NCBI RefSeq assembly: GCF_918698245.1
Contig: NZ_CAKKMS010000003.1
Span: forward strand, 62,001-126,000
Source: Pedobacter sp. Bi126
GTDB taxonomy: Bacteria; Bacteroidota; Bacteroidia; Sphingobacteriales; Sphingobacteriaceae
DNA length: 64,000 nt
Direction: 5' to 3'
The notes under the pieces are model-generated. The model was not told where the DNA came from. It saw nothing but the letters and a program-made list of their open reading frames with translations, and made no database searches. Within the stretch, counting starts at the first letter, position 1; each line of letters opens with the position of its first letter. Below are positions 1-64,000 of the stretch, piece by piece. The translations under genes and the position numbers were made by a program.

Positions 1-612
1 AGCGGAGAAACTAATGAAATCCCAATTACCTCAGAGAATCTTCTTTACTGGGTGATTGATATGTTTAAGAGAGGTTACGAATTCGATGCTAAACTTGATG
101 CTTATGGTGGCTTGTACGACCCTAACGAACAAAGTTTTCCTGATCTATCGGACGAAAAGGAAGGTTTTTATTTTGATAAAGGGTTAGCTTGTTATGAAAG
201 CGGTGATTTAAGCGGCTCGATTATTAATTGGTCGCTAACTTTAGAAATAAACCCAGAAGACGTAAATTCGTACTATTCAAGAGCGATTGTAAAAAACGAA
301 TTGTATAGATGGAAAGCGGCATTAAATGATTACAACAGGGCACTTGCAATAACTCCAAAATTTACAGCCGCACTGCTTAACAGAGGTGGTTTAAAGGATG
401 AGAACGGAGATTACCAGGGTGCTATTGCTGATTATGAAAAAATCCTTTCTTTTGATCATATAGATTCAGAAGATAAACAAAGTGCTTACTATAATCTCGG
501 TAACACCATGCTTAACTTAAAAAATAAAGAGCTTGCTTGTCATAACTGGAATAAAGCTTTGGAGTTTGGCGCAGATTATGCTAAGGATAGAATAAACAAA
601 CATTGTATTTAA
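1..612 (+). CDS. TPR repeat protein, 5' end outside the window
   Basis: The frame is open from base 1, so this is probably the C-terminal part of a longer protein rather than a gene starting at GTG 52 or ATG 61. About four tetratricopeptide units are visible between the FYFDKGLACYESGDLSGSI region and YNLGNTMLNLKNKELACHNW, each with the small residue at position 8 and Ala/Gly-rich helices typical of TPRs. TPR arrays mediate protein-protein contacts, so this is probably a scaffold or adaptor. The partner cannot be told. It runs into the small membrane protein gene that follows, 17 bases downstream, on the same strand. Confidence 0.75.
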   Translation, partial: SGETNEIPITSENLLYWVIDMFKRGYEFDAKLDAYGGLYDPNEQSFPDLSDEKEGFYFDKGLACYESGDLSGSIINWSLTLEINPEDVNSYYSRAIVKNELYRWKAALNDYNRALAITPKFTAALLNRGGLKDENGDYQGAIADYEKILSFDHIDSEDKQSAYYNLGNTMLNLKNKELACHNWNKALEFGADYAKDRINKHCI

Positions 613-629
613 GCCGAAGGTTCTTAGAG

Positions 630-881
630 ATGAAAAGCAAAATCATATTTTTTATTTCCTTGGTCGGAATCTTTATTATTTTCAGACTTTTCTGTGGTGT
701 TTATGTTCACGATGAGTTTGGGGATAAAGAGTTGTTCATCAAACATCGCCCTATATGGAAATGGAAATTTTATTCTCCGATCGGTATGTCTGATATGAAA
801 TTTGAAGATTTATCCGCTGAAGAGAAAATTGAACAAAAATATTTTAATGACTTTGTAAGAGAAAGGGGTCTGAGCCGATAA
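630..881 (+). CDS. small membrane-anchored hypothetical protein
   Basis: An 83-residue protein with one N-terminal hydrophobic segment (about residues 4-25, KIIFFISLVGIFIIFRLF) and a charged C-terminal part ending in ERGLSR. I chose ATG 630 because the in-frame TTG at 603 would overlap the preceding TPR gene and add a charged leader before the hydrophobic segment. It may be co-transcribed with the TPR gene. I recognise no family. It is most likely a bitopic membrane protein with a short soluble tail. Confidence 0.5.
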   Translation: MKSKIIFFISLVGIFIIFRLFCGVYVHDEFGDKELFIKHRPIWKWKFYSPIGMSDMKFEDLSAEEKIEQKYFNDFVRERGLSR

Positions 882-893
882 GTTCATGACCTA

Positions 894-2096
894 TTATACA
901 CTCACCAATTCTTCGTAAATCTTCAGCATTTTGCTAGAGATTAAATGAACACCATGGTCGTTTTCTACTGTTTTGCGGGCGTTCTCTCCTATTTCTACCC
1001 AACGTTTAGGGTTAATGATACATTGTAAAATTGACCGATAAAATTCATCTGCAGAATCGGCAATTAAAATATCATGTCCATGCCTGCAATTAATTCCCTC
1101 TGCAGCTGTAGTTGTAGCAATAATGCATTTTTTCATGGCCATACCTTCAATAATCTTTACCCGCATGCCGGTGCCAGAGATTAAAGGGACAATCATAATT
1201 GCTTTAGAATTCATAAACTCTACCGCATCGAAAACTTCTCCCTCTACAATCAGATTTTCTGAATCGTATTCGAAGAAATGTTTCTGCATGTTTTTCCCTG
1301 CGATATAAAAACGAAGGTCTTTATTTAGTTTTTCAATATCGGGCCAGATATCATCCAAAAACCATTCTAGTCCTTCCTGATTTGGCCGCCAATCCATTGC
1401 ACCTAAATGAAACAGTGTAGGGAAGCTGGTTTTGGTTTTATCTACCTTATACTTTTCTAAATCGATGGCAACTGGAAAAACCGACATCGGAATTTCGCAA
1501 CCAAACATTAATATGCTTTGGCGGTCGGGCTCGGAAATGGCAAAAATATGGTGGAAACGGTTAATCTGATCGGTTTCATATGCTTTAAGCCGTTGGGCTA
1601 AAAAAGCTAAATATTTACGCCTAATGAGAAACTTTTCTGAATGAGAAAGACGTTCCCAAAGGGTAAATTCGATATTGTGTGCCCTATAAATGAGCTTGGC
1701 ATTACTGTTTGCCTTAACCACATCCAGATAAGGAACAACAAAAAGCCCCTCAAATTGAATAATATCAAACACATTTTCTCGTAAAAGATTTTCCAACTGG
1801 CGGGCGGCATCTTCGCTGTAATAACGGGAAACATTATAAGATTCGTTAGTGAAAATGTTAAAAAATGCCGACCATACATTTACTTCAGTATCTAAATCGT
1901 AGGTATGGTATTTAATCTGTTCAAAAATAGGATCGTAAATATCTTCGATATCGATTCTTCCTTTTGTGGGGTTGAGGCTAAACAAAGTAATATCAGCGCC
2001 AAGTTGCAGCAAACCTTTTATGGTATTATAAACCACGATAGGATAACCACTATTTGGCGGAAAGGGAACCCGCTTAGTAATCAACAGAATTTTCAC
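894..2096 (-). CDS. glycosyltransferase family 4 (GT-B fold)
   Basis: A 400-residue GT-B enzyme that transfers a sugar from a nucleotide donor, probably to a cell-surface glycan. The N-terminus MKILLITKRVPFPPNSG is the usual acceptor-side glycine loop. RAHN at 138-141 and the donor-site stretch SGTGMRVKIIEGMAMKK at about 307-323, with Glu317, are typical of GT4. Full length compared with the family. The start codon is GTG (2094-2096) and lies inside a perfect 22-base inverted repeat (2089-2110). rnhB lies just upstream on the same strand, so the two may share a transcript. The sugar specificity cannot be read from the sequence. Confidence 0.85.
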   Translation of the reverse strand: MKILLITKRVPFPPNSGYPIVVYNTIKGLLQLGADITLFSLNPTKGRIDIEDIYDPIFEQIKYHTYDLDTEVNVWSAFFNIFTNESYNVSRYYSEDAARQLENLLRENVFDIIQFEGLFVVPYLDVVKANSNAKLIYRAHNIEFTLWERLSHSEKFLIRRKYLAFLAQRLKAYETDQINRFHHIFAISEPDRQSILMFGCEIPMSVFPVAIDLEKYKVDKTKTSFPTLFHLGAMDWRPNQEGLEWFLDDIWPDIEKLNKDLRFYIAGKNMQKHFFEYDSENLIVEGEVFDAVEFMNSKAIMIVPLISGTGMRVKIIEGMAMKKCIIATTTAAEGINCRHGHDILIADSADEFYRSILQCIINPKRWVEIGENARKTVENDHGVHLISSKMLKIYEELVSV

Positions 2097-2110
2097 AATG
2101 TTGTGAAAAT
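2089..2110. promoter_or_regulatory. perfect inverted repeat over a GTG start codon
   Basis: Arms ATTTTCACAA and TTGTGAAAAT match perfectly around a TG spacer. The repeat covers the GTG start codon of the glycosyltransferase and ends 8 bases before the rnhB stop region. It could be an operator or an mRNA hairpin that hides the start codon. No binding protein is suggested by the sequence. Confidence 0.45.
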
Positions 2111-2118
2111 ACGAAATT

Positions 2119-2727
2119 TTAGGCGTTTTTTGAAAACAGTTCTAACTGAGGGTCGCTCACATTAAAAGTTTTGCGGTGAAAAGGCGATAACCCGATTTCG
2201 ATTACAGCCTTACGGTGTGCAATAGTTGGGTAGCCTTTATTCTGCTGCCAATTGTAATGCGGAAAATCGACGTGTAGATTAGTCATGTATTCATCGCGGT
2301 GGGTTTTCGCCAATATTGAAGCAGCGGCGATATTTAGATATTTACCATCGCCCTTTACAATGCAACTGTGTGGAATTTGCGGATAGGTTTTGAAACGGTT
2401 ACCATCTATCACCAGGTATTGTGGTTGGGTATGTAATTGTTCAATCGCCCTGTGCATGGCCAAAAACGAAGCATTTAAAATATTGATCCGGTCTATCTCT
2501 TCATGATCACAAGAGGCCACCGCCCAAGCCAAAGCTTCCTGTTCTATTATGGGTCTCAGAGCGGCCCTTTGCTCATGTGATAACTGTTTAGAATCATTTA
2601 ATCCTTCTAACACAAAACCTTTTGGCAATATTACCGCCGCGGCAAAAACAGGACCAGCGAGGCAACCTCTTCCAGCTTCATCACACCCGGCCTCTAATAA
2701 TTCTTCCTGATAGCAGTTTAACAACAT
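2119..2727 (-). CDS. rnhB: ribonuclease HII
   Basis: A 202-residue enzyme that cuts the RNA strand of RNA-DNA hybrids and incises at single ribonucleotides in DNA. The signature [15 protein letters not shown] lies at about 13-27, with the first metal ligands Asp16 and Glu17. Further family blocks are visible: LNDSKQLS near 44-51, VIDGNRF, and the SILAKTHRD block near 137-145. The length is normal. The ATG at 2727 follows a spacer of 100 bases, and transcription runs on toward the glycosyltransferase gene. Confidence 0.95.
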
Positions 2728-2827
2728 ATTGCAAATTTACTGAAATAGAGATAGTAAGGAAATTATTTTGTTCAACATCTTATAAACATTAATTTTAAGG
2801 ATAATATAACGTGACTGATCTAAGCCC

Positions 2828-3166
2828 ATGAAATATAACGAAACCTTAGCGCTTCGCGTTGCCGAACGTTTAATGCATATACAAGATGTAGAGGAAAAAG
2901 AAATGTTCAGTGGGCTTATTTTTATGGTGAATGGCAAAATGTGTATTGGTGTTTCTAAGAACAGCATGATGGTGAGGCTCGACCCTAATACTTTAGAAAA
3001 TTTATCCGATAAAGATGGCTGGCAGCAGATGGTGATGGGCAGTAGGCCAATGAAGGGTTACGTTTCGGTATCAGAAGATGTTTTAGGCCGGAATGATGAA
3101 CTGGATTTCTGGGTTAACCTAGCGCTGGCCTTCAATCCTTTTGCCAAAGCATCCAAAAAGAAATAG
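2828..3166 (+). CDS. TfoX N-terminal domain protein
   Basis: A 112-residue protein matching the TfoX_N domain alone: LALRVAERLMHI, then MFSGLIFMVNGKMCIGV and MMVRLDP. In gamma-proteobacteria TfoX/Sxy helps induce competence, but stand-alone TfoX_N proteins are widespread in Bacteroidota and their role is not established there. It has no TfoX_C domain. It is divergent from rnhB, with a 100-base spacer that should hold both promoters. Confidence 0.8.
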   Translation: MKYNETLALRVAERLMHIQDVEEKEMFSGLIFMVNGKMCIGVSKNSMMVRLDPNTLENLSDKDGWQQMVMGSRPMKGYVSVSEDVLGRNDELDFWVNLALAFNPFAKASKKK

Positions 3167-3217
3167 TCAAATAACCAGCCACTAGCTTAAAAACTAGCAA
3201 GAGCCGTATTTTTTGAT

Positions 3218-3225
3218 TAATTTTG
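3218..3225 (+). promoter_or_regulatory. Bacteroidota -7 box TAATTTTG
   Basis: Matches TAnnTTTG and lies 18 bases before the ATG at 3244. No clear -33 TTTG element was found. Confidence 0.45.
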
Positions 3226-3243
3226 TAGTTCTAATCAAATTTT

Positions 3244-3876
3244 ATGAAAAAAGGGGCTGCTATAGCGGTATTTCTGCTATCGATTTCATTTACTGTTCTG
3301 GCTCAAGTTAAAAGAACTGCAACATCAACAGAAACCAAAGAAACAAACACGCAACAGTTACGAACACAGGCTCCCGAAGGGCATTACTGCGATTATTGTA
3401 AACTAAATTATCCCGAATCACATTTCCCTTGCATTATGAAATCCATCAAAGGCAAATTAGATGTAGCCACTGGCGAAGTAAGTTTCGTGGCCGGGCAGCC
3501 TATCAGTGGCATTGTGGTAAAAGGAGGTAAAAATCCGGGAGGCGATGCAATTACCCTCATAACCAACTCAAATGGGGAGATAGAGTTTAATAATGCCAGT
3601 GCAGGAAATTATAAATTTACCATTTTGGCACCTTCCACTAATCCCAAATCGCGGGTAGCGGGCACGCCAATCGGGGGAATAATTGTTAAAGGTGGTAAAA
3701 ATCCCGGGGGCAGTTTAATTACTTTAATTACGAACGAAAACGGAGAAATCGAACTCAACAATCTTCCTGTAGGCACCTATAAATTCACAGCAATGGGCGC
3801 TTCTGCAACAGAGAAAAGTAATCCGTTATACAAATCGAGTTATTCGGAAAAGGTAAATCCGCTATATAAAAACTAA
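3244..3876 (+). CDS. exported protein with two copies of a glycine-rich beta module
   Basis: A 210-residue protein with a signal peptide (about residues 1-20, ending FTVLA-Q). After a Cys-containing segment (YCDYCKLNYPESHFPC, 48-63) come two near-identical modules at about 82-128 and 138-184. Both carry (I/V)VKGGKNPGG, then (L)ITLITN.NGEIE and YKFT. The pattern of a substitution followed by NGEI and (V/A)G.YKFT resembles carboxypeptidase-regulatory-like beta-sandwich folds. NPLYK occurs twice near the C-terminus. It is probably periplasmic or surface-exposed. The function is unknown. Confidence 0.7.
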   Translation: MKKGAAIAVFLLSISFTVLAQVKRTATSTETKETNTQQLRTQAPEGHYCDYCKLNYPESHFPCIMKSIKGKLDVATGEVSFVAGQPISGIVVKGGKNPGGDAITLITNSNGEIEFNNASAGNYKFTILAPSTNPKSRVAGTPIGGIIVKGGKNPGGSLITLITNENGEIELNNLPVGTYKFTAMGASATEKSNPLYKSSYSEKVNPLYKN

Positions 3877-3973
3877 AATCGTTAAATTTACGCCACCGTC
3901 CATTTTTTGGCACTATTATGGAATCTTTCAAATCTGTGCATCTTTAAATTGTTACACATTTAAAACACACATT

Positions 3974-4504
3974 ATGAAACGTTTAAATTTGATATTGAGC
4001 CTTGCCTTTCTTTTGATTGGGGTTCAATTATTTGCCCAAACCAATAAGGAAACTACACTGAAAATTGTAGCAGATAAAAATTATACTTTTGTTGCCAATA
4101 CCGCCATGCCGATGTCGAACAACGACATTAATAAAGTATTAGCGATGATGCCAGGTAGTCAGGGTGGTGGTTCTATAAACCTAACGGGTTCGCAGTACGA
4201 TGTTAAGGTTACCAAAGACAGTATTGTTGCTTATCTGCCTTATTTCGGAAGATCTTTTTCTGCTCCGATGGATCCTACTCAAGGTGGTATTAAATTTACC
4301 TCTAAAGATTTTACCTACACAGAATCGAAGAATAAAAAAGGATCTTACACCATCCAGATTAATACAAAGGATGTAAAAAGAGAAAACTATCGGTTTACCA
4401 TTAATATTTCGACCAATGGTTATGCCTCATTAACGGCAAGCAGCATGAATAAACAACCCATTATTTTTAACGGTTATTTAGACGAGCCGAAGAAACAGGA
4501 TTAA
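3974..4504 (+). CDS. DUF4251 exported protein
   Basis: A 176-residue protein with a signal peptide (MKRLNLILSLAFLLIGVQLFA-Q). The body fits DUF4251: a YTFVANTAMPM start, the central tract Y.VKVTKDSIVAYLPYFGR, and a C-terminal FTINISTNGYASLTA followed by IIFNGYLDEP. DUF4251 proteins are common in Bacteroidota and have no established function. They are probably periplasmic beta-rich proteins. The gene stands alone, 97 bases after the two-module protein and on the same strand. Confidence 0.75.
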   Translation: MKRLNLILSLAFLLIGVQLFAQTNKETTLKIVADKNYTFVANTAMPMSNNDINKVLAMMPGSQGGGSINLTGSQYDVKVTKDSIVAYLPYFGRSFSAPMDPTQGGIKFTSKDFTYTESKNKKGSYTIQINTKDVKRENYRFTINISTNGYASLTASSMNKQPIIFNGYLDEPKKQD

Positions 4505-4569
4505 GGGTTTGTCATCCTGAGGGGTAATTAATTGTTTAAAATCAATATGAGTGACGTACAATTGTTTCT

Positions 4570-4785
4570 TTTCCATACACCATAGGCTTGCCTCGGCTCG
4601 CCGCCGCCGAAGGGCTCTTTCTTTTTGGCATCAAAAAGAAACAAAAAATGCCGGCTGAAAATTTTTCTTTTGATGGCAGTTGTGCGGCTAGAACAGTGCA
4701 GCCCGAAAAATTTGTTAGGCCGGGTTTAAATAGAACGGAGATACCGTGCTATGGCCTAGCTGAACGGAAATACAAAAGCGATTAA
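4570..4785. other. GC-rich non-coding element with a spurious frame
   Basis: Part of the 394-base gap 4505-4898. This stretch is clearly richer in G and C than its neighbours (around 4585-4610 and 4675-4765) and begins with a run of GCCGCC. A 65-codon frame exists at 4588-4785, but its product (MPRLAAAEGLFLFGIKKKQK and on) has no domain logic and looks like translated repeat DNA. I take it to be a mobile or repeated non-coding element. The rest of the gap holds a half copy of a GTCATCCTGA repeat at about 4510 and the inverted repeat at 4816-4884. Confidence 0.35.
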
Positions 4786-4815
4786 AATACTGATTAATAG
4801 TGGTTTGCGAAATAA

Positions 4816-4884
4816 CGTCAATGGTAGCCTGTCGAAGGACCTACTTAAATTCATATTAAGGCATTTCGACAGGCTCAATGTGAC
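4816..4884. repeat. inverted repeat, AGCCTGTCGAA family
   Basis: The left arm AGCCTGTCGAA (about 4826-4836) faces TTCGACAGGCT (about 4864-4874), and the match continues imperfectly outward to CGTCA and TGTGAC. A related copy with the same GTCAATGGTAGCCTGTCGAA start lies at 62625-62690. Confidence 0.7.
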
Positions 4885-4898
4885 ATATCGATATTAAA

Positions 4899-5981
4899 TT
4901 ATTTCTTAACCAACTCGATCTGAAAAATATGTGGCCACTTTTTACCGGCTACAAAAAGTCTTTTGGTTGCTTTATCGTAAGCGATACCGTTTAGCACATT
5001 ATTGGCCTTTGCATCTTCGGTTTTAAAATAATCAGCTGGCAATAGTCCGGACAAATCGATCTTGCTTTCTACAGCACCCGTTTCTGGATTAATAATTAGA
5101 ATTTCATTAGTGGTATATACGTTCGCATAAATTTTACCGTCGATAATTTCAAGTTCATTCAGGTTTTGAATTGGACCTTTGTTATCAAAAACATCAATCG
5201 AACCTATTTTTTGATAGGAATCTTTATTCAGGAAAAAGATAGTATTCGAACCATCCGTATTCAATACTTTCTCGCCATCAAAAGCCAAACCCCATCCTTC
5301 TCTACCGGTAGTATACGAAAATTCAGATAGTTTTTTAAAGGTAGCTTTATCATATACAAAGCCAACTTTTTCGCGGTAAGTTAACTGGATAATTTTGCTT
5401 CCGATTACAGTTATGCCTTCTCCAAAATACTGTTTATCCAAATCTGCTTTCTGAAGGATTTTACCTGTCGATGGTTCCACTTTACGCAAACTGGAATGAC
5501 CATAATCGCCAGCACTTTCGTAAAAAAAGCCATCATGATATTCTAAACCTTCTACATAAGAAGAGGTATCGTGAGGCAAGGTTTTAATTACTTTATAGGT
5601 GTATTCCATTGGAGCCTGAGCTGCTAAAACATTAATATTTGAGGTTAAATCTTCAGATTTTCCAGCGCCAAATATTTTGGCTGTTACCAAATGGTTACCC
5701 AATTTTAACCCTTCAGTTTTAAGTTTGATGGCCGAAGTATCGGCTTTTGAAATCATTTTAACGGTATCGATCAAGTAAACTACGGAGTCTACTTTTTGTT
5801 CAGCGCCAAATTGTACTTTAACATCAAATTCGTTTCCCGACGGCACATTAAGACCAGTCATCGGCGAAATAAAACTACGGTAGGTTGTGGTAGAATCGTC
5901 TTTACAAGAACTTACAAATGCAAGCACGATTCCGGTAAATATGAAACTTTTAATGGGGTTAATCTTCAGGCCAAAACGCAT
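4899..5981 (-). CDS. glutaminyl-peptide cyclotransferase, lipoprotein
   Basis: A 360-residue lipoprotein with a lipobox (FVSSC, Cys26). It belongs to the glutamine cyclotransferase beta-propeller family, which turns N-terminal Gln into pyroglutamate. Residues from about 135 on form the propeller: YVEGLEYHDGFFYESAGDYG, then GEGITV, GREGWGLAFDGEK, LNELEIIDGKIYANVY, and a C-terminal NNVLNGIAYDKATKRLFVAGK. Residues 27-130 form an N-terminal beta domain with DUF-like character. Such cyclases may cap proteins exported across the envelope. I chose ATG 5981, although an in-frame TTG lies two codons upstream. The start overlaps the end of the YraN gene by 23 bases, which suggests coupled translation. 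Confidence 0.85.
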   Translation of the reverse strand: MRFGLKINPIKSFIFTGIVLAFVSSCKDDSTTTYRSFISPMTGLNVPSGNEFDVKVQFGAEQKVDSVVYLIDTVKMISKADTSAIKLKTEGLKLGNHLVTAKIFGAGKSEDLTSNINVLAAQAPMEYTYKVIKTLPHDTSSYVEGLEYHDGFFYESAGDYGHSSLRKVEPSTGKILQKADLDKQYFGEGITVIGSKIIQLTYREKVGFVYDKATFKKLSEFSYTTGREGWGLAFDGEKVLNTDGSNTIFFLNKDSYQKIGSIDVFDNKGPIQNLNELEIIDGKIYANVYTTNEILIINPETGAVESKIDLSGLLPADYFKTEDAKANNVLNGIAYDKATKRLFVAGKKWPHIFQIELVKK

Positions 5982-6324
5982 CTTCAATATGGTTTAAATT
6001 ATAATTTTTATTTTTTGTAAATGTAATTGCAATAATATCAAAACGGATATCATTTTGATGGTTCATTAATTCAATATAGGCATTAGCAGCCAATTCCATC
6101 TGTATTTGCTTGGCTTTGTGTACAAATTCTTCCGGTTCGCCAAAAGCAACCGAACTCCGGGATTTAACTTCTACAAAAACCATAATGCCATTTTTATAAA
6201 CAATTAAATCAACCTCGGCTTTACCATGGGTCCAGTTTTCATCTAAGATCTCGTATCCCTGATCTTCCAGATATTGCCTTGCAATATTTTCGCCTGCTTT
6301 ACCTAAATCGTTATGAAAGGCCAT
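5959..6324 (-). CDS. YraN family nuclease-like protein (UPF0102)
   Basis: A 121-residue protein of the YraN/UPF0102 family, which has a PD-(D/E)XK nuclease-like fold. The core is visible: GKAGENIARQYLEDQGY, NWTHGKAEVDLIVYKNG, then VFVEVKSRSS with the E-x-K catalytic pair, and FVHKAKQIQM. The family is conserved across bacteria. A role in DNA processing is suspected but not settled. The gene end overlaps the glutaminyl cyclase start, so the two are probably one operon. Confidence 0.88.
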   Translation of the reverse strand: MAFHNDLGKAGENIARQYLEDQGYEILDENWTHGKAEVDLIVYKNGIMVFVEVKSRSSVAFGEPEEFVHKAKQIQMELAANAYIELMNHQNDIRFDIIAITFTKNKNYNLNHIEDAFWPED

Positions 6325-6334
6325 AAGACATAAT

Positions 6335-6501
6335 TATTGAATGAGTGAGTTGTTGAATGATTAAATGTTCATTTTCAAATGTATTATAATATGATAATAT
6401 TGAATGTTTCGAATATATCTATTCTATCTTTCAATCATTTTCTCATTCAGTCACTTTTCATCCTCCCCATTCAATCACTCCATCCTTCAGTCATTCAATC
6501 C
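6335..6501. repeat. degenerate 8-base periodic tract, two opposed arms
   Basis: TTGAATGA and relatives repeat in 8-base steps at about 6337-6370. About 45 bases later, 6429-6500 repeats TTCAATC/TTCAGTC, its complement, in register with multiples of 8. The two arms could pair. It fills the gap between YraN and dnaG. Confidence 0.6.
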
Positions 6502-8481
6502 TTACTTAACAATAACAGAACCCAGGAACTTAGAAATCTCTCGTTCAACTCCTTTAATTACACCGTAACGTTGCATTAAAATCATTTGGTTATCCTCGTT
6601 CTTTTCCTCTTTAATTTCTTTCAACAGGTTCATCAATATTTTTTCGACTTTACGCTTTTTGAGGTGAAAAATGCCACCTAAAATAGTCGCTTTTAAATTC
6701 ATCGTTTCATCTTTAACATAGATAAGGTGTTTATTTAACCAGTTCTCGCTCAAAGCATATTCTGAGGTTGAAAGTGTAATGGCCAGATCGGCAATATCTC
6801 TATCCTCATGTTTAACAAAGTGGTTCGACGTGGGTAATCTGCCATTGTCGATTTCTGATTTATAATAATCGATAATTCTTTTGCAAAGTGGATCATCAAA
6901 TTCTACATCGCTCAGGTTCTGCATGATGAATGAACCGATGTACATATCATCAATTTTATCCCAGTTTACAAATTCGTGCCCGAAAGCCAGTAATAAGCGC
7001 ACAATTTCTTTTTCCTGATGCTCATTTTCTTCTACAGGTGCTTCATGACCCATTGGGCCTGCACTGTCATCCCATAAATCATCGGGGGGGCCAAGTGGCT
7101 CTGGTGCACCTGAAGAATATGGCTTTGGACTTGATGACGGATTTGCCCGCTGGTTGTTATCAAAGCTTTTTTTGAGCTTTGCCGAGCGCATTTTATTTAA
7201 CTCACTCAGTAAAATATGCTCATCAATTTCGAGTAAACTACTACACTCCCTGATAAAAACGGAGGCCTTAATCGGGTCAGGGATTTTGGCAATACTTTCT
7301 ACAATATCGCGGATAATGCCTGCTCTTTTAATCGGATCATTGCCCGCATCCTTAAGCAATACATTCGCCTTGTATAAAATAAAGTCTTTTCTGTTCTGCT
7401 CGAGATAGGTTTTAAACGCCCCTGCCCCAACATGGTGCATATAAGAATCGGGATCATGTCCATCGGGGAAGGAAACGATTTTTACGTTTAGTCCTTCTTC
7501 CAAAATCATATCCAAACCACGGAGGGAGGCTTTAATACCCGCAGCATCGCCATCAAATAAAATGGTAATGTTCTGGGTAAAACGCCCGATCAGTTTAATC
7601 TGCTCTACGGTTAACGAAGTACCCGATGAGGCCACTACGTTTTCTATTCCGGCCTGATGTACCGAAAGCACATCGGCATAACCTTCCGCCAGGTAACAGT
7701 TATCTAAATCGCGGACAGCTTTTTTGGCATGGAATAAACCGTAAAGTACATTCGATTTGTGGTAAATTTCGCTTTCTGGTGAATTTACATACTTAGGGAC
7801 ATTTTTGTCGGTTTTTAAAGTCCTACCTCCAAAACCGATGATCCGGCCTGTAAAGTTGTGGATCGGAAACATTACCCGCCCGCGAAAGCGATCGTAAATT
7901 TTGCCGTTATCGTTTTTGATCGATAATCCGGTGGCTTCTAAAAACTCTAATTTATGTCCGGCGTTGATTGCGCTTTGCGTCATCGCATCCCATACATCCG
8001 GAGAATAACCCACCTCAAATTTTTTAAGGATGTCTTCCCTAAACCCACGTTCTTTAAAATAACTTAAGCCAATGCCCTTTCCTTCATCTGTTTCCCAAAG
8101 CTGTTTTACAAAAAATGCAGCAGCGTACTGCGAAACTACATAAAGGCTTTCCTTGGCACTTTGTGCTTCGGCATCTTGAGGGCTCAGTTCGGCTTCCTCA
8201 ACTTCTATATTGTATTTATTGGCTAAAAATTTAAGTGCTTCGGGATATGAATATTTTTCATGATCCATAATAAAGCGCACCGAATCGCCTCCTTTACCAC
8301 AACCAAAACATTTGTAAATGCCTTTAGTTACGGATACGTGAAAGGAAGGTGTTTTTTCGCCGTGGAATGGGCAATTACCAATTAAACTGGTTCCGCGTTT
8401 CTTTAAGTGCACAAAATCCCCAACTACCTCCTCAATACGGGCGGTATCCATTATCTTATCTATCGTTTCGCGGTTTATCAT
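6502..8481 (-). CDS. dnaG: DNA primase
   Basis: A 659-residue primase that makes RNA primers at the replication fork. The CHC2 zinc finger has Cys37, His40, Cys58 and Cys61 (CPFH and CFGC). The RNA polymerase core follows at about 120-250. The TOPRIM domain shows LAEGYADVLS, with its acidic residue, and LFDGDAAGIKA. A linker rich in Ser, Pro and Gly at about 445-480 leads to the C-terminal helicase-binding region. The length is typical for Bacteroidota. It appears to be transcribed alone, with repeat tracts on both sides (6335-6501 and 8508-8602). Confidence 0.97.
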   Translation of the reverse strand: MINRETIDKIMDTARIEEVVGDFVHLKKRGTSLIGNCPFHGEKTPSFHVSVTKGIYKCFGCGKGGDSVRFIMDHEKYSYPEALKFLANKYNIEVEEAELSPQDAEAQSAKESLYVVSQYAAAFFVKQLWETDEGKGIGLSYFKERGFREDILKKFEVGYSPDVWDAMTQSAINAGHKLEFLEATGLSIKNDNGKIYDRFRGRVMFPIHNFTGRIIGFGGRTLKTDKNVPKYVNSPESEIYHKSNVLYGLFHAKKAVRDLDNCYLAEGYADVLSVHQAGIENVVASSGTSLTVEQIKLIGRFTQNITILFDGDAAGIKASLRGLDMILEEGLNVKIVSFPDGHDPDSYMHHVGAGAFKTYLEQNRKDFILYKANVLLKDAGNDPIKRAGIIRDIVESIAKIPDPIKASVFIRECSSLLEIDEHILLSELNKMRSAKLKKSFDNNQRANPSSSPKPYSSGAPEPLGPPDDLWDDSAGPMGHEAPVEENEHQEKEIVRLLLAFGHEFVNWDKIDDMYIGSFIMQNLSDVEFDDPLCKRIIDYYKSEIDNGRLPTSNHFVKHEDRDIADLAITLSTSEYALSENWLNKHLIYVKDETMNLKATILGGIFHLKKRKVEKILMNLLKEIKEEKNEDNQMILMQRYGVIKGVEREISKFLGSVIVK

Positions 8482-8507
8482 ATACGCACAGCTCTTTCCT
8501 CTTCTTA

Positions 8508-8602
8508 TTTAACCACAAAGATAACAGAGAAAAAACACAAAGAACACAGAGAAAAATTTCTTTGTGTTCTTTGCGAAATACTTTGCCCACTCTGCGGCTA
8601 AA
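8508..8602. repeat. CACAGAG-type interspersed repeat
   Basis: Starts AACCACAAAG, continues with CACAAAG and CACAGAG units, then turns into the complementary strand (TTTCTTTGTGTTCTTTGCG, ending CTCTGCGGCTAAA). The inner arms AACACAAAGAA and TTCTTTGTGTT pair. Other copies: 20384-20412, 39674-39853 and 56030-56250. Confidence 0.65.
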
Positions 8603-8607
8603 ACCTG

Positions 8608-9267
8608 CTATTTTACCAAAGGCAATAACTGATCGGCAACCAATTTATTACCTGTTTCATTTAAGTGTACTCTATCAACAGTTAAAATGCCTTTTTCTTT
8701 ATCCTCTGGATTATTTTTTGCCTCGTACTCTGCAAAAATTTTCCTTAAATCGCATACAGGAAGATTATTTTTTGCAGCCAATGTTCTAATCCCTTCAGCA
8801 TATTTATTCAAATCGGCATCTAGTTCATTCGTACCATCTTTTTTCTCACCAACAACTGATGGAGTAACCAATACCACTTTGCTGCCTACACCCTGAATTT
8901 TATTGATCAGCGCCTGATAAAACTTTAAATATTTATCGTAATCGGTTCCGGTATGAGAAGATTGTTTATGCCAAACATCATTAATGCCGACATAAATCAC
9001 CACTAAATCAGGTTTCTTGTTCAGCACATCATCTTCTAAACGCAGGTATAAATCGTAAACCTTGTTGCCACCAATTCCGGCTCCAATTACATCATATTTA
9101 GTAGAATCGAGCGATTTTTTGATCAGGGTTACATATCCGTTTTTAGAAACACCCTGTTGGGTAATCGAATCGCCAAAGAAGATAATCCGTTTTGGTTTAA
9201 ATGTCATTGATGTTAATGCAATTAAGCAAAAGCTTAGTAAAATACTCGTTTTAAATAATGTTTTCAT
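8608..9267 (-). CDS. SGNH/GDSL hydrolase, exported
   Basis: A 219-residue protein with a signal peptide (about 1-20). The SGNH blocks are in order: FFGDSIT (Ser nucleophile, about residue 33), a Gly block around GAGIGGNKV, VIYVGINDVWH (Asn), and DRVHLNETG with the Asp-x-x-His pair near the C-terminus. Such enzymes remove acyl groups from lipids, sugars or other esters outside the cytoplasm. It follows the serine hydrolase gene (9284-10852) by 16 bases on the same strand, so the two probably form an operon of exported hydrolases. Confidence 0.88.
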   Translation of the reverse strand: MKTLFKTSILLSFCLIALTSMTFKPKRIIFFGDSITQQGVSKNGYVTLIKKSLDSTKYDVIGAGIGGNKVYDLYLRLEDDVLNKKPDLVVIYVGINDVWHKQSSHTGTDYDKYLKFYQALINKIQGVGSKVVLVTPSVVGEKKDGTNELDADLNKYAEGIRTLAAKNNLPVCDLRKIFAEYEAKNNPEDKEKGILTVDRVHLNETGNKLVADQLLPLVK

Positions 9268-9283
9268 TGTATAATTGGTTAGG

Positions 9284-10852
9284 TTATTTTTTATCGGTCT
9301 TTTTAAAATCCAGGTCCTGAAAATCGAAACTAAAATCGGTTAGCGGCGAAATCGCTTCTATTTTAAATCCATCAGCCAAAGCGTTATTATCTAAACTAAA
9401 ATTAACAAAAGCATCGGCATCTAAACTTCTATCATACCATTTCACAATAAAGGTATTTCCTTTGTAATAAGTCATGTCGCCTTTCAATTTTGGAGCGTTT
9501 TTAGCCTGAAAATGCATCTTGCCGTTCACCTCACTAATGCTTACATCGCCAAACCAGGCATCGTGGAAAGTGCCATAATAGTTTTTAGCATCTGGCTTTG
9601 TAACTGCCAATTTTTGTTGAGCTGCAATATCGTTCCAAACCTTGCTTACCATCTCGTTAGCTTGTTTTTCGTTTTTAAGCCTGTTATCGTTATAGGTTTT
9701 AATCCTGTCCTGTCCTTTAATACCAAGATAACCATCTTTAATCGAATTGGTGATCGAATTAAAAGCAGCACCAGATTGCTGATTGGTTAATACAATAATT
9801 CCCAATTTCATCTCTGGAATAATCGTTACCTGTGTTACTATCCCTGACAAACCACCTGTGTGTGTTGCCTGAAAATTGCCATTTACGTTACTCAAAAACC
9901 AACCTAATCCATAACTACTAAAAGCAGCTGGATTGCCACCTGCAATAATGGTCTGTGGCGTCCAAAGTTCTCTTGCCACAGCAGGACTGAATAATTTCTT
10001 GTCAAGAGTTTCGCCATATTTACCACCATTGATCATGGCCATTACCCATTTGCTCATATCGGTAACGTTCGAATAAATTCCGCCGGCGGCATTTGCAATC
10101 TCTCCGAAGCTTAATCCTACCGGAAGCAGTTTACCTTCGTAAGGGGCATGGCCATCAATTACATTCGATTTGTCTTTTAAGCGGTACCAGGAAGCTGCCG
10201 TTTTGGTCATGCCCAATGGTTTAATGATCCTGCTTTCAATAAAATCTTCGTAAGTAATGCCTGAAACCCTTGCTACCACATCGCCAGCAACAATATACAT
10301 CAGATTATCATAATCATATTTTGTACGGAAAGAGGAAACCGGCTTTAAATAACGCAGGTTATGGATCAATTGCTTTTTATCAACCGTTGAAGAATCTGGC
10401 CAGATCATTAAATCGCCCGCACCTAAACCCAAACCACTGCGGTGCGTGAGCAGATCGCGGATGGTAAATTCGCTGGTTACATAGGCATCGTACATTTTAA
10501 ACTCGGGAATTACATCGGTAACTTTAGTATCCCAGGTAATTTTCTTTTCATCAACCAGCATGCCTAATGCAGCAGCCGTGAATGCTTTTGTATTTGATGC
10601 CACACCAAAAAGGGTATGCTCATCAACCTTTTTATTGGTTTTGATGGAACTTACCCCATAACCTTTTAAATGGATTACTTTACCGTCTTTAATTACAGAA
10701 ACAGCAATTCCGGGAACATTAAAGGTGGTGAGTGTTTTTTCTACAACACTATCGATCTGTTTTGAAGTGAGCACCTGTGCATGCACATGAAGGCCCAAAA
10801 ACAGTGATAAAGCTAATGATATTTTAAATTTTAACGGGGAAAGGAATTGCAT
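9284..10852 (-). CDS. beta-lactamase-fold serine hydrolase with DUF3471 domain
   Basis: A 522-residue exported protein with a signal peptide of about 25 residues. The class C beta-lactamase/penicillin-binding fold shows SNTK (Ser86, Lys89), YDN near 183 and HTGG near 335. The last 100 residues (from about YYGTFHDAWFG) fit DUF3471, a small beta domain often attached to this family. Members include D-aminopeptidases, esterases and peptidoglycan enzymes, and true beta-lactamase activity is uncommon. It is probably first in an operon with the SGNH hydrolase. Confidence 0.88.
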   Translation of the reverse strand: MQFLSPLKFKISLALSLFLGLHVHAQVLTSKQIDSVVEKTLTTFNVPGIAVSVIKDGKVIHLKGYGVSSIKTNKKVDEHTLFGVASNTKAFTAAALGMLVDEKKITWDTKVTDVIPEFKMYDAYVTSEFTIRDLLTHRSGLGLGAGDLMIWPDSSTVDKKQLIHNLRYLKPVSSFRTKYDYDNLMYIVAGDVVARVSGITYEDFIESRIIKPLGMTKTAASWYRLKDKSNVIDGHAPYEGKLLPVGLSFGEIANAAGGIYSNVTDMSKWVMAMINGGKYGETLDKKLFSPAVARELWTPQTIIAGGNPAAFSSYGLGWFLSNVNGNFQATHTGGLSGIVTQVTIIPEMKLGIIVLTNQQSGAAFNSITNSIKDGYLGIKGQDRIKTYNDNRLKNEKQANEMVSKVWNDIAAQQKLAVTKPDAKNYYGTFHDAWFGDVSISEVNGKMHFQAKNAPKLKGDMTYYKGNTFIVKWYDRSLDADAFVNFSLDNNALADGFKIEAISPLTDFSFDFQDLDFKKTDKK

Positions 10853-10911
10853 ATTTATCAGTTTAAATAATCGTTTAAAGATAATAAATCTTTTAGGCGA
10901 TAGTCAAATCC

Positions 10912-11853
10912 TTATTTGCCCTTTTCGAGTTTATAATCTTTGTGTACGATTAAAAAACTTGCTCTTTCTTCCTTTTTGAAAGGATAATCCCAGTTACCCT
11001 GGTAGGTAATTTTGGTTGGTAATTTATCATCTCCGAAATAGCCCATTTCTATATTCATCTGCACATCAAAATCGAACAGCATGTTGCTGTATTTCATATC
11101 TACATAACGCCCCAGAATATTGAAATTTCTTTTATCGAAAATGGTAACCAGTTCCTTGATCATGATGCCATCTTTTGTCCAGCTGCTTAAATCGGGTTTA
11201 ACCGAAACCTTAAAACGATAAACAGGAATAGAATCAAGGTAGGTACCGCTGGTGAAACCATAATCGTAATACTGGCGCATATTGGCCGAAAATATTTCGG
11301 TTTTACTGCCAATAAAAGGAACTTTTACCGGACGGCCAGGATTAAAGATCAGTATTTTGAGCTTGTCTTTATAACTTTCATTTGTTCCGCCCTTTCCGTC
11401 AGGCTTGGGTGCATTGGGTACAAAATCGGTGTTATAAGCATTCATAAAAATGTAATCGAACATCTCTACCGTATAAAGTTGGTATTTGCCATTTTTCTTA
11501 TAAATTTTCCCGGTATCCTGTTTTACCAGATACTCCATTTTATAAGGACCGCTATTGTTATGTCTTATTTTACGGTAAATTTTTCCATCAACCTTGTTCT
11601 TTTTATCGTAACTGTAAATCCTGTTTTCGGCAATGAAAGAATAACGTTTCATATCCCTAAACGATTGATAAAAGGAAGTATCGTACATCACCTTTCTGAT
11701 AAATGTCTCTACATTCAATTTTTCGGCCTTGATATTTACTGCAGAATCGAGCGTAATGGTTTTAATTGTATCAGGATTAAAGCGGTTGATTTCCTGAGCG
11801 AAACCTGTGTAAAAGAGCGACGTTAACAATAATAACAAAAATACTTTTTTCAT
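10912..11853 (-). CDS. exported hypothetical protein
   Basis: A 313-residue protein with a signal peptide (MKKVFLLLLLTSLFYTGFA-Q). I chose ATG 11853 because it starts directly at the signal peptide. The longer frame from 11892 would add 13 residues before it. The body contains LNVETFIRKVMYDTSFYQSF and YDKKNKVDGKIYRKI, then a beta-rich C-terminal part. This resembles a Bacteroidota family found next to carboxypeptidase-regulatory domains, but that domain is absent here. The function is unknown and the location is probably periplasm or outer membrane. Confidence 0.6.
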   Translation of the reverse strand: MKKVFLLLLLTSLFYTGFAQEINRFNPDTIKTITLDSAVNIKAEKLNVETFIRKVMYDTSFYQSFRDMKRYSFIAENRIYSYDKKNKVDGKIYRKIRHNNSGPYKMEYLVKQDTGKIYKKNGKYQLYTVEMFDYIFMNAYNTDFVPNAPKPDGKGGTNESYKDKLKILIFNPGRPVKVPFIGSKTEIFSANMRQYYDYGFTSGTYLDSIPVYRFKVSVKPDLSSWTKDGIMIKELVTIFDKRNFNILGRYVDMKYSNMLFDFDVQMNIEMGYFGDDKLPTKITYQGNWDYPFKKEERASFLIVHKDYKLEKGK

Positions 11854-11951
11854 GGAAGGTAGATGTAAAAGGTAAAATGGATAATGTATCATGAAAGATG
11901 TAAAACGGGAGAAAGATTATTTCCGTCCATCTTACATCCTCCACCTTATCA

Positions 11952-13136
11952 TTAATTCCCTAATTGTTTTAAAGCAATATAGGCCATTAATCCTGTTGAT
12001 ATTTTCAAGGCATCTTCATCAACATCAAATCTTGGGGTATGTACTGAATATTGTGTGTCTTTTGCAGCATTCCCAGTACCTAAACGATAAAAACAGGCAT
12101 CTGTTACCTGCGAGTAGAAAGAAAAATCTTCGGCAGCCATCCAGATATCTAAATCAACCACATTGTCTTTCCCCAAAAATTCTTCGGCAAAAGCCCTTGC
12201 ATTTGCTGTTAATTTTTCTTCGTTAATTAAAAATGGATAACCTCTATGGATATCAAAATCGCAGCTTCCCCCCATACTTTCGGCAATTCCTTCAGCCATT
12301 TTTTTCATGCGTTTATGTGCTTCATCTCTCCAGCCCTCATCTAAGGTTCTAAATGTACCCTCGATTTTTACCTCATTTGGAATAATGTTAGTTGCGCCAT
12401 TGGCATTTACCTTACCAAAAGACAAAACCGATGGTGTACGTGGATCGGCATTGCGACTAACAATCTGTTGCAAAGCAATAATGATATGCGATGCAATTAA
12501 AACCGGATCGATATTCTGGTGAGGCTGAGCGCCATGACCGCCTTTCCCGGTTACAGTAACATATAGTTCATCTGTTGAGGCCATGTAAATACCTGAACGG
12601 AAGCCTACTTTACCAGCATCAATTAACGGCATTACATGCTGACCAACAATATAATCAGGTTTTGGATTCTCCAATACACCTTCTTTAATCATTATACTTG
12701 CTCCGCCTGGCAACAACTCCTCTGCGGGTTGGAAAATCAGTTTAATTGTTCCACCAAAATCATCTTTCATTTGGTTTAGGATATGAGCTGTTCCTAAAAG
12801 TGAAGAAGTATGCACATCGTGTCCGCAGGCATGCATTACGCCATGATTTTTAGAACGATAAGGTTTGTCGTTTGCTTCGTGAATAGGCAAGGCGTCCATA
12901 TCAGCACGTAAAGCAATTACTTTATCAGATGGCTGATTACCCTTAATTAAACCTACCACACCCGTATTGGCACAATCGGTATATTCAATCCCCCATTTTT
13001 TTAATTTATCCTTGATGAACAATGAAGTTTCGAATTCTTTGAAAGATAATTCAGGATTGGCATGGATATGTTGACGATAGCCCACTACATCGTTAAAAAT
13101 GTTCGCGGCTAGTTCTTGGATTTTATTTTTGATCAT
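11952..13136 (-). CDS. M20 family amidohydrolase (N-acyl amino acid hydrolase type)
   Basis: A 394-residue metal-dependent amidohydrolase of the M20D/hippurate hydrolase type. Metal-binding blocks are visible: HANPELSF, GLIKGNQPSDKVIALRADMD, HACGHDVHTS (about 103-112), PAEELLPGG, and the dimerisation domain with GHGAQPHQNIDPV. It has no signal peptide and so is cytoplasmic. It is likely to release amino acids from N-acyl derivatives. The start overlaps the end of the SPOR gene by 14 bases, so the two are co-transcribed and probably translationally coupled. Confidence 0.92.
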   Translation of the reverse strand: MIKNKIQELAANIFNDVVGYRQHIHANPELSFKEFETSLFIKDKLKKWGIEYTDCANTGVVGLIKGNQPSDKVIALRADMDALPIHEANDKPYRSKNHGVMHACGHDVHTSSLLGTAHILNQMKDDFGGTIKLIFQPAEELLPGGASIMIKEGVLENPKPDYIVGQHVMPLIDAGKVGFRSGIYMASTDELYVTVTGKGGHGAQPHQNIDPVLIASHIIIALQQIVSRNADPRTPSVLSFGKVNANGATNIIPNEVKIEGTFRTLDEGWRDEAHKRMKKMAEGIAESMGGSCDFDIHRGYPFLINEEKLTANARAFAEEFLGKDNVVDLDIWMAAEDFSFYSQVTDACFYRLGTGNAAKDTQYSVHTPRFDVDEDALKISTGLMAYIALKQLGN

Positions 13137-13566
13137 TACTTGTTGTGGTATCTAAACTTGGTGCATTAATTTTTTCCCTAAAAATAAACAGTGTCGGGAA
13201 GTTTGGTCTGAGTTCGTTTATTAGGCGCTGCGCTTCTAAGCGTGTTCTAAAATCGCCCACCCGAACATAATAGTTAGGTTCTTTATAAACGAGGTAGGTA
13301 TTATATTTAGGATAAAGTCCTTTAAACCTTGCCTGTTCGTTAAAAACCTCGCGCCGGTCTGACCCATAGAAAATCTGTACGCGGTAACCGTAAGCCGAAA
13401 CAATGGGTTTACCCGGTTTTACCTCTCCAGAAGTTTTATAAACTGCCAACCGTTTAGCAATTAAACTATCAATTAAGGGATCTTTTATAACCGTAACCTC
13501 TCCTTTTTGTGCAAAAGCAGTGGTAAAAAGGAACAAACAGCCTACAAAAGTTAATATTGTTTTCAT
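13123..13566 (-). CDS. SPOR domain protein, exported
   Basis: A 147-residue protein with a signal peptide (about 1-19, TTAFA-Q). The C-terminal half is a SPOR domain: YGYRVQIFYGSDRREVFNE, then YNTYLVYKEPNYYVRVGDF and RLEAQRLINELR. SPOR domains bind denuded septal peptidoglycan, so this is probably a periplasmic septum- or wall-associated protein. It is the upstream gene of the M20 amidohydrolase. Confidence 0.82.
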   Translation of the reverse strand: MKTILTFVGCLFLFTTAFAQKGEVTVIKDPLIDSLIAKRLAVYKTSGEVKPGKPIVSAYGYRVQIFYGSDRREVFNEQARFKGLYPKYNTYLVYKEPNYYVRVGDFRTRLEAQRLINELRPNFPTLFIFREKINAPSLDTTTSNDQK

Positions 13567-13631
13567 GTGTAAAAGACCTTGGCATTTAGTGAGCAGATGA
13601 ATAAAATATCATCTCATTTCTTCTTAACAAC

Positions 13632-13667
13632 AAGAATGCCGAAATCGTTGCAAAAATCGGCATTCTT
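13632..13667. other. strong hairpin upstream of the SPOR gene
   Basis: AAGAATGCCGA and TCGGCATTCTT are perfect 11-base arms around a 14-base loop. It has no T-run on either strand, so a plain terminator is uncertain. It lies 66 bases before the SPOR start. Confidence 0.5.
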
Positions 13668-13711
13668 TATGGGTTAAGCAAATAGTTATTACTTGGGTAG
13701 TTTTTTCAGTT

Positions 13712-13877
13712 CCTCATTTCGAGCGAAACGTAGTGAAGTCGAGAGATCTTTTAAAATAGGTAATCAGCTAATGTTAATTCAAAGATTTCTAAAGTACGAT
13801 TGAAAATCAGTTTCTCGGAAAAGATTTCTCCATTCCGCTGCCGATGAAAAATCGGCATGCTTCAGTCGAAATGACGA
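13712..13877. repeat. TCATTTCGA-type imperfect inverted repeat
   Basis: Left end CTCATTTCGAGCG, right end TCGAAATGACG. Inner parts AGAGATCTTTT and AAAGATTTCT are loosely complementary. A relative lies at 54694-54809. It fills most of the 384-base gap 13567-13950. Confidence 0.6.
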
Positions 13878-13898
13878 TCAATCTATATGATGACATTA

Positions 13899-13928
13899 CA
13901 AAAAAAGCCCCAACAAATGTTAGGGCTT
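13899..13928 (-). terminator. secA intrinsic terminator
   Basis: Stem AAGCCCCAAC (13905-13914) pairs with GTTAGGGCTT (13919-13928) with one mismatch and an AAAT loop. Read on the minus strand it is followed by a run of seven T. It lies 23 bases after the secA stop. Confidence 0.8.
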
Positions 13929-13950
13929 AGTAAAGTATTATAGATCTTGA

Positions 13951-16900
13951 TTATAAATTAGCGCCGTGGCAATTTTTGAATTTTTTACCGCTACCGCATG
14001 GGCAAGGTTCGTTTCTGCCAACGGTTGCTTCCTTACGGATTGGCTGTTGTGGAACGGGCTCACGCGTATCGCCAAATTCGATACCTGGTTCTTCTCTGCC
14101 AAATTCTTGTTTAGTAGTTTGCAACTTCGGTTGTTTTACCGGAGCAGGTGCTTCTCTAACCTGATCTGGCTCTTGCTGAACCGGGATACCGCCTTTATAT
14201 AAGAAACTTACTACTTCTTTATTTACCGCATTAAGCATGTTTTTAAATAGGTTGAAAGCTTCCATTTTATAAATTACCAATGGATCTTTTTGTTCGTACA
14301 CTGCGTTTTGTACCGACTGTTTTAAATCGTCCATTTCGCGTAAATGCTCTTTCCAGCTATCATCGATCAAGGCAAGGACAATAGTTTTTTCGAATGAACG
14401 AACCACTTCTTTTCCCTTGTTGTCGATTGCTTTCTTCAAATCAACCGCTACCTGAATACCACGGATACCATCAGTAAACGGAACCACAATCTGTTCGATG
14501 TGCTCGCCACGTTCCTGATATACCTGGGTTAAAACTGGTAATGATTGTTGAATAATGGCTTCCGATTTACGTGCGTAAAATGCTTCAGCTTCATCGAACA
14601 ACCTTTCAGTTAATTGAGGGATGTTGGTTGAAGTAAATTCTTTTTCGGTAATGGCCGTATCTAAAGAGAAGTTTTTGATTACTTCCAGTTTAAAACCATC
14701 GTAATTTCCTTCTTGTTTATATTCGCTTACGATATCTTCAGCAACATCGAAAACCATATTGTTCATATCTACATCTAAACGCTCGCCAAATAACGCGTTT
14801 TTACGTTTAGCGTAAATTACAGTACGTTGCGAGTTCATCACATCATCGTACTCCAATAAACGTTTACGGATACCAAAGTTATTTTCTTCAACTTTTTTCT
14901 GTGCACGTTCGATAGATTTGGTAATCATAGAGTGTTGAATCACTTCACCATCTTCGATACCCATACGTACCATAATACCAGAGATACGCTCTGAACCAAA
15001 TAAACGCATTAAGTTATCTTCTAACGAAACGAAGAACTGAGATGAACCCGGATCGCCCTGACGACCTGCACGACCACGTAACTGTCTATCTACACGACGA
15101 GACTCGTGACGCTCGGTACCTACAATGGCTAAACCACCAGCTTCTTTAACACCTGCGCCCAATTTAATATCGGTACCACGACCAGCCATGTTGGTTGCAA
15201 TGGTTACAGTTCCTGCCTGACCAGCTTCGGCAACAATATCGGCCTCTTTCTGGTGCATTTTCGCATTTAATACATTGTGTTTAATTCCACGAAGTTTAAG
15301 CATACGGCTTAATAACTCAGAAATCTCTACCGATGTTGTACCCACTAGTACCGGGCGACCAGCTTTTGGCTCTAGTTGCCCTGTTTCAGGATTAACCGCA
15401 GGAATTAATGCACCTTTAGCATCCAATTTAGGTACAGCTCTGCCTGTTTGATCGTATTTAACTACTGGTTTGCCGTCTTTTTGCTTTATGTTACCTTCTT
15501 TATCCGTTTCATATTCTGTTTCATAATGAGAATATGGAAAAACAAGGAACTGAATTTCTGAAGCAACAGCGTTATATTTTTCACGAACGGTACGGTAAAC
15601 GTAATCCTGTTCATCTTTTCTGGAAATATTTCTGTTGGTTGGAATTTCTACCACATCTAGTTTATAGATTGACCAAAACTCGCCAGCTTCTGTTGTCGCA
15701 GTACCCGTCATACCACAAAGTTTGTGGTACATACGGAAATAATTTTGTAAGGTTACAGTTGCATATGTTTGGGTAGCATCCTCAACTTTTACATTCTCTT
15801 TAGCCTCAATTGCCTGATGTAAACCATCAGAGTAACGACGGCCATCCATAATACGACCTGTTTGCTCATCAACAATTTTAATCTTTCCTTCATCGATGAT
15901 GTATTCTACATCAATTTCAAATAAAGTATAAGCTTTTAACAATTGGTTAACCGAGTGGATGCGTTCTGCTTTAACAGAATAATCGCGCATTAGGGCATCT
16001 TTTTGAACTACTTTTTCTTCTAAAGGCAGATCAGATTTCTCTAAATCTGCTACTGCAGTACCTACATCAGGCAATACAAAGAAATTCGGATCTTCACCTG
16101 ATTGGGTAATCAGTTCGATACCTTTTTCCGTTAATTCAACCTGGTTATTTTTCTCATCTATATAAAAATACAATTCAGAATCTACCTTAGGCATATTCTT
16201 AGATTGATCTGCCATATAGTGGTTTTCGGTTTTCAACAACAAACCACGAACACCGCTTTCACTTAAAAACTTAATTAAAGCTTTGTTTTTTGGCAAACCA
16301 CGGTATGCACGTAATAAGGCTAAACCACCTTCACCTTCTTCGGTTCCGCTGTTGCCTGCGTTGATTAGTTTCTTCGCTTCGTTTAATGCCTGGGTTACAT
16401 AAGCTTTTTGTGCATTAACCAAACGTTCGATACGTGGTTTTAATTCATAAAACTCATGCTCATCGCCACGTGGAATCGGACCTGAGATAATTAAAGGGGT
16501 ACGGGCATCATCAATTAAAACTGAATCGACCTCATCTACCATTGCAAAATGCTGTTTGCGCTGTACTAACTGGTCAGGTGTCTGCGACATATTGTCACGC
16601 AGATAATCAAACCCGAACTCGTTATTGGTTCCATAGGTAATATCTGCAGCATAAGCTTTTCTTCTTTCCTCAGAGTTTGGCTCATGTTTATCAATACAAT
16701 CTACACTTAAACCATGAAATTCGAATAACGGGCCATTCCACTCACTATCACGACGGGCCAAGTAATCATTCACAGTAACAATATGAACACCTTGTCCGGC
16801 CAATGCATTTAAATAAGCCGGCAATGTACTTACCAGGGTTTTACCCTCACCGGTAGCCATCTCGGCAATTTTACCGCTGTGCAATACAATACCACCAATT

Positions 16901-17427
16901 AGCTGTACATCGTAGTGCACCATATTCCAAACTACTTCGGTTCCTGCAGCATCCCACCTATTCGCCCATTGTGCTTTATCGCCAACAATTTTAACATTGT
17001 TTTTTCTTGCTGCATAATCTCTATCGAACTGTGTTGCGGTAACCTCTAAATAATCGTTTTCACTTAAACGACGAGAAGTTTCTTTAATTACAGCAAAAGC
17101 TTCCGGAAGGATTTCCAAAAGTACTTTCTCCAATTCTGTGTCGCGCTCTTTACCTAAGGCATCAACCTGATCATAAATCGCTGTTTTTTGGTGAAGATCT
17201 AAATCTTCGCTCTCTGCATCAGCTTTTAGTGCTGAAATTTTCTCATCAATTCCGGTTAAAAAGGCCGAAATCTTTTCTTTAAATTCTATGGTTTTACCAC
17301 GTAACTCATCGTTGCTAAGCGCAGACAGTTTACTGTAGTGTTCGTTAATTTTAACAACCAATGGCTGAATAGCCTTTATATCTCTTTCTGATTTACTTCC
17401 GAAAACCTTCGCTAAAAATCCTAACAT
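13951..17427 (-). CDS. secA: preprotein translocase ATPase SecA
   Basis: A 1158-residue motor that drives unfolded proteins through SecYEG. Walker A is in [19 protein letters not shown] near 190-200. The DEAD-like box shows [20 protein letters not shown]. The helicase C part has [12 protein letters not shown] and [12 protein letters not shown], with the arginine stretch [20 protein letters not shown] split over 780-800. The C-terminus is a zinc-binding SEC-C motif ([13 protein letters not shown]). It is longer than E. coli SecA (about 900). The extra length includes 640-700 ([20 protein letters not shown]), as is usual in Bacteroidota. It has its own terminator at 13899-13928. Confidence 0.97.
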
Positions 17428-17565
17428 TATAATATTTTAAATCGTATTTATTATTAAAAAATGGTGTGTTACAACAACCAAGCCATTGTCTTTCTTAAGT
17501 CAGTTTGGCAGTTGCTGGTATGAATGAGGCTAAAAACCTCTCAAAAAATATTGTGGAGAAGAAAA

Positions 17566-17865
17566 CTAGGGGCTATTGTTCTTCGGTTTTTTTCTGATTG
17601 TTAAATCGGCAATTACCTGATTTACGCTCACATATTTTGCAACTTTTAATTGGGCTTGGGTCCCGATTAAAGCCAGCTTGGTGTACGATAACAGATAAGG
17701 GTTACGGTCTTCATTAAGTTGAACCGACTCTTTACCCGTTGAATTAACGCTGATGTTATGCTCATTACAATATTCGTTTAATATCCTTAGCCCTTCAACG
17801 CGTTCGGCTTTTGCCAAATGTGTTAAGCTAAAAAATACAAGCGATATGGTAACCAGGTGTTTCAT
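17566..17865 (-). CDS. small exported hypothetical protein
   Basis: A 99-residue protein with a signal peptide (MKHLVTISLVFFSLTHLAKA-E). I chose ATG 17865 because it places the signal peptide at the N-terminus. A longer frame from 17934 adds 23 basic residues. The mature part contains LRILNEYCNEHNISVNSTGKE and LTIRKKPKNN and no domain I recognise. It lies 138 bases upstream of secA on the same strand. Confidence 0.5.
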   Translation of the reverse strand: MKHLVTISLVFFSLTHLAKAERVEGLRILNEYCNEHNISVNSTGKESVQLNEDRNPYLLSYTKLALIGTQAQLKVAKYVSVNQVIADLTIRKKPKNNSP

Positions 17866-18036
17866 TAATAGCGGCAAAGCTAGTTTTAATCTTTTATAAA
17901 AAGAAATTACATCATCGCAAAAAGCGTACCTCAATTCTCTGAGCTTTTTTTGCTTTTGTTTTCAACAGGTTTTCGAACTTACATTTAGATTGAACGTAAA
18001 AGCATAGCATAATTCTTATAATTGTTTTATTTTCAT

Positions 18037-18067
18037 AAAGACGTTAGGATTTCTTAGCGTCTTTTTT
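18037..18067 (+). terminator. terminator-like hairpin in a divergent spacer
   Basis: AAAGACG (18037-18043) pairs with CGTCTTT (18058-18064), with further TTA/TTAG pairing inside, and T-rich sequence follows. It lies 12 bases before the ATG at 18079, between two divergent genes, so it may be a 5'-leader attenuator rather than an end of a known transcript. Confidence 0.45.
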
Positions 18068-18078
18068 AATTTTATGCC

Positions 18079-18585
18079 ATGTCGAGGAAAGTAATTACGC
18101 TATGTTATCGAAAAATAATTGATGCAACCAATACCAGCACATGGGACAAGTTTGTACATGAAGATAGTTTTGCCGAGTTCAAAATGCAGGCCCAATATTA
18201 TAATCAGGAACAGCAGTATACTACTTTTGCCGAAATGGCACTAAATGTTCCGGAGGCAGAGAAGTTACATTTTCTGGTTAGCGCAGCAATTACCGGCTAT
18301 TTGCGCCAGTTAAATGGAATTATTCCTGATGTACTTGATAATTTAGGCAGGCGTTTCCTGACTTTTGAAAACTTTAAGTTCGAATTGATCAATTCGGACA
18401 TTAACAGTCTTGAAAAGCATAAAGTGGCTATCAATTTTTTCTCAAAACCGCTGGTTTGGCACGATACAATAGATAATTTGCTTTTGGTATCGCAATTTAA
18501 AGAAAGTAATGAAGATGAAGTTTTTACTAATCTTTTTCAGATCCAGCCTTTTGTAAGTATTCATGCCATAAAAAATATTGATTAA
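18079..18585 (+). CDS. hypothetical protein next to a cupin protein
   Basis: A 168-residue protein without signal peptide or membrane segment. It is partly amphipathic, with LNVPEAEKLHFLVSAAITGY and VLDNLGRRFLTFENFKFELIN. I recognise no family. It ends 2 bases before the cupin gene, so the two are almost certainly one operon. The function may concern the cupin partner. Confidence 0.55.
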   Translation: MSRKVITLCYRKIIDATNTSTWDKFVHEDSFAEFKMQAQYYNQEQQYTTFAEMALNVPEAEKLHFLVSAAITGYLRQLNGIIPDVLDNLGRRFLTFENFKFELINSDINSLEKHKVAINFFSKPLVWHDTIDNLLLVSQFKESNEDEVFTNLFQIQPFVSIHAIKNID

Positions 18586-18587
18586 CG

Positions 18588-19280
18588 ATGGAACTTACAC
18601 CTGGAAAAATATTTTTAGCCGATGAGCGGGGCTTAACAGAAACTTTGGCACTAAGAAGATACAGCACCTTTAATTTTGAGAAATATTATAGTGAACACAG
18701 AACACCTTTCGGCAGCTTATTTTTATGTAATGATGAATCGATTGCTGGTGGAAAGGTTACGTTTTTTCTATGCAAGGAAGATTCGCTCCAGATATTTATG
18801 CCAATTACTGGCGGAATCGATATTGTTGCCAATGGAAAAGAATTTGTTTTAGAAACCGGGCAAGTACAGGTATTAAATATGGGTAAAGGCGAAGTATTGG
18901 AAATCAGCAATCCCTACCAAAACGACGTAATTAACTACATACAGTTTGGGATTAAAACCGATATGTTTTTAATGCGGGCAAGTGAAATGCTTTTCAGTTT
19001 CGATTTTGAGAAAAACCGGAACCAGCTGATCGAAATTATTTCCAGCCCGAAATTACCTTTTAAGCTAAGTGCAGGCATTTTTGCTGACCGTGAAGAAGCA
19101 GTTTATAAAATGCAAAGTCCAAACCATCAGCTCTATGCTTTTATTATTGATGGAGTTTTCGAAATTGAAGGCCGCTTGATGCATGCAAGAGATGGTTTAG
19201 TGCTCTGGGATATTGAACAGGTAGAATTGGAAGCATTGAGTGATAATGCAATTGTAGTGGTTTTGGAGTTTGGATTTTAG
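18588..19280 (+). CDS. pirin-like (quercetinase C-terminal type) double cupin
   Basis: A 230-residue protein with two cupin-like parts. Residues about 20-130 show STFNFEKYYSEHRTPFGSLF, then FMPITGGIDIVANGKEF and QVQVLNMGKGEVLEISNPY. Residues about 155-230 show a second half with LYAFIIDGVFEIEGRLMHARDGLVLWD. It resembles YhhW/quercetinase C-terminal cupins, but lacks the N-terminal HPHRGFE motif of pirin proper, which the gene at 57863 does have. A metal-dependent dioxygenase is not supported. It is probably a binding or regulatory cupin. It sits in an operon with the preceding gene. Confidence 0.7.
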   Translation: MELTPGKIFLADERGLTETLALRRYSTFNFEKYYSEHRTPFGSLFLCNDESIAGGKVTFFLCKEDSLQIFMPITGGIDIVANGKEFVLETGQVQVLNMGKGEVLEISNPYQNDVINYIQFGIKTDMFLMRASEMLFSFDFEKNRNQLIEIISSPKLPFKLSAGIFADREEAVYKMQSPNHQLYAFIIDGVFEIEGRLMHARDGLVLWDIEQVELEALSDNAIVVVLEFGF

Positions 19281-19287
19281 TTTTTTT

Positions 19288-19352
19288 GTCATTCTGAATG
19301 CGGTGAAGAATCTTTAATTTACTAAAAGATTCTGAAACAAGTTCAGAATGAC
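19288..19352. repeat. GTCATTCTGAA inverted repeat
   Basis: Perfect 11-base ends GTCATTCTGAA and TTCAGAATGAC. Inner AGAATCTTT and AAAGATTCT also pair. The right half TGAAACAAGTTCAGAATGAC recurs, changed, at 23087-23106 and 58861-58880. It probably also acts as a bidirectional terminator between the convergent genes on either side. Confidence 0.7.
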
Positions 19353-19417
19353 GAATCGTATGGGAAAGACTGCAGTGCAATCAGATGTTACCATCTTACA
19401 CCACAAACAAAAGCCTA

Positions 19418-20371
19418 CTACTTAAAAACTACTTCTGTAGCCCCGTAACCAAACTTTTCTTTTCTGGCATCCATGTATGTTTTTACGTGTGGGTTTTTAC
19501 TGATCATTTTATGGATTTTATCTCGTAAAGTACCATTTCCTGAACCGTGGATAAAAACGATTTTATCGAAATGATGCACAACCGCAGCATCCATCGCAGT
19601 TTGAAAATGATTGATCTGTATCTGCAACATTTCATCAGCTTCCAGAAAATGATGGTCATCTCTCAGTTTTTCGATGTGCAGATCGATTTCTTTTTGAGGG
19701 GCTGCAACTGTTTTTTTCTCTTCAGTTGATTTAAAAAAACTTTCTTTTAATTTTTGCGGATCGATGGTTACCGAAACAAGATCATCCAAGCGGATTAGCC
19801 AGCCCTTATTTCTCAATTGAGGCAATTCCTTTTGTTCGGTGCTAAAATCTTTTGCCCTAAACTTCTTACGGATTACCAAAGGATCGATAGGTTTCACATC
19901 AGCTTTGCTAAATACTAAAACCTGAAAGTTAAATTCTGGCCAAAGATCAAGATCAGCCAAGGAAGCAGAATAAACTAAAGTAGAGCCGTAAGATTCGATT
20001 ATCCCATGAAAAGCACCTGCATACTTCTCTTTACGCTCGGTAGTTAAGCTTACCAATAAAATATTCGGAGAATGGTTTTGCAAGTTAAAATGCACTACAT
20101 TACCGGCTTTATCATCGGTTGCAACAGCTATATAAATGCCGTTTTCGATTTTGTTAATGCTGGGGATATTTACCTGAATGGGTTTTGGTGCATCTAACGC
20201 TTCGGCTACCACACCATGACCATGTACAGAAGTTAAATTACTCACTGCAACAGGTATCTCGAAACCATCTTCATCGGTAACACCCAAAGTCTGGCTATCG
20301 ATAATTTTAGTTACATAACCTTCACGTTTTTCATCAACAAAACGCACAAAATCTCCCAGTTTAAATTTCAT
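19418..20371 (-). CDS. DUF2027 and Smr domain protein
   Basis: A 317-residue protein of a Bacteroidota family. The N-terminal DUF2027 part starts MKFKLGDFVRFVDEKREGYV. The C-terminal part is an Smr domain with EIDLHIEKL and FIHGSGNGTLRDKIHKM (about 288-304), ending in YGATEVVFK. Smr domains are nicking endonucleases or nucleic-acid binders related to the MutS2 tail. It has no signal peptide and is cytoplasmic. Its exact substrate is unknown. It lies downstream of rsgA on the same strand with a 122-base spacer. Confidence 0.85.
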   Translation of the reverse strand: MKFKLGDFVRFVDEKREGYVTKIIDSQTLGVTDEDGFEIPVAVSNLTSVHGHGVVAEALDAPKPIQVNIPSINKIENGIYIAVATDDKAGNVVHFNLQNHSPNILLVSLTTERKEKYAGAFHGIIESYGSTLVYSASLADLDLWPEFNFQVLVFSKADVKPIDPLVIRKKFRAKDFSTEQKELPQLRNKGWLIRLDDLVSVTIDPQKLKESFFKSTEEKKTVAAPQKEIDLHIEKLRDDHHFLEADEMLQIQINHFQTAMDAAVVHHFDKIVFIHGSGNGTLRDKIHKMISKNPHVKTYMDARKEKFGYGATEVVFK

Positions 20372-20383
20372 TTCTATATTTTT

Positions 20384-20412
20384 TTAACCACCAAGGCACA
20401 AAGTACACAAAG
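20384..20412. repeat. short CACAGAG-type repeat fragment
   Basis: AACCACCAAGGCACAAAGTA then CACAAAG. It resembles one arm of the elements at 8508-8602 and 39674-39853. It lies between rsgA and the DUF2027-Smr start. Confidence 0.5.
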
Positions 20413-20493
20413 ATTTTTAAGCAATTTGAATTAAACTGCCCTAGATGAAGCTATTTACCTCCTTTACCTTTAGTCCTTGGTCTTTCAGCTCTT

Positions 20494-21414
20494 TTAGTGC
20501 CTTGTATCGTTTCCGTGGTAAATGCTCAGGTAACTTTCATACCTCGAAACGGCAATTTCGCCCTCGTTTACCGCGGCTAAAACAGCACAGCCGGGCTCGT
20601 TAATGTGCCTGCAGTTGTTAAAACGGCAATTGTGCGAGGTTTTAAAGATTTCTCTAAAAAAATGCCCCAATTCTTCTTTTTCAATATCAATCACACCCAG
20701 TTCTCTAATTCCGGGAGAATCGACAATGAAACCGCCCTGTGGCAGTTCGAACATTTCGGCAAAAGTAGTGGTATGTTGTCCTTTATCGCTCCAGTCTGAA
20801 ACCTCCCCTGTTCTTAAATCACGATCGGGCAATAATGCATTAATCAAACTCGATTTCCCAACGCCCGAGTGACCGGATATCAGTGTAATTTTATTGGTAA
20901 TCAATTCCTGAATAACCGGAATATTAATGCCTTTTAAAGCCGAAACTTCGTAACAGGCATAGCCGATATTCTCGTATATATCTTTAAACTCCTGAAGAAT
21001 TTCTAAACCTTCTTTACTAAACAGATCGAGTTTATTAAACACCAAAACCGCAGGTACATCGTAAGCCTCGGCTGTAACCAGAAAACGATCGATAAAACCT
21101 AGGGATGTACGGGGCGAAGCCAGCGTAACCACCAACATGGCCATATCCAAATTTGCAGCTAATATCTGCGCCTGCTTACTTAGGTTGATCGATTTGCGGA
21201 TGATGTAGTTTTTACGCGGTAGCATTTCGTGTATCAAACCCTGGTTGCTATCCCGTTCCAGATCAAATTTCACCCTGTCGCCAACCGCAATCGGGTTGGT
21301 GGTTTTAAGTCCTTTAATCCTGAATTTACCTACAATCCGGCAATCATAGCGTTCGCCATTATCGGCCAAAACACTATACCAGCTCCCTGTAGATTTAATA
21401 ACTAATCCCTGCAT
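20494..21414 (-). CDS. rsgA: ribosome small-subunit-dependent GTPase A
   Basis: A 306-residue circularly permuted GTPase that helps mature the 30S subunit. An N-terminal OB-fold (about 1-70) comes first. The GTPase motifs come in permuted order: FNKLDLF (G4), a VSALKG G5, SGHSGVGKSSLINAL (G1) and DSPG (G3). The zinc domain shows CRFNNCRHINEPGCAVL. The length is normal. It is likely housekeeping, with DUF2027-Smr downstream. Confidence 0.95.
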   Translation of the reverse strand: MQGLVIKSTGSWYSVLADNGERYDCRIVGKFRIKGLKTTNPIAVGDRVKFDLERDSNQGLIHEMLPRKNYIIRKSINLSKQAQILAANLDMAMLVVTLASPRTSLGFIDRFLVTAEAYDVPAVLVFNKLDLFSKEGLEILQEFKDIYENIGYACYEVSALKGINIPVIQELITNKITLISGHSGVGKSSLINALLPDRDLRTGEVSDWSDKGQHTTTFAEMFELPQGGFIVDSPGIRELGVIDIEKEELGHFFREIFKTSHNCRFNNCRHINEPGCAVLAAVNEGEIAVSRYESYLSIYHGNDTRH

Positions 21415-21582
21415 ATTTGCGGTAAAGGTATGAATATGATTTCATTGGTAGAAGCGACTAGCAAGGATAAAAGTTTGTACATTAATGTTGAAGAACAAAA
21501 ATAAATACAGACATTTCGGCGATATATTTTGTTATCCATTAAATATCTTACATAAATCCAACGCTTTAAAAGGCAAAAAACC

Positions 21583-21590
21583 TAAATTTG
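21583..21590 (+). promoter_or_regulatory. Bacteroidota -7 box TAAATTTG upstream of fumC
   Basis: Matches TAnnTTTG and lies 23 bases before ATG 21614. A TTTAAA stretch at about 21565 is only a weak candidate for the -33 site. Confidence 0.5.
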
Positions 21591-21613
21591 CGACAACAAA
21601 AATCAAAAATATA

Positions 21614-23011
21614 ATGAGTTTCAGAATAGAACACGATACCATGGGCGAGGTGCAGGTACCAGCCGACAAATACTGGGGTGCACAAACCGAACGCTCACGC
21701 AATAACTTCAAAATCGGACCAGAAGGTTCGATGCCAAAAGAAATTATCCATGCTTTTGGATACCTGAAAAAAGCAGCTGCGCTTGCCAATACCGAACTTG
21801 GTGTATTATCAGCAGAAAAAGCCGATTTAATTGCTAAAGCTTGTGATGAAATTATTGCTGGACAGTTAGATGATCAATTTCCTTTGGTAATCTGGCAAAC
21901 CGGTTCGGGTACACAAAGCAACATGAATGGTAACGAGGTGATTGCAAACCGTGCTCATGTAATTAATGGTGGTTCATTAGCTGATGATAAAAAAGTACTT
22001 CACCCTAACGATGATGTAAATAAATCACAGTCATCAAACGATACTTATCCAACTGCAATGCACATTGCAGCCTATAAACTTACGGTTGAAAATACCATTC
22101 CGGGTTTAGAAAAATTAAGAAATACTTTAGCCAAAAAAGTAGAAGAATTCAGTTCGATCGTTAAAACCGGGCGTACACACTTTATGGATGCTACACCACT
22201 TACGTTAGGACAGGAATTTTCGGGTTATGTACAACAGATCGATAACAGCATCAGGGCCATTAAAAATGCTTTGGTTATGGTTGCCGAACTGGCTTTAGGT
22301 GGTACCGCCGTTGGTACTGGCTTAAATACACCAAAAGGATACGATGTTTTAGTGGCTAAAAAAATTGCCGATTTAACAGGTTTACCATTTGTTACGGCTC
22401 CAAATAAATTTGAGGCTTTAGCAGCGCATGATGCAATGGTAGAACTTTCTGGCGCTTTAAAACGTACTGCGGTTGCTTTAATGAAAGTAGCAAACGATGT
22501 AAGAATGTTAAGTTCCGGTCCACGTTGTGGTATTGGCGAAATTGTAATTCCTGATAACGAGCCGGGATCTTCAATTATGCCAGGCAAAGTTAACCCTACG
22601 CAACCAGAAGCTTTAACTATGGTTTGTGCACAGGTAATCGGTAACGATGTTGCCGTTTCGGTGGGCGGGATGAGCGGCCATTTCGAACTTAATGTGTTTA
22701 AACCGCTTATTGCGGCTAATGTATTACAGTCGGCCCGCTTAATTGGCGATGCCTGCGTTTCTTTCACCGATAAATGTGCGGAAGGAATTACCGCTAACTT
22801 GCCAGAAATTGAGAAACATTTACAAAATTCTTTAATGTTGGTTACGGCTTTAAATCCGCATGTGGGTTACGAAAACGCCGCTAAAATTGCGAAAAAAGCA
22901 CATAAAGAAAATAAAACTTTAAAAGCTGCAGCGGTAGAGTTGGGCTTGTTGACCAACGAACAGTTTGATGAATGGGTTCGCCCGGAAGACATGGTTGGCA
23001 GTTTGAAATAA
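21614..23011 (+). CDS. fumC: class II fumarate hydratase
   Basis: A 465-residue enzyme of the TCA cycle that interconverts fumarate and malate without an iron-sulfur cluster. The signature [16 protein letters not shown] is present, as are [13 protein letters not shown] and [11 protein letters not shown]. The aspartase/fumarase superfamily is certain. Fumarase is favoured over aspartase by the length and the N-terminal [20 protein letters not shown]. The start is ATG 21614. An upstream in-frame TTG at 21485 would add 43 residues that precede the family's usual N-terminus. It appears to be transcribed alone. Confidence 0.95.
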
Positions 23012-23030
23012 GCTAATCACATAAACGGTC

Positions 23031-23106
23031 GTCATCCTGATCCCGATTTATATCGGGATCAGGATCTTTTCAGTACTTAAAGATGTTGAAACGAGTTCAG
23101 CATGAC
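23031..23106. repeat. GTCATCCTGA inverted repeat with a nested hairpin
   Basis: GTCATCCTGA (23031) faces TTCAGCATGAC (23096-23106). GATCCCGA and TCGGGATC at about 23039-23060 form a nested hairpin. It shares its right half with 19288-19352. It may end fumC transcription. Confidence 0.65.
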
Positions 23107-23147
23107 GCTCCGACTTTAAAATATTGGTTAATTAAAACATAGGCAAA

Positions 23148-23498
23148 ATGAATTCAGTACTCTCTACATTGCTCAGCTCAGTATCCATCATTTCACCGGT
23201 TATCATATTTGGAACCTGCTGTTATTTTTTAGCAAAAAAACCTGCTGTTGAGGCTATTTTAATGACCATTGGTTCAGGAATCGGTTTACTTGCAACCTTG
23301 TTTTATAGTATACTAGTGCCCTTTTTAGTAAATGACCGTCATTTAGTATACACTGAAATTTCGCAATATTACACTGTAATAGGCATCATTAGCTTTATAG
23401 CCAGTTTATGTTTCGCCGCAGGTTTTTTAATTCTGGTCATCAATACTGTTAAAAAGAATAAGGTCATTTACGATCAGTTTCCTAAAAGCATCGATTAA
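23148..23498 (+). CDS. small membrane protein, three transmembrane segments
   Basis: A 116-residue protein with three hydrophobic spans at about 10-30, 40-60 and 75-100. It has no recognised family. It starts a run of five same-strand genes ending at 25824 (membrane protein, lipoprotein, S1/P1 nuclease, lipocalin-like, tyrosine phosphatase). The next gene starts 7 bases later, which suggests an operon. Confidence 0.55.
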   Translation: MNSVLSTLLSSVSIISPVIIFGTCCYFLAKKPAVEAILMTIGSGIGLLATLFYSILVPFLVNDRHLVYTEISQYYTVIGIISFIASLCFAAGFLILVINTVKKNKVIYDQFPKSID

Positions 23499-23505
23499 TA
23501 ATACA

Positions 23506-24021
23506 ATGAACAAGCTGCACCCGGATTTAAAGAATTTCTGCATCATCCTTTTTACATTATCTATCTTACATGTAGCTTGTAGTCCGCGGCCCAATATACA
23601 GGGCAAAGGTGAAGATTTTATGCAAGGCGTTTGGAACGAAGATTCCGTCGCTTTTAGCAATAAGCTGAGCAACTACACACAGCACCATTTCAAATTTACC
23701 TGCGATTCTGTTTATATTGATATGGTTACCCACAGCAAAGTAAATTTTTATGAAGATTCTTGCTACAACAATGGCATTTGGAAAGAATATGCAAGAGGTG
23801 TTTATGTAGTTAAAGGCGATACCCTATTTGTTGGTGCCACCTTTACACACGCTAACCATAAACAAAAAATATCGGGATGTTACCGCATTGGCCGATACGA
23901 CAAGAACTTCCTGATCAAAAAGAAATCTGCAGATACATTATTGTTAGAAAGTTTAAGCGACCAACGCGAAATCATATTAAACCTCAAAGAAAAAATTACC
24001 TGCATACAAAAAGAATTATAA
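23506..24021 (+). CDS. exported lipoprotein, hypothetical
   Basis: A 171-residue protein with a signal sequence and lipobox (LHVAC). The mature part has FMQGVWNEDS and YVVKGDTLFVGATFTH, then YRIGRYDKNFLI. The WNEDS and GDTL pattern is like small lipocalin-type lipoproteins of Bacteroidota. No ligand can be assigned. It lies between the membrane protein and the S1/P1 nuclease, and the nuclease start follows its stop by one base. Confidence 0.6.
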   Translation: MNKLHPDLKNFCIILFTLSILHVACSPRPNIQGKGEDFMQGVWNEDSVAFSNKLSNYTQHHFKFTCDSVYIDMVTHSKVNFYEDSCYNNGIWKEYARGVYVVKGDTLFVGATFTHANHKQKISGCYRIGRYDKNFLIKKKSADTLLLESLSDQREIILNLKEKITCIQKEL

Positions 24022-24022
24022 A

Positions 24023-24829
24023 ATGATTTTAACATCAATTAAAAAGAAATTAACCATTGCGATAGTTTTTGGGTTTTTAGCCTATTTACCAATTCAGGCA
24101 AATGCCTGGGGAACTATTGGTCACAGGGTAGTTGGCGAAATTGCCGATAGTTACTTAAAAGCTAAAACACGCAAGGCTATTCAGGGCATTTTAGGTTATG
24201 AGACTTTGGCCATGAGTGCAAACTGGGGCGATTTTATCAAATCAGACTCTACCTACAATTACATGTATAACTGGCATTTTGTTAATCTTCCGGCGGGGCT
24301 GAACAAAGAAGGTGTTTACAACTTTTTAGAAACTGAAAAATCGCCTAATCTTTACAATAAAATACCTGATCTAATTGCTGTATTAAAGAAAGCAAGTAGC
24401 ACTGCCGCAGAAAAGAAATTGGCTTTACGCATGTTGGTGCACCTGGCGGGCGATTTATGTCAGCCTATGCATGTTGCCCGTAAAGATGATTTGGGTGGTA
24501 ACCGCATTTCGGTGTTGTGGTTCAATGAAAAATCGAACATCCACAGGGTTTGGGATGAACAGCTTATCGAGTATCAGCAGTTAAGCTATACAGAATATGC
24601 GAAAGCAATCAATCACCCTTCATCAATTCAGCTGTATAACTGGCAAAACACAGGCCTTAAAGATTGCATTTACGAATCGTACGGCATTTGCAACAAAATT
24701 TACGAAAACACCAAACCAGATGCTAAATTAAGTTACCGCTATAATTTTGACTGGGTTGATACCCTTAACGAACAGCTATTAAAAGGTGGTGTTCGATTGG
24801 CGAAAATATTGAACGACATCTACGGATAA
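24023..24829 (+). CDS. S1/P1 family nuclease, exported
   Basis: A 268-residue protein with a signal peptide ending near NA-WGTIGH. The mature N-terminus Trp and the His of GHRVVGEIA are zinc ligands of the S1/P1 family. Further ligand blocks are NWHFVNLP, LVHLAGDLCQPMHVAR and NIHRVWDEQLI. S1/P1 enzymes cut single-stranded nucleic acids and remove 3'-phosphates outside the cell. The length is normal. It is probably co-transcribed with the preceding lipoprotein and followed by a terminator at 24846-24881. Confidence 0.9.
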   Translation: MILTSIKKKLTIAIVFGFLAYLPIQANAWGTIGHRVVGEIADSYLKAKTRKAIQGILGYETLAMSANWGDFIKSDSTYNYMYNWHFVNLPAGLNKEGVYNFLETEKSPNLYNKIPDLIAVLKKASSTAAEKKLALRMLVHLAGDLCQPMHVARKDDLGGNRISVLWFNEKSNIHRVWDEQLIEYQQLSYTEYAKAINHPSSIQLYNWQNTGLKDCIYESYGICNKIYENTKPDAKLSYRYNFDWVDTLNEQLLKGGVRLAKILNDIYG

Positions 24830-24845
24830 CATTTAAATATTCTCG

Positions 24846-24881
24846 ATGCCCCAACGCTAAAAAGCTTGGGGCATTTTTTTT
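24846..24881 (+). terminator. intrinsic terminator after the S1/P1 nuclease
   Basis: ATGCCCCAA (24846-24854) pairs perfectly with TTGGGGCAT (24866-24874), followed by a run of T. It ends the 23148-24829 transcript. Confidence 0.85.
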
Positions 24882-24946
24882 ATCCGTTGTAGCACATCAA
24901 GCGCCAGTTTCGTTTATCCGGTATAAACCAAACCAATTATAAACTG

Positions 24947-25387
24947 ATGAAAAAACTACTGCTTATTTTAACCCTATGCCTTGCATTTGCCTGTAAAAAG
25001 AAAGAAACTCTTGCAATTGACGATATTACGAGTTACAAATGGCCCTTGCAATCAGCAACTGTTAGTCCTGTGTTAACGGTAGATGGAAAATCGAGCAGCA
25101 ATTTCATGACGCTTTCAGGACCTAGTTCTTGTTTAAACAACAATTACGCATTAAGTTTTTCATCAAACGGATCTTATGCTTTCACCTCTACAGGTCCATT
25201 ATGCGACATGTTTTCCTTTCAAAATGCCAAATGGACAAAAAGTGGGAATGAAATTACGCTAAATACTGGTTTCGGCAATACAGAAACTGTAAATTTAAAG
25301 GGGACAAATATCATTCAAAAATATACTTTCGAGAAGGAAGGAAAAACCTACACCGTTACTTATATATTTACAGCAAAATCTAAATAA
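24947..25387 (+). CDS. lipocalin-like lipoprotein
   Basis: A 146-residue lipoprotein with lipobox LAFAC (Cys16). The mature part is beta-rich: YALSFSSNGSYAFTSTGP, then FQNAKWTKSGNEITLNTGF and EGKTYTVTYIFTAKSK. This pattern resembles the lipocalin-type DUF5004-like small lipoproteins common in Bacteroidota. The ligand is unknown. It is followed 2 bases later by the tyrosine phosphatase gene. Confidence 0.6.
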   Translation: MKKLLLILTLCLAFACKKKETLAIDDITSYKWPLQSATVSPVLTVDGKSSSNFMTLSGPSSCLNNNYALSFSSNGSYAFTSTGPLCDMFSFQNAKWTKSGNEITLNTGFGNTETVNLKGTNIIQKYTFEKEGKTYTVTYIFTAKSK

Positions 25388-25389
25388 TA

Positions 25390-25824
25390 TTGAAAATTTT
25401 AATGGTTTGCCTTGGTAACATCTGCCGTTCACCTTTGGCCGAAGGCATTATGCGCCATCTGGCAGATAAACAGAACTTAAATTGGGAAATTGCTTCGGCA
25501 GGAACGGGCAATTGGCATATCGGCAAAGCACCCGATCACAGAAGCATTTCGGCAGCGAAAGCGCTAGGTTACGACATCAGCAAACAGCGGGCACAACAAT
25601 TTAACCACTCCATGTTTGCTCAATACGATCTGGTTTTGGTTATGGACAGGAATAATTTAGCGGATGTTAAAAACCTTGCTAAAAGCGAAGAAGAGCAAAA
25701 AAAGGTTAAACTTTTTCTTGATAACGACGAAGTTACAGACCCATATTGGGATAATGCCCTGTTTAACCCTGTTTGCAGGCAGGTTGAAGAAAGATGTATA
25801 GAAATTATCAAACAACTTTCTTAA
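25390..25824 (+). CDS. low-molecular-weight protein tyrosine phosphatase
   Basis: A 144-residue phosphatase that removes phosphate from phosphotyrosine. The P-loop is CLGNICRSPLAEG (CX5R), with Cys at about residue 7. The general acid Asp lies in EVTDPYW. The best start is TTG 25390, giving MKILMVCLGN, the canonical N-terminus. The first ATG (25402) would remove KIL and leave only one residue before the Cys. Cytoplasmic. It may act on exopolysaccharide tyrosine kinases, but none is encoded here. Confidence 0.9.
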   Translation: MKILMVCLGNICRSPLAEGIMRHLADKQNLNWEIASAGTGNWHIGKAPDHRSISAAKALGYDISKQRAQQFNHSMFAQYDLVLVMDRNNLADVKNLAKSEEEQKKVKLFLDNDEVTDPYWDNALFNPVCRQVEERCIEIIKQLS

Positions 25825-25864
25825 ATTTAAAGCTCAATATCCATCACTAACCAAGTCAGCAAAA

Positions 25865-26632
25865 ATGAAAAAGTACCTGTCCCTATGTTTATTAATTGCA
25901 TCCATTTTTTTATTCCAAAGCTATACCACCGCTAAGAAATCGGCAAAAGTTTTAGTTTTTTCCAAAACCAAAGGCTTTAGGCACAATTCCATTGAAACCG
26001 GAAAAGAAGTTATCCAAAAATTGGGTGCCGAGCATCACTTTGATGTAGATACCACGGAAAATGCCGATCTGTTTACAGAAGATAACCTTAAAAAATATGC
26101 TGCTGTTATTTTTCTAAATACAACAGGTGATGTTTTAGATAATAAACAACAGGTAGCCTTCGAAAGATATATCCAGGCAGGTGGAGGTTATGTGGGCATC
26201 CATGCAGCAACCGATACTGAATACGATTGGCCTTGGTACGGCAAATTGGCCGGTGCTTATTTCATCAGTCACCCAGCCGTACAGGAAGCTAAATTTATCA
26301 TTAAAGACAAAAAACATCCTTCAACCAAATTCTTTACCGATTCAGTTTGGATGAGAAAAGACGAGCTATATAACTTTAAAAATATCAATCCAGATATTAA
26401 AGTGCTGATTACCTTAGATGAGAAATCGTATACCGGCGGTAAAAACGGCAATTTTCACCCTTTTAGCTGGTACCATAATTTTGATGGCGGAAGGGCTTTC
26501 TATACCTGTATGGGCCATACTAAAGAAGGCTGGACAGAAGATAAATTCCAGAACCATTTATGGGGCGGCATTGAATATGCCATAGGCAGACAAAAGAAAC
26601 TAGACTACGGTAAAGCGCATTCTAAATTTTAA
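25865..26632 (+). CDS. ThuA domain protein, exported
   Basis: A 255-residue protein with a signal peptide (about 1-22) and one ThuA domain, a glutamine amidotransferase-like fold. The blocks are VLVFSKTKGFRHNSIETGK, YAAVIFLNTTGDVL, GGYVGIHAATDTEYDWPWYG and CMGHTKEGW. ThuA proteins are thought to act on sugars such as trehalose or 3-keto-glycosides. The catalytic residue is not certain. A hairpin at 26639-26672 follows. Confidence 0.85.
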   Translation: MKKYLSLCLLIASIFLFQSYTTAKKSAKVLVFSKTKGFRHNSIETGKEVIQKLGAEHHFDVDTTENADLFTEDNLKKYAAVIFLNTTGDVLDNKQQVAFERYIQAGGGYVGIHAATDTEYDWPWYGKLAGAYFISHPAVQEAKFIIKDKKHPSTKFFTDSVWMRKDELYNFKNINPDIKVLITLDEKSYTGGKNGNFHPFSWYHNFDGGRAFYTCMGHTKEGWTEDKFQNHLWGGIEYAIGRQKKLDYGKAHSKF

Positions 26633-26638
26633 ATCGCA

Positions 26639-26672
26639 AACTGAGCTTGTAGATTCGTCAGCAAGCTCAGTT
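26639..26672 (+). terminator. hairpin after thuA-like gene
   Basis: AACTGAGCTTG and CAAGCTCAGTT are perfect 11-base arms. The T-run after it is weak, so the call as a terminator is moderate. Confidence 0.5.
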
Positions 26673-26730
26673 GTTATCTTGTAAAGATCTTGCCATTGAT
26701 ATTAATAAATTATTGATTTTCTCATATCGA

Positions 26731-27405
26731 CTACTTCTTTATCCTATTAGTGTTAACCAAATAAATATAATTCAGCATACAGAAAGAAGCCACAGCCCCG
26801 AAAGTATGCCATAAAAAGTGTGTGCCGATTGTAAACACATCCCATTTATCGGCAATCCGGAATGTTAACGCAAATATGAAAGCAATTAGGGCAAAGCCAA
26901 CCCATTTTCCGTTTTTCCACTCTGTTTTGATCAAATAGCCAAATACTGGAAATAAAACCAGTGCAGCCATAAAAGCATAATTGATATTGATGAAGATCTG
27001 GAAATCGCCATTGCTAAAGAGCCGTCGCACGTAAAACTGAAAGAAAGCATAAACAGCTACAATTAAAACGGCAAAATACCACTTGGTTAATTTGGAAAGA
27101 AAGTAAACCCCGGCTGAAAGGCATAAGAGCATAATCGGCATCCAATCCATCATAATAAAAATTGACCAACGCCTCAATCCATGATAAGTGGTGCCTCCAA
27201 TTCCACCTATATAAAGTAAAACTAGGGCAATGGTCAGAAAAGTATGCTGTTTAAAATTCCCCCAAATTTTTATTGTCCAATACACTGCAATAGCTAAAAA
27301 AAAGCAACTTGTTATAGTATTAAATGGCTCAGGAAAAAGCTGGCTAAGATTCGTTTCAGTATACATTGTACCTCCATCGGGAGGATTCTGGATAAAAGCG
27401 CTCAT
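26731..27405 (-). CDS. ceramidase-like membrane protein (CREST superfamily)
   Basis: A 224-residue integral membrane protein with about seven spans. Signature residues of the alkaline ceramidase/CREST metal-dependent hydrolase superfamily are present: FNTITS after the N-terminus, GTTYHGLRRWS, DWMPI, and a C-terminal GTHFLWHTFGA with the His-x-x-x-His. Such enzymes cleave amide bonds of lipids. Sphingolipid-producing Bacteroidota make a substrate plausible, but no sphingolipid gene is in the window. Confidence 0.75.
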   Translation of the reverse strand: MSAFIQNPPDGGTMYTETNLSQLFPEPFNTITSCFFLAIAVYWTIKIWGNFKQHTFLTIALVLLYIGGIGGTTYHGLRRWSIFIMMDWMPIMLLCLSAGVYFLSKLTKWYFAVLIVAVYAFFQFYVRRLFSNGDFQIFININYAFMAALVLFPVFGYLIKTEWKNGKWVGFALIAFIFALTFRIADKWDVFTIGTHFLWHTFGAVASFCMLNYIYLVNTNRIKK

Positions 27406-27563
27406 AATTAATTAACGTAAACTGAAATTAAATGTTTGGTGAATCCGTGTAACGATCAAGATGTAAAAATAATTTCGTGTTTACATTTTCAAGAGGTTAA
27501 ATATTGGTTAACTCTTTTCCTTCAGCTGGTATTTTTTTGTACTTTAGGTGGATCTAAGCTATA

Positions 27564-29021
27564 ATGATGATGAAATACATATTAATTCTTTTTCTATTCT
27601 TAACAACGGCAATTTACGCCCAAACACCTCCTAAACCTTACGGTGCACTACCATCAAAAAGGCAACTGGCCTGGCATGATATTGAAGTTTACGGCCTAAT
27701 CCATTTTACGCCAACTACATTCGAAAACAAAGAATGGGGCTTTGGTGATGCTGACCCGAAAACATTTAACCCAACAGATTTCAACGCCGATCAAATTATT
27801 AAAGCAGCCAAGGCCGGTGGATTAAAAGGCATCATCTTAGTTGCAAAACATCATGATGGTTTTGCTTTGTGGCCAACCAAAACGACCGATTATAACATAA
27901 GTAAAAGTCCTTTCAGAGCAGGCAAAGGAAATTTAGTTAAAGAAGTGGAGCAGGCTGTGCGCAAAAATGGTTTAAAGTTTGGGGTATACTGCTCACCATG
28001 GGACAGGAACAACGCGCTTTATGGTACCGATAAATATTTAGCCATTTATCAGGCCCAGTTAAAAGAACTTTACAGCAATTTTGGCGAACTTTTTATGAGC
28101 TGGCACGATGGTGCTAATGGTGGTGATGGCTATTATGGTGGTGCAAAAGAAAAACGCTCGATAGATAACACTACCTATTACGATTGGAAAAATACTTGGG
28201 CCATTACCCGTAAAATGCAGCCCATGGCAAATATTTTTAGCGATATAGGTTTAGATATCCGCTGGGTAGGCAATGAAGATGGTCACGCAGCGCCAACCTC
28301 TTGGGCTACTTTTACTCCGATGGCACCTGATGGAAAAAATGAAGCCGTTCCCGGCCAGGCAAATTATCCACAAAGTCCCGAAGGAATACGAAACGGTAAA
28401 TTCTGGATGCCAGCAGAATGCGATGTTCCTTTAAGAAAAGGATGGTTTTACCATGCCAACGAAAAACCTAAAACCCCAGAAAAACTGTTCGATCTATACT
28501 TAAAAAGTGTTGGCCGTGGTGCAGGTTTAGATCTTGGTTTAGCACCCGATACCCGTGGACAACTTCACAAGGATGATGTTGCTGCACTGAAAACTTTTGG
28601 CGACATGGTTAAACATACTTTCGAGAATAACCTGGCCAAAAATGCCCAAATTAAAGCGAGCAATAGCAGAGGCAAAAAGTATGATGGTACTTCCCTGCTT
28701 GATGGTAAAAGGGAAAGTTACTGGGCCACACAGGATGATATTCATCAGGCAAGTTTAGAAGTAGATTTAAAAACAGTTAAAACCTTTGATATCATTAGCC
28801 TGCAAGAGTATATTCCCCTGGGTCAGCGAATAGAAGCTTACACTATCGAGGTATTTGAAAACAATGCCTGGAAAAAAGTTTACGATGGCACAAGCATTGG
28901 TGCAAAACGATTGATTAAACTGGACAGTCCGGTTACAACTAATAAAGTAAAAATAACCATTACTAAATCTCCGGTTTGTATTACGCTAAGTGAGATTGGG
29001 ATATATAAATTCAGAAACTAA
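27564..29021 (+). CDS. alpha-L-fucosidase, GH29
   Basis: A 485-residue exported protein with a signal peptide (about 1-20, IYA-Q). It is a GH29 retaining alpha-L-fucosidase. The N-terminal barrel starts WHDIEVYGLIHFTPTTF and includes LVAKHHDGFALWPTKTTDY. The nucleophile region is MSWHDGANGGDG (Asp182 is likely). The C-terminal 110 residues (from about NLAKNAQIKASNSRGKKYDG) form an F5/8-type carbohydrate-binding domain. It acts in the periplasm or outside the cell on fucosylated glycans. Its stop codon overlaps the stop of the rhomboid gene on the other strand. Confidence 0.9.
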   Translation: MMMKYILILFLFLTTAIYAQTPPKPYGALPSKRQLAWHDIEVYGLIHFTPTTFENKEWGFGDADPKTFNPTDFNADQIIKAAKAGGLKGIILVAKHHDGFALWPTKTTDYNISKSPFRAGKGNLVKEVEQAVRKNGLKFGVYCSPWDRNNALYGTDKYLAIYQAQLKELYSNFGELFMSWHDGANGGDGYYGGAKEKRSIDNTTYYDWKNTWAITRKMQPMANIFSDIGLDIRWVGNEDGHAAPTSWATFTPMAPDGKNEAVPGQANYPQSPEGIRNGKFWMPAECDVPLRKGWFYHANEKPKTPEKLFDLYLKSVGRGAGLDLGLAPDTRGQLHKDDVAALKTFGDMVKHTFENNLAKNAQIKASNSRGKKYDGTSLLDGKRESYWATQDDIHQASLEVDLKTVKTFDIISLQEYIPLGQRIEAYTIEVFENNAWKKVYDGTSIGAKRLIKLDSPVTTNKVKITITKSPVCITLSEIGIYKFRN

Positions 29022-30574
29022 TTTTGATTTGCCCTACTTAAGCTATCACTAAGTTTGAAAGTGAGTTCTGCAACATTGGATATTTCTTTGGATGTTTGTT
29101 TACTGTACTTCAATACGCTATCAGCTTGAATATCCCTTAACATCAAAGCAGCAGCAAGAGACATTTTTTTGGCAATTTCTGCTTTCTTCGAACGATCGTA
29201 AGCCTCTAAATCTTTAAGCTTAAGAGGCTTCATCTGTTTGATAATTTGCAGGTTATTCTGGCTGGGAATAATGCCATAATCGTTCACCTCTTTAAGTTTT
29301 TCCTCTTTTGACAAGGATGCTTTCAAATATAAAAGCTGATTAAAGGAAATCAGGTTATCGCTAAAGCTATCCCTTAGCTTCTTGTATTGTTGCGTTTGAT
29401 AATTCGGCGTAAGAAAGGCTACTCCAAACGAAAAAGCAATAAATAAAATAAACACGCCTGCATAACGCAATTGAGTATTCTGCCGGGGCTGCTTTTGTAA
29501 TTTAAAGCTAAAAATATAGCAGATTATAAAACCAGCTATCATGCCTGCAATATGTGTTGCATTATCAGTTGATTTAGATAATGATCCATTTAAAATAATT
29601 ATCGCAGCTACAAAAACTGTACTGATCAACAATGCCCGGCTTGCATTTTTCTCAAAATATTTATTGAGCAAAAGTGCTATAAGTGCACCCATTACTCCCA
29701 TAACCGCACCAGAAGCGCCAAAAATATAACCCACTTCGTGAAAAAGCAAGCTGATAAATCCGCCACAAATGCCACTTAACAAATAAATAGTTAAGAATTT
29801 TTTCCAACCTAATTTATTTTCTGCCATTAACCCTAAATAGATTAATGCGTACATATTAAAAAACAGATGAGAAAACGACCCATGGATAAACAAGCTCGAA
29901 ATTAGTCTCCAATATTGCCCATCAAGCACCAGGAATTTATTGCTCACACCAAAATAAACCAATAAAGCTTGTATTTTTTCAACAAAACTTTCTTTAGAAC
30001 CTGTTTGGTAGGCTTGTGTTAGTAAGTATTGTCTGTAAACAAATGTTACAAACGTTATTAAAACCCAATACAGAACATTCAATGCAACCAGGATTGGGGT
30101 AACGATATAACCCTTTTGAGGAAAAAACAGGAAGAAAACATTTTTGATCTTATTCTTAATGGCTAATGGGGCCTTTTCAAAATAAGTCGCATCGGAAGTG
30201 GCAACTAATTCATGGAATTTGGCTCTAATTTCATCCCACGAATCCTTTAGGTGATACTCCACGTATTCAAATTCATGAAAGAACTTTTCGAGGTTTGAAT
30301 CATTCTTCCCATAATCATTTAAAAGCAGTTGAATACCTACACATTCGCTTTTTACTACGGCGAAATTGCGGATAATACGGATAGAGATCTCCTCACTATA
30401 GGATTGAAATGATAATGGTGTATAGGCAATAATCCCGTTTTCTGATAAGTGACTTAACTTCCAGCCCAGATTTTCGATTGCCTGTCTGGCAATGATTAGG
30501 TATTTATCTGCCGGAAAATCGGCCAAAGGAATATATTTTTCAATTTTAGGCGAGTAACCCCAACTGATTGACAT
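29018..30574 (-). CDS. rhomboid intramembrane serine protease with extra N- and C-terminal parts
   Basis: A 518-residue protein. The rhomboid core is at about 155-375, with the HGSFSHLFFNMYAL block (231-244), catalytic Ser288 in GASGAVMG and His341 in DNATHIAGM. Around the six core spans are a 150-residue N-terminal soluble domain and a 140-residue C-terminal tail. Rhomboids cut substrates within the membrane. The long soluble parts may recruit substrates. The methyltransferase gene is 6 bases upstream on the same strand. Confidence 0.88.
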   Translation of the reverse strand: MSISWGYSPKIEKYIPLADFPADKYLIIARQAIENLGWKLSHLSENGIIAYTPLSFQSYSEEISIRIIRNFAVVKSECVGIQLLLNDYGKNDSNLEKFFHEFEYVEYHLKDSWDEIRAKFHELVATSDATYFEKAPLAIKNKIKNVFFLFFPQKGYIVTPILVALNVLYWVLITFVTFVYRQYLLTQAYQTGSKESFVEKIQALLVYFGVSNKFLVLDGQYWRLISSLFIHGSFSHLFFNMYALIYLGLMAENKLGWKKFLTIYLLSGICGGFISLLFHEVGYIFGASGAVMGVMGALIALLLNKYFEKNASRALLISTVFVAAIIILNGSLSKSTDNATHIAGMIAGFIICYIFSFKLQKQPRQNTQLRYAGVFILFIAFSFGVAFLTPNYQTQQYKKLRDSFSDNLISFNQLLYLKASLSKEEKLKEVNDYGIIPSQNNLQIIKQMKPLKLKDLEAYDRSKKAEIAKKMSLAAALMLRDIQADSVLKYSKQTSKEISNVAELTFKLSDSLSRANQN

Positions 30575-30580
30575 AGCGCG

Positions 30581-31330
30581 TTATATTTTTTTCGCTACTA
30601 AGATAATATAAGGTGATAGATTTTTGCTTTCGAACGGAATAATCTTTGTAAATACTTTTCCGGTCAGCCAAACTACTTTCTTAAATAGACGAACGCCCGC
30701 AGATTTCTGGCTTTCATTTTCAAGCCATACACTAAAACGGCCAAAATAACCAGATTTTACTTCTTTAAGTCCGGCATGCTCGCAGATAGATTTCAATAAC
30801 GCGGGATCCATGCTATCGATATTGTGCTTATCATAATTTTCTTTATCGAAATTCTTTTGAAACCAGCCGTTAACTGCTTTAAAATTTGGTAAGGTGATAA
30901 ACAAAGTGCCTCCTGGTTTTACAAAAGTGATATGACGGTTAATAATATCGGCAGTATCGTTAAAGTGTTCGATTAAACCGCAGCTTAGTACAAGATCATA
31001 CTGCTTTTCGGGCGTGTAATTAAAAAGATCGGTTTCAATGATATGGATATCCTTTTCGGTTAATCCGTTCTTTTCTAAAAGCTCATTTACAACCGGTGGA
31101 TGAACAAAATAATCGAGAAGGGTAACATCAAGTTGAAAATATTTTTTCAGGAATACGGCATAGTAACCGGGAAAACCGCCCAATTCGATGGCCGTTTTAA
31201 CATTATCTTTCTGAATAACATCAGCTAGTTGTTGATGAAATAAATAATTTGAAGGTAACTGAACCGCTAGTCCTTTTTTACTTTCCCAATAATTTACCCA
31301 AAAAGCCCTGTCGGTTAATAAATTTGCCAT
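30581..31330 (-). CDS. class I SAM-dependent methyltransferase
   Basis: A 249-residue methyltransferase. The SAM-binding motif is AIELGGFPGYYAVFL, unusual for having GGFPG in place of GxGxG. Then come YDLVLSCGLIEHFND and FVKPGGTLFITLPNF. The protein is likely to methylate a small molecule or a cell-surface component. The 5'-gene of a two-gene run with the rhomboid gene, from which it is separated by 6 bases. Confidence 0.85.
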   Translation of the reverse strand: MANLLTDRAFWVNYWESKKGLAVQLPSNYLFHQQLADVIQKDNVKTAIELGGFPGYYAVFLKKYFQLDVTLLDYFVHPPVVNELLEKNGLTEKDIHIIETDLFNYTPEKQYDLVLSCGLIEHFNDTADIINRHITFVKPGGTLFITLPNFKAVNGWFQKNFDKENYDKHNIDSMDPALLKSICEHAGLKEVKSGYFGRFSVWLENESQKSAGVRLFKKVVWLTGKVFTKIIPFESKNLSPYIILVAKKI

Positions 31331-31422
31331 GTTTTAAATAATTCCAACCCCAAAGAAACGGAAAAAATCGAGAAGTTATTTATAAAATGTTAGGTTGAGC
31401 CTCTCGGTTTTATAATAATGAT

Positions 31423-31505
31423 CGTCATTGCGAGGCACGAAGCAATCCTACAACTATGGTTGACATTTCTATAGCATTAAGATTGCTTCGTGCCTCGCAA
31501 TGACG
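31423..31505. repeat. hairpin element with 25-base perfect ends, CGTCATTGCGAG family
   Basis: Arms at 31423-31447 and 31481-31505 are perfectly complementary and start CGTCATTGCGAGGCACGAAG. The loop holds CTACAACTAT and GCATTAA, which recur in the copy at 62512-62606. Together they look like a non-autonomous mobile element or REP-type unit. Confidence 0.8.
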
Positions 31506-31549
31506 ACTATACGGCTCGATTAGCCGGTTCAAACTTTAACCGATTAACC

Positions 31550-34500
31550 CTATTTAAGGTCCTTCAAAATCTCAGCCACTGCTTTTTCGAGCTGAGGATC
31601 TTTATCTGCCAGGCGGTCTTCGAAAGTATTTTTCACAAAAATATCGGGTTTAACGCCATCCTTTTCGATGTTTTTGCCATCCATGGTATAACAGCCCCAC
31701 GATGGTAAACGGTAAGAAGAACCATCAACCAAACCTTTAGCAGAAGTAAAAATGATCCAACGGTAGGTTTCTGTACCGATAATCTTACCCAATTTTAATT
31801 GTTTAAACCCTGCCGCTGTCATTTCAGCATCACTTAAAGATTGTTCGTTAATTAGCAACACGATTGGCTTCGCTGCCGGGCCAAAATTACTTTGTGGCGC
31901 CATTTTACCGCCGCGGTATTTCCATTGTAAATAAGGGCGCTGAGAAAGGAATTTTAACACATCATCATGTACGTTGCCTCCGGTATTGTAGCGCAGATCG
32001 AGGATAATGGCATCCTTATTTTCTTCTTGTGCAACCATATCCAATAAGAAAGTTTCCAATTCGCCACCACCCATGTTTTTCATATAAGAATAAGCAATCC
32101 TGTTATTGCTCCATTTATCAACATTTTTATGGTTTTGAGCGATCCACTCATCATAAAGATTTCCCCGCAGGGTACCCGAGCTTTCTGGATGTACGTTTAC
32201 AAAAACATCTTTTCCGTTACGCTTAAAGGTCAAAGTAATTTCTCTATCCAATGATGGTTTACTAAAATAATAATCGCGGTCTATTTTTTCATCTACCTTA
32301 ACGCCGTTTACTTCTGTAAGAATATCTCCTGCCAAAATATTGGTTCCGGTGCGGGCTGCATTACTTTTAGCGGCAATGCGTTCAACTTTTAAAGGATTTT
32401 CATTATCGAAGATGATTCCTGTTTCGTTAGTGATGTAAGTAAGGTTTTTGCGTTCCTCTGCCCCCGAGCTGTTAAAGCCCATGTGCGAAGAATTCAGCTC
32501 GCCTAACATGTCGTTCAATAAAATTCTCAGGTCGCTACGGTTGTTCACATACGGCAAATAAGCTGCATAACGCGTCCTCATCTTATCCCAGTCTACGCCA
32601 TGAAATTTTTCGTCATAAAAATTCTCATCTAAACCTACCCAGGTTTCATAAAACATCTGGTTAAACTCGGCATTCAGGTTTCTGGTAAATTTATAACCGT
32701 GGTCTACGCGGTCAAGCTTGTTCCCTTCCAAGGTATATTTATTGATCGCTCCTCTTGATAAAACGAAAAATTTATCACCAGTTGATACAATCGAGTAATC
32801 GCCTCCATCGGCAACTTTTTCTGTTTTATTGGCTTCAAAAGGTTCAATAGTAGTACGGTAAAGGCCTGGTGCGCCTCCCTCATGGTTTGACGAGTAAAAC
32901 ACGTATGTTTTGTCGCCTTTGGCAAAAGCATCCGTTCCAAATTGGCCACCAAATGCAGGGCCAACCAGTTCTATGCGATCTAAAATATCCTGCGTATTAA
33001 TGGTAATTACATTTGCTGGTTTTGGCGTAGGTTTTAACTCAGTCTTCTTTTTAGCTGTATCTGTTTTTGCTTTTTTATCATTTTTATTAGCAGTTATTGC
33101 AGGCTTAACTTCAGTTGGTGCAGGCTTGGTTTCTTTAAACAGGTCATCAAACTTATCAGAACGGTAAGGTTCGTCATAGTTATTCAATGCCATACGGTAA
33201 ATGTGTGCATTCTGCATTCCCGTTGGGTAAGACGGCTTGGTACGGGCACTGGTAAAGAATATATATTTGCCATCGGGCGACCACGCAGGCCCTGTTTCGG
33301 TAACACCTGTATTGGTTAAATTAATGGTTTTATTACCCTTGATGTGATGCACCATAATATCCTGCTCGAAATTCCGGTACACCGTAAAAAGCACATACTC
33401 ATCATTTGGCGAAAAGCTTGGCGCTGCACTTTGTAAGGCCCAAAACTCGTCGGTTACTAAAGTCTTGGCTTCAAAAGTTTTAAGATCCATCAGCTTGAGC
33501 TCGTTTCTGCCACTCAGGTATACGGCCATGGTTTTGGTTTTGTTTAAAGTGATATCGCGTACATTTGCTTTATCCTTTGTAAGCTGTTTTACCGATCCTT
33601 TTCCGTCGCCGGTAATGGTAAACCAGTTCTGATAGCCGTTTGCCGTTTGGCTGAACAGGATTGTTTTGTTATCAGCCAGCCATTTGCATTCTAAAGCACG
33701 TTCACCACTGTTGGTAATCTTACGGATAAATTTTCCGTCTGCATCGCTTACAAATACTTCACCACGTGAAATAAAAGCCATCTTTTTGCCATCGGTAGAA
33801 ACATCGAATGCTGAGATATTTCCACGCACATCGTACTCTTGCTCTTTACTCAACACCTGGTTACGTGAAGTACTGATATTGATTTTCTCGGTTTTCTTCG
33901 AAGTTACATCGTAGGTGTACAATTGATAATCTTTCTCAAACACAACCGTAGTTCCATTGGCCGAAACAAAAGGACGTTTAATGGAAGTATCAAAATTGGT
34001 CAAACTTGTTTTCTTGTCACCGATAAAAGTGTAAAGATTATATTCCTCATTGCCTTCATCTGATACAAAAAAGACATTCCCTTTTTGATCAACACTGGTC
34101 CAGAAATCTTTCCCCATATAATCGGTATAACGTTTATAACTTTTTGATTTTGGGTTATACGATTGGATATCTGGATTGTAGGCTCCTTTGTAGTGTTTGC
34201 GGTTTGCAAATCGGTAACTCTCCCATGTATCGTTAAAAAACAGTTCACCACTTGGCGATTCGGCAATGTGGTGCGTGGTATTGAAATAATTATCGAATAA
34301 ACGGACAGCCGTGCCACCGTTTACACTTACTTTATAGCTTGAAAAAGAATTATAGCGACCAGATGTGAAATAAATTGTTTTCGAATCCCAGCTCCAGTTG
34401 TCTACTTCATCCGCAGCATCGTTAAAAGTTAATTGTTTAATATCACCACCTGTTAAAGCCATAAGATACACGTCGTAATTACCAAACTGGTTTGATGAAA

Positions 34501-34747
34501 AAGCCATCCATTTCCCATCAGGAGATATTTTCGGATTAATTTCTTCGCCCTGCATGGCGGTAACCCTCGAAGCCACACCTCCTTTTACGGGTACTTTCCA
34601 AATATCACCATCATAACTGAATACTATTGTCTGCGCATCGGGCGTTAAAGCAGGGTATGCAGCAAAATAGGTTTGACCTTGAGCAAATGAATGGATAGAC
34701 AACAAAAATGCTAGTGTCGCTAGCGATTTCAACAGGGATTTGATCAT
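31550..34747 (-). CDS. tricorn-like S41 family protease, exported
   Basis: A 1065-residue protein with a signal peptide (about 1-24, FAQGQ). An N-terminal beta-propeller (about 30-530) has repeated NPKISPDGKWMAFSS-like blades. A Lys/Pro/Thr-rich linker at about 532-582 precedes a second propeller part. A PDZ-like region at about 770-850 follows, and the S41 peptidase domain with NEQSLSDAEM (Ser near 966) ends the protein. Tricorn-type proteases degrade peptides. It appears to be transcribed alone, and 31423-31505 lies downstream. Confidence 0.88.
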   Translation of the reverse strand: MIKSLLKSLATLAFLLSIHSFAQGQTYFAAYPALTPDAQTIVFSYDGDIWKVPVKGGVASRVTAMQGEEINPKISPDGKWMAFSSNQFGNYDVYLMALTGGDIKQLTFNDAADEVDNWSWDSKTIYFTSGRYNSFSSYKVSVNGGTAVRLFDNYFNTTHHIAESPSGELFFNDTWESYRFANRKHYKGAYNPDIQSYNPKSKSYKRYTDYMGKDFWTSVDQKGNVFFVSDEGNEEYNLYTFIGDKKTSLTNFDTSIKRPFVSANGTTVVFEKDYQLYTYDVTSKKTEKINISTSRNQVLSKEQEYDVRGNISAFDVSTDGKKMAFISRGEVFVSDADGKFIRKITNSGERALECKWLADNKTILFSQTANGYQNWFTITGDGKGSVKQLTKDKANVRDITLNKTKTMAVYLSGRNELKLMDLKTFEAKTLVTDEFWALQSAAPSFSPNDEYVLFTVYRNFEQDIMVHHIKGNKTINLTNTGVTETGPAWSPDGKYIFFTSARTKPSYPTGMQNAHIYRMALNNYDEPYRSDKFDDLFKETKPAPTEVKPAITANKNDKKAKTDTAKKKTELKPTPKPANVITINTQDILDRIELVGPAFGGQFGTDAFAKGDKTYVFYSSNHEGGAPGLYRTTIEPFEANKTEKVADGGDYSIVSTGDKFFVLSRGAINKYTLEGNKLDRVDHGYKFTRNLNAEFNQMFYETWVGLDENFYDEKFHGVDWDKMRTRYAAYLPYVNNRSDLRILLNDMLGELNSSHMGFNSSGAEERKNLTYITNETGIIFDNENPLKVERIAAKSNAARTGTNILAGDILTEVNGVKVDEKIDRDYYFSKPSLDREITLTFKRNGKDVFVNVHPESSGTLRGNLYDEWIAQNHKNVDKWSNNRIAYSYMKNMGGGELETFLLDMVAQEENKDAIILDLRYNTGGNVHDDVLKFLSQRPYLQWKYRGGKMAPQSNFGPAAKPIVLLINEQSLSDAEMTAAGFKQLKLGKIIGTETYRWIIFTSAKGLVDGSSYRLPSWGCYTMDGKNIEKDGVKPDIFVKNTFEDRLADKDPQLEKAVAEILKDLK

Positions 34748-34916
34748 GATTTATTTTGTTTGGCTTTGATGCATAAACCCGGCTTGTTTAAAATAATCAT
34801 TAAATTCAGACATGATTATTTTAAACATCAAAAGGCTCCATCCTACAATTAAAAAGCAATAAAAAATATTAGGATGAAAATACACAACAGATTTTATATT
34901 CGTAAACAATAAAATG

Positions 34917-34924
34917 TATTTTTG
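34917..34924 (+). promoter_or_regulatory. Bacteroidota -7 box TATTTTTG close to a TTG start
   Basis: Matches TAnnTTTG. It lies only 6 bases before the TTG at 34931, so the transcript could be leaderless or nearly so. Confidence 0.45.
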
Positions 34925-34930
34925 ATTGAT

Positions 34931-36202
34931 TTGAAAGTAGTACACCTAAATACCTACGATGGAAATGGCGGAGCAGGGCGTGCCTGTTTGCGTTTAAGTG
35001 ATGCCTTAATGGCCAGTGGAATCGATTCAAAAGTATTGGTTTACTATAAATTTGGTCAAAACCCGAAGATCGATACCTTTAGCAAGTCGCCTTTTCAAAA
35101 AGCCAAAGCCATTTACAATATCCTATCTGAAAGATATTTTGCCAAATGGTTGAGTAAATCGGTAAAAACCCCTTTCAGTTTGCAATGGTTTGGCCGTTCA
35201 GTAATTAATCACCCCGATGTTAAAAATGCCGATATTATCCATTTACATTGGGTAAACCATGGCTTCCTCAACCCTAAGTTTTTAGCGCAGCTTGATGAGC
35301 TTGAAAAACCGATTGTATGGACTTTTCATGATAGCAATGCTTTTACAGGTGGATGCCATGTGCGTTATGGATGCGAAAATTTTCACCAGCAGTGCGGTAA
35401 TTGCCCCATTTTAAAAATCAGTGGTAAAAATGATATTTCGCACAAAACCTGGGTGCGGAAACAAAAAGCTTATACCGAATTGAACTTCCATATCGTAGCA
35501 CCAAGCAAATGGATGGCTGCATCGGTAAAGTTTAGCAGTTTGTTGGGCACGAGGAAGGCTACGGTTATCCCAAATACGATTGAAACAAAAATTTTCAAAC
35601 CTTATGTTAAATCGGAGGCGAAAAAAATCTTAAAGATCAATCCTGATAAGTTTGTACTGATGAGCGGGTTTATGCCCTCAAAAAACGACAAACATAAAGG
35701 AACTCCCTATTTAATCGAAGCATTAGAAATTTTATCGCGTAGGCCTGGAATACAAAAAGAAAACATTGAATTGGTTATTTTCGGAAACAAGGAAAATGCC
35801 GAAATGCCCGAATTTCCTTTCAAAACAACTTTTTTAGGCACAATTAATAAAGATGATCATTTAGCGAAATGTTATTCTGCTGCAGATGCCTTTATTACGC
35901 CTTCTCTCGAAGATAACCTCCCCAATACCGTGATGGAAAGTTTATCGTGCGCTACACCCGTTGTTGCTTTTACTACTGGTGGCATACCTGATATGGTGAA
36001 ACACATGCAGAATGGCTATCTCGCAGCGTATCAAAATGCGGAAGACTTAGCAAACGGCATTGAGTGGTTGTACCACCGTCCAAATAAAGAAGAAATCCAA
36101 AAAGCGGCAAGATTGAGTATTTTAACAGATTTCTCGGAAGAAGTAATCGCTGCCGAGCATATCCACCTTTACGAAACACTAATTGATCTGCAACCGAAAT
36201 AA
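34931..36202 (+). CDS. glycosyltransferase family 4 (WcaC-like)
   Basis: A 423-residue GT-B glycosyltransferase. The N-terminus KVVHLNTYDGNGGAGRA is an acceptor-side glycine loop. A Cys-rich HVRYGCENFHQQCGNCP block lies near 140-155. VIPNTIETKIFKP starts the donor domain, and PSLEDNLPNTVMESLSC holds the donor Glu pair. The TTG at 34931 is the best start because it begins at the family's usual N-terminus. It may act with the downstream GT2 gene, 110 bases further on, in building a surface glycan. Confidence 0.85.
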   Translation: MKVVHLNTYDGNGGAGRACLRLSDALMASGIDSKVLVYYKFGQNPKIDTFSKSPFQKAKAIYNILSERYFAKWLSKSVKTPFSLQWFGRSVINHPDVKNADIIHLHWVNHGFLNPKFLAQLDELEKPIVWTFHDSNAFTGGCHVRYGCENFHQQCGNCPILKISGKNDISHKTWVRKQKAYTELNFHIVAPSKWMAASVKFSSLLGTRKATVIPNTIETKIFKPYVKSEAKKILKINPDKFVLMSGFMPSKNDKHKGTPYLIEALEILSRRPGIQKENIELVIFGNKENAEMPEFPFKTTFLGTINKDDHLAKCYSAADAFITPSLEDNLPNTVMESLSCATPVVAFTTGGIPDMVKHMQNGYLAAYQNAEDLANGIEWLYHRPNKEEIQKAARLSILTDFSEEVIAAEHIHLYETLIDLQPK

Positions 36203-36282
36203 AATCTGAACAAAAAAAGAGTGTTAATGTAATTAGCCAACCAACAAAGACAATATTAAAAGCCTGATTTACTATATATTAT

Positions 36283-36307
36283 ATTAGTCCAATAGTGTTG
36301 GACTAAT
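36283..36307. promoter_or_regulatory. perfect 10-base inverted repeat before a GT2 gene
   Basis: ATTAGTCCAA and TTGGACTAAT flank a TAGTG loop and end 5 bases before the ATG at 36313. It has no T-run, so an operator or a start-codon hairpin fits better than a terminator. Confidence 0.5.
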
Positions 36308-36312
36308 TAAAA

Positions 36313-37143
36313 ATGTTTGGCAAATTCATTTTCAATTGGAGTAGAAAAATTCAAGCAATCTTTATTAAATTTACTCCAATCCAAAAAAGCCATTCCTTGC
36401 CAAAGCTAACTGTCATCACCATTGTATACAATAACGTTCGCGATATCGAACGTACCATTCAATCTATCCTTAAACAGACCTATAAAAAAATCGAATATAT
36501 TGTAATAGATGGCGCATCAACTGATGGCACTTTACAGGTTGTTGAGCGTTATAAAGATCAGATTACAAAAATTGTATCAGAACCCGACAAAGGCATTTAT
36601 GATGCCATGAACAAAGGTTTAGCACTAGCAACAGGCGATTACGTTTTATTTATGAACTCGGGTGATGAGATTTATGATGAACAAACAGTAGAAGATGTTT
36701 TTGCCTCTGCCCCCGGTGCAGATATTTATTACGGGGAAACAGAAATGTACAACGATAACTGGGAAAATTTAGGCCGCAGAAGGCACGAAGCACCCGAAGA
36801 ATTTGATTGGACCAGCTTTAAATACGGCATGAACATTAGCCATCAGGCTATTTACATCCGCCGCAGCATTATTACACCGTACGATTTAACCTATAAGTAT
36901 AGCTCAGATATTGATTGGATTATCAAAGCGGCAAAAAAGGCCTCTAATATTGTTAATGTTCATCGTTATGTAGCGAAATACCTGGTTGGTGGCATGAGCA
37001 AGAAAAAACACCGCGAAAGCTTAAAAGAGCGGTTTAAAATATTCACCAAATATTATGGTTTAGTACCGAATATCTTTAATCATATTATCATTGCAGGTAA
37101 TTTGGCCTTGTATTTTGTTAAGCACCGTAGAACAAACGATTAG
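36313..37143 (+). CDS. glycosyltransferase family 2
   Basis: A 276-residue GT-A enzyme. LTVITIVYNNVRDIERTIQS starts the fold, and YIVIDGASTDGTLQVV holds the first metal/nucleotide-binding acidic residue. YDAMNKGLALATGDYVLFMNSGDE is the donor-binding block. It resembles the WcaA/WcaE group of colanic-acid-type transferases. It follows the GT4 gene on the same strand and ends 3 bases before the next gene, so the three may be one transcript. Confidence 0.88.
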   Translation: MFGKFIFNWSRKIQAIFIKFTPIQKSHSLPKLTVITIVYNNVRDIERTIQSILKQTYKKIEYIVIDGASTDGTLQVVERYKDQITKIVSEPDKGIYDAMNKGLALATGDYVLFMNSGDEIYDEQTVEDVFASAPGADIYYGETEMYNDNWENLGRRRHEAPEEFDWTSFKYGMNISHQAIYIRRSIITPYDLTYKYSSDIDWIIKAAKKASNIVNVHRYVAKYLVGGMSKKKHRESLKERFKIFTKYYGLVPNIFNHIIIAGNLALYFVKHRRTND

Positions 37144-37146
37144 CTT

Positions 37147-37836
37147 ATGAATGAAGAAATTAACGAGCTACTCTCCATCTACGAACAAGAAAAGGAATTA
37201 ATCGAGTCTATAATTGAAGAAGATCGGATTGATAGTGATTATAAAGCAATCTATATAAATTCTAAAAATCTCAACAGGATACAGCGCCAGATTGCACTGA
37301 TTAAATCATTAATAGATCCATATGCACAAGAAAAAGAACGATTAAAAAGAAAAATCGATTTTTTCGTTAAAAAAAGTGAGCTTGAAGAATCTGATGAGTA
37401 CAGAACCCAGATGCTTGCTCAGATTGATCGTAAGTTAGACCAACTAAACAGTTATAAACCAGGTTATTTTAACGATGGGCAAGAGTTTGATGATGCTATA
37501 TTTGATTTGGTAGAACAGAAGATTAAAGGATTTATTTTCAACTTGAAAAAAGAAAATAAATTGGCCATACTGTTTAAACGCACGGATAAAGAAATTTTAT
37601 TAGCAGTTACCAATATCAAAAAGCTTAAAAAACAGCACATCCTAGACAAAAACGCTAAGGCTGTACTTAAATCAATCGGTTTTAAAGAGGAAAAACACGT
37701 TGATTCACTAGTTTTCACTTACGGTTTGGATAATTTTAAAGATGCTATTTTTATCAAAACTATTGTAAGCAGAGTGATTTTTGATGCGTTCTATTTTCAA
37801 GGACTCGATACGAAAGCGACAATTGAGATTTTTTAA
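37147..37836 (+). CDS. hypothetical protein, coiled-coil rich
   Basis: A 229-residue acidic and lysine-rich protein. Residues about 1-110 are predicted to be long helices with coiled-coil character (EQEKELIESIIEEDRID and AQIDRKLDQLNS). The C-terminal part has LFKRTDKEILLAVTNIKKL and FIKTIVSRVIFDAFYF and looks globular. I recognise no family. Its position directly behind two glycosyltransferases may mean a role in surface glycan assembly, but the sequence does not show that. Confidence 0.5.
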   Translation: MNEEINELLSIYEQEKELIESIIEEDRIDSDYKAIYINSKNLNRIQRQIALIKSLIDPYAQEKERLKRKIDFFVKKSELEESDEYRTQMLAQIDRKLDQLNSYKPGYFNDGQEFDDAIFDLVEQKIKGFIFNLKKENKLAILFKRTDKEILLAVTNIKKLKKQHILDKNAKAVLKSIGFKEEKHVDSLVFTYGLDNFKDAIFIKTIVSRVIFDAFYFQGLDTKATIEIF

Positions 37837-37910
37837 TAATCTCAAATTTCTAAAAACAATAATTTTCCCGAACTGTCTTTAATACATTACCTATTAAAAA
37901 TTTAAAGATT

Positions 37911-38471
37911 ATGGGACAATTAAGTAACCGCACTATTGCTGTACTTACAGAAAGCGGATTTGAAGAAGTAGAATTAACCGAGCCAGTTAAAAGGTTAAAA
38001 GAAGAGGGCGCAACCGTTCACATTATCTCCTCAAAAAGCGGAAAAATAAAAGCTTGGAACCATGATCATTGGTCGATAGAAGTTGATGTAGACAAAACCA
38101 TTTCTGAAGCAAATGCCGAAGATTATAATGGTTTGCTGCTACCAGGCGGTGTTATTAATCCTGATCAGCTTCGTGTTAACGAAGATGCGATAGCCTTTGT
38201 AAAATCGTTCTTTGCCGATGGAAAACCAGTTGCGGCAATCTGTCATGGGCCTCAAACCTTAATTAATGCAGATGTGGTTCAAGGCAGAAAAATGACCTCG
38301 GTAAAAAATATTTCACAGGATTTGATCAATGCAGGCGCACTTTGGTCAGACGAGGAAGTGGTTGTAGACCAAGGTTTGGTTACGAGCCGTACACCAGAAG
38401 ATTTACCTGCTTTTAACGATAAAATTGTAGAGGAATTTGCCGAAGGTGTTCACGAAGGGCAGCATGCCTAA
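37911..38471 (+). CDS. DJ-1/PfpI family glutamine amidotransferase-like protein (YhbO type)
   Basis: A 186-residue cytoplasmic protein of the DJ-1/PfpI superfamily. TIAVLTESGFEEVELTEPVK starts the fold, GLLLPGGVINPDQLR is the second block, and the Cys nucleophile is in AAICHGPQTL, with a following His. YhbO-like members act in stress resistance and protein deglycation has been proposed. It ends with the terminator 38503-38536. Confidence 0.88.
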   Translation: MGQLSNRTIAVLTESGFEEVELTEPVKRLKEEGATVHIISSKSGKIKAWNHDHWSIEVDVDKTISEANAEDYNGLLLPGGVINPDQLRVNEDAIAFVKSFFADGKPVAAICHGPQTLINADVVQGRKMTSVKNISQDLINAGALWSDEEVVVDQGLVTSRTPEDLPAFNDKIVEEFAEGVHEGQHA

Positions 38472-38502
38472 AAACTTTGGACGCTCTTTCTAGATTCACT
38501 CA

Positions 38503-38536
38503 AAAACGGTTGGCAAATTTGTCAGCCGTTTTTATT
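38503..38536 (+). terminator. intrinsic terminator after the PfpI gene
   Basis: AAAACGGTTG (38503-38512) pairs with CAGCCGTTTT (38523-38532), with one G-T pair, and T-rich sequence follows. Confidence 0.75.
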
Positions 38537-38587
38537 TTGTCTTTTCCGAGTGCCGTCAGATGTTACCATCTGACAGCACTTATAAAT

Positions 38588-39631
38588 TTATAACTTAACC
38601 TGCCTGATGATATTTTTAATGTTCAATTCGATAATATCAGTCATGGTTTTACAGCGCAAATAATTTGTATCCTTAAAATAATCGCTCATACTCTGTTTTA
38701 GCAGCGCGATGTTCTCAGGTGTGGTTAATTCTTCCTTATTAGAAACATCACGGAGATCGGTTAATCGGTGGCGTTCGCTCCTAACCCTGTGCACAATAGA
38801 CGAGCGTTCTTCCTGTTGGTATTGTAGTACGGTTTTCTCCGTCAGCTGCTCCATACTCATTTTCACATAAGGCAAATTCTCTTTAAAAAACTGGGGCAAA
38901 TAAACCTTTAAATTCCCTTCGTAAAACTGTTGGTCGAAATCTATTGCACGAATACGAAACTGAATATCATCAAAATCGGGTGTAATCTGTACCACAAAAT
39001 TATAGGCTCGCATATCACCTAAAAGCATAATCAAACAACGTTCGTTAAACTTTACGAACTCTTTTGCAATCCTGGTCGGATTAAACTCAGGGGTATATAA
39101 TTGTCCTTTTGTAAAAACATCCCCTGGAATTCCCGCAATATGTTCTTCCACTAAGGTATTACCATCAACAAGATAATTTACCTGATTGGGCGAAAGGATT
39201 TCTTCCATTTCCAGGCCATAAATCCGCGAAGCATCAGCTTTTTTGATGTAAAAATAATCGTAAACATCATTTAAGCGATTAACAATACGGATGCGGAAGG
39301 GATGTGTATTTCCGAAGGTACAATATTCAATTTTATCGATGTACTTGTGTTCAACGATTCGCAAATTTCCAGATGCCTTTAAGTTGGCATAAATTTCCTT
39401 TAAGCCATCATGCAAAGTTTCAATTAAATCCTGTGCATAAATCGGTCCTTCCCAGAGTGAGTCTTTACCAAACTTATCCATTAAAGGAAAAGCTTCGTTA
39501 AACTGCATTAAATCGTTATAACCGATAGGCAATTTCGCTTCGCGCTGGTAAGTACGTAAATATTTCTGCAAAGCAGGTGTTACCGGAAAAATCGGCTTCT
39601 TTTTCGAAATTCTTACATCGTTATTTTCCAT
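38588..39631 (-). CDS. uncharacterised protein with a kinase-like (APH-type) core
   Basis: A 347-residue cytoplasmic protein. Several features match the phosphotransferase (APH) kinase fold. Lys130/131 lies in DYFYIKKAD, a candidate ATP-binding Lys, and VEEHIAGIPGD (161-171) resembles the hinge. MLLGDMRAYNF (202-212) resembles the catalytic loop HGDLHxxN, and IRAIDFDQ (227-234) resembles the DFD metal-binding site, giving Asp206, Asn211 and Asp231 as candidates. I found no HGD His. This is an inference from motifs. It could be an aminoglycoside-like or protein kinase, or an inactive relative. The gene appears to stand alone. Confidence 0.45.
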   Translation of the reverse strand: MENNDVRISKKKPIFPVTPALQKYLRTYQREAKLPIGYNDLMQFNEAFPLMDKFGKDSLWEGPIYAQDLIETLHDGLKEIYANLKASGNLRIVEHKYIDKIEYCTFGNTHPFRIRIVNRLNDVYDYFYIKKADASRIYGLEMEEILSPNQVNYLVDGNTLVEEHIAGIPGDVFTKGQLYTPEFNPTRIAKEFVKFNERCLIMLLGDMRAYNFVVQITPDFDDIQFRIRAIDFDQQFYEGNLKVYLPQFFKENLPYVKMSMEQLTEKTVLQYQQEERSSIVHRVRSERHRLTDLRDVSNKEELTTPENIALLKQSMSDYFKDTNYLRCKTMTDIIELNIKNIIRQVKL

Positions 39632-39673
39632 GTAGAGGCAATGTACTATTTTATGGAAATATGTATAAATTTT

Positions 39674-39853
39674 TTACCACAAAGTTCACGAAGAAATATC
39701 ACAGAGGAACAGAGCATAGTTGAAATGCGAAATAATATATTGCGAAGGAAACACGGAACACATGGGAATATTATCTATTCCTGAGTCCGTAGCAGACGAA
39801 ACAGTCAGCTTAACTCGCTTTTCTCTGTGAAAACCCGGTGTTCTCAGTGGTTG
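39674..39853. repeat. CACAGAG-type interspersed repeat, long copy
   Basis: Starts ACCACAAAGTTCACGAAG with CACAGAG units at the left and ends in a right arm reading TTCTCTGTGAAAACCCGGTG then TTCTCAGTGGTTG. The arms are partly complementary. It fills the spacer before the serine hydrolase end. Confidence 0.6.
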
Positions 39854-41044
39854 TTAACCCTTCGGATAACTGAATGGCAATCCACTCAGATACCTGCTGA
39901 TTTTTCGATAGGGATAATTCCCTGTGCCGTGATCGGCAAACTGAACAATAATGGTATTCGTTTTCGGATCGATATACAGCCTTTGGCCGAGCATGCCTTC
40001 TGCAGCATAATCGCCATTATCACCTTCCTGTGGAACCCACCAAAGATAGTGATGGGCTGATTTTTGCCAGCCTTTTGCCGATGCAGGTTTTTCGGTACCG
40101 ATATTTATAGATTGATTTACCCAGCTTTCCGGAACGATCTGTTTCCCCTTGTATTTGCCTTTATTTAAATATAATCGACCAATTTTGGCGAAATCGATAG
40201 CCGTAACCTGAAAGCGACTTGCAGTGTTTGTTAAACCGTTAACCTGATCTAATCCCCAGGTGGCATTATATTGCGTACCGATCTGTTTCCACACATTCGC
40301 TTCAAAATATTGCGCTACCGATTTACCGGTTGCCCTTTGCAAAACCCAACCCAACACAATCGGATCGATGCTTTTGTACTTCCAAACCGTGCCGGGTTTA
40401 TTCACCAGTTTAACTTTCAACAATTGGGCTTCCATATCATCCGTATAATAATATTTGGCTTCATCAGAAAAAAACGCCTTAACAATGCCCCCTAGTGCAT
40501 CCTGAAATTCGAGCCCCGACTTCATATCCAAGAGGTTTTTCAATGTAATATCCTTAAATGCAGGATTTGATTTTAACTCGGGAATATACTCGGTTACTTT
40601 ATCGTTTAAACTTTTAATGCTATGATCATTTAATGCTTGCCCGATCATAATAGAAATCATGCTTTTGGCACCAGAAAAAATGGTAGTTAAGGTGCTATCA
40701 CGATAACCTTTATCATATTTTTCGTATAAAACACTATCATTTCTTATTACGATAAAAACATTGATCTGCCCATTTTTTAAATATTCTTTCAATGGAACAG
40801 ATTGATTATTTCCATCCAGGACATGAAGGGTATCTAAATCGTTGCGTTGCCTGGCCGACCTGATAAAATGAAAGGAAGAATCACTTTTATGTGAAATTTC
40901 CTGAGGGAAAATTTTATACGTTTCAGCACCAGGCGTTCTATATTTTAATACATTTAACAGATAAGGCTTCCAGAGAAACAGTGCGAACAGCGATAAAAAA
41001 AATGCATAGATCAGGAACAGTAATAGTTTTTTGAAAGTTTTCAT
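39854..41044 (-). CDS. beta-lactamase-fold serine hydrolase, membrane-anchored
   Basis: A 396-residue protein with an N-terminal hydrophobic segment (about 6-24) and a beta-lactamase/esterase fold. SGAK is the Ser-x-x-Lys motif (Ser near 130). YKS near 222 is the second motif. A third motif is less clear: the HGTG near the C-terminus (about 374-377) may serve. It could be an esterase or a peptidoglycan or amide hydrolase. It is separate from the homologue at 9284-10852 and lacks DUF3471. Confidence 0.85.
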   Translation of the reverse strand: MKTFKKLLLFLIYAFFLSLFALFLWKPYLLNVLKYRTPGAETYKIFPQEISHKSDSSFHFIRSARQRNDLDTLHVLDGNNQSVPLKEYLKNGQINVFIVIRNDSVLYEKYDKGYRDSTLTTIFSGAKSMISIMIGQALNDHSIKSLNDKVTEYIPELKSNPAFKDITLKNLLDMKSGLEFQDALGGIVKAFFSDEAKYYYTDDMEAQLLKVKLVNKPGTVWKYKSIDPIVLGWVLQRATGKSVAQYFEANVWKQIGTQYNATWGLDQVNGLTNTASRFQVTAIDFAKIGRLYLNKGKYKGKQIVPESWVNQSINIGTEKPASAKGWQKSAHHYLWWVPQEGDNGDYAAEGMLGQRLYIDPKTNTIIVQFADHGTGNYPYRKISRYLSGLPFSYPKG

Positions 41045-41084
41045 GGGTAGGCGTTATACCAACAAATATAAAATATTTAGGAAA

Positions 41085-41999
41085 TTATGCCTGCTTTAGC
41101 AATTCATTTGTGGTAAAAAGAAGTTGATGTTTAGGTTTGTATTTCCACCTTTTATGGCTCCACAACCAATACTCGGGCTTTGCTCTGATAATTTCTTCCA
41201 AAAAGCGGGTGTGCATTTCAGTAATTTCGAACTCAGCGGTCCCAGCCGGATTTAAACAAAGGGGCACACAATCTACTGTATAAAAACCACGTTTAAGCAC
41301 ATTAATTCTGAAATAAAAGATAGGTTGATTAGTACGTTTTGCAATTTTTTCTATCCCTAACTGAACAGAGCTGGGCTGATGCATAAAACTTGTCCAATAA
41401 TGCGACTCGTCTTTTGAGGGTGCCTGGTCATTTCCGAAACTAAATATACTCGGTTTACCCTTACTCGCCTGCAAAGCCCTCATGGTTTGTCGCATGGCAA
41501 TTAATTTATTGCCAAATTTACTACGTACTTTTTTAAACCAATGATCAAATGTGGAATTTGTTAAGGGTTTGTAAATTGGATAATGATCTGCAGAAAAGTT
41601 AAGCCCTATACCCAAAGTTCCCCACTCCCAGTTACCATAGTGTGCTGCACAGATCAACACACTTTCTCCCCGGTCTAAATATTCCTGAACCTGCGCTTTG
41701 TTTTTAAATATGAAACGCCTTTCGATTTCTTTTTTTGAGATACTGCTCATTTTAATGATCTCGAAGACCAGCGAAGCGAGGTACCGGTAAAAGCGTTTTT
41801 CGATAACCAAAATCTCTTGTAACGTTTTATCAGGAAGCGCATTTAATAAATTTTCCCGAACAACTTTACGTCGGTAGCCAAAAACAAAATACAGTAGTAA
41901 ATAAGCTCCATCGGCCAAAATGTATAAAACAGATAATGGGAGCAGAGATAATACGCCTAAAAAAAATACTCCCAAATGGGAAATCCCCTTTTTAATCAT
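41085..41999 (-). CDS. LpxL/HtrB-type acyltransferase, copy 1
   Basis: A 304-residue lysophospholipid/lipid A acyltransferase family protein. The N-terminal membrane anchor covers about 10-42. The HX4(D/E) catalytic motif is HYGNWE (His120, Glu125). The second block YPIYKPLTNSTFDHWF and a third, SIFSFGNDQAPSKDESHYW, fit late acyltransferases. It adds an acyl chain to a lipid at the inner face of the inner membrane. It closely resembles the next upstream gene at 42089-43015, and a hairpin separates the two. Confidence 0.88.
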   Translation of the reverse strand: MIKKGISHLGVFFLGVLSLLPLSVLYILADGAYLLLYFVFGYRRKVVRENLLNALPDKTLQEILVIEKRFYRYLASLVFEIIKMSSISKKEIERRFIFKNKAQVQEYLDRGESVLICAAHYGNWEWGTLGIGLNFSADHYPIYKPLTNSTFDHWFKKVRSKFGNKLIAMRQTMRALQASKGKPSIFSFGNDQAPSKDESHYWTSFMHQPSSVQLGIEKIAKRTNQPIFYFRINVLKRGFYTVDCVPLCLNPAGTAEFEITEMHTRFLEEIIRAKPEYWLWSHKRWKYKPKHQLLFTTNELLKQA

Positions 42000-42007
42000 A
42001 CCAGAAA

Positions 42008-42040
42008 TTTTAAAGTGCTAATTTAAAAAGCACCTTAAAA
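42008..42040 (-). terminator. hairpin between the two acyltransferase genes
   Basis: TTTTAAAGTGCT (42008-42019) pairs with AGCACCTTAAAA (42029-42040) with one mismatch. It may end or attenuate copy 2's transcript before copy 1. The minus-strand T-run is weak. Confidence 0.5.
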
Positions 42041-42088
42041 AATTATGCCACGAAAATGTTAGATTTCATATTTAGACAATTGGACTAG

Positions 42089-43015
42089 CTAAGCCATTGC
42101 ATCCATTATATTCTGATCTTTTTTGATGATTTCTGAAATCTTTTGCTCAGGTTTATATTTCCATCTGCGGTGGCTCCATAACCAGTAAGCTGGTGCTTCT
42201 GTGATCATATCCTCTAAAAAGTGCGTATGCATTTCGGTGATTTCGAATTCAGCAGTTTCTGCTGGGTTTAAACAGATCGGCACACAATCTACTTCGTAAT
42301 ACCCTCTTTTTAAGTAATTTATTTTGAGGTAAAACACCGGGCGGTTTGTTTTTCTGGCTATTTTCTCAACCCCTAACTGGATGGAAGATTCCTGATTTAA
42401 AAAAGTTGTCCAGTAATTCGATTCATCTTTTGAAGGCGCCTGATCGCTGCCAAAAGTAAACATGGTTGGTTCATTTTTACTCGATTGAATAGCCCTTAAA
42501 GTTTGACGCATAGACACCATATGGTTGCCAAATTTGCTTCTCATGGTCAAAAACCAATTATCAAAAGCTTCGCTGCTCAACGGTTTATAAATTGGGTAAT
42601 GTTTGCCAGAAAAGTTTAAGCCAATAGCCATGCACACCCATTCATAATTGCCATAATGTGATGAACAGAAAAGCACACTTTCGTTATTTTTAAGATAGGC
42701 TTCTACCAGATCGGTATTTTTAAATTTTACCCTTTTATTTAATTCCTTTTCAGAAATGCTTTTCATTTTAATCACTTCAATAAAAAGTGAGGAGAAAAAT
42801 TTATAAAAACGTTTTTCTATGGCATTGATTTCAGCAATATTTTTCTCGGGGAATGCATTAACCAGATTTTCTTTAACCACTTTACGGCGGTAACCAAAAA
42901 CATAAAATATTAACACATAAAAAGCATCCGCCAATCTGTATAAAATAAATAGCGGTAACAGCGAGAGCATATTTAATAAAAATATACCCATTTTGGATAA
43001 CCCTTTATTAATCAT
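42089..43015 (-). CDS. LpxL/HtrB-type acyltransferase, copy 2
   Basis: A 308-residue paralogue of the neighbouring gene with the same layout: an anchor at about 10-42, HYGNYE (His120, Glu125), YPIYKPLSSEAFDNWF, and MFTFGSDQAPSKDESNYW. It begins MINKGLSKMG against MIKKGISHLG in copy 1. The two are about two-thirds identical by eye, which points to a tandem duplication, perhaps to give two acyl-chain or acceptor preferences. Confidence 0.88.
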   Translation of the reverse strand: MINKGLSKMGIFLLNMLSLLPLFILYRLADAFYVLIFYVFGYRRKVVKENLVNAFPEKNIAEINAIEKRFYKFFSSLFIEVIKMKSISEKELNKRVKFKNTDLVEAYLKNNESVLFCSSHYGNYEWVCMAIGLNFSGKHYPIYKPLSSEAFDNWFLTMRSKFGNHMVSMRQTLRAIQSSKNEPTMFTFGSDQAPSKDESNYWTTFLNQESSIQLGVEKIARKTNRPVFYLKINYLKRGYYEVDCVPICLNPAETAEFEITEMHTHFLEDMITEAPAYWLWSHRRWKYKPEQKISEIIKKDQNIMDAMA

Positions 43016-43502
43016 GATATGGGATGATTAGTTTGCTTGCAAAACACAAAATTAAAGCTGAACGCAAAATTAATTGCCATGCAATTGTTAGTTTTTTATT
43101 CCAAAAGGTTTTATGAAAAAATGCTGACAAAAAACAGCGCATCTGATTAACAATTTAACTGACCAGCAACGGCTTACCTAATTTACTCTGCATTTGTCAC
43201 TAAAATCACAACTCTGGCAAATTAGACGCATTACTAATCCAACCTATGAGCACAGCCCCAACGGTTCTAAACCTTATTATAGCGGTATCCCCCCGATTCT
43301 TCATCGGGGATTTAGCGAAAAGAAGGACTAACAATAAAAAAAACCTCGCAATTGCTTTCCATATCATTTTCGACCACCTAAGCCACTTTAGTTCAACTTA
43401 GAATAATAAAACATAAATTATGCGCTCAGCTCAGATGTTCTTAGATGACTCAACAGACGGCAATTTGTTATGCGCTATTATTAATACAAATTGGTAAAAC
43501 GC
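43016..43502. other. gene-free stretch with a hairpin at 43287-43311
   Basis: Part of the 579-base gap before typA. No coding sequence is supported: frames here are short and have no domain logic. The clearest structure is a hairpin with a C-rich left arm CCCCGAT (43291-43297) and ATCGGGGAT (43303-43311), inside a block starting near 43250 (GAGCACAGCCCC) that looks like a repeated element. Confidence 0.45.
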
Positions 43503-43531
43503 AAAAAAGCCCCGATTTACATCGAGGCTTT
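43503..43531 (-). terminator. typA intrinsic terminator
   Basis: AAAGCCCCGAT (43506-43516) pairs with ATCGAGGCTTT (43521-43531) with one mismatch and a TTAC loop. On the minus strand it ends in a run of six T. It lies 63 bases after the typA stop. Confidence 0.8.
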
Positions 43532-43542
43532 AGTAATCTATA

Positions 43543-43592
43543 TTTTAAGTCCCCTTTAGGGGATTTATGCCAAAGGCATCCCTTTGGGAGGG
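43543..43592. repeat. tandem small hairpins, CCCCTTTAGGGG type
   Basis: AGTCCCCTTTAGGGGATT is a hairpin with TCCCC and GGGGA arms, followed by CCAAAGGCATCCCTTTGGGA with CCAAAGG and CCTTTGG arms. The pair lies between the typA stop and its terminator and looks like a REP-type element. Confidence 0.55.
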
Positions 43593-43594
43593 GT

Positions 43595-45400
43595 TTAAGC
43601 GAATTGCTTTCCTTTAACTTTACGTTCTTGTTCTGTTAAGAAGATTTTACGTAAACGCATGCTTTGCGGTGTAACCTCGATATACTCATCAGCCTGGATA
43701 TATTCCATAGCTTCTTCCAAAGAGAATTTAATTGCAGGTGCAATACGGGTATTATCATCAGTACCAGAAGCACGCATGTTGGTTAATGCTTTACCTTTTA
43801 CTACGTTTACTACTAAATCGTTATCACGGATGTGCTCACCCATAATCTGACCTTCGTAAACATCAGTTCCCGGATCGATGAAGAAACGACCTCTATCTTG
43901 TAACTTATCGATTGAATAAGCAGTAGTTTGCCCTTTTTCCATTGAAACCAACACACCGTTCAAACGGCCAGGAATTGTACCTTTCCAAGGTTCGTAAGCT
44001 TTGAAACGGTGAGCCATAATCGCCTCTCCTGCTGTAGCAGTTAAAACGTTGTTACGTAAACCAATGATACCACGTGCCGGGATTTCGAATTCTAAGTGTT
44101 GTAAATCGCCTTTTGGCTCCATAATTAATAACTCGCCTTTACGTTGAGTTACCAATTCGATTACTTTACCAGAAACTTCACCGGGAACATCAACGATTAA
44201 AGTTTCAATCGGTTCATGTTTTTTACCATCAATTTCTTTAACGATAACCTGAGGCTGACCTACCTGAATCTCATAACCTTCGCGACGCATCGTTTCGATT
44301 AATACAGATAAATGGAGAATACCACGACCATAAACCAACCATGCATCAGGGGAAGCTGTTTCAACAACTTTTAAAGCTAAGTTTTTCTCAGTCTCTTTGA
44401 TTAAACGTTCTTTAATACGTTGAGAAGTTACTAATTTACCTTCTTTACCAAAAAATGGAGAGTTGTTAATGGTAAACAACATGTTCATTGTTGGCTCATC
44501 AATGCTGATAACAGGTAATTGTTCTGGTGCTTCAAAATCAGCGATTGTATCACCAATATCAAAACCATCAATACCTACAACTGCACAAATATCACCTGAA
44601 CTTACCTCTGTAGTACGGATTTTACCTAAACCCTCGAAAGTATAAAGTTCTTTTACTCTTGATTTTACGATTTTACCATCGCGTTTGATTAAAGTAACCG
44701 GTTGGTTTTCTTTAATTGTACCACGGTGTACACGACCAATTGCGATACGACCAACGAAAGATGAATAATCTAACGAAGTGATCTGCATCTGTAAAGTACC
44801 CTCGTTAATTGGTGCAGGTGGAATGTTTGCCACAACTGCATCTAACAAAGCGAAAATATCGGTAGTTGGTACTTTCCAGTCTGTACTCATCCATCCTTGT
44901 TTAGATGAACCGTAAATTACTGGGAAATCCAATTGATCTTCAGTTGCTTCAAGGTTAAAGAACAATTCGAAAATCTGCTCATAAACCTCTTCCGGGCGAC
45001 AGTTTTCTTTATCCACTTTGTTTACTACCACAATCGGTTTTAAACCAAGGGCTAGAGCTTTTTGCGTTACGAAACGCGTTTGAGGCATTGCACCTTCAAA
45101 AGCATCGCAAAGTAAAAGTACACCATCTGCCATTTTCAGAACACGCTCTACCTCACCGCCGAAATCCGCGTGACCAGGAGTGTCAATAATGTTAATTTTT
45201 ACGTCTTTGTACTGAACCGATACGTTTTTAGATACAATCGTGATACCACGCTCGCGCTCTAAATCGTTGTTATCCAATATCAAATCTCCTGTTTGTTCGT
45301 TGTCACGAAAAATAGAACAAGAATGTAAAATCTTATCAACCAAAGTAGTTTTGCCGTGGTCAACGTGTGCTATAATAGCTATATTTCTAATCTTTTGCAT
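43595..45400 (-). CDS. typA: translational GTPase TypA/BipA
   Basis: A 601-residue elongation-factor-like GTPase that binds ribosomes and is needed under stress and for large-subunit assembly. AHVDHGKTTLVDKIL (G1), DTPGHADF (G3) and VVNKVDKENC (G4) are present. Domains II, III and V are followed by the BipA-specific C-terminal region with AHRFKAYEPWKGTIPGR. The length is normal. It ends with the terminator 43503-43531. Confidence 0.97.
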   Translation of the reverse strand: MQKIRNIAIIAHVDHGKTTLVDKILHSCSIFRDNEQTGDLILDNNDLERERGITIVSKNVSVQYKDVKINIIDTPGHADFGGEVERVLKMADGVLLLCDAFEGAMPQTRFVTQKALALGLKPIVVVNKVDKENCRPEEVYEQIFELFFNLEATEDQLDFPVIYGSSKQGWMSTDWKVPTTDIFALLDAVVANIPPAPINEGTLQMQITSLDYSSFVGRIAIGRVHRGTIKENQPVTLIKRDGKIVKSRVKELYTFEGLGKIRTTEVSSGDICAVVGIDGFDIGDTIADFEAPEQLPVISIDEPTMNMLFTINNSPFFGKEGKLVTSQRIKERLIKETEKNLALKVVETASPDAWLVYGRGILHLSVLIETMRREGYEIQVGQPQVIVKEIDGKKHEPIETLIVDVPGEVSGKVIELVTQRKGELLIMEPKGDLQHLEFEIPARGIIGLRNNVLTATAGEAIMAHRFKAYEPWKGTIPGRLNGVLVSMEKGQTTAYSIDKLQDRGRFFIDPGTDVYEGQIMGEHIRDNDLVVNVVKGKALTNMRASGTDDNTRIAPAIKFSLEEAMEYIQADEYIEVTPQSMRLRKIFLTEQERKVKGKQFA

Positions 45401-45404
45401 AAAA

Positions 45405-45429
45405 TGCGCCTCAAATTTGGCGCAAAGAT
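45405..45429 (-). promoter_or_regulatory. typA promoter box and overlapping hairpin
   Basis: On the minus strand TATCTTTG (45422-45429) matches the TAnnTTTG -7 box. TGCGCC (45405-45410) and GGCGCA (45419-45424) form a hairpin that overlaps it and would sit at the transcript's 5' end, next to the ATG at 45400. Confidence 0.5.
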
Positions 45430-45709
45430 AGTGTTTTGAAATGGATTTTCTACTATATCTCTCACTATTTAATATGATGATAATGTTGTAATTATCTCAT
45501 TTTAAACAGAACAGCGAGTGCCATATTTTTCACCTTTATTATCTTCCGTTGTATTGTTAGAAAATCCTGAACAAGTTTAAAACTAAATTTAGTTTTCGAT
45601 TCAGTTATAGAACAGGCTTAAACCAGATCCTCCTATTAAAAGCATAATTTTTATATTAGCAGCAAGGAAATGAATATCATTACCTTTACCTGCCTATTAA
45701 AATCAACAG
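45430..45709. promoter_or_regulatory. divergent spacer with an 18-base palindrome
   Basis: Most of the 309-base gap between typA and the DUF4180 gene. AAAACTAAATTTAGTTTT at 45579-45596 is a perfect palindrome, of the size usual for an operator. I see no other structure here. Confidence 0.4.
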
Positions 45710-46069
45710 ATGAAAATTGAATCGCACACCATAAACAATACCAATATTGCCGAAATTCTTTCGAAAGAAATAATTATTAATAACGCAGAAGACGGGCTAG
45801 ACTTATTGGGAAACTTATACTACCAGGGTTTTGATAAAATTATTATACACGAACAGAACATTACACCTGCTTTCTTCGACCTGAAAAACGGAATAGCAGG
45901 AGAAATTCTCCAAAAGTTTTCAAATTACCGGGTAAACCTGGCCATTATTGGCGATTTTAGCCCATATCAAAGCAAAAGCATTAAAGATTTTATTTATGAA
46001 AGCAATAAAGGCAAACACATTAACTTTTTAGGTTCGGCAGCTGAAGCCCTAACAAAACTAGCAGGATAA
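45710..46069 (+). CDS. DUF4180 protein
   Basis: A 119-residue cytoplasmic protein matching DUF4180: a start ESHTINNTNIAEIL, then GLDLLGNLYYQGFDKIIIHE and IGDFSPYQSKSIKDFIYESN. The family is widespread and its function is unknown. It is a likely STAS-like small fold. It converges on the VOC gene with a gap of only 3 bases. Confidence 0.8.
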   Translation: MKIESHTINNTNIAEILSKEIIINNAEDGLDLLGNLYYQGFDKIIIHEQNITPAFFDLKNGIAGEILQKFSNYRVNLAIIGDFSPYQSKSIKDFIYESNKGKHINFLGSAAEALTKLAG

Positions 46070-46072
46070 AAT

Positions 46073-46519
46073 TTATATGCTTAACCAATCTTCATAAGAA
46101 ATCACACCCAGTTCTGGTTTAGCCTCTCCTTCCAAAATGGCAATAAACTCCAGTGCATGCCCGTCAGGATCATTAAAGTAAATAGCCAAAGCGGGCATCC
46201 AGGCGAAAACCATTGGTTCGTGATTTCCATTGTTTAGAAAATTATAGGGCTTTAGGTTTTTAGATTTGAGAAAGTTAACCGATTTATTCAGTACATCTTC
46301 AACATCGCAACGAAAGGCAAAATGTCTGATATCAATCTCATTTTTTGGCTTTTCCCAGATGCCAAGCATGGCTTCTTTTGGCTTGCCGATCCAGAAAAAG
46401 GCAATTTTGCGTTCTTCTTCGTAGTGGCACTGTGTTAAGCCCAAAGTATTACTGTAAAAATTGATAGATCTTGCTAGATCTTCAACATAAATATGTGTTT
46501 CAAACAGTCCCTTTATCAT
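46073..46519 (-). CDS. VOC family (glyoxalase/dioxygenase fold) protein
   Basis: A 148-residue protein. I chose ATG 46519 because it begins MIKGLFETHIYVEDLARSI, the usual start of the family. A frame from 46549 would add ten hydrophobic residues. NFYSNTLGLTQ follows, and the C-terminal half has IYFNDPDGHALEFIAIL with the metal-binding Glu. VOC proteins include glyoxalases, dioxygenases and antibiotic-resistance proteins, and the substrate cannot be told. Confidence 0.85.
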   Translation of the reverse strand: MIKGLFETHIYVEDLARSINFYSNTLGLTQCHYEEERKIAFFWIGKPKEAMLGIWEKPKNEIDIRHFAFRCDVEDVLNKSVNFLKSKNLKPYNFLNNGNHEPMVFAWMPALAIYFNDPDGHALEFIAILEGEAKPELGVISYEDWLSI

Positions 46520-46654
46520 ATAGTGAAGGTAGAGATAAGTTATAGCCACAAAAAATCGTGTTTTTCGATAGCACCATCAATAAAATCGATATCTGGAGCT
46601 TAACGGGTTACCAAAAACTAAAATGCTGTATTAAGAATAAATAACCCCGTCGAA

Positions 46655-47332
46655 ATGAACAAAAGACTTTTAAGATATGCAGGCAGGTGCAGCATTGCTT
46701 TTATCGCATTGATTGGGCTTTATTTTATAACCGCATTTTGTTGCTCACGCATTACCATAAACGCCAATCCTTCAAACGCTAAAGAAATTGCCATCTACAT
46801 CATGACGAACGGCGTGCATACTGACATTGTGGTTCCTGCTGTTAATGCAGAAATGAACTGGGCAAAAGAAATCCGTTACCAAAATACGCTTGAAGCCGAT
46901 AGCACTTATCAATACCTGGCTATGGGCTGGGGCGATAAAAAATTCTACCTCGAAACGCCAGAATTTTCTGACCTTAAACTAAGTAACGGCTTACGGGCAA
47001 TCTCCGGACTGAGTACATCTGCTATGCACACCACCTATTACAAAAACATACGGAAAGATGCGAGCTGCAAGAAAATTATCATCAGCAAAGCGCAATATCG
47101 ACAACTGATCGAGTATATTTTAAATAGTTTCAAAAAAGACGAAACGGGACATTTGATCAACGTTAAATCGAACATCCATTATGATATTGGTGATGCCTTT
47201 TATGAAGCAAAGGGAAGTTACAGCATTTTTAAAACCTGCAATACCTGGGCAAATGCAGCACTAAAAGCTTGCGGACAAAAAAGCTGTTTGTGGACCATTT
47301 TCGACACCGGTATTTTTTTAAAATACCAGTGA
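46655..47332 (+). CDS. TIGR02117 / DUF2459 family membrane-anchored protein
   Basis: A 225-residue protein with one N-terminal hydrophobic segment (about 12-29). The conserved core matches TIGR02117 (DUF2459): YIMTNGVHTDIVVPA, LAMGWGDKKFYLETPE, then LSTSAMHTTYY and a C-terminal CNTWANAALKACG. The fold resembles NlpC/P60-like Cys proteases: Cys in CNTW and His in GVHTD are candidate catalytic residues. The role is not known. The gene lies 133 bases upstream of the MBOAT gene on the same strand. Confidence 0.75.
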   Translation: MNKRLLRYAGRCSIAFIALIGLYFITAFCCSRITINANPSNAKEIAIYIMTNGVHTDIVVPAVNAEMNWAKEIRYQNTLEADSTYQYLAMGWGDKKFYLETPEFSDLKLSNGLRAISGLSTSAMHTTYYKNIRKDASCKKIIISKAQYRQLIEYILNSFKKDETGHLINVKSNIHYDIGDAFYEAKGSYSIFKTCNTWANAALKACGQKSCLWTIFDTGIFLKYQ

Positions 47333-47465
47333 TAAAAATACCGTGAAATAACTATACAGGTATTTTACACCTTTAAGCAATTCTGCGTACAAATTTATCC
47401 GTCGCATTAATCGGACAGCACAAAGCGTTAATTTTATTCTTAAACGAAGTATTAAACTTAACGCT

Positions 47466-48902
47466 ATGCTGTTCAACTCTTTTAGCTTTGCTGCTTTTCT
47501 GCCCATAATTTTTATCCTGTATTGGGTTCTGGGGAAAGAACGTTTAAGAGCTCAAAATATATTATTGCTGGTTGCCAGCTATTTCTTTTATGCCTGTTGG
47601 GATTGGCGGTTTATGTTCCTACTCATTTTTTCCACATTATTGGATTATTTCACTGGGTTAAAAATGATGGGAAGCAAAAATAACAGGACTAAAAAATTTT
47701 GGTTCTGGCTGAGTATTTCCATTAATCTCGGTTTTTTAGGCGTATTTAAATACTATAATTTCTTCGCCGATTCTTTCGCTGATGCTATTGCAAATTTTGG
47801 GCTTCAGGTAAACCCATGGACATTAAAAGTCATTTTACCTGTTGGTATATCATTTTACACCTTTCACGGCCTGTCGTACGTAATCGATATTTATAAGAAC
47901 CGTATACCGGCAGAAAAGAACTTTATCGATTATTCTTTATTTGTGAGTTTTTTTCCACTACTGGTTGCCGGGCCAATAGAACGGGCAACACACTTGCTTC
48001 CTCAGATCAAAAAAGAAAGATCTTTTGATTACAGCAGGGCGATTGATGGCTTACGACAAATTTTATGGGGCTTGTTTAAAAAAATCGTCATTGCCGATCA
48101 ATGTGCCAATTATGCCAATATGATTTTTAACCATTCTGGTGAATACTCAGGAAGTACATTATTGCTCGGCGCTATCCTTTTTGCTTTTCAGATTTATGGC
48201 GATTTTTCTGGCTATTCAGATATCGCTTTAGGTACAGCACGTTTATTTGGGATAGAGTTGTTAAGAAACTTTTCCTACCCCTATTTCTCCAGGGATATTG
48301 CCGAATTCTGGCGTAGATGGCATATCTCGCTATCCACCTGGTTCAGAGATTATCTTTACATCCCCTTAGGCGGAAGCAAAGGCGGAACCTGGGCAAAAGT
48401 GAGGAACACGTTTATCATCTTCCTTGTGAGCGGTTTTTGGCATGGCGCCAACTGGACCTTCATCATCTGGGGCTTATTAAATGCGCTGTACATCATGCCC
48501 TCCATTGTTTTCAATACCAACCGTTCGAATTTAGATACCGTTGCGCAAGGAAGAACTTTTCCAAGCCTAAAAGAATTCGCCGCGATTATATTAACTTTTG
48601 GTTTAACCGTTTTCGCCTGGATATTCTTTAGGGCAAATTCTGTTCAGCATGCTTTTAATATGATATCAACCATTGGTTCCGAATCATTTTTCAGTATTCC
48701 TCAAATAGTGCCGGTTAAACTATTTCTATTGCTCGCCTTGTTTATTTTAATCGAATGGAATGGCAGGATGGAGCAATATGCCATTGCCAAATTTGCCTTA
48801 TCGTGGCCAAAACCAATAAGATGGGGTATTTATTATGGCCTTGTTCTGGTGATATTCTTTTTTGCAGGGGCGGAACAGCAATTCATTTACTTTCAATTTT
48901 AA
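47466..48902 (+). CDS. MBOAT O-acyltransferase (AlgI/DltB type)
   Basis: A 478-residue integral membrane acyltransferase. The MBOAT hallmark is visible: WRRWHISLSTWFRDYLY (His286) and SGFWHGANWTFIIWG (His326, the catalytic His). It starts MLFNSFSFAAFLPIIF and has about ten spans. AlgI-like enzymes move acetyl or acyl groups across the membrane for attachment to polysaccharides or teichoic acids. The SGNH-like gene starts 2 bases after its stop, so the two form a pair. Confidence 0.92.
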   Translation: MLFNSFSFAAFLPIIFILYWVLGKERLRAQNILLLVASYFFYACWDWRFMFLLIFSTLLDYFTGLKMMGSKNNRTKKFWFWLSISINLGFLGVFKYYNFFADSFADAIANFGLQVNPWTLKVILPVGISFYTFHGLSYVIDIYKNRIPAEKNFIDYSLFVSFFPLLVAGPIERATHLLPQIKKERSFDYSRAIDGLRQILWGLFKKIVIADQCANYANMIFNHSGEYSGSTLLLGAILFAFQIYGDFSGYSDIALGTARLFGIELLRNFSYPYFSRDIAEFWRRWHISLSTWFRDYLYIPLGGSKGGTWAKVRNTFIIFLVSGFWHGANWTFIIWGLLNALYIMPSIVFNTNRSNLDTVAQGRTFPSLKEFAAIILTFGLTVFAWIFFRANSVQHAFNMISTIGSESFFSIPQIVPVKLFLLLALFILIEWNGRMEQYAIAKFALSWPKPIRWGIYYGLVLVIFFFAGAEQQFIYFQF

Positions 48903-48904
48903 CT

Positions 48905-49813
48905 ATGAAAAAATTCACTAAATATATCGCCGTTTTTATATTGCCAATTATGCTTTTGGCTGTTCTTTTTGAAGTTCTGATCAGAAGGATCCCAAACGAT
49001 TATGGGTATAAAAAAAGCTATCTCGATCATCACGCTAAAGAAGTAAACATTTTATTTCTGGGCAGCTCACATGTATATTATGGTATTAACCCAAAGTATA
49101 TTAAATCGAGTTTTAATGCGAGTTACATTTCACAATCTTTCGACTATGATCTGGAGATTTTAAAAAAATATAATAACCAATGGACCCATTTAAAATATAT
49201 CGTTATTCCTGTTGATTACTTTTCGTTTTATGGCCGCCTTGAGAACAGCCCTGAAGCATGGCGGGCAAAAAATTATCGCATTTATTACGATATCAATACC
49301 GATCATAAAATTTTCAATAGTACTGAAATGTTAAGCAATAAACTCGACATCAATTTAAGCCGGCTTTTAAACCATTATGTTAGAGGCGAAAATGATATTA
49401 GTTGTAGCAACCTGGGCTGGGGATCAAACTACAAGGCTATTAACCACAAAGATTTAGTGAAAAGTGGTACAACTGCCGCCGCACGGCATACTGCGAAAGA
49501 TAATCTGCAATACCCAACTAACCTGCATTTATTGGATAAAATTATTGCCTTTGCAGAGCACAAACATATTAAGGTTATATTGTTTACCAGTCCGGCCTAT
49601 AAATCTTATGTATCACATTTAAGCAAAAAACAGTTGAATACTACACTTTCGACCATCAAGAAATTGAATACTTCGCATAGCACAATCAAGTATTTTAACC
49701 TTTTACAGGATAGCTCATTCCATGCGCAGGATTTTTACGATGCCGATCATCTTAACGAAATTGGTGCAAAGAAATTAAGCTTAAAAATGAATGTGCTTTT
49801 GAGTAAGATATAA
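48905..49813 (+). CDS. SGNH-like partner of MBOAT acyltransferase
   Basis: A 302-residue protein with an N-terminal membrane anchor (about 6-24). NILFLGSSHVYYGI holds the candidate nucleophile Ser54 or Ser55, and YDADHLNEIG holds Asp279 and His282 of a D-x-x-H pair. A start at ATG 48905 gives MKKFTKYIAVF, which is preferred over the longer frame from 48755 because that overlaps the MBOAT gene. The arrangement is like AlgJ/AlgX and DltD, which take the acyl group from the MBOAT and place it on an extracellular polymer. Confidence 0.7.
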   Translation: MKKFTKYIAVFILPIMLLAVLFEVLIRRIPNDYGYKKSYLDHHAKEVNILFLGSSHVYYGINPKYIKSSFNASYISQSFDYDLEILKKYNNQWTHLKYIVIPVDYFSFYGRLENSPEAWRAKNYRIYYDINTDHKIFNSTEMLSNKLDINLSRLLNHYVRGENDISCSNLGWGSNYKAINHKDLVKSGTTAAARHTAKDNLQYPTNLHLLDKIIAFAEHKHIKVILFTSPAYKSYVSHLSKKQLNTTLSTIKKLNTSHSTIKYFNLLQDSSFHAQDFYDADHLNEIGAKKLSLKMNVLLSKI

Positions 49814-49817
49814 GCGA

Positions 49818-50630
49818 TTAAACCTCAAATGCCCAATCCAAAAAGGCAGGCATTACACTTTCCCAGGTTGGAACATCGTGTTTGCCACCAACTTTTTCGT
49901 AGTAAAAAACATTTTCAGGTCGTTTATAACCTTTATTCAAGAGTATTTTAACAACATCAATCGTATCATCTATAGAATCGATGATCATATTTTTATTCCG
50001 ATCAGCCTTTTCATCTTCCGTTCCTGTCATTAACCAGAATTTCATATCAGGCCTGGTAGAGGTACTTTCCAGCTTTGCATGCATAATGCGATCTGCATCA
50101 GTATATCCTTCTGCCAGATCTTTTTTTCTCCACCAAAATGCTCCTGAAAAAACACCAATGGCATCAAAAGCAGCAGGATTATTCCAGGCAATATCAAAAG
50201 CAGACAAACCGCCCAAAGAAAATCCCGCAAAACCTACTTTACCAGTTATCGGCATCGCAATTTTCTTTTTAACAAAAGGCAAAAGCTCTTTGATCACGAA
50301 ATCAGTATATAAATCGGCTTTCGCTCCACGCCCTTTAAAATCGGGCACACCCGCAACACCATATTCCATTAACCGGTCTTCTGATGCTTTAATGGCCACA
50401 ACAATTAACCTGTGGTTTCTTTTGCCATGATGGGCTTCTTCCAAAATCCGGCTAAAATCCATTTTGGCCACATCCTGCCCATCATTTAACAAAAGAAGTT
50501 CTATTTTTTCATTTCCTAAAATACCTTCGGGTGTATAAATATCTATTTCTACCTCATGCTTTAAATAAGCTGAGGGTATTTTAAAGTTGCTGGTATTAAC
50601 TTTTACCGATAAAATTGTGGTGTACATCAT
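49818..50630 (-). CDS. alpha/beta-hydrolase esterase (putative esterase family)
   Basis: About 270 residues. The nucleophile elbow is GFSLGG (Ser near 147) and the His is in GGKHDVPTW. It resembles the enterochelin-esterase/S-formylglutathione hydrolase type (PF00756): a beta-sheet-rich start, IELLLLNDGQDV, then GVFSGAFWWRKK after the elbow. ATG 50630 (or 50627) is preferred to the in-frame TTG at 50636. It is divergent from the peptide-cluster esterase gene at 50813 and may belong to the same pathway. Confidence 0.82.
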   Translation of the reverse strand: MMYTTILSVKVNTSNFKIPSAYLKHEVEIDIYTPEGILGNEKIELLLLNDGQDVAKMDFSRILEEAHHGKRNHRLIVVAIKASEDRLMEYGVAGVPDFKGRGAKADLYTDFVIKELLPFVKKKIAMPITGKVGFAGFSLGGLSAFDIAWNNPAAFDAIGVFSGAFWWRKKDLAEGYTDADRIMHAKLESTSTRPDMKFWLMTGTEDEKADRNKNMIIDSIDDTIDVVKILLNKGYKRPENVFYYEKVGGKHDVPTWESVMPAFLDWAFEV

Positions 50631-50675
50631 AATCAAAATCCCCTATCACATGGCTATCGCCTCAGAATTAGGGTG

Positions 50676-50683
50676 CAAAGGTA
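50676..50683 (-). promoter_or_regulatory. Bacteroidota -7 box TACCTTTG for the divergent esterase
   Basis: On the minus strand it matches TAnnTTTG, 45 bases before ATG 50630. No -33 box was seen. Confidence 0.45.
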
Positions 50684-50812
50684 CAAATCTCCGTAAACTA
50701 TTAATTATCATGGGTTAATTTTTACAATACGTCTTTAATTTGCTTCATTTTACTGCCTAAACAATTCTTTTTGTAGATTTTAATTTATACCTTAAATCAT
50801 TCAATTTTTATT

Positions 50813-51520
50813 ATGGTTAAAGAAGAACATAAGAAATGGTACAGCCCGAATTTAAGTGGCGAAATCGACATGCTCATCTTTGGTCACGGTGGTATCCCTA
50901 TCCTACTGTTCCCGACAAGCATGGGTCGATATTTTGAAACCAAGGATTTCAAACTGATAGATTCTGTTGAGGGATTTATCAATGAAGGAAAAATTAAGAT
51001 CTATTGCCCCGATGGCGTCGACAAATTAAGCTGGTACAACAAAAGTATTCACCCTGCCGACAGGGTTAAAAACCACATCTGGTACGACAAATATTTATTG
51101 GAAGAAGTGGCCCCTCTGGCAAGGCACGAAACCGGGCACAGCAAAATTATTACCGCCGGCTGTAGTTTCGGAGGCTATCATGCTGCTAATTTCGCTTTTC
51201 GGCATCCCTGGTTGGTTAGCCATATGTTTAGTATGAGCGGGGCTTTCGATATTTCCGGCCAGTTGGATGGTTTTTATAATGATGATGTTTATTTTAACAA
51301 TCCGGTTGATTATCTGCTGAATAATAGTAACCCCGAACTGCATTATATGAAAATTGTTTTGGGCACAACAGACCGCGATATGTGCAGGCCTGACAATGAG
51401 CGTTTATCTGATATTTTAAACAAAAAGGGCATCGACCACTGGCTTGATATCAGGCAGAATGCGGATCACGATTGGCCTATCTGGAGAGAAATGTTTCCAG
51501 ATTATATTGCACAGCTTTAG
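50813..51520 (+). CDS. alpha/beta-hydrolase (COG4947-type esterase)
   Basis: A 235-residue cytoplasmic esterase-like protein. The nucleophile elbow is AGCSFGGYHA (Ser118), the acid is likely to be Asp187 in GTTDRDM and the His is His219 in NADHDWPIW. PILLFPTSMGRYFE near 30-43 and YCPDGVDKLSWY are family blocks. It is the first of five co-directional genes (50813-56026) with ligase and amidotransferase functions, so it probably trims or releases an ester or amide of the product. Confidence 0.85.
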   Translation: MVKEEHKKWYSPNLSGEIDMLIFGHGGIPILLFPTSMGRYFETKDFKLIDSVEGFINEGKIKIYCPDGVDKLSWYNKSIHPADRVKNHIWYDKYLLEEVAPLARHETGHSKIITAGCSFGGYHAANFAFRHPWLVSHMFSMSGAFDISGQLDGFYNDDVYFNNPVDYLLNNSNPELHYMKIVLGTTDRDMCRPDNERLSDILNKKGIDHWLDIRQNADHDWPIWREMFPDYIAQL

Positions 51521-51522
51521 TT

Positions 51523-51602
51523 TAGTCCAAAGTCGGCAGTCTTAAGTCCCGAGTCGATTTAGGATATAATTATCAAACAATTAACCGATTAACCAGTTAA
51601 AC
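51523..51602. repeat. 7-base then 8-base periodic tract
   Basis: AGTC recurs at exactly 7-base steps five times (AGTCCAA, AGTCGGC, AGTCTTA, AGTCCCG, AGTCGAT). Later TTAA recurs at 8-base steps in AATTAACC, GATTAACC, AGTTAAAC and ATTTAAAC. It lies just upstream of the ATP-grasp gene. Confidence 0.6.
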
Positions 51603-51622
51603 ATTTAAACTAAAATTTACCA

Positions 51623-52717
51623 ATGAAGAAAATAGGGATTTTATTTGGACAGGAACGCTCTTTTCCTGAAGCCGTAATCGAAAGAATTAACCAAAAAGCT
51701 GAAAAAGGTATTACCGCCGAAGCTGTTAAAATCGACAAAATATTTCAGAATGTACCATTAGGTTATTCGGTAATTATCGATCGCATTTCGCAAGATGTAC
51801 CATTCTACCGCGCATCGTTAAAAAATGCTGCCATTACCGGAACTGCTGTAATTAACAACCCATTTTGGTGGAGTGCCGACGAGAAATTTTTTAATAACGC
51901 GCTGGCCGAACAGATTGGCGTACCCGTACCCAAAACGGCCTTAATCCCTTCAAGGGAGCACCCTACAGGAACCACCGGAGAATCTTTCTCTAATTTAACC
52001 ATGCCCTTAGATTGGGATGCCATTTTTGAATACACTGGTTTTCCGGCCTACATGAAACCTTATGATGGTGGTGGTTGGAGAGATGTTTATAAACTTCATG
52101 ACAAAGAAGATTTTTTTGATAAACACAGCGGTACACAACAGCTGGTAATGCTTTTGCAGGAAGAAATCATTTTTGAAGAGTATTTCAGGTGTTATTGCAT
52201 TGGCGGCAAATATGTCCGTATTATGCAGTACGACCCACGGAATCCGCATCACTTACGTTATGCCACTGAAGGTAAAGCGCCAGATGCAAAGCTGCTTAAA
52301 ACCGTAGAAGAGTACACCCTAAAACTATGCAAGTATTTAGGATACGATTTCAATACAGTAGAATTCGCGGTGCGCGATGGAGTGCCTATTGCGATCGATT
52401 TCTGTAACCCTGCTCCTGATGCTGACATTAAAAGCGTTGGTCAGGAAAATTTTGACTGGGTAGTAGAAACCACAGCAAATTATGCCATTGAAAGGGCTAA
52501 AGCGCAAAAAGACGGGCAAGATAATTTAACCTGGGGCGAATACATTAAATCGTCGGTTGGTGGTAAACCATTAATTGCCAAAGGTACCCCGAATGTGGCT
52601 AAAGCGGCCGCTCCAAAGAAAGTTACCGCTGCAGAAAAGGCTAAGGCTACACCAAAGAAATCGGCAACAACAGAAAAAACACCTGCAAAACCTAAAAAAG
52701 CTGCAGCAAAAAAATAA
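51623..52717 (+). CDS. ATP-grasp ligase with Lys/Ala/Pro-rich tail
   Basis: A 364-residue ATP-dependent carboxylate ligase. The ATP-grasp core spans about 80-300: GFPAYMKPYDGGGWRDVY (Lys145, the glycine-rich loop) and TVEFAVRDGVPIAIDF with the metal ligands Glu247 and Asp259, then Asn262. RimK-like fold is likely. Residues about 324-364 form a tail of KAAAPKK, KATPKKSATT and KPKKAAAKK runs, like eukaryotic histone H1 or bacterial HU/AlgP tails. It makes an amide or peptide bond, probably in the pathway with the adjacent YbdK-type ligase. The substrate is unknown. Confidence 0.8.
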   Translation: MKKIGILFGQERSFPEAVIERINQKAEKGITAEAVKIDKIFQNVPLGYSVIIDRISQDVPFYRASLKNAAITGTAVINNPFWWSADEKFFNNALAEQIGVPVPKTALIPSREHPTGTTGESFSNLTMPLDWDAIFEYTGFPAYMKPYDGGGWRDVYKLHDKEDFFDKHSGTQQLVMLLQEEIIFEEYFRCYCIGGKYVRIMQYDPRNPHHLRYATEGKAPDAKLLKTVEEYTLKLCKYLGYDFNTVEFAVRDGVPIAIDFCNPAPDADIKSVGQENFDWVVETTANYAIERAKAQKDGQDNLTWGEYIKSSVGGKPLIAKGTPNVAKAAAPKKVTAAEKAKATPKKSATTEKTPAKPKKAAAKK

Positions 52718-52746
52718 TTGGGATTTAATTTTTAATCAATACAAGG

Positions 52747-53847
52747 ATGAACGAGTTTACGCTGGGCATAGAAGAAGAATACATGGTAATTGATCCCGTT
52801 ACCAGAGAGCTTACTTCTCACGACCAAAAAATTGTGGAAGCCGCACAAAAAATCCACAAAGACCAGGTTAAGGCAGAAATGCACCAGGCCGTGGTAGAAG
52901 TTGGAACGGGCATTTGTAAAACGACCACAGAAGCACGTAAAGAAATTTCCCAACTGCGTTATACCGTTTCACAACTCGCCGGAGAGCAAGGCTTAAGGAT
53001 TGGAGCTGCTGGTACCCACCCCTTTTCGCATTGGGAAAAACAGTTAATTACAGAACATCCCCGCTATAATGAAATTGTGAACGAACTACAGGAAGCCGCA
53101 CGTTCTAACCTCATTTTTGGCCTGCACGTACACGTAGGTTTCCAATCGCGTGAGCTGGCCATTCATATTGCCAACCAGGTGAGGTATTTCCTGCCACATG
53201 TTTTTGCTTTATCTACCAATTCTCCATTCTGGGAATCGCGGAACACGGGTTACAAATCTTTCCGCACAAAAATTTTCGACAAATTTCCGCGTACGGGCAT
53301 TCCCGATATTTTTAATAGCATTGAGGATTACGATAATTATGTAAAACTGCTCATCAAAACCAATTGCATGGATAATGCGAAGAAAATTTGGTGGGATATC
53401 CGTGTGCATCCGTTTTTCGACACCGTTGAGTTCCGCATTTGCGATTGCCCGATGCTGATTGATGAAACGATGGCTTTTACCGCATTATTTCAGGCTTTGT
53501 GCGCCAAGCTGTACAAACTGCGTTTGCAGAACATGGAGTTTATCAGCTATTCGAGAGCACTAATTAACGAAAATAAATGGCGTGCTGCCCGTTATGGAAT
53601 TGATGGAAATTTAATCGATTTCGGGAAAGAAATGGAAGTAAACTGCCGCAACCTTATTTTAGAATTATTGGATTTTGTAGACGATGTGGTGGATGATTTA
53701 GGCTGCCGTGACGACATTAATTATGTGCATAAAATATTGGAGCACGGTACAGGCGCAGACCGGCAGTTGGCAGTTTACCAACAAACTGGTAACTTTGAGG
53801 CGGTGGTAGATTACATTACTACTCAAACACTTATAGGCGCAAAGTAA
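52747..53847 (+). CDS. YbdK-type carboxylate-amine ligase (GCS2 family)
   Basis: A 366-residue enzyme of the GCS2/YbdK family, related to glutamate-cysteine ligase. GIEEEY (7-12), GLHVHVG (125-131), WWDIRVHP (215-222) and TVEFRICD (226-233) are the family blocks that bind ATP, metal and the carboxylate. E. coli YbdK has weak glutamate-cysteine ligase activity, and the true substrate of most members is unknown. It follows the ATP-grasp gene by 29 bases and the next gene begins 7 bases after it, so this is one operon. Confidence 0.92.
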   Translation: MNEFTLGIEEEYMVIDPVTRELTSHDQKIVEAAQKIHKDQVKAEMHQAVVEVGTGICKTTTEARKEISQLRYTVSQLAGEQGLRIGAAGTHPFSHWEKQLITEHPRYNEIVNELQEAARSNLIFGLHVHVGFQSRELAIHIANQVRYFLPHVFALSTNSPFWESRNTGYKSFRTKIFDKFPRTGIPDIFNSIEDYDNYVKLLIKTNCMDNAKKIWWDIRVHPFFDTVEFRICDCPMLIDETMAFTALFQALCAKLYKLRLQNMEFISYSRALINENKWRAARYGIDGNLIDFGKEMEVNCRNLILELLDFVDDVVDDLGCRDDINYVHKILEHGTGADRQLAVYQQTGNFEAVVDYITTQTLIGAK

Positions 53848-53854
53848 TTTTATA

Positions 53855-54682
53855 ATGGATAAAAGTAGCTTAAAGGTGGCCGTTATTGACATGAATAACG
53901 GTGCACCTAATCAGGGTATGCGGGGAATTCAGGAAATTTTATCCCGTTTTAAAAACGATAACAATATCGATTTAACCTTTGATATATTTGATTTAAGGCA
54001 AAAAGGAGAAATACCAGGCATCGGTTATGATGCTTATATTTCTAGTGGTGGCCCAGGGAGCCCGATTGAAAGTAAGGGCGAACAATGGGAAAATGATTTC
54101 TTTAATCTCTTAGATCAGATAGAAGCTTTTAACCATAAAAACGACGAACGAAAAAAGTATGCTTTTTTAATCTGCCATTCTTTCCAATTGGCTTGTAGAA
54201 AATATGAATTGGGCAACGTAACCGAAAGACGGTCGAATGCTTTTGGCATTTTCCCGATTACCTTGACTGAAGATGGAGAAAAAGACGAAATTTTTAATGG
54301 TATTACCAACCCTTTCTTTTCGGTCGACAGCAGAGATTGGCAAGTGATAGAGCCAGATTTTGCTGCTTTCGAGAAAAAAGGCTCAAAATTATTGGCCATC
54401 GAAAAAGAACGTAAACATGTCGATTTAGAACGCTGTATGATGTCGATCCGCTTTTCCGATGAAATCATTGGTACACAATTCCATCCAGAAGCTGATCCGG
54501 TAGGCATGAAAATGTACTTGCTTCAGGAAGAAAAGAAAAAAGCAATTGTTGATATGCACGGGGAACAAAAATACCTGGATATGTTAAATAGTTTAGACGA
54601 TCCGGCAAGGATTGTGCTCACGCAAAGTGTTATTTTACCTAATTTCTTACAAAAAGCAATTGGGGATTTGCAGGAAGTGTAA
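53855..54682 (+). CDS. class I glutamine amidotransferase-like protein
   Basis: A 275-residue class I GATase. YISSGGPGSP (61-70) is the oxyanion strand. The nucleophile is Cys107 in LICHSFQLA, where the elbow's usual second Gly is replaced by Ser. The catalytic pair His210 and Glu212 lie in TQFHPEADP. The triad is therefore complete. In this operon it may supply ammonia, or hydrolyse a gamma-glutamyl or other amide bond. It starts 7 bases after the YbdK gene and appears to be translated from its own start ATG 53855. Confidence 0.85.
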   Translation: MDKSSLKVAVIDMNNGAPNQGMRGIQEILSRFKNDNNIDLTFDIFDLRQKGEIPGIGYDAYISSGGPGSPIESKGEQWENDFFNLLDQIEAFNHKNDERKKYAFLICHSFQLACRKYELGNVTERRSNAFGIFPITLTEDGEKDEIFNGITNPFFSVDSRDWQVIEPDFAAFEKKGSKLLAIEKERKHVDLERCMMSIRFSDEIIGTQFHPEADPVGMKMYLLQEEKKKAIVDMHGEQKYLDMLNSLDDPARIVLTQSVILPNFLQKAIGDLQEV

Positions 54683-54693
54683 AAAACCCATCA

Positions 54694-54809
54694 CCGTCAT
54701 TTCGACTGGAGCGCAGTGGAACGGAGAAATCTATTAAACATGTTTAAGATAAAAAGTTAAAGGATTTCTCCACTACGGACGAAAGGACGATCTCTCATTT
54801 GCAATGACA
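54694..54809. repeat. CGTCATTTCGA-type imperfect inverted repeat
   Basis: CGTCATTTCGACTGGAGCG at the left, GCAATGAC at the right. GGAGAAATC and GATTTCTCC at about 54723 and 54763 pair perfectly. A relative of 13712-13877. Confidence 0.65.
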
Positions 54810-54838
54810 AGTTGTAAACCAGAACCAATTACAAACCT

Positions 54839-56026
54839 ATGATACCTGCTCAACGCCAAAAATACAATCAGCAATTTACAGAAGAAAAATACAAAAATTT
54901 CATCGCCAAGCTGCAAAATGGTTATCCGGAAATCCCTTTCAGGGTTGCAGAAACGCCAGTATTTATCCCGAAAGCACTGAAAGAAAAACTAATTGCGGCA
55001 GGAAATGAAATTATAAACCTGATTAAGCAACCTAATTTTAAAGCGCTTACTGAAAAGGCTATCCCCTCCAACTGGAACGTACCTAATGAAAACGAACAGC
55101 CCCACTTTTTAACCTTCGATTTTGGTATTTGTAAAAATCAAGCCGGAGAGCTTACACCCATGCTAATCGAAATGCAGGGTTTTCCTTCCTTATATGGCTT
55201 TCAGCATCACTTGGCTAAAACTTTCCGGACAAGTTTTGAGATTGATGGTGCTGTGAATCATTTTTTAAACGGCTTTAACGAAGAAGCGTATATCAAGTTG
55301 CTTAAAGAAGTCATTATTGGCGCCCATCAACCAGAAGAAGTAGCCCTGATGGATGTAGATGCGCCTAACCAAAAAACGGCCATTGATTTTTTTGTTACCC
55401 AAAAAATGTTGGGCATTAAGATTTTAGCACTGGAAGACATTAAAAAAGTAGGCAAACAGCTTTTTTATGAAGAAGATGGCAAAAAGATCCAGTTAAAAAG
55501 AATTTATAACCGCCTGATATTTGATGAGGTAGCCAATAACACCGAAATTTTCAAAAACAGTTTCGACCCACGTGAAGAATTGGATGTAGAATGGGTAACC
55601 CATCCAAACTGGTTTTACCGCATCAGCAAATACACCATGCCTTTCTTAAAAAGCGAATTTGTGCCCGAAACACGTTTCTTGAACGAGGTAAAGGTTATTC
55701 CAAAAGATTTAGAAAACTATGTACTTAAACCATTATTCTCTTTCGCTGGTATGGGCGTAATTATCGATGTAAGCGAAACAGACATTACCAATATAAAAGA
55801 TCCCGAAAACTGGATTTTACAAAGAAAAGTAAATTACGAGCCAGCTGTACAGGCACCTGATGGTGGCGTTAAGGCTGAAATCAGGATGATGTATTTATGG
55901 CCCGATGGTGGTGAGCCTCAGCTTTGCATTAATCTGGCAAGGTTGAGCAAAGGAAAAATGATTGGCGTACGCTACAACGCAGATTTCGATTGGGTTGGTG
56001 GTACTGTAGGTTTTATGGAGGAATAA
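54839..56026 (+). CDS. divergent ATP-grasp-like protein
   Basis: A 395-residue cytoplasmic protein. The C-terminal 120 residues carry ATP-grasp-like features: NYVLKPLFSFAGMGVIIDV (Lys297 and a Gly-rich loop), NWILQRKVNYEP (hinge Gln328), KAEIRMMYLW (Arg349) and LCINLARLS (Asn365). The first half has LTPMLIEMQGFPSLYGFQ, which resembles the N-terminal part of glutathionylspermidine-synthetase-like proteins. It is the last gene of the ligase cluster, 156 bases after the GATase and with a repeat between. It probably makes a second amide bond in the same product. Confidence 0.65.
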   Translation: MIPAQRQKYNQQFTEEKYKNFIAKLQNGYPEIPFRVAETPVFIPKALKEKLIAAGNEIINLIKQPNFKALTEKAIPSNWNVPNENEQPHFLTFDFGICKNQAGELTPMLIEMQGFPSLYGFQHHLAKTFRTSFEIDGAVNHFLNGFNEEAYIKLLKEVIIGAHQPEEVALMDVDAPNQKTAIDFFVTQKMLGIKILALEDIKKVGKQLFYEEDGKKIQLKRIYNRLIFDEVANNTEIFKNSFDPREELDVEWVTHPNWFYRISKYTMPFLKSEFVPETRFLNEVKVIPKDLENYVLKPLFSFAGMGVIIDVSETDITNIKDPENWILQRKVNYEPAVQAPDGGVKAEIRMMYLWPDGGEPQLCINLARLSKGKMIGVRYNADFDWVGGTVGFMEE

Positions 56027-56029
56027 CTT

Positions 56030-56250
56030 TTTAACCGCAAAGCTCGCGAAGAAAAGGGGCAGAGAACACAAATAGGTATCCTTGTCAGCCTGAGCGAAGT
56101 CGAAGACTAACCACCGAGCTCACGAAGAAAAAGGCACAGAGGTACACAGAGAAATAATTTTTCCGTATTTCTGTGAATCCGTGGCAAAAAATGCATTAAA
56201 AACCCTCTCGGTGTCCTCTGTGTAAAATGCTATTCTCTCTGTGGTAAAAC
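56030..56250. repeat. CACAGAG-type repeat with an inserted half-copy of another element
   Basis: AACCGCAAAGCTCGCGAAG at 56032 begins one copy. At about 56079-56106 it is interrupted by CTTGTCAGCCTGAGCGAAGT, a half copy of the GTCATCCTGA-type repeat. A second full copy follows from AACCACCGAGCTCACGAAG to TCTCTGTGGTAAAA. It fills the 292-base gap. Confidence 0.6.
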
Positions 56251-56306
56251 AAGATTTGTGCTCAATATATTTACATTCAACTGAACACCTTCCTCCTAAA
56301 ACCCTT

Positions 56307-56314
56307 TATATTTG
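56307..56314 (+). promoter_or_regulatory. Bacteroidota -7 box TATATTTG close to a start codon
   Basis: Matches TAnnTTTG and ends 4 bases before the ATG at 56319, so the message may be leaderless. Confidence 0.45.
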
Positions 56315-56318
56315 TATT

Positions 56319-56477
56319 ATGAATATTCAAACGATTTTAGTCTTTTTACTTTTTGCGGTAGCATTGGTATATGTTGGCCGTTTGGTTTTTAAATCTTTAC
56401 AGGTAAAAAAAGATGGATGTGGTGGTAATTGTAAATGTGGTGTAGATTTTTCCGATATTAAGCCCGTAAAAAAATAA
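56319..56477 (+). CDS. FeoB-associated Cys-rich membrane protein
   Basis: A 52-residue protein with one transmembrane segment (about 5-24) and a Cys-rich tail GCGGNCKCG (about 34-42). This matches the FeoB-associated Cys-rich family (PF12669), found near ferrous-iron transporters. No feoB is in the window. The preferred start is ATG 56319, since the longer frame from 56241 is not like the family. The four Cys may bind metal or a cluster. It lies 12 bases upstream of the Crp/Fnr gene. Confidence 0.75.
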   Translation: MNIQTILVFLLFAVALVYVGRLVFKSLQVKKDGCGGNCKCGVDFSDIKPVKK

Positions 56478-56489
56478 CATCCCGCCTTT

Positions 56490-57077
56490 ATGATTCGTCA
56501 GTTCCAGAAATACTTACAGGAAAAAATAGAAATAACTGATGAACAGTTCGAAAGCATATCATCTGTTTTAAAGGTTAAAAAATTCGAGAAAAACGAAATA
56601 GTTCAATATACCGGCGATAATTTCAAACACGGGTATTTTGTAGGCAAAGGTTTATTACGCGCGTACTCAATTGATGCGAAAGGCAAAGAACACATCCTTC
56701 AGTTCGCGCCCGAAAACTGGCTGGTGTCTGATCGCAACAACATGAATAATGAGCCGTCAATATTTTTTATAGATGCCATCGAAGCAACCGAAGCCGTGTT
56801 AATGCCCAACAATTTCATGGAAGAAGCCGCCAGGCAAGTACCATGTTTGCAACCCATGCAAATTAAACTGCTCAACAATTCGATCCGCTTTATGCAGAAA
56901 AGGATCAATATGTTATTAAGTGCAACTGCTGAAGAAAGATACCTCGATTTTATAAAACTCTATCCTAACCTTACCCTCCGCGTACCACAATGGATGATTG
57001 CCTCATATCTGGGCATTACTCCCGAATCGTTAAGCCGTGTGAGAAAAGAACTGGCCAATAAACATTTCAGGCCTTAG
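56490..57077 (+). CDS. Crp/Fnr family transcriptional regulator
   Basis: A 195-residue regulator with an N-terminal cNMP-binding beta-roll (EIVQYTGDNFKHGYFV, then LQFAPENWLVSD) and a C-terminal helix-turn-helix (VPQWMIASYLGITPESLSRV, about 166-185). It has no FNR iron-sulfur Cys cluster at the N-terminus, so an oxygen-sensing mechanism of the FNR kind is not supported. It may regulate the Cys-rich gene in front of it and the YceI and pirin genes behind. It is a candidate redox or stress regulator. Confidence 0.85.
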   Translation: MIRQFQKYLQEKIEITDEQFESISSVLKVKKFEKNEIVQYTGDNFKHGYFVGKGLLRAYSIDAKGKEHILQFAPENWLVSDRNNMNNEPSIFFIDAIEATEAVLMPNNFMEEAARQVPCLQPMQIKLLNNSIRFMQKRINMLLSATAEERYLDFIKLYPNLTLRVPQWMIASYLGITPESLSRVRKELANKHFRP

Positions 57078-57184
57078 ACTGAATAGTGAGTGAGTGAATT
57101 TTGAATGAGGGAAGGGCTTATTCAAATCTAACATTTCAACGTTACAACATTCAATCCCTCTTTCTTTCAATCATTCAATCATTA
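57078..57184. repeat. degenerate 8-base periodic tract, two opposed arms
   Basis: Left arm around 57079-57111 repeats TGAATAG, TGAGTGAG, TGAATTT and TGAATGAG. Right arm 57149-57183 repeats TTCAATC in 8-base steps and ends in CATTACTTA. It matches the tract 6335-6501 in both arms. Confidence 0.6.
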
Positions 57185-57221
57185 CTTACCATACATCAAT
57201 CTGTAGTAAAAACCTGCGCTG

Positions 57222-57229
57222 TACTTTTG
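57222..57229 (+). promoter_or_regulatory. Bacteroidota -7 box TACTTTTG upstream of YceI
   Basis: Matches TAnnTTTG and lies 35 bases before the ATG at 57265. Confidence 0.45.
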
Positions 57230-57264
57230 TGTTGTAAATATTAAACATCTCAAAAACAAAAGAT

Positions 57265-57795
57265 ATGCCAACTACAAAATGGACATTAGATCCAACCCAC
57301 AGCGAATTACAATTTAAAGTAAAACACTTAATGATTACTACTGTAACCGGTAGTTTAAAATCTTTCTCAGCAGAGTTATCATCTGAAGGTGATGAATTTG
57401 AAAATGCAGAAATTTCTTTCAAAGGTGATATCGGTTCAATCGATACAGGAAATACAGATCGCGACAATCACTTAAAGAGCGGAGATTTCTTCGATGCAGA
57501 AAAATTTGCTCACATCGAATTTAAATCTAATTCAGTAGAAAAAGATGGCAGCGATTATACTGTTAAAGGTGACTTAACCATTAAAGGTGAAACCAAACCG
57601 GTTAAATTAACTGCAGAATTTGGTGGTATTGCTACCGATCCATGGGGAAATACCAAAGCAGGATTTACTTTAAGTGGAAAAATTAACCGCTCAGAATTCG
57701 GTTTAACCTGGAACGCAGCATTAGAAACCGGTGGCGTAATGGTAAGTGAAGAAGTTCGCATTTTAGGCGAATTACAGTTTGTGAAACAAGCATAG
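57265..57795 (+). CDS. YceI family lipid-binding-like protein
   Basis: A 176-residue protein, lipocalin-like beta-barrel of the YceI family. TKWTLDPTHSELQFKVKHLM starts the fold, GSIDTGNTDRDNHLKSGDFF is the core and SDYTVKGDLTIKGETKPVKL the last strands. No signal peptide, unlike many YceI proteins, so it is probably cytoplasmic. YceI binds polyisoprenoids such as ubiquinone precursors. The neighbours Crp/Fnr and pirin suggest a redox or stress context. Confidence 0.9.
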   Translation: MPTTKWTLDPTHSELQFKVKHLMITTVTGSLKSFSAELSSEGDEFENAEISFKGDIGSIDTGNTDRDNHLKSGDFFDAEKFAHIEFKSNSVEKDGSDYTVKGDLTIKGETKPVKLTAEFGGIATDPWGNTKAGFTLSGKINRSEFGLTWNAALETGGVMVSEEVRILGELQFVKQA

Positions 57796-57838
57796 TGCGT
57801 AGAGCTAAGCGTATGGCGGCACTATGCGCTTAGCCCCA
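57795..57838. repeat. GC-richer inverted repeat between YceI and pirin
   Basis: GCTAAGCGTAT (57804-57814) faces ATGCGCTTAGC (57824-57834) with one mismatch. It lies in a tract that can be cut into heptamers such as AGAGCTA and AGCGTAT. It may be a hairpin terminator or a repeat. Confidence 0.5.
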
Positions 57839-57862
57839 TGCCTTATCTAACTATAAAAGGTA

Positions 57863-58732
57863 ATGGAAACAAAACAAATAGAAAAAGTACTAAAAGCGCC
57901 AGCACCACATATGGTTGGCGATGGCTTTAGGGTACACAATTTTTTCCCAAGTGGATATAAAATCAATATGAGTCCGTTTTTCTTAATGGATTATGGTTCA
58001 AAGATCGAATTTTCTGCCAGGAAAGAACCTAGGGGCGTTGGTGTTCACCCACATCGAGGCTTCGAAACGGTAACTATTGCCTATCATGGTGCGGTTGCCC
58101 ATCACGATAGCTCTGGAAACAGCGGTGTGATTAACCCCGGCGATGTACAATGGATGACAGCTGCAAGTGGTATACTACATAAAGAATATCACGAAGCGAA
58201 CTACAGCTTAGCTGGTGGTCCTTTTCAAATGGTTCAGCTTTGGATTAACCTGCCTGCTAAAGATAAAATGGGTAAACCAAGATATCAGGCAGTTAAGCAG
58301 GCTGATATGGCTCATTTTGATCTTCCCCAAAATGGAGGAAAAATCGAGATCATTGCTGGTAATTATCGGGGTATAAAAGGCAACGCAAATACCTTTACCC
58401 CCATAGAACTCTATAATGCCAGGCTAAATAAAGGTGGTGGAGCTACTTTTAACTTTCCTGAGCATTTTAATACCGGATTTATGGTGATTGAAGGTTCGAT
58501 CAAAATTAATGGGTCCGAAACCGCATCCGTAGATGATTTTATCCACTTCAAAAACAAAGGTGAAGAGATTAAGATCGAAGCGCTGGAAAATAGCGTGGTT
58601 TTGATTTTAAGTGGAGAACCTATAGATGAGCCAATTGTTCAGTATGGTCCGTTTTTAATGAATACTGAAGCCGAAATCCATCAGGCAATTGAAGATTACA
58701 ACCAAGGTAGGTTCGGTTATTTAGAGGAGTAA
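57863..58732 (+). CDS. pirin family protein
   Basis: A 289-residue double-cupin protein. The metal site HPHRGFE has His62 and His64, and His106 and Glu108 lie in GILHKEYH. PFFLMDYGS and GVIN PGDVQWMTA-type blocks follow the family. Pirins bind iron, and some have quercetinase or regulatory roles. It is transcribed after YceI and ends with a strong terminator at 58758-58793. Confidence 0.9.
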   Translation: METKQIEKVLKAPAPHMVGDGFRVHNFFPSGYKINMSPFFLMDYGSKIEFSARKEPRGVGVHPHRGFETVTIAYHGAVAHHDSSGNSGVINPGDVQWMTAASGILHKEYHEANYSLAGGPFQMVQLWINLPAKDKMGKPRYQAVKQADMAHFDLPQNGGKIEIIAGNYRGIKGNANTFTPIELYNARLNKGGGATFNFPEHFNTGFMVIEGSIKINGSETASVDDFIHFKNKGEEIKIEALENSVVLILSGEPIDEPIVQYGPFLMNTEAEIHQAIEDYNQGRFGYLEE

Positions 58733-58757
58733 AGAAGTTTAAATAAATTATATTTTG

Positions 58758-58793
58758 AGCCGGCATTTTTTATAAAATTTGTCGGCTTTTTTT
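58758..58793 (+). terminator. intrinsic terminator after pirin
   Basis: AGCCGGCA (58758-58765) pairs with TGTCGGCT (58780-58787) with a G-T pair, followed by T7. The 356-base gap 58733-59088 also holds a half-copy of the GTCAT-type repeat at 58848-58886. I see nothing else. Confidence 0.8.
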
Positions 58794-59088
58794 GTACCCG
58801 CATATACAGGACAACCCAGCCGAAAACATCCTCTTGCTAAATAAACAAAACTAAAAGATCCAGAAACAAGTTCAGGAGGACGAAGCGCATCTTAATTTAC
58901 GCAAGAAAACCTTAACTTCTTAATGATGAAAAGATCCGGGAACACCACTTATGCACCTGATAAACAGTAAGTAAATCAGCATCTTAAAACTGGAATAGCG
59001 ATCCATCAGCTCAACCACTCTCCCATTAATCATTCATCCAATCTTCATATTCGTTAGTGACATTTGATTAATAAATCAGAACAGAAAA

Positions 59089-62000
59089 ATGTCCGGAAAA
59101 CAAATATTTCAAACTGAGACCAAAAGACGCTGGCATACATTTACATGGGTAAGCCGCACGTTTTTTTTAGTCTTCATTATCGCAATCATCTGCGTGGTGT
59201 ACACACTGTCTTCAGTACAGGCACCTAATTTGCCTTTTATCAATACAAATACACCGTTAACACAAAAACAGTTAGAGAAGTTAAAAAAATCGCAACAGTA
59301 TAAGGATTTCACCATCGAAAAATCTAAGTTGCAAAAGATCAAAAAAGATCGTGAATACCGCATTTTAAGCCATCGAGGTAACAGCAAGCGCATCAACATG
59401 GCATTTTACGTAAGCTGGGCAGCCAGTAAAGAATCATCAATATCAGATTTAAAACGCAACATTAGCCATTTGGATATGGTGGCTACAGAGTCGTTCTTTT
59501 TAAATGGTGATTCTATTGTAGATAAAGCAGATACTGCGGCCTTAAAAGTAATACATGCCGGCAAAAAATCGGCTATTGCGGTGGTTTCAAATTACAATAA
59601 AGATCATTGGGATGGTGCAGCAGTAAGAAGATTATTAAACGATCAATCTGCCCAGCAAAAATTGATCTACGATCTTATAGCAATTACCAAAAAATACGGC
59701 TATAGTGGAATTAATATAGATTTCGAAGAGCTCAACCTCCAAAATAGCGATAGTTTTAACGCTTTTATGAAAAATCTATATACTCAGTTTCACACCGAGA
59801 AACTGATTGTTTCTCAGGATATTTCACCCGAAAATGACGATTATAAGCCAGAAATTCTTCAAAAATATAATGATTACCTCGTATTAATGGCTTATGATCA
59901 GCATACTGAACAAAGTAACGCAGGCGATATTTCCCATCAGGAATGGGTGGAGGAAAAGCTTGATGATATCTGCAGTAAAGTGGATGCCAGCAAAGTAATC
60001 CTTGCCTTGGCTTGCTACGGTTACGATTGGCCAAAAAATAGCATTGGGCAACCGGTTACTTACGAGCAGGCGATGACAATGGCCGTTAATTATAAAAGCA
60101 AAATAAACTATAATCCTGCTTCTGCCAATTTAAACTACACTTACAACGATGGCAGTGGGATTAAACATGAAGTTTACTTTACTGATGCGGCAACCTATTT
60201 TAATTTAATCCGCAAGGCTGATGATTGGGATATTGCTGGTGTAGCCTTATGGCGCTTAGGTTCAGAAGACAAACGCTTATGGTCGTTTATTTCCAATGAC
60301 CTTAGTTTGGATACATTAAAGAAAAAACCCTTCGATTTACGCAAAATTGCTTCATTAAATATGGGTGGAATCTCCTACTTAGGCGATGGCGAAATTCTGG
60401 ACCTGATTTCTACCCCTACACCTGGTAGTGTAAAGTTCACTTTAAACAAAGACAACTTTTCCATTGCCGATCAAAAGTATATCAGACTTCCAGAGCAATA
60501 TGTAATTAAAAGGTTTGGAGAGGCCGATAAGAAAATCGCCTTAACCTTTGATGATGGGCCAGACCCGGTTTATACACCACAGGTATTAAATATTTTGAAA
60601 CGAGAAAAAGTACCAGGCTGTTTCTTTGTGGTTGGCATTATGGCTGAACAGAACATGGAATTGTTAAGACAGGAATATAATGATGGTTATGAAATTGGAA
60701 ACCATACTTTCTTCCATCCTGATATGTCGGCCATTGGACCACGAAGGGTAAAGTTCGAACTAAATGCCACCCGTAGATTAATTGAAGCGGTTACCGGTCA
60801 CAGCACAATCCTGTTCCGTGCACCATTTAATGCTGATGCCGAACCCCAAAATATTTCAGAAATTCTGCCTGTTGCACAGAGCCGTAAAGAAAATTACATC
60901 AATATCGGGGAATATATAGATCCTGAAGATTGGCAACCAGGCAAAACTGCCGATCAGATTTTTAACGAAGTAGTGAAACAACAGGACAACGGTAATATCC
61001 TTTTATTACACGATGCTGGTGGAAACCGCGAAGCTACTGTTGCAGCCCTACCCCGGATTATAAAATTCTTTAAGGCCAAGGGGTATACCTTTACTACGGT
61101 TGGCGATTTAATGGGCAAAAAAAGATCGGAATTAATGCCTGCGGTAAAATCTATGGCAAATAGTGGTTTTTCTGGTTCTGGTGATTACTTTTTCATCAAT
61201 TTCTTTTACTATGGAAACATGATTTTAAACATCGTATTTTCTGTAGCGATTGTACTTGCTATCTTAAGGACGATATTTATCGCCTATTTAGCCATCAGAC
61301 AGCGAAAAAGAGCGAAACAGAATGTCAGCAAATTGGTAGTAAATCCTTCAGAAAAAGTGAGTATTATCATTCCGGCTTACAATGAAGAAGTTACTGCTGT
61401 GCAAACCATTAATAGTCTTTTAAAAACCACCTACCCCGATTTTGAACTGATTTTTGTGGATGATGGTTCGAAAGATAAAACCTTCGAAATTATTAATGAA
61501 CACTTTGGCAACCACCCTCAGGTAAAGGTTTTCCGCAAAGCAAATGGAGGTAAAGCATCTGCATTAAATTATGGTATATCAAAAGCAACTTCCGAATTTG
61601 TGGTCTGTATAGATGCCGATACACAGCTAAAAGATGATGCCGTTACCGAACTGATGCGTTATTTTTATAGTGACCAAATTGCGGCAGTAGCTGGTACTGT
61701 GAAAGTTGGGAATGCCAACAATATCATTACCAAATGGCAGTCTATTGAATATATCACCGCACAGAATATGGATAGGCGTGCTTTCGACTTATTAAATACA
61801 ATTACTGTTGTTCCTGGAGCAATAGGTGCTTTCAGAAAAAATGTAATTTTAGAAATCGGCGGATTTACCATTGATACACTTGCCGAAGACTGCGATTTAA
61901 CCATGCGTATTTTGAAAGCAGGTTACCGCGTAAAAAATTGTGATACTGCAATTGCTTATACCGAAGCACCAGAAACGGTGAATATGTTGCTTAAGCAACG

Positions 62001-62493
62001 TTTCCGCTGGAGTTTTGGCGTAATGCAAAGTTTCTGGAAAAACAGAAAAACACTGCTAAACAAGAAATATGGTTACTTTGGGATGGTAGGAATGCCAAAT
62101 ATTTTGATCTATCAGATCATTTTGCCGCTATTTTCTCCACTTGCCGATCTTTTTATGTTCATCTCGTTAATTAGTGGTCTATTTTCGTTAAGTGCTATAA
62201 ATAATTTAACCCTAACCGGATTTTCAGGAATTTTAAGCCTGCATAACGGTTTTGGCCAGGTACTTTTCTATTATATCATCTTTATTGTTGTAGATATGAT
62301 TTTTGCTGCAATCGCCTTCCGCATGGAAAAAGAAAAATACACGAATTTACTTTACATATTCCCACAGCGGTTTTTCTGGCGACAATTAATGTATATTGTA
62401 CTATTCCGTTCGTTCAGAAAAGCCATAAAAGGGGAACTGGAAACCTGGGGAACGTTAAAGCGGACAGGAAACGTTAAGGAGCAATTGGCGTAA
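59089..62493 (+). CDS. fusion: GH18-like domain, NodB polysaccharide deacetylase and GT2 synthase
   Basis: A 1134-residue protein. A transmembrane segment (about 24-42) leads to a GH18-like domain at about 100-400, with YSGINIDFEEL (205-215, Glu213 is the candidate acid). A NodB deacetylase domain at about 480-675 follows, with TFDDGPDP (Asp488, Asp489), HTFFHPDM (His539, His543) and FRAPFNAD. A transmembrane pair at 700-735 leads to a GT2 domain at about 755-1000 with DDGSKDKT, DADTQ (842-846), AEDCDL and QRFRW (970-974). It ends in four or more spans. All parts of a synthesis, deacetylation and trimming system for a poly-N-acetylhexosamine are in one chain. Confidence 0.88.
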   Translation: MSGKQIFQTETKRRWHTFTWVSRTFFLVFIIAIICVVYTLSSVQAPNLPFINTNTPLTQKQLEKLKKSQQYKDFTIEKSKLQKIKKDREYRILSHRGNSKRINMAFYVSWAASKESSISDLKRNISHLDMVATESFFLNGDSIVDKADTAALKVIHAGKKSAIAVVSNYNKDHWDGAAVRRLLNDQSAQQKLIYDLIAITKKYGYSGINIDFEELNLQNSDSFNAFMKNLYTQFHTEKLIVSQDISPENDDYKPEILQKYNDYLVLMAYDQHTEQSNAGDISHQEWVEEKLDDICSKVDASKVILALACYGYDWPKNSIGQPVTYEQAMTMAVNYKSKINYNPASANLNYTYNDGSGIKHEVYFTDAATYFNLIRKADDWDIAGVALWRLGSEDKRLWSFISNDLSLDTLKKKPFDLRKIASLNMGGISYLGDGEILDLISTPTPGSVKFTLNKDNFSIADQKYIRLPEQYVIKRFGEADKKIALTFDDGPDPVYTPQVLNILKREKVPGCFFVVGIMAEQNMELLRQEYNDGYEIGNHTFFHPDMSAIGPRRVKFELNATRRLIEAVTGHSTILFRAPFNADAEPQNISEILPVAQSRKENYINIGEYIDPEDWQPGKTADQIFNEVVKQQDNGNILLLHDAGGNREATVAALPRIIKFFKAKGYTFTTVGDLMGKKRSELMPAVKSMANSGFSGSGDYFFINFFYYGNMILNIVFSVAIVLAILRTIFIAYLAIRQRKRAKQNVSKLVVNPSEKVSIIIPAYNEEVTAVQTINSLLKTTYPDFELIFVDDGSKDKTFEIINEHFGNHPQVKVFRKANGGKASALNYGISKATSEFVVCIDADTQLKDDAVTELMRYFYSDQIAAVAGTVKVGNANNIITKWQSIEYITAQNMDRRAFDLLNTITVVPGAIGAFRKNVILEIGGFTIDTLAEDCDLTMRILKAGYRVKNCDTAIAYTEAPETVNMLLKQRFRWSFGVMQSFWKNRKTLLNKKYGYFGMVGMPNILIYQIILPLFSPLADLFMFISLISGLFSLSAINNLTLTGFSGILSLHNGFGQVLFYYIIFIVVDMIFAAIAFRMEKEKYTNLLYIFPQRFFWRQLMYIVLFRSFRKAIKGELETWGTLKRTGNVKEQLA

Positions 62494-62511
62494 TGCTTCT
62501 CATCAAGATAT

Positions 62512-62606
62512 CGTCATTGCGAGAAGGCTTTTTCAGCCGACGAAGCAATCTTACAACTATCGCTAGTAGCGAGCGCATTAAGATTGCTTCGTGCCTCGCA
62601 ATGACG
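62512..62606. repeat. hairpin element, CGTCATTGCGAG family, second copy
   Basis: Starts CGTCATTGCGAG at 62512 and ends at 62606 with a right arm identical to 31481-31505. The left arm carries an insert of about 17 bases (GAAGGCTTTTTCAGCCGA). The loop again holds TTACAACTAT and GCATTAA. Confidence 0.75.
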
Positions 62607-62624
62607 ACCATTCTATTAGGATCT

Positions 62625-62690
62625 GTCAATGGTAGCCTGTCGAAGGGCTGGCTAAAATGCAATGTAAAGCATTTCGACAAACTCTATATG
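62625..62690. repeat. AGCCTGTCGAA-type repeat, degenerate copy
   Basis: GTCAATGGTAGCCTGTCGAA at 62625 matches the left arm of 4816-4884 and GCATTTCGACA near 62669 matches its right arm. It sits right behind the element 62512-62606. Confidence 0.6.
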
Positions 62691-62786
62691 AACGCTCCGA
62701 ATCAAAATTTAATATTATTGCACACAACCCAAAGAAAAACATAAACAATTCATAACAAGCTATTTAAAAAAACATTATTATTGTTT

Positions 62787-63245
62787 ATGGAAAAATCTAA
62801 CCAAACTATATTTTCCTTTAAACAGGTTTTATTGATTGCGCTTATTGCTGGAACATTAGATGGATTGGCAGCAGTTATATTTTTAGGAAAGATGAATTTT
62901 ATGGGGGTATTTCAGTATATCTCCAGCGCTATTATGGGGCCAAATGCTTTTGCTGGAGGGACTAAAACAGCCCTAATAGGTTTAGCATTCCACTACTTTA
63001 TTGCTTTTTGCTTCACCCTGATTTTTACTATTGCATCAATAAAAACACCTGTTTTACGAAAGAATATCATCCTATCAGGAGTAATTTACGGGATTATCGT
63101 TTGGACGATCATGACCCTCTTGATTGTTCCATTAACCAAAATACCTGCAGCACCGTTTCATTATGAACGGGCGATTTTAAATGCGGTAATACTGATTTTT
63201 TGCATAGGCTTACCGATTTCTTACTTAACCGCCCGAAAATTCTAG
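62787..63245 (+). CDS. small four-span membrane protein
   Basis: A 152-residue membrane protein with four spans at about 12-30, 60-78, 92-112 and 125-145. LIALIAGTLDGLAAVIF near the start and GTKTALIGLAFHYFIAFCF resemble the YagU/DUF1440 group, but the match is loose. ATG 62787 is preferred to TTG 62781. It converges on ispF with a 6-base gap. The function is unknown. Confidence 0.6.
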   Translation: MEKSNQTIFSFKQVLLIALIAGTLDGLAAVIFLGKMNFMGVFQYISSAIMGPNAFAGGTKTALIGLAFHYFIAFCFTLIFTIASIKTPVLRKNIILSGVIYGIIVWTIMTLLIVPLTKIPAAPFHYERAILNAVILIFCIGLPISYLTARKF

Positions 63246-63251
63246 TACGAA

Positions 63252-63731
63252 TTAAGGTTTTTCTATCAGGCAAACGGCATAAGAAACAACACCTTCTTCC
63301 CTGCCGATAAATCCCATTTGCTCATTGGTAGTGGCTTTTATCGAAATATCTTCGGTAGAAATTCCAATCGCTTCAGCAATATTTTGCTGCATAGCAGGAA
63401 TATGAGGGTTAATTTTTGGCGCTTCTAAACAAAGCATCGCATCTATATTCCCAATTTGCCATCCTTTTTCGGTCAACAATTTAACCGTTTCCTTCAATAA
63501 AACGAGGCTACTGATGCCTTTCCACCTATCATCTGTATTCTTAAAATGGAAACCAATATCGCGAAGGTTGGCTGCCCCTAAAAGCGCATCGCAGATGGCG
63601 TGAAGCAAAACATCGGCATCCGAATGCCCAAAAGCGCCTTTATGATGATCTAATGTAACTCCACCAACAACAAAAGGATGCTGATCTTTTAGCTGATGTA
63701 CATCGAATCCGAAACCTACTCTAATTTTCAT
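63252..63731 (-). CDS. ispF: 2-C-methyl-D-erythritol 2,4-cyclodiphosphate synthase
   Basis: A 159-residue enzyme of the MEP isoprenoid pathway that closes the cyclodiphosphate. FGFDVHQL (Asp and His zinc ligands) and GHSDADVLLHAICDALLGA are the hallmark motifs. TTNEQMGFIGREEGV lies at the C-terminus. The length is normal. It follows the PorV-like gene on the same strand. Confidence 0.96.
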   Translation of the reverse strand: MKIRVGFGFDVHQLKDQHPFVVGGVTLDHHKGAFGHSDADVLLHAICDALLGAANLRDIGFHFKNTDDRWKGISSLVLLKETVKLLTEKGWQIGNIDAMLCLEAPKINPHIPAMQQNIAEAIGISTEDISIKATTNEQMGFIGREEGVVSYAVCLIEKP

Positions 63732-63735
63732 GGGT

Positions 63736-63780
63736 ATTTAGGTTAATTGTTTAAACACGTTAATCTGTTAATTATAAACT
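63736..63780. repeat. short 8-base periodic tract
   Basis: TTAA recurs at about 8-base steps: GGTTAATT, GTTTAAAC, CGTTAATC, TGTTAATT. It resembles the TTAACC part of 51523-51602. It lies between ispF and the PorV-like gene. Confidence 0.45.
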
Positions 63781-63792
63781 GATCGCTTAAAA

Positions 63793-64000
63793 TTACTTTT
63801 TAACAATTTTTTTGTCGCCAAAGTTAAACAATAGACCAAAACGTAAGGTATTTGCAAGTGGACTTGTTTGTGCATTTGCAATCAAATAAGAGAAATCTAT
63901 ATTAAAAACGTTGTATTTTAATCCAAGGCCCAAAGTAAAGTAGCGGCTATCGCCTTTCATTGGGCTCTGATAGTTGTAACCTGCTCTCACTGCAAACTGT
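63793..64000 (-). CDS. PorV-like type IX secretion outer-membrane protein, 5' part missing
   Basis: The C-terminal 68 residues of a beta-barrel protein, the start of which lies beyond base 64000. The frame is open to the window edge. VRAGYNYQSPMKGDSRYFT, LGLGLKYNVFNIDFSYLIA, then SPLANTLRFGLLFNFG near the C-terminus match the last strands of PorV (LptO), the outer-membrane partner of the type IX secretion pore that shuttles cargo. Too short to exclude a relative such as PorQ. Confidence 0.6.
   Translation of the reverse strand, partial: QFAVRAGYNYQSPMKGDSRYFTLGLGLKYNVFNIDFSYLIANAQTSPLANTLRFGLLFNFGDKKIVKK

Follow-up and report, generated by a model that had tools for sequence, protein, structure and literature searches.

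The question raised by this locus is what could be made by the five genes at positions 50813-56026 of the window, the 64,000-nucleotide stretch of Pedobacter sp. Bi126 DNA that was analysed. The five open reading frames are intact and co-directional, and successive genes are separated by 102, 29, 7, and 156 bases. These coordinates and gaps reproduce the initial annotation, which had described five co-directional genes with 29- and 7-base gaps. The second esterase that it placed next to them is likewise present on the minus strand and diverges from the cluster; its reading frame is listed as 49818-50636 with a TTG start, and the ATG start gives 49818-50630. The features of the locus are as follows.

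49818-50630, minus strand: est2, a divergent alpha/beta hydrolase of 270 aa from the ATG start (PF00756 esterase)
50813-51520, plus strand: est1, an alpha/beta hydrolase of 235 aa with a GCSFG motif (PF00756)
51623-52717, plus strand: A1, a RimK/LysX-like ATP-grasp ligase of 364 aa (structure model; TIGR00768 below its cut-off)
52747-53847, plus strand: GCS2, a YbdK-type carboxylate-amine ligase of 366 aa (PF04107, PRK13515)
53855-54682, plus strand: GAT, a class-I GATase-like protein of 275 aa with Cys107-His210-Glu212 (PF00117 and triad)
54839-56026, plus strand: A2, a circularly permuted ATP-grasp ligase of 395 aa with the GspS/YgiC/eukaryotic glutathione synthetase fold (structure model)

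The cluster probably assembles a short peptide or peptide amide with soluble enzymes and no template, in a pathway that resembles glutathione synthesis in logic and not in identity. We infer its chemistry, order of steps, hydrolase roles, and type of product from the gene content, folds, conserved residues, and co-inheritance of the set. GCS2 is the ligase most readily placed by profile, with 208.6 bits against a curated cut-off of 21 for PF04107 (1.7e-61) and 546.3 against 371 for PRK13515. Its relatives in the PDB are 1tt4 (1.3e-47) and YbdK, 1r8g (3.5e-46). The family probably acts on the gamma-carboxylate of glutamate. GCS2 would thus activate a carboxylate, probably this one, and join it to an amine.

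Neither A1 nor A2 reaches a Pfam cut-off. A1 scores 40 bits (2.9e-10) against the RimK family model TIGR00768, far below the cut-off of 143.4. Its AF2 model (pLDDT 82.6) has the RimK/LysX-type fold and matches RimK 5zct_A with a Z of 22.3 over 262 residues (rmsd 2.8). The top VIA-align matches are RimK, ArgX, and LysX, with Z of 21.2-22.3 over about 260 residues; by Foldseek E-value, D-Ala-D-Ala ligases come ahead of RimK. RimK adds residues to S6, and LysX and ArgX build on LysW. A1 could in the same manner act on a protein tail or on a carrier, with A2 and GCS2 extending or releasing the product. The Lys/Ala-rich, low-confidence C-terminal tail of A1 (residues 327-364), which is found in Sphingobacteriaceae, could bind a partner or be the substrate. 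However, loci of many other families lack this long tail, none of the 14 largest groups of small reading frames (ATG starts, 20-100 aa) is a possible carrier that accompanies the cluster across families, and enzymes with the glutathione synthetase fold use small molecules in well-known cases. Modification of a protein or carrier is therefore improbable. A1 shares its fold with RimK, LysX, and ArgX, and differs from them in falling far under the RimK-family cut-off and in having no identified carrier or protein partner.

A1 also matches the graspetide ligases PsnB (Z 19.6) and MdnC, and graspetide clusters are described in Bacteroidetes (PMC8939145). A ribosomal peptide pathway with ATP-grasp cyclases calls for a precursor, and small reading frames (ATG starts, 20-100 aa, outside reading frames of at least 110 aa) were compared across 134 loci. 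None of the 14 largest groups is a precursor shared across families, which makes a graspetide pathway very unlikely. Just one group extends beyond 8 loci, and it is a FeoB-associated Cys-rich protein encoded beside A2 in the family to which the window belongs. The remaining groups are shifted or antisense frames of this Cys-rich reading frame, or occur in 2-4 loci within one family. A plasmid or viral origin has no support for A1, the one gene used as a query: a search of 72,556 plasmid records at 1e-20 found nothing, and viral contigs contained no relative. PADLOC matched none of seven proteins of the locus to anti-phage defence.

Sequence comparison gives weak placements for A2. PF03738 (GSP_synth) does not list the window's A2 at E up to 1 and matches 3 of 13 aligned A2 members weakly (best E 0.0025). 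A search of the PDB with the single sequence found no match, and a profile search found YgiC at 0.038. Structure is thus needed to place A2. By its AF2 model (pLDDT 88.8), the last gene encodes a full-length circularly permuted ATP-grasp with the glutathionylspermidine/glutathione synthetase fold. Foldseek matches the model to 3n6x (9.4e-14) and yeast glutathione synthetase (1.8e-12). In structure alignment, YgiC comes first with a Z of 24.8 over 333 residues (rmsd 3.5), followed by YjfC (24.4) and the bifunctional GspS, 2io7 (23.9). The glutathione synthetases, to which A2 has 8-14% identity among those listed, are in a near tie with YgiC at 23.4-23.5 (human 2hgs, 23.4), within about 1.5 Z. 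The proposal of two ATP-dependent ligases of different type is upheld by the models, with A1 being RimK/LysX-like and A2 circularly permuted.

The YgiC, YjfC, and GspS matches suggest another product. A2 could add a polyamine to a peptide that comes from GCS2 and A1, with GAT acting as the matching amidase; such a pathway has the same logic as the bifunctional GspS, built from other parts. RefSeq names YgiC a peptide--spermidine ligase, and the A2 ligase adjoins a cysteine hydrolase, as does E. coli Gss, although the hydrolase of the cluster is a class-I GATase-like protein. Against this stands the near tie with glutathione synthetases, which use amino acids. Cp1B, which is described as joining an epoxy-diacid to amino acids (PMC12568646), also aligns to A2 with a Z of 21.9. 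The comparison of residues also counts against it in part. Over the shared full-length fold, an acidic pair (D94 and E111), a Lys-Pro pair (K297 and P298), and other positions of A2 align with YgiC and Gss. The RxD and ExN motifs of YgiC and Gss, which we take to be functional, are only half kept, as Asp94 and Glu111 are retained, while in 13 of 13 A2 rows the Arg two residues before Asp94 is absent and Gln113 replaces the Asn. Conjugation of a polyamine to a peptide is on balance rather unlikely. With these two residues changed, the acid substrate of A2 probably differs from that of YgiC and Gss, whereas c6, a second type of circularly permuted ATP-grasp, retains both motifs, so that A2 and c6 need not be equivalent.

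The co-inheritance of the set was surveyed in 158 genomes of Bacteroidota. A1 occurs in 62, A2 in 52, and both together in 50 (Fisher 5e-27). The other pairs are also strongly associated, with Fisher values of 1e-27 for A1 and GCS2, 9e-33 for GCS2 and A2, and 8e-22 for A1 and GAT. For six pairs tested by permutation within families, the observed overlap exceeds that of all 4000 shuffles in every case. In families f1, f10, f14, f17, f28, and f32, a genome contains either the whole of its family's combination of A1, GCS2, GAT, A2, and c9 (a fourth ligase) or none of these genes. Nearly all Pedobacter genomes examined have inherited the set, which is near-core in the genus. Strains of P. ginsengisoli and P. 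cryoconitis are among those that carry the five genes and est2. Co-localisation in related genomes had been chosen beforehand as a test that could refute the pathway, and the pathway withstands it. Of the earlier proposal of a small peptide or peptide-like metabolite, the conserved ligase and hydrolase set is borne out by these genomes, and the metabolite stays a prediction.

Conservation of the set in many genera excludes chance. It is extremely improbable that the genes are chance neighbours or merely share regulation, each enzyme having its own housekeeping role. The genes are indeed scattered in several families: A1 and A2 lie more than 6 kb apart or on separate contigs in 19 of 50 genomes, and A1 and GCS2 in 18 of 52, a few of these cases being at contig ends. 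Yet even when scattered, the genes share one pattern of presence and absence, unlike unrelated housekeeping genes. BshC, the housekeeping control, is in 156 of the 158 genomes regardless of the set, and no housekeeping assignment was found for the amide ligases and hydrolases of the set. The same enzyme disposes of a replacement for bacillithiol, as BshC occurs in the same genomes, the window's included, and has no anticorrelation with the set.

The invariant core of the proposed pathway is A1 plus a ligase of the GspS fold, either A2 or c6. A proper A1 is found in 60 of the 158 genomes, and all 60 have a second, circularly permuted ATP-grasp, which is A2 in 50 and c6 in the other 10. Two genomes with A1 at 35% and no other gene of the set (G007 and G087) are not counted among these 60, but they do contribute to the 62 and to the Fisher and permutation tests. 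In its ten genomes, c6 sits between A1 and the GATase-like gene. The complementary distribution of A2 and c6, and their shared relative 3n6x, suggest that they are counterparts. Their profiles match weakly (11% probability, E 0.0027), and they need not be equivalent. At E up to 1e-5, c6-like matches occur in 28 further genomes, 25 of them in family f15, with 22-27% identity and none near A1. These are counted as other circularly permuted ATP-grasps.

The rest of the set is less constant. Among the 60 core genomes, GAT is missing in 18 and GCS2 in 8, which is more variation than one fixed pathway allows. One genome (G154) keeps GCS2, GAT, and A2 without A1, and another (G144), also lacking A1, keeps GCS2 and A2. 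The fourth ligase, c9, is absent from the window and occurs at E of at most 1e-40 in 34 genomes, all of them with A1 (Fisher 8e-18); its copy in locus L184 (G135) was missed by the ORF caller. In two genomes of family f3, an esterase, an M17 aminopeptidase, c9, est1, A1, GCS2, GAT, and A2 are lined up in a single co-directional run, and c9 and the aminopeptidases belong to the wider set. As GCS2, GAT, and c9 vary by lineage, the product probably varies too.

GAT scores 34.3 bits against 22.8 for PF00117. The Cys107, His210, and Glu212 that had been reported for this GATase-like protein do not vary in any of 13 aligned rows, nor in a larger set of 34 homologues plus the window. Two roles had been suggested for it, the supply of ammonia and the cutting of an amide. 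An M29 aminopeptidase occupies the GAT slot in two loci (L080 and L090), and aminopeptidases adjoin c9 in some others, which favours a hydrolytic GAT; putative amide hydrolysis fits better than ammonia supply. In loci L088 and L089, GAT is missing, the slot is empty, and GCS2 adjoins A2. Est2 scores 76 bits against a PF00756 cut-off of 22, and all 13 rows aligned keep its Ser138, Asp206, and His251. In 69 of 80 named loci, these being the best 80 of at least 588 relatives, it lies divergently next to the cluster. Est1 scores 28.8 bits against the same cut-off. Its putative catalytic triad, assigned by position, is Ser118 (26 of 29 rows), Asp189 (29 of 29), and His219 (26 of 29), with catalytic residues lost in 3 of the 29 rows. 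Est1-like genes occur without the rest of the set in 7 of the 158 genomes.

In the proposed peptide or peptide amide pathway, A2 would attach an amino acid or amine to a carboxylate of the GCS2 product, and A1 would form a further amide bond. GAT may cut an amide bond for editing, recycling, or maturation, a role that M29 and M17 aminopeptidases may take in other lineages. The esterases would act on an ester or thioester group, either removing it or transferring it. Glutathione synthesis likewise comprises a ligase of the GCS superfamily and a circularly permuted ATP-grasp of the glutathione synthetase fold. In contrast, GCS2 belongs to the PRK13515 carboxylate-amine ligase family, and the cluster has one more ligase and several hydrolases besides. 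The amidoligase survey of Iyer et al. 2009 (Mol Biosyst 5:1636) reportedly predicted pathways that join ATP-grasp and GS-fold ligases with peptidases and hydrolases, and its neighbourhoods may be related to the cluster. No description of the gene set is among the literature matches listed, which covers their titles and the openings of their abstracts and is not a claim of absence from print.

Up to four different amide ligases are inherited together across many families, and no product assigned to them was found. This implies that a small molecule has been overlooked, and its role could be redox, osmotic, storage, or signalling. It is plausible, though slightly less likely than not, that the set makes a widespread and unnamed class of glutathione-like metabolites, built by A1 and an exchangeable A2 or c6, with GCS2 and the fourth ligase added by lineage, with exchangeable amide hydrolases, and near-core in Pedobacter. 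The conserved pair of A1 and A2 or c6 with its lineage-specific additions offers a comparative design for metabolomic discovery, and such stand-alone ligases have uses as biocatalysts. The pathways to E-64 (Cp1B and an amide bond synthetase) and the dapdiamides are similarly described as using successive single ligases to make a short amide chain with no NRPS, and Cp1B has the A2 fold in common (PMC12568646). The set differs from them in being near-core in a genus, and no oxygenase or ANL-type synthetase was found among its recurrent neighbours. A group of ABC-transporter ATPases, and with it a possible exporter, is seen in 6 of 140 loci.

The five intact co-directional genes at 50813-56026 and the one divergent esterase gene (est2, 49818-50630) lie where the initial annotation placed them; the genome measures 6.29 Mb, and the window is part of its contig 3. 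The YbdK-type carboxylate-amine ligase (GCS2), the class-I GATase-like protein (GAT), the co-directional esterase (est1) and est2 score above the Pfam and NCBIfam cut-offs. The first ATP-grasp (A1) and the second, circularly permuted ATP-grasp (A2) fall below every curated cut-off in both collections, and their ATP-grasp assignments were therefore tested by structure. Both models match ATP-grasp-type folds, A1 those of RimK, ArgX and LysX and A2 those of YgiC and GspS, in agreement with the initial annotation.

51623-52717: A1; model pLDDT 82.6, folded with 15 homologues
52601-52714, + strand: C-terminal tail of A1, Lys/Ala-rich and histone-H1-like; low model confidence
54839-56026: A2; model pLDDT 88.8, folded with 12 homologues

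The top A1 matches by VIA-align have Z scores of 21.2-22.3, and D-Ala-D-Ala ligases head the list by Foldseek E-value. Among the loci listed (up to L129), the Lys/Ala-rich tail occurs in Sphingobacteriaceae and a few others, reaching 24 to 86 residues past the last conserved motif; A1 of many other families is tail-less and ends at about 313-337 residues.

The A2 model has 23 Foldseek matches at E up to 1e-3, comprising the putative glutathionylspermidine synthase 3n6x, YgiC, YjfC, GspS and Cp1B, as well as eukaryotic glutathione and homoglutathione synthetases and nematode relatives. By VIA-align, Z is 24.8 over 333 residues for YgiC, 23.9 for GspS and 23.4 for human glutathione synthetase; next come a putative gamma-glutamylcysteine synthetase (12.2) and ordinary ATP-grasps (about 7). 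In the alignment, Asp94, Glu111, Trp258, Lys264, Lys297 and Pro298 of A2 match E. coli YgiC and Gss, whereas two positions are unmatched: the Asn of ExN and the Arg lying two residues N-terminal to the Asp. Gln113 is present in 13/13 A2 rows, and the Arg of RxD in none of the 13. The residues at these aligned positions have roles in GspS. YgiC bears the RefSeq name peptide--spermidine ligase, reportedly after Pederick et al. 2023.

Ten genomes with A1 and GAT lack A2, and all ten contain another permuted ATP-grasp type, c6, which by coordinates lies between A1 and GAT in each. It is about 451 aa long, and its profile matches 3n6x at 3.7e-7. One genome (G137) has A2 plus a 36% c6 relative elsewhere. 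Every one of the 60 genomes whose A1 is a proper one, at 46% identity or higher, has A2 or c6; G007 and G087, outside the 60, have A1 at 35% and lack the rest of the set. Since c6 retains RxD and ExN (6/6 rows), A2 has neither, and direct profile comparison gives a weak match, the two forms may use different acids.

Among 158 genomes drawn from the Bacteroidota, A1 is present in 62, GCS2 in 55, GAT in 43, A2 in 52 and est1-like genes, a count that pools est1 paralogues, in 67 (E limits 1e-5, 1e-5, 1e-20, 1e-5 and 1e-10, respectively). The complete five-gene set occurs in 30. Fisher tests on all ten pairs give 2e-12 to 6e-33. Because kinship among genomes inflates these values, a within-family permutation was run on six pairs, and the observed overlap was reached by 0/4000 shuffles for each. 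Families f1, f10, f14, f17, f28 and f32 are all-or-none per genome for the family's A1/GCS2/GAT/A2/c9 set (c9 being a further ATP-grasp ligase), though lone est1-like genes persist in G014 and G062. Families f2, f4, f13, f22 and f27 are likewise mixed, with partial genomes G007, G154, G087 and G144. Two f5 genomes, G037 (L075) and G064 (L074), keep A1, GAT and A2 with no GCS2 match at E 1e-5; judged from gene content, the presumed first ligation there must be different.

Copies are linked (gene starts <6 kb apart) in 34/52 cases for A1-GCS2, 31/50 for A1-A2, 31/50 for GCS2-A2 and 23/33 for GAT-A2. Unlinked pairs are partly due to contig breaks; others lie far apart on a single contig, as in G059 and G043. 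That the genes are kept though scattered argues for joint function. The genes are a set conserved in Bacteroidota, and the refuting condition of the initial annotation, a lack of co-localisation in related genomes, did not come true.

Among the 80 best of at least 588 A1 relatives, all named loci, some on contigs that stop early, the full six-gene order with divergent est2 is found in 32, and est2, A1 and GCS2 only in 25, many titled Chitinophagaceae or its genera; GCS2 is downstream of A1 in 77. The nearest of these relatives are Pedobacter (P. ginsenosidimutans, 97%). A2 occurs in 112/119 Pedobacter-genus genomes, in one of these (G245) as a fragment only.

56319-56477, + strand: unlisted gene for a Cys-rich membrane protein of 52 aa, FeoB-associated (PF12669; score 32 bits, cut-off 27), between A2 and the Crp-like regulator
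59089-62493, + strand: 1134-aa membrane protein

The FeoB-associated gene is found in 31/140 loci, three in f1 (L032-L034) and 28 from named relatives, 27 of them titled Pedobacter, Mucilaginibacter or Sphingobacteriaceae. Read by eye, the sequence of the 1134-aa protein suggests a fusion of three enzymes: glycosyl hydrolase, polysaccharide deacetylase and glycosyltransferase.

The ligase c9 (ATP-grasp_4 in L052; query L081:3396-4604, E up to 1e-40) is present in 34/158 genomes, all of which have A1, and is absent from the window's genome and from the two other same-genus genomes of that sample. L081 and L085, from two f3 genomes, have the one-strand order esterase-M17 aminopeptidase-c9-est1-A1-GCS2-GAT-A2. 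In 15 loci fetched for this question with c9 apart from the cluster, M17 is alongside in four and a same-group esterase adjoins or is near in five. An amidohydrolase, another amide-cutting type, lies immediately upstream of A2 in 3/5 loci where A2 is apart from the cluster (L189, L190 and L193; PF07969 was checked for the L189 copy only).

Ligases of these families activate a carboxylate as an acyl phosphate. In the proposed glutathione-like pathway, three ATP-dependent ligases would build a short chain: GCS2 would form the first amide, A2 would extend it as in glutathione synthesis, and A1 would add another amide bond, with substrates and step order being putative throughout. GAT consists of one 275-aa chain whose triad is invariant; ammonia supply or amide cutting had been suggested as its role. 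At two loci, L080 and L090, GAT's place between GCS2 and A2 is taken by an M29 aminopeptidase, and this exchange makes amide cutting the more likely role and ammonia supply the less likely; L088 and L089, also without GAT, have no gene there.

Replacement of bacillithiol is ruled out by the presence of BshC in 156/158 genomes. No precursor peptide was found among ATG ORFs of 20-100 aa at 134 loci (14 largest groups), PADLOC gave no match for seven proteins, and A1 was without a match at 1e-20 among 72,556 plasmid records and without a relative in the viral contigs searched. Each enzyme type is already known; the fixed combination with two GspS-fold forms and a lineage-specific fourth ligase is absent from titles and abstract openings among the literature matches listed.

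The esterases would act on an ester or thioester. Catalytic residues are missing in 3/29 est1 rows, all from f14 loci:

L072:7755-8471: est1 homologue
L073:8061-8789: est1 homologue
L076:8170-8895: est1 homologue

These three keep their place beside A1. With the nucleophile Ser and the His gone they look like pseudoenzymes, and est1 would not always be a hydrolase.
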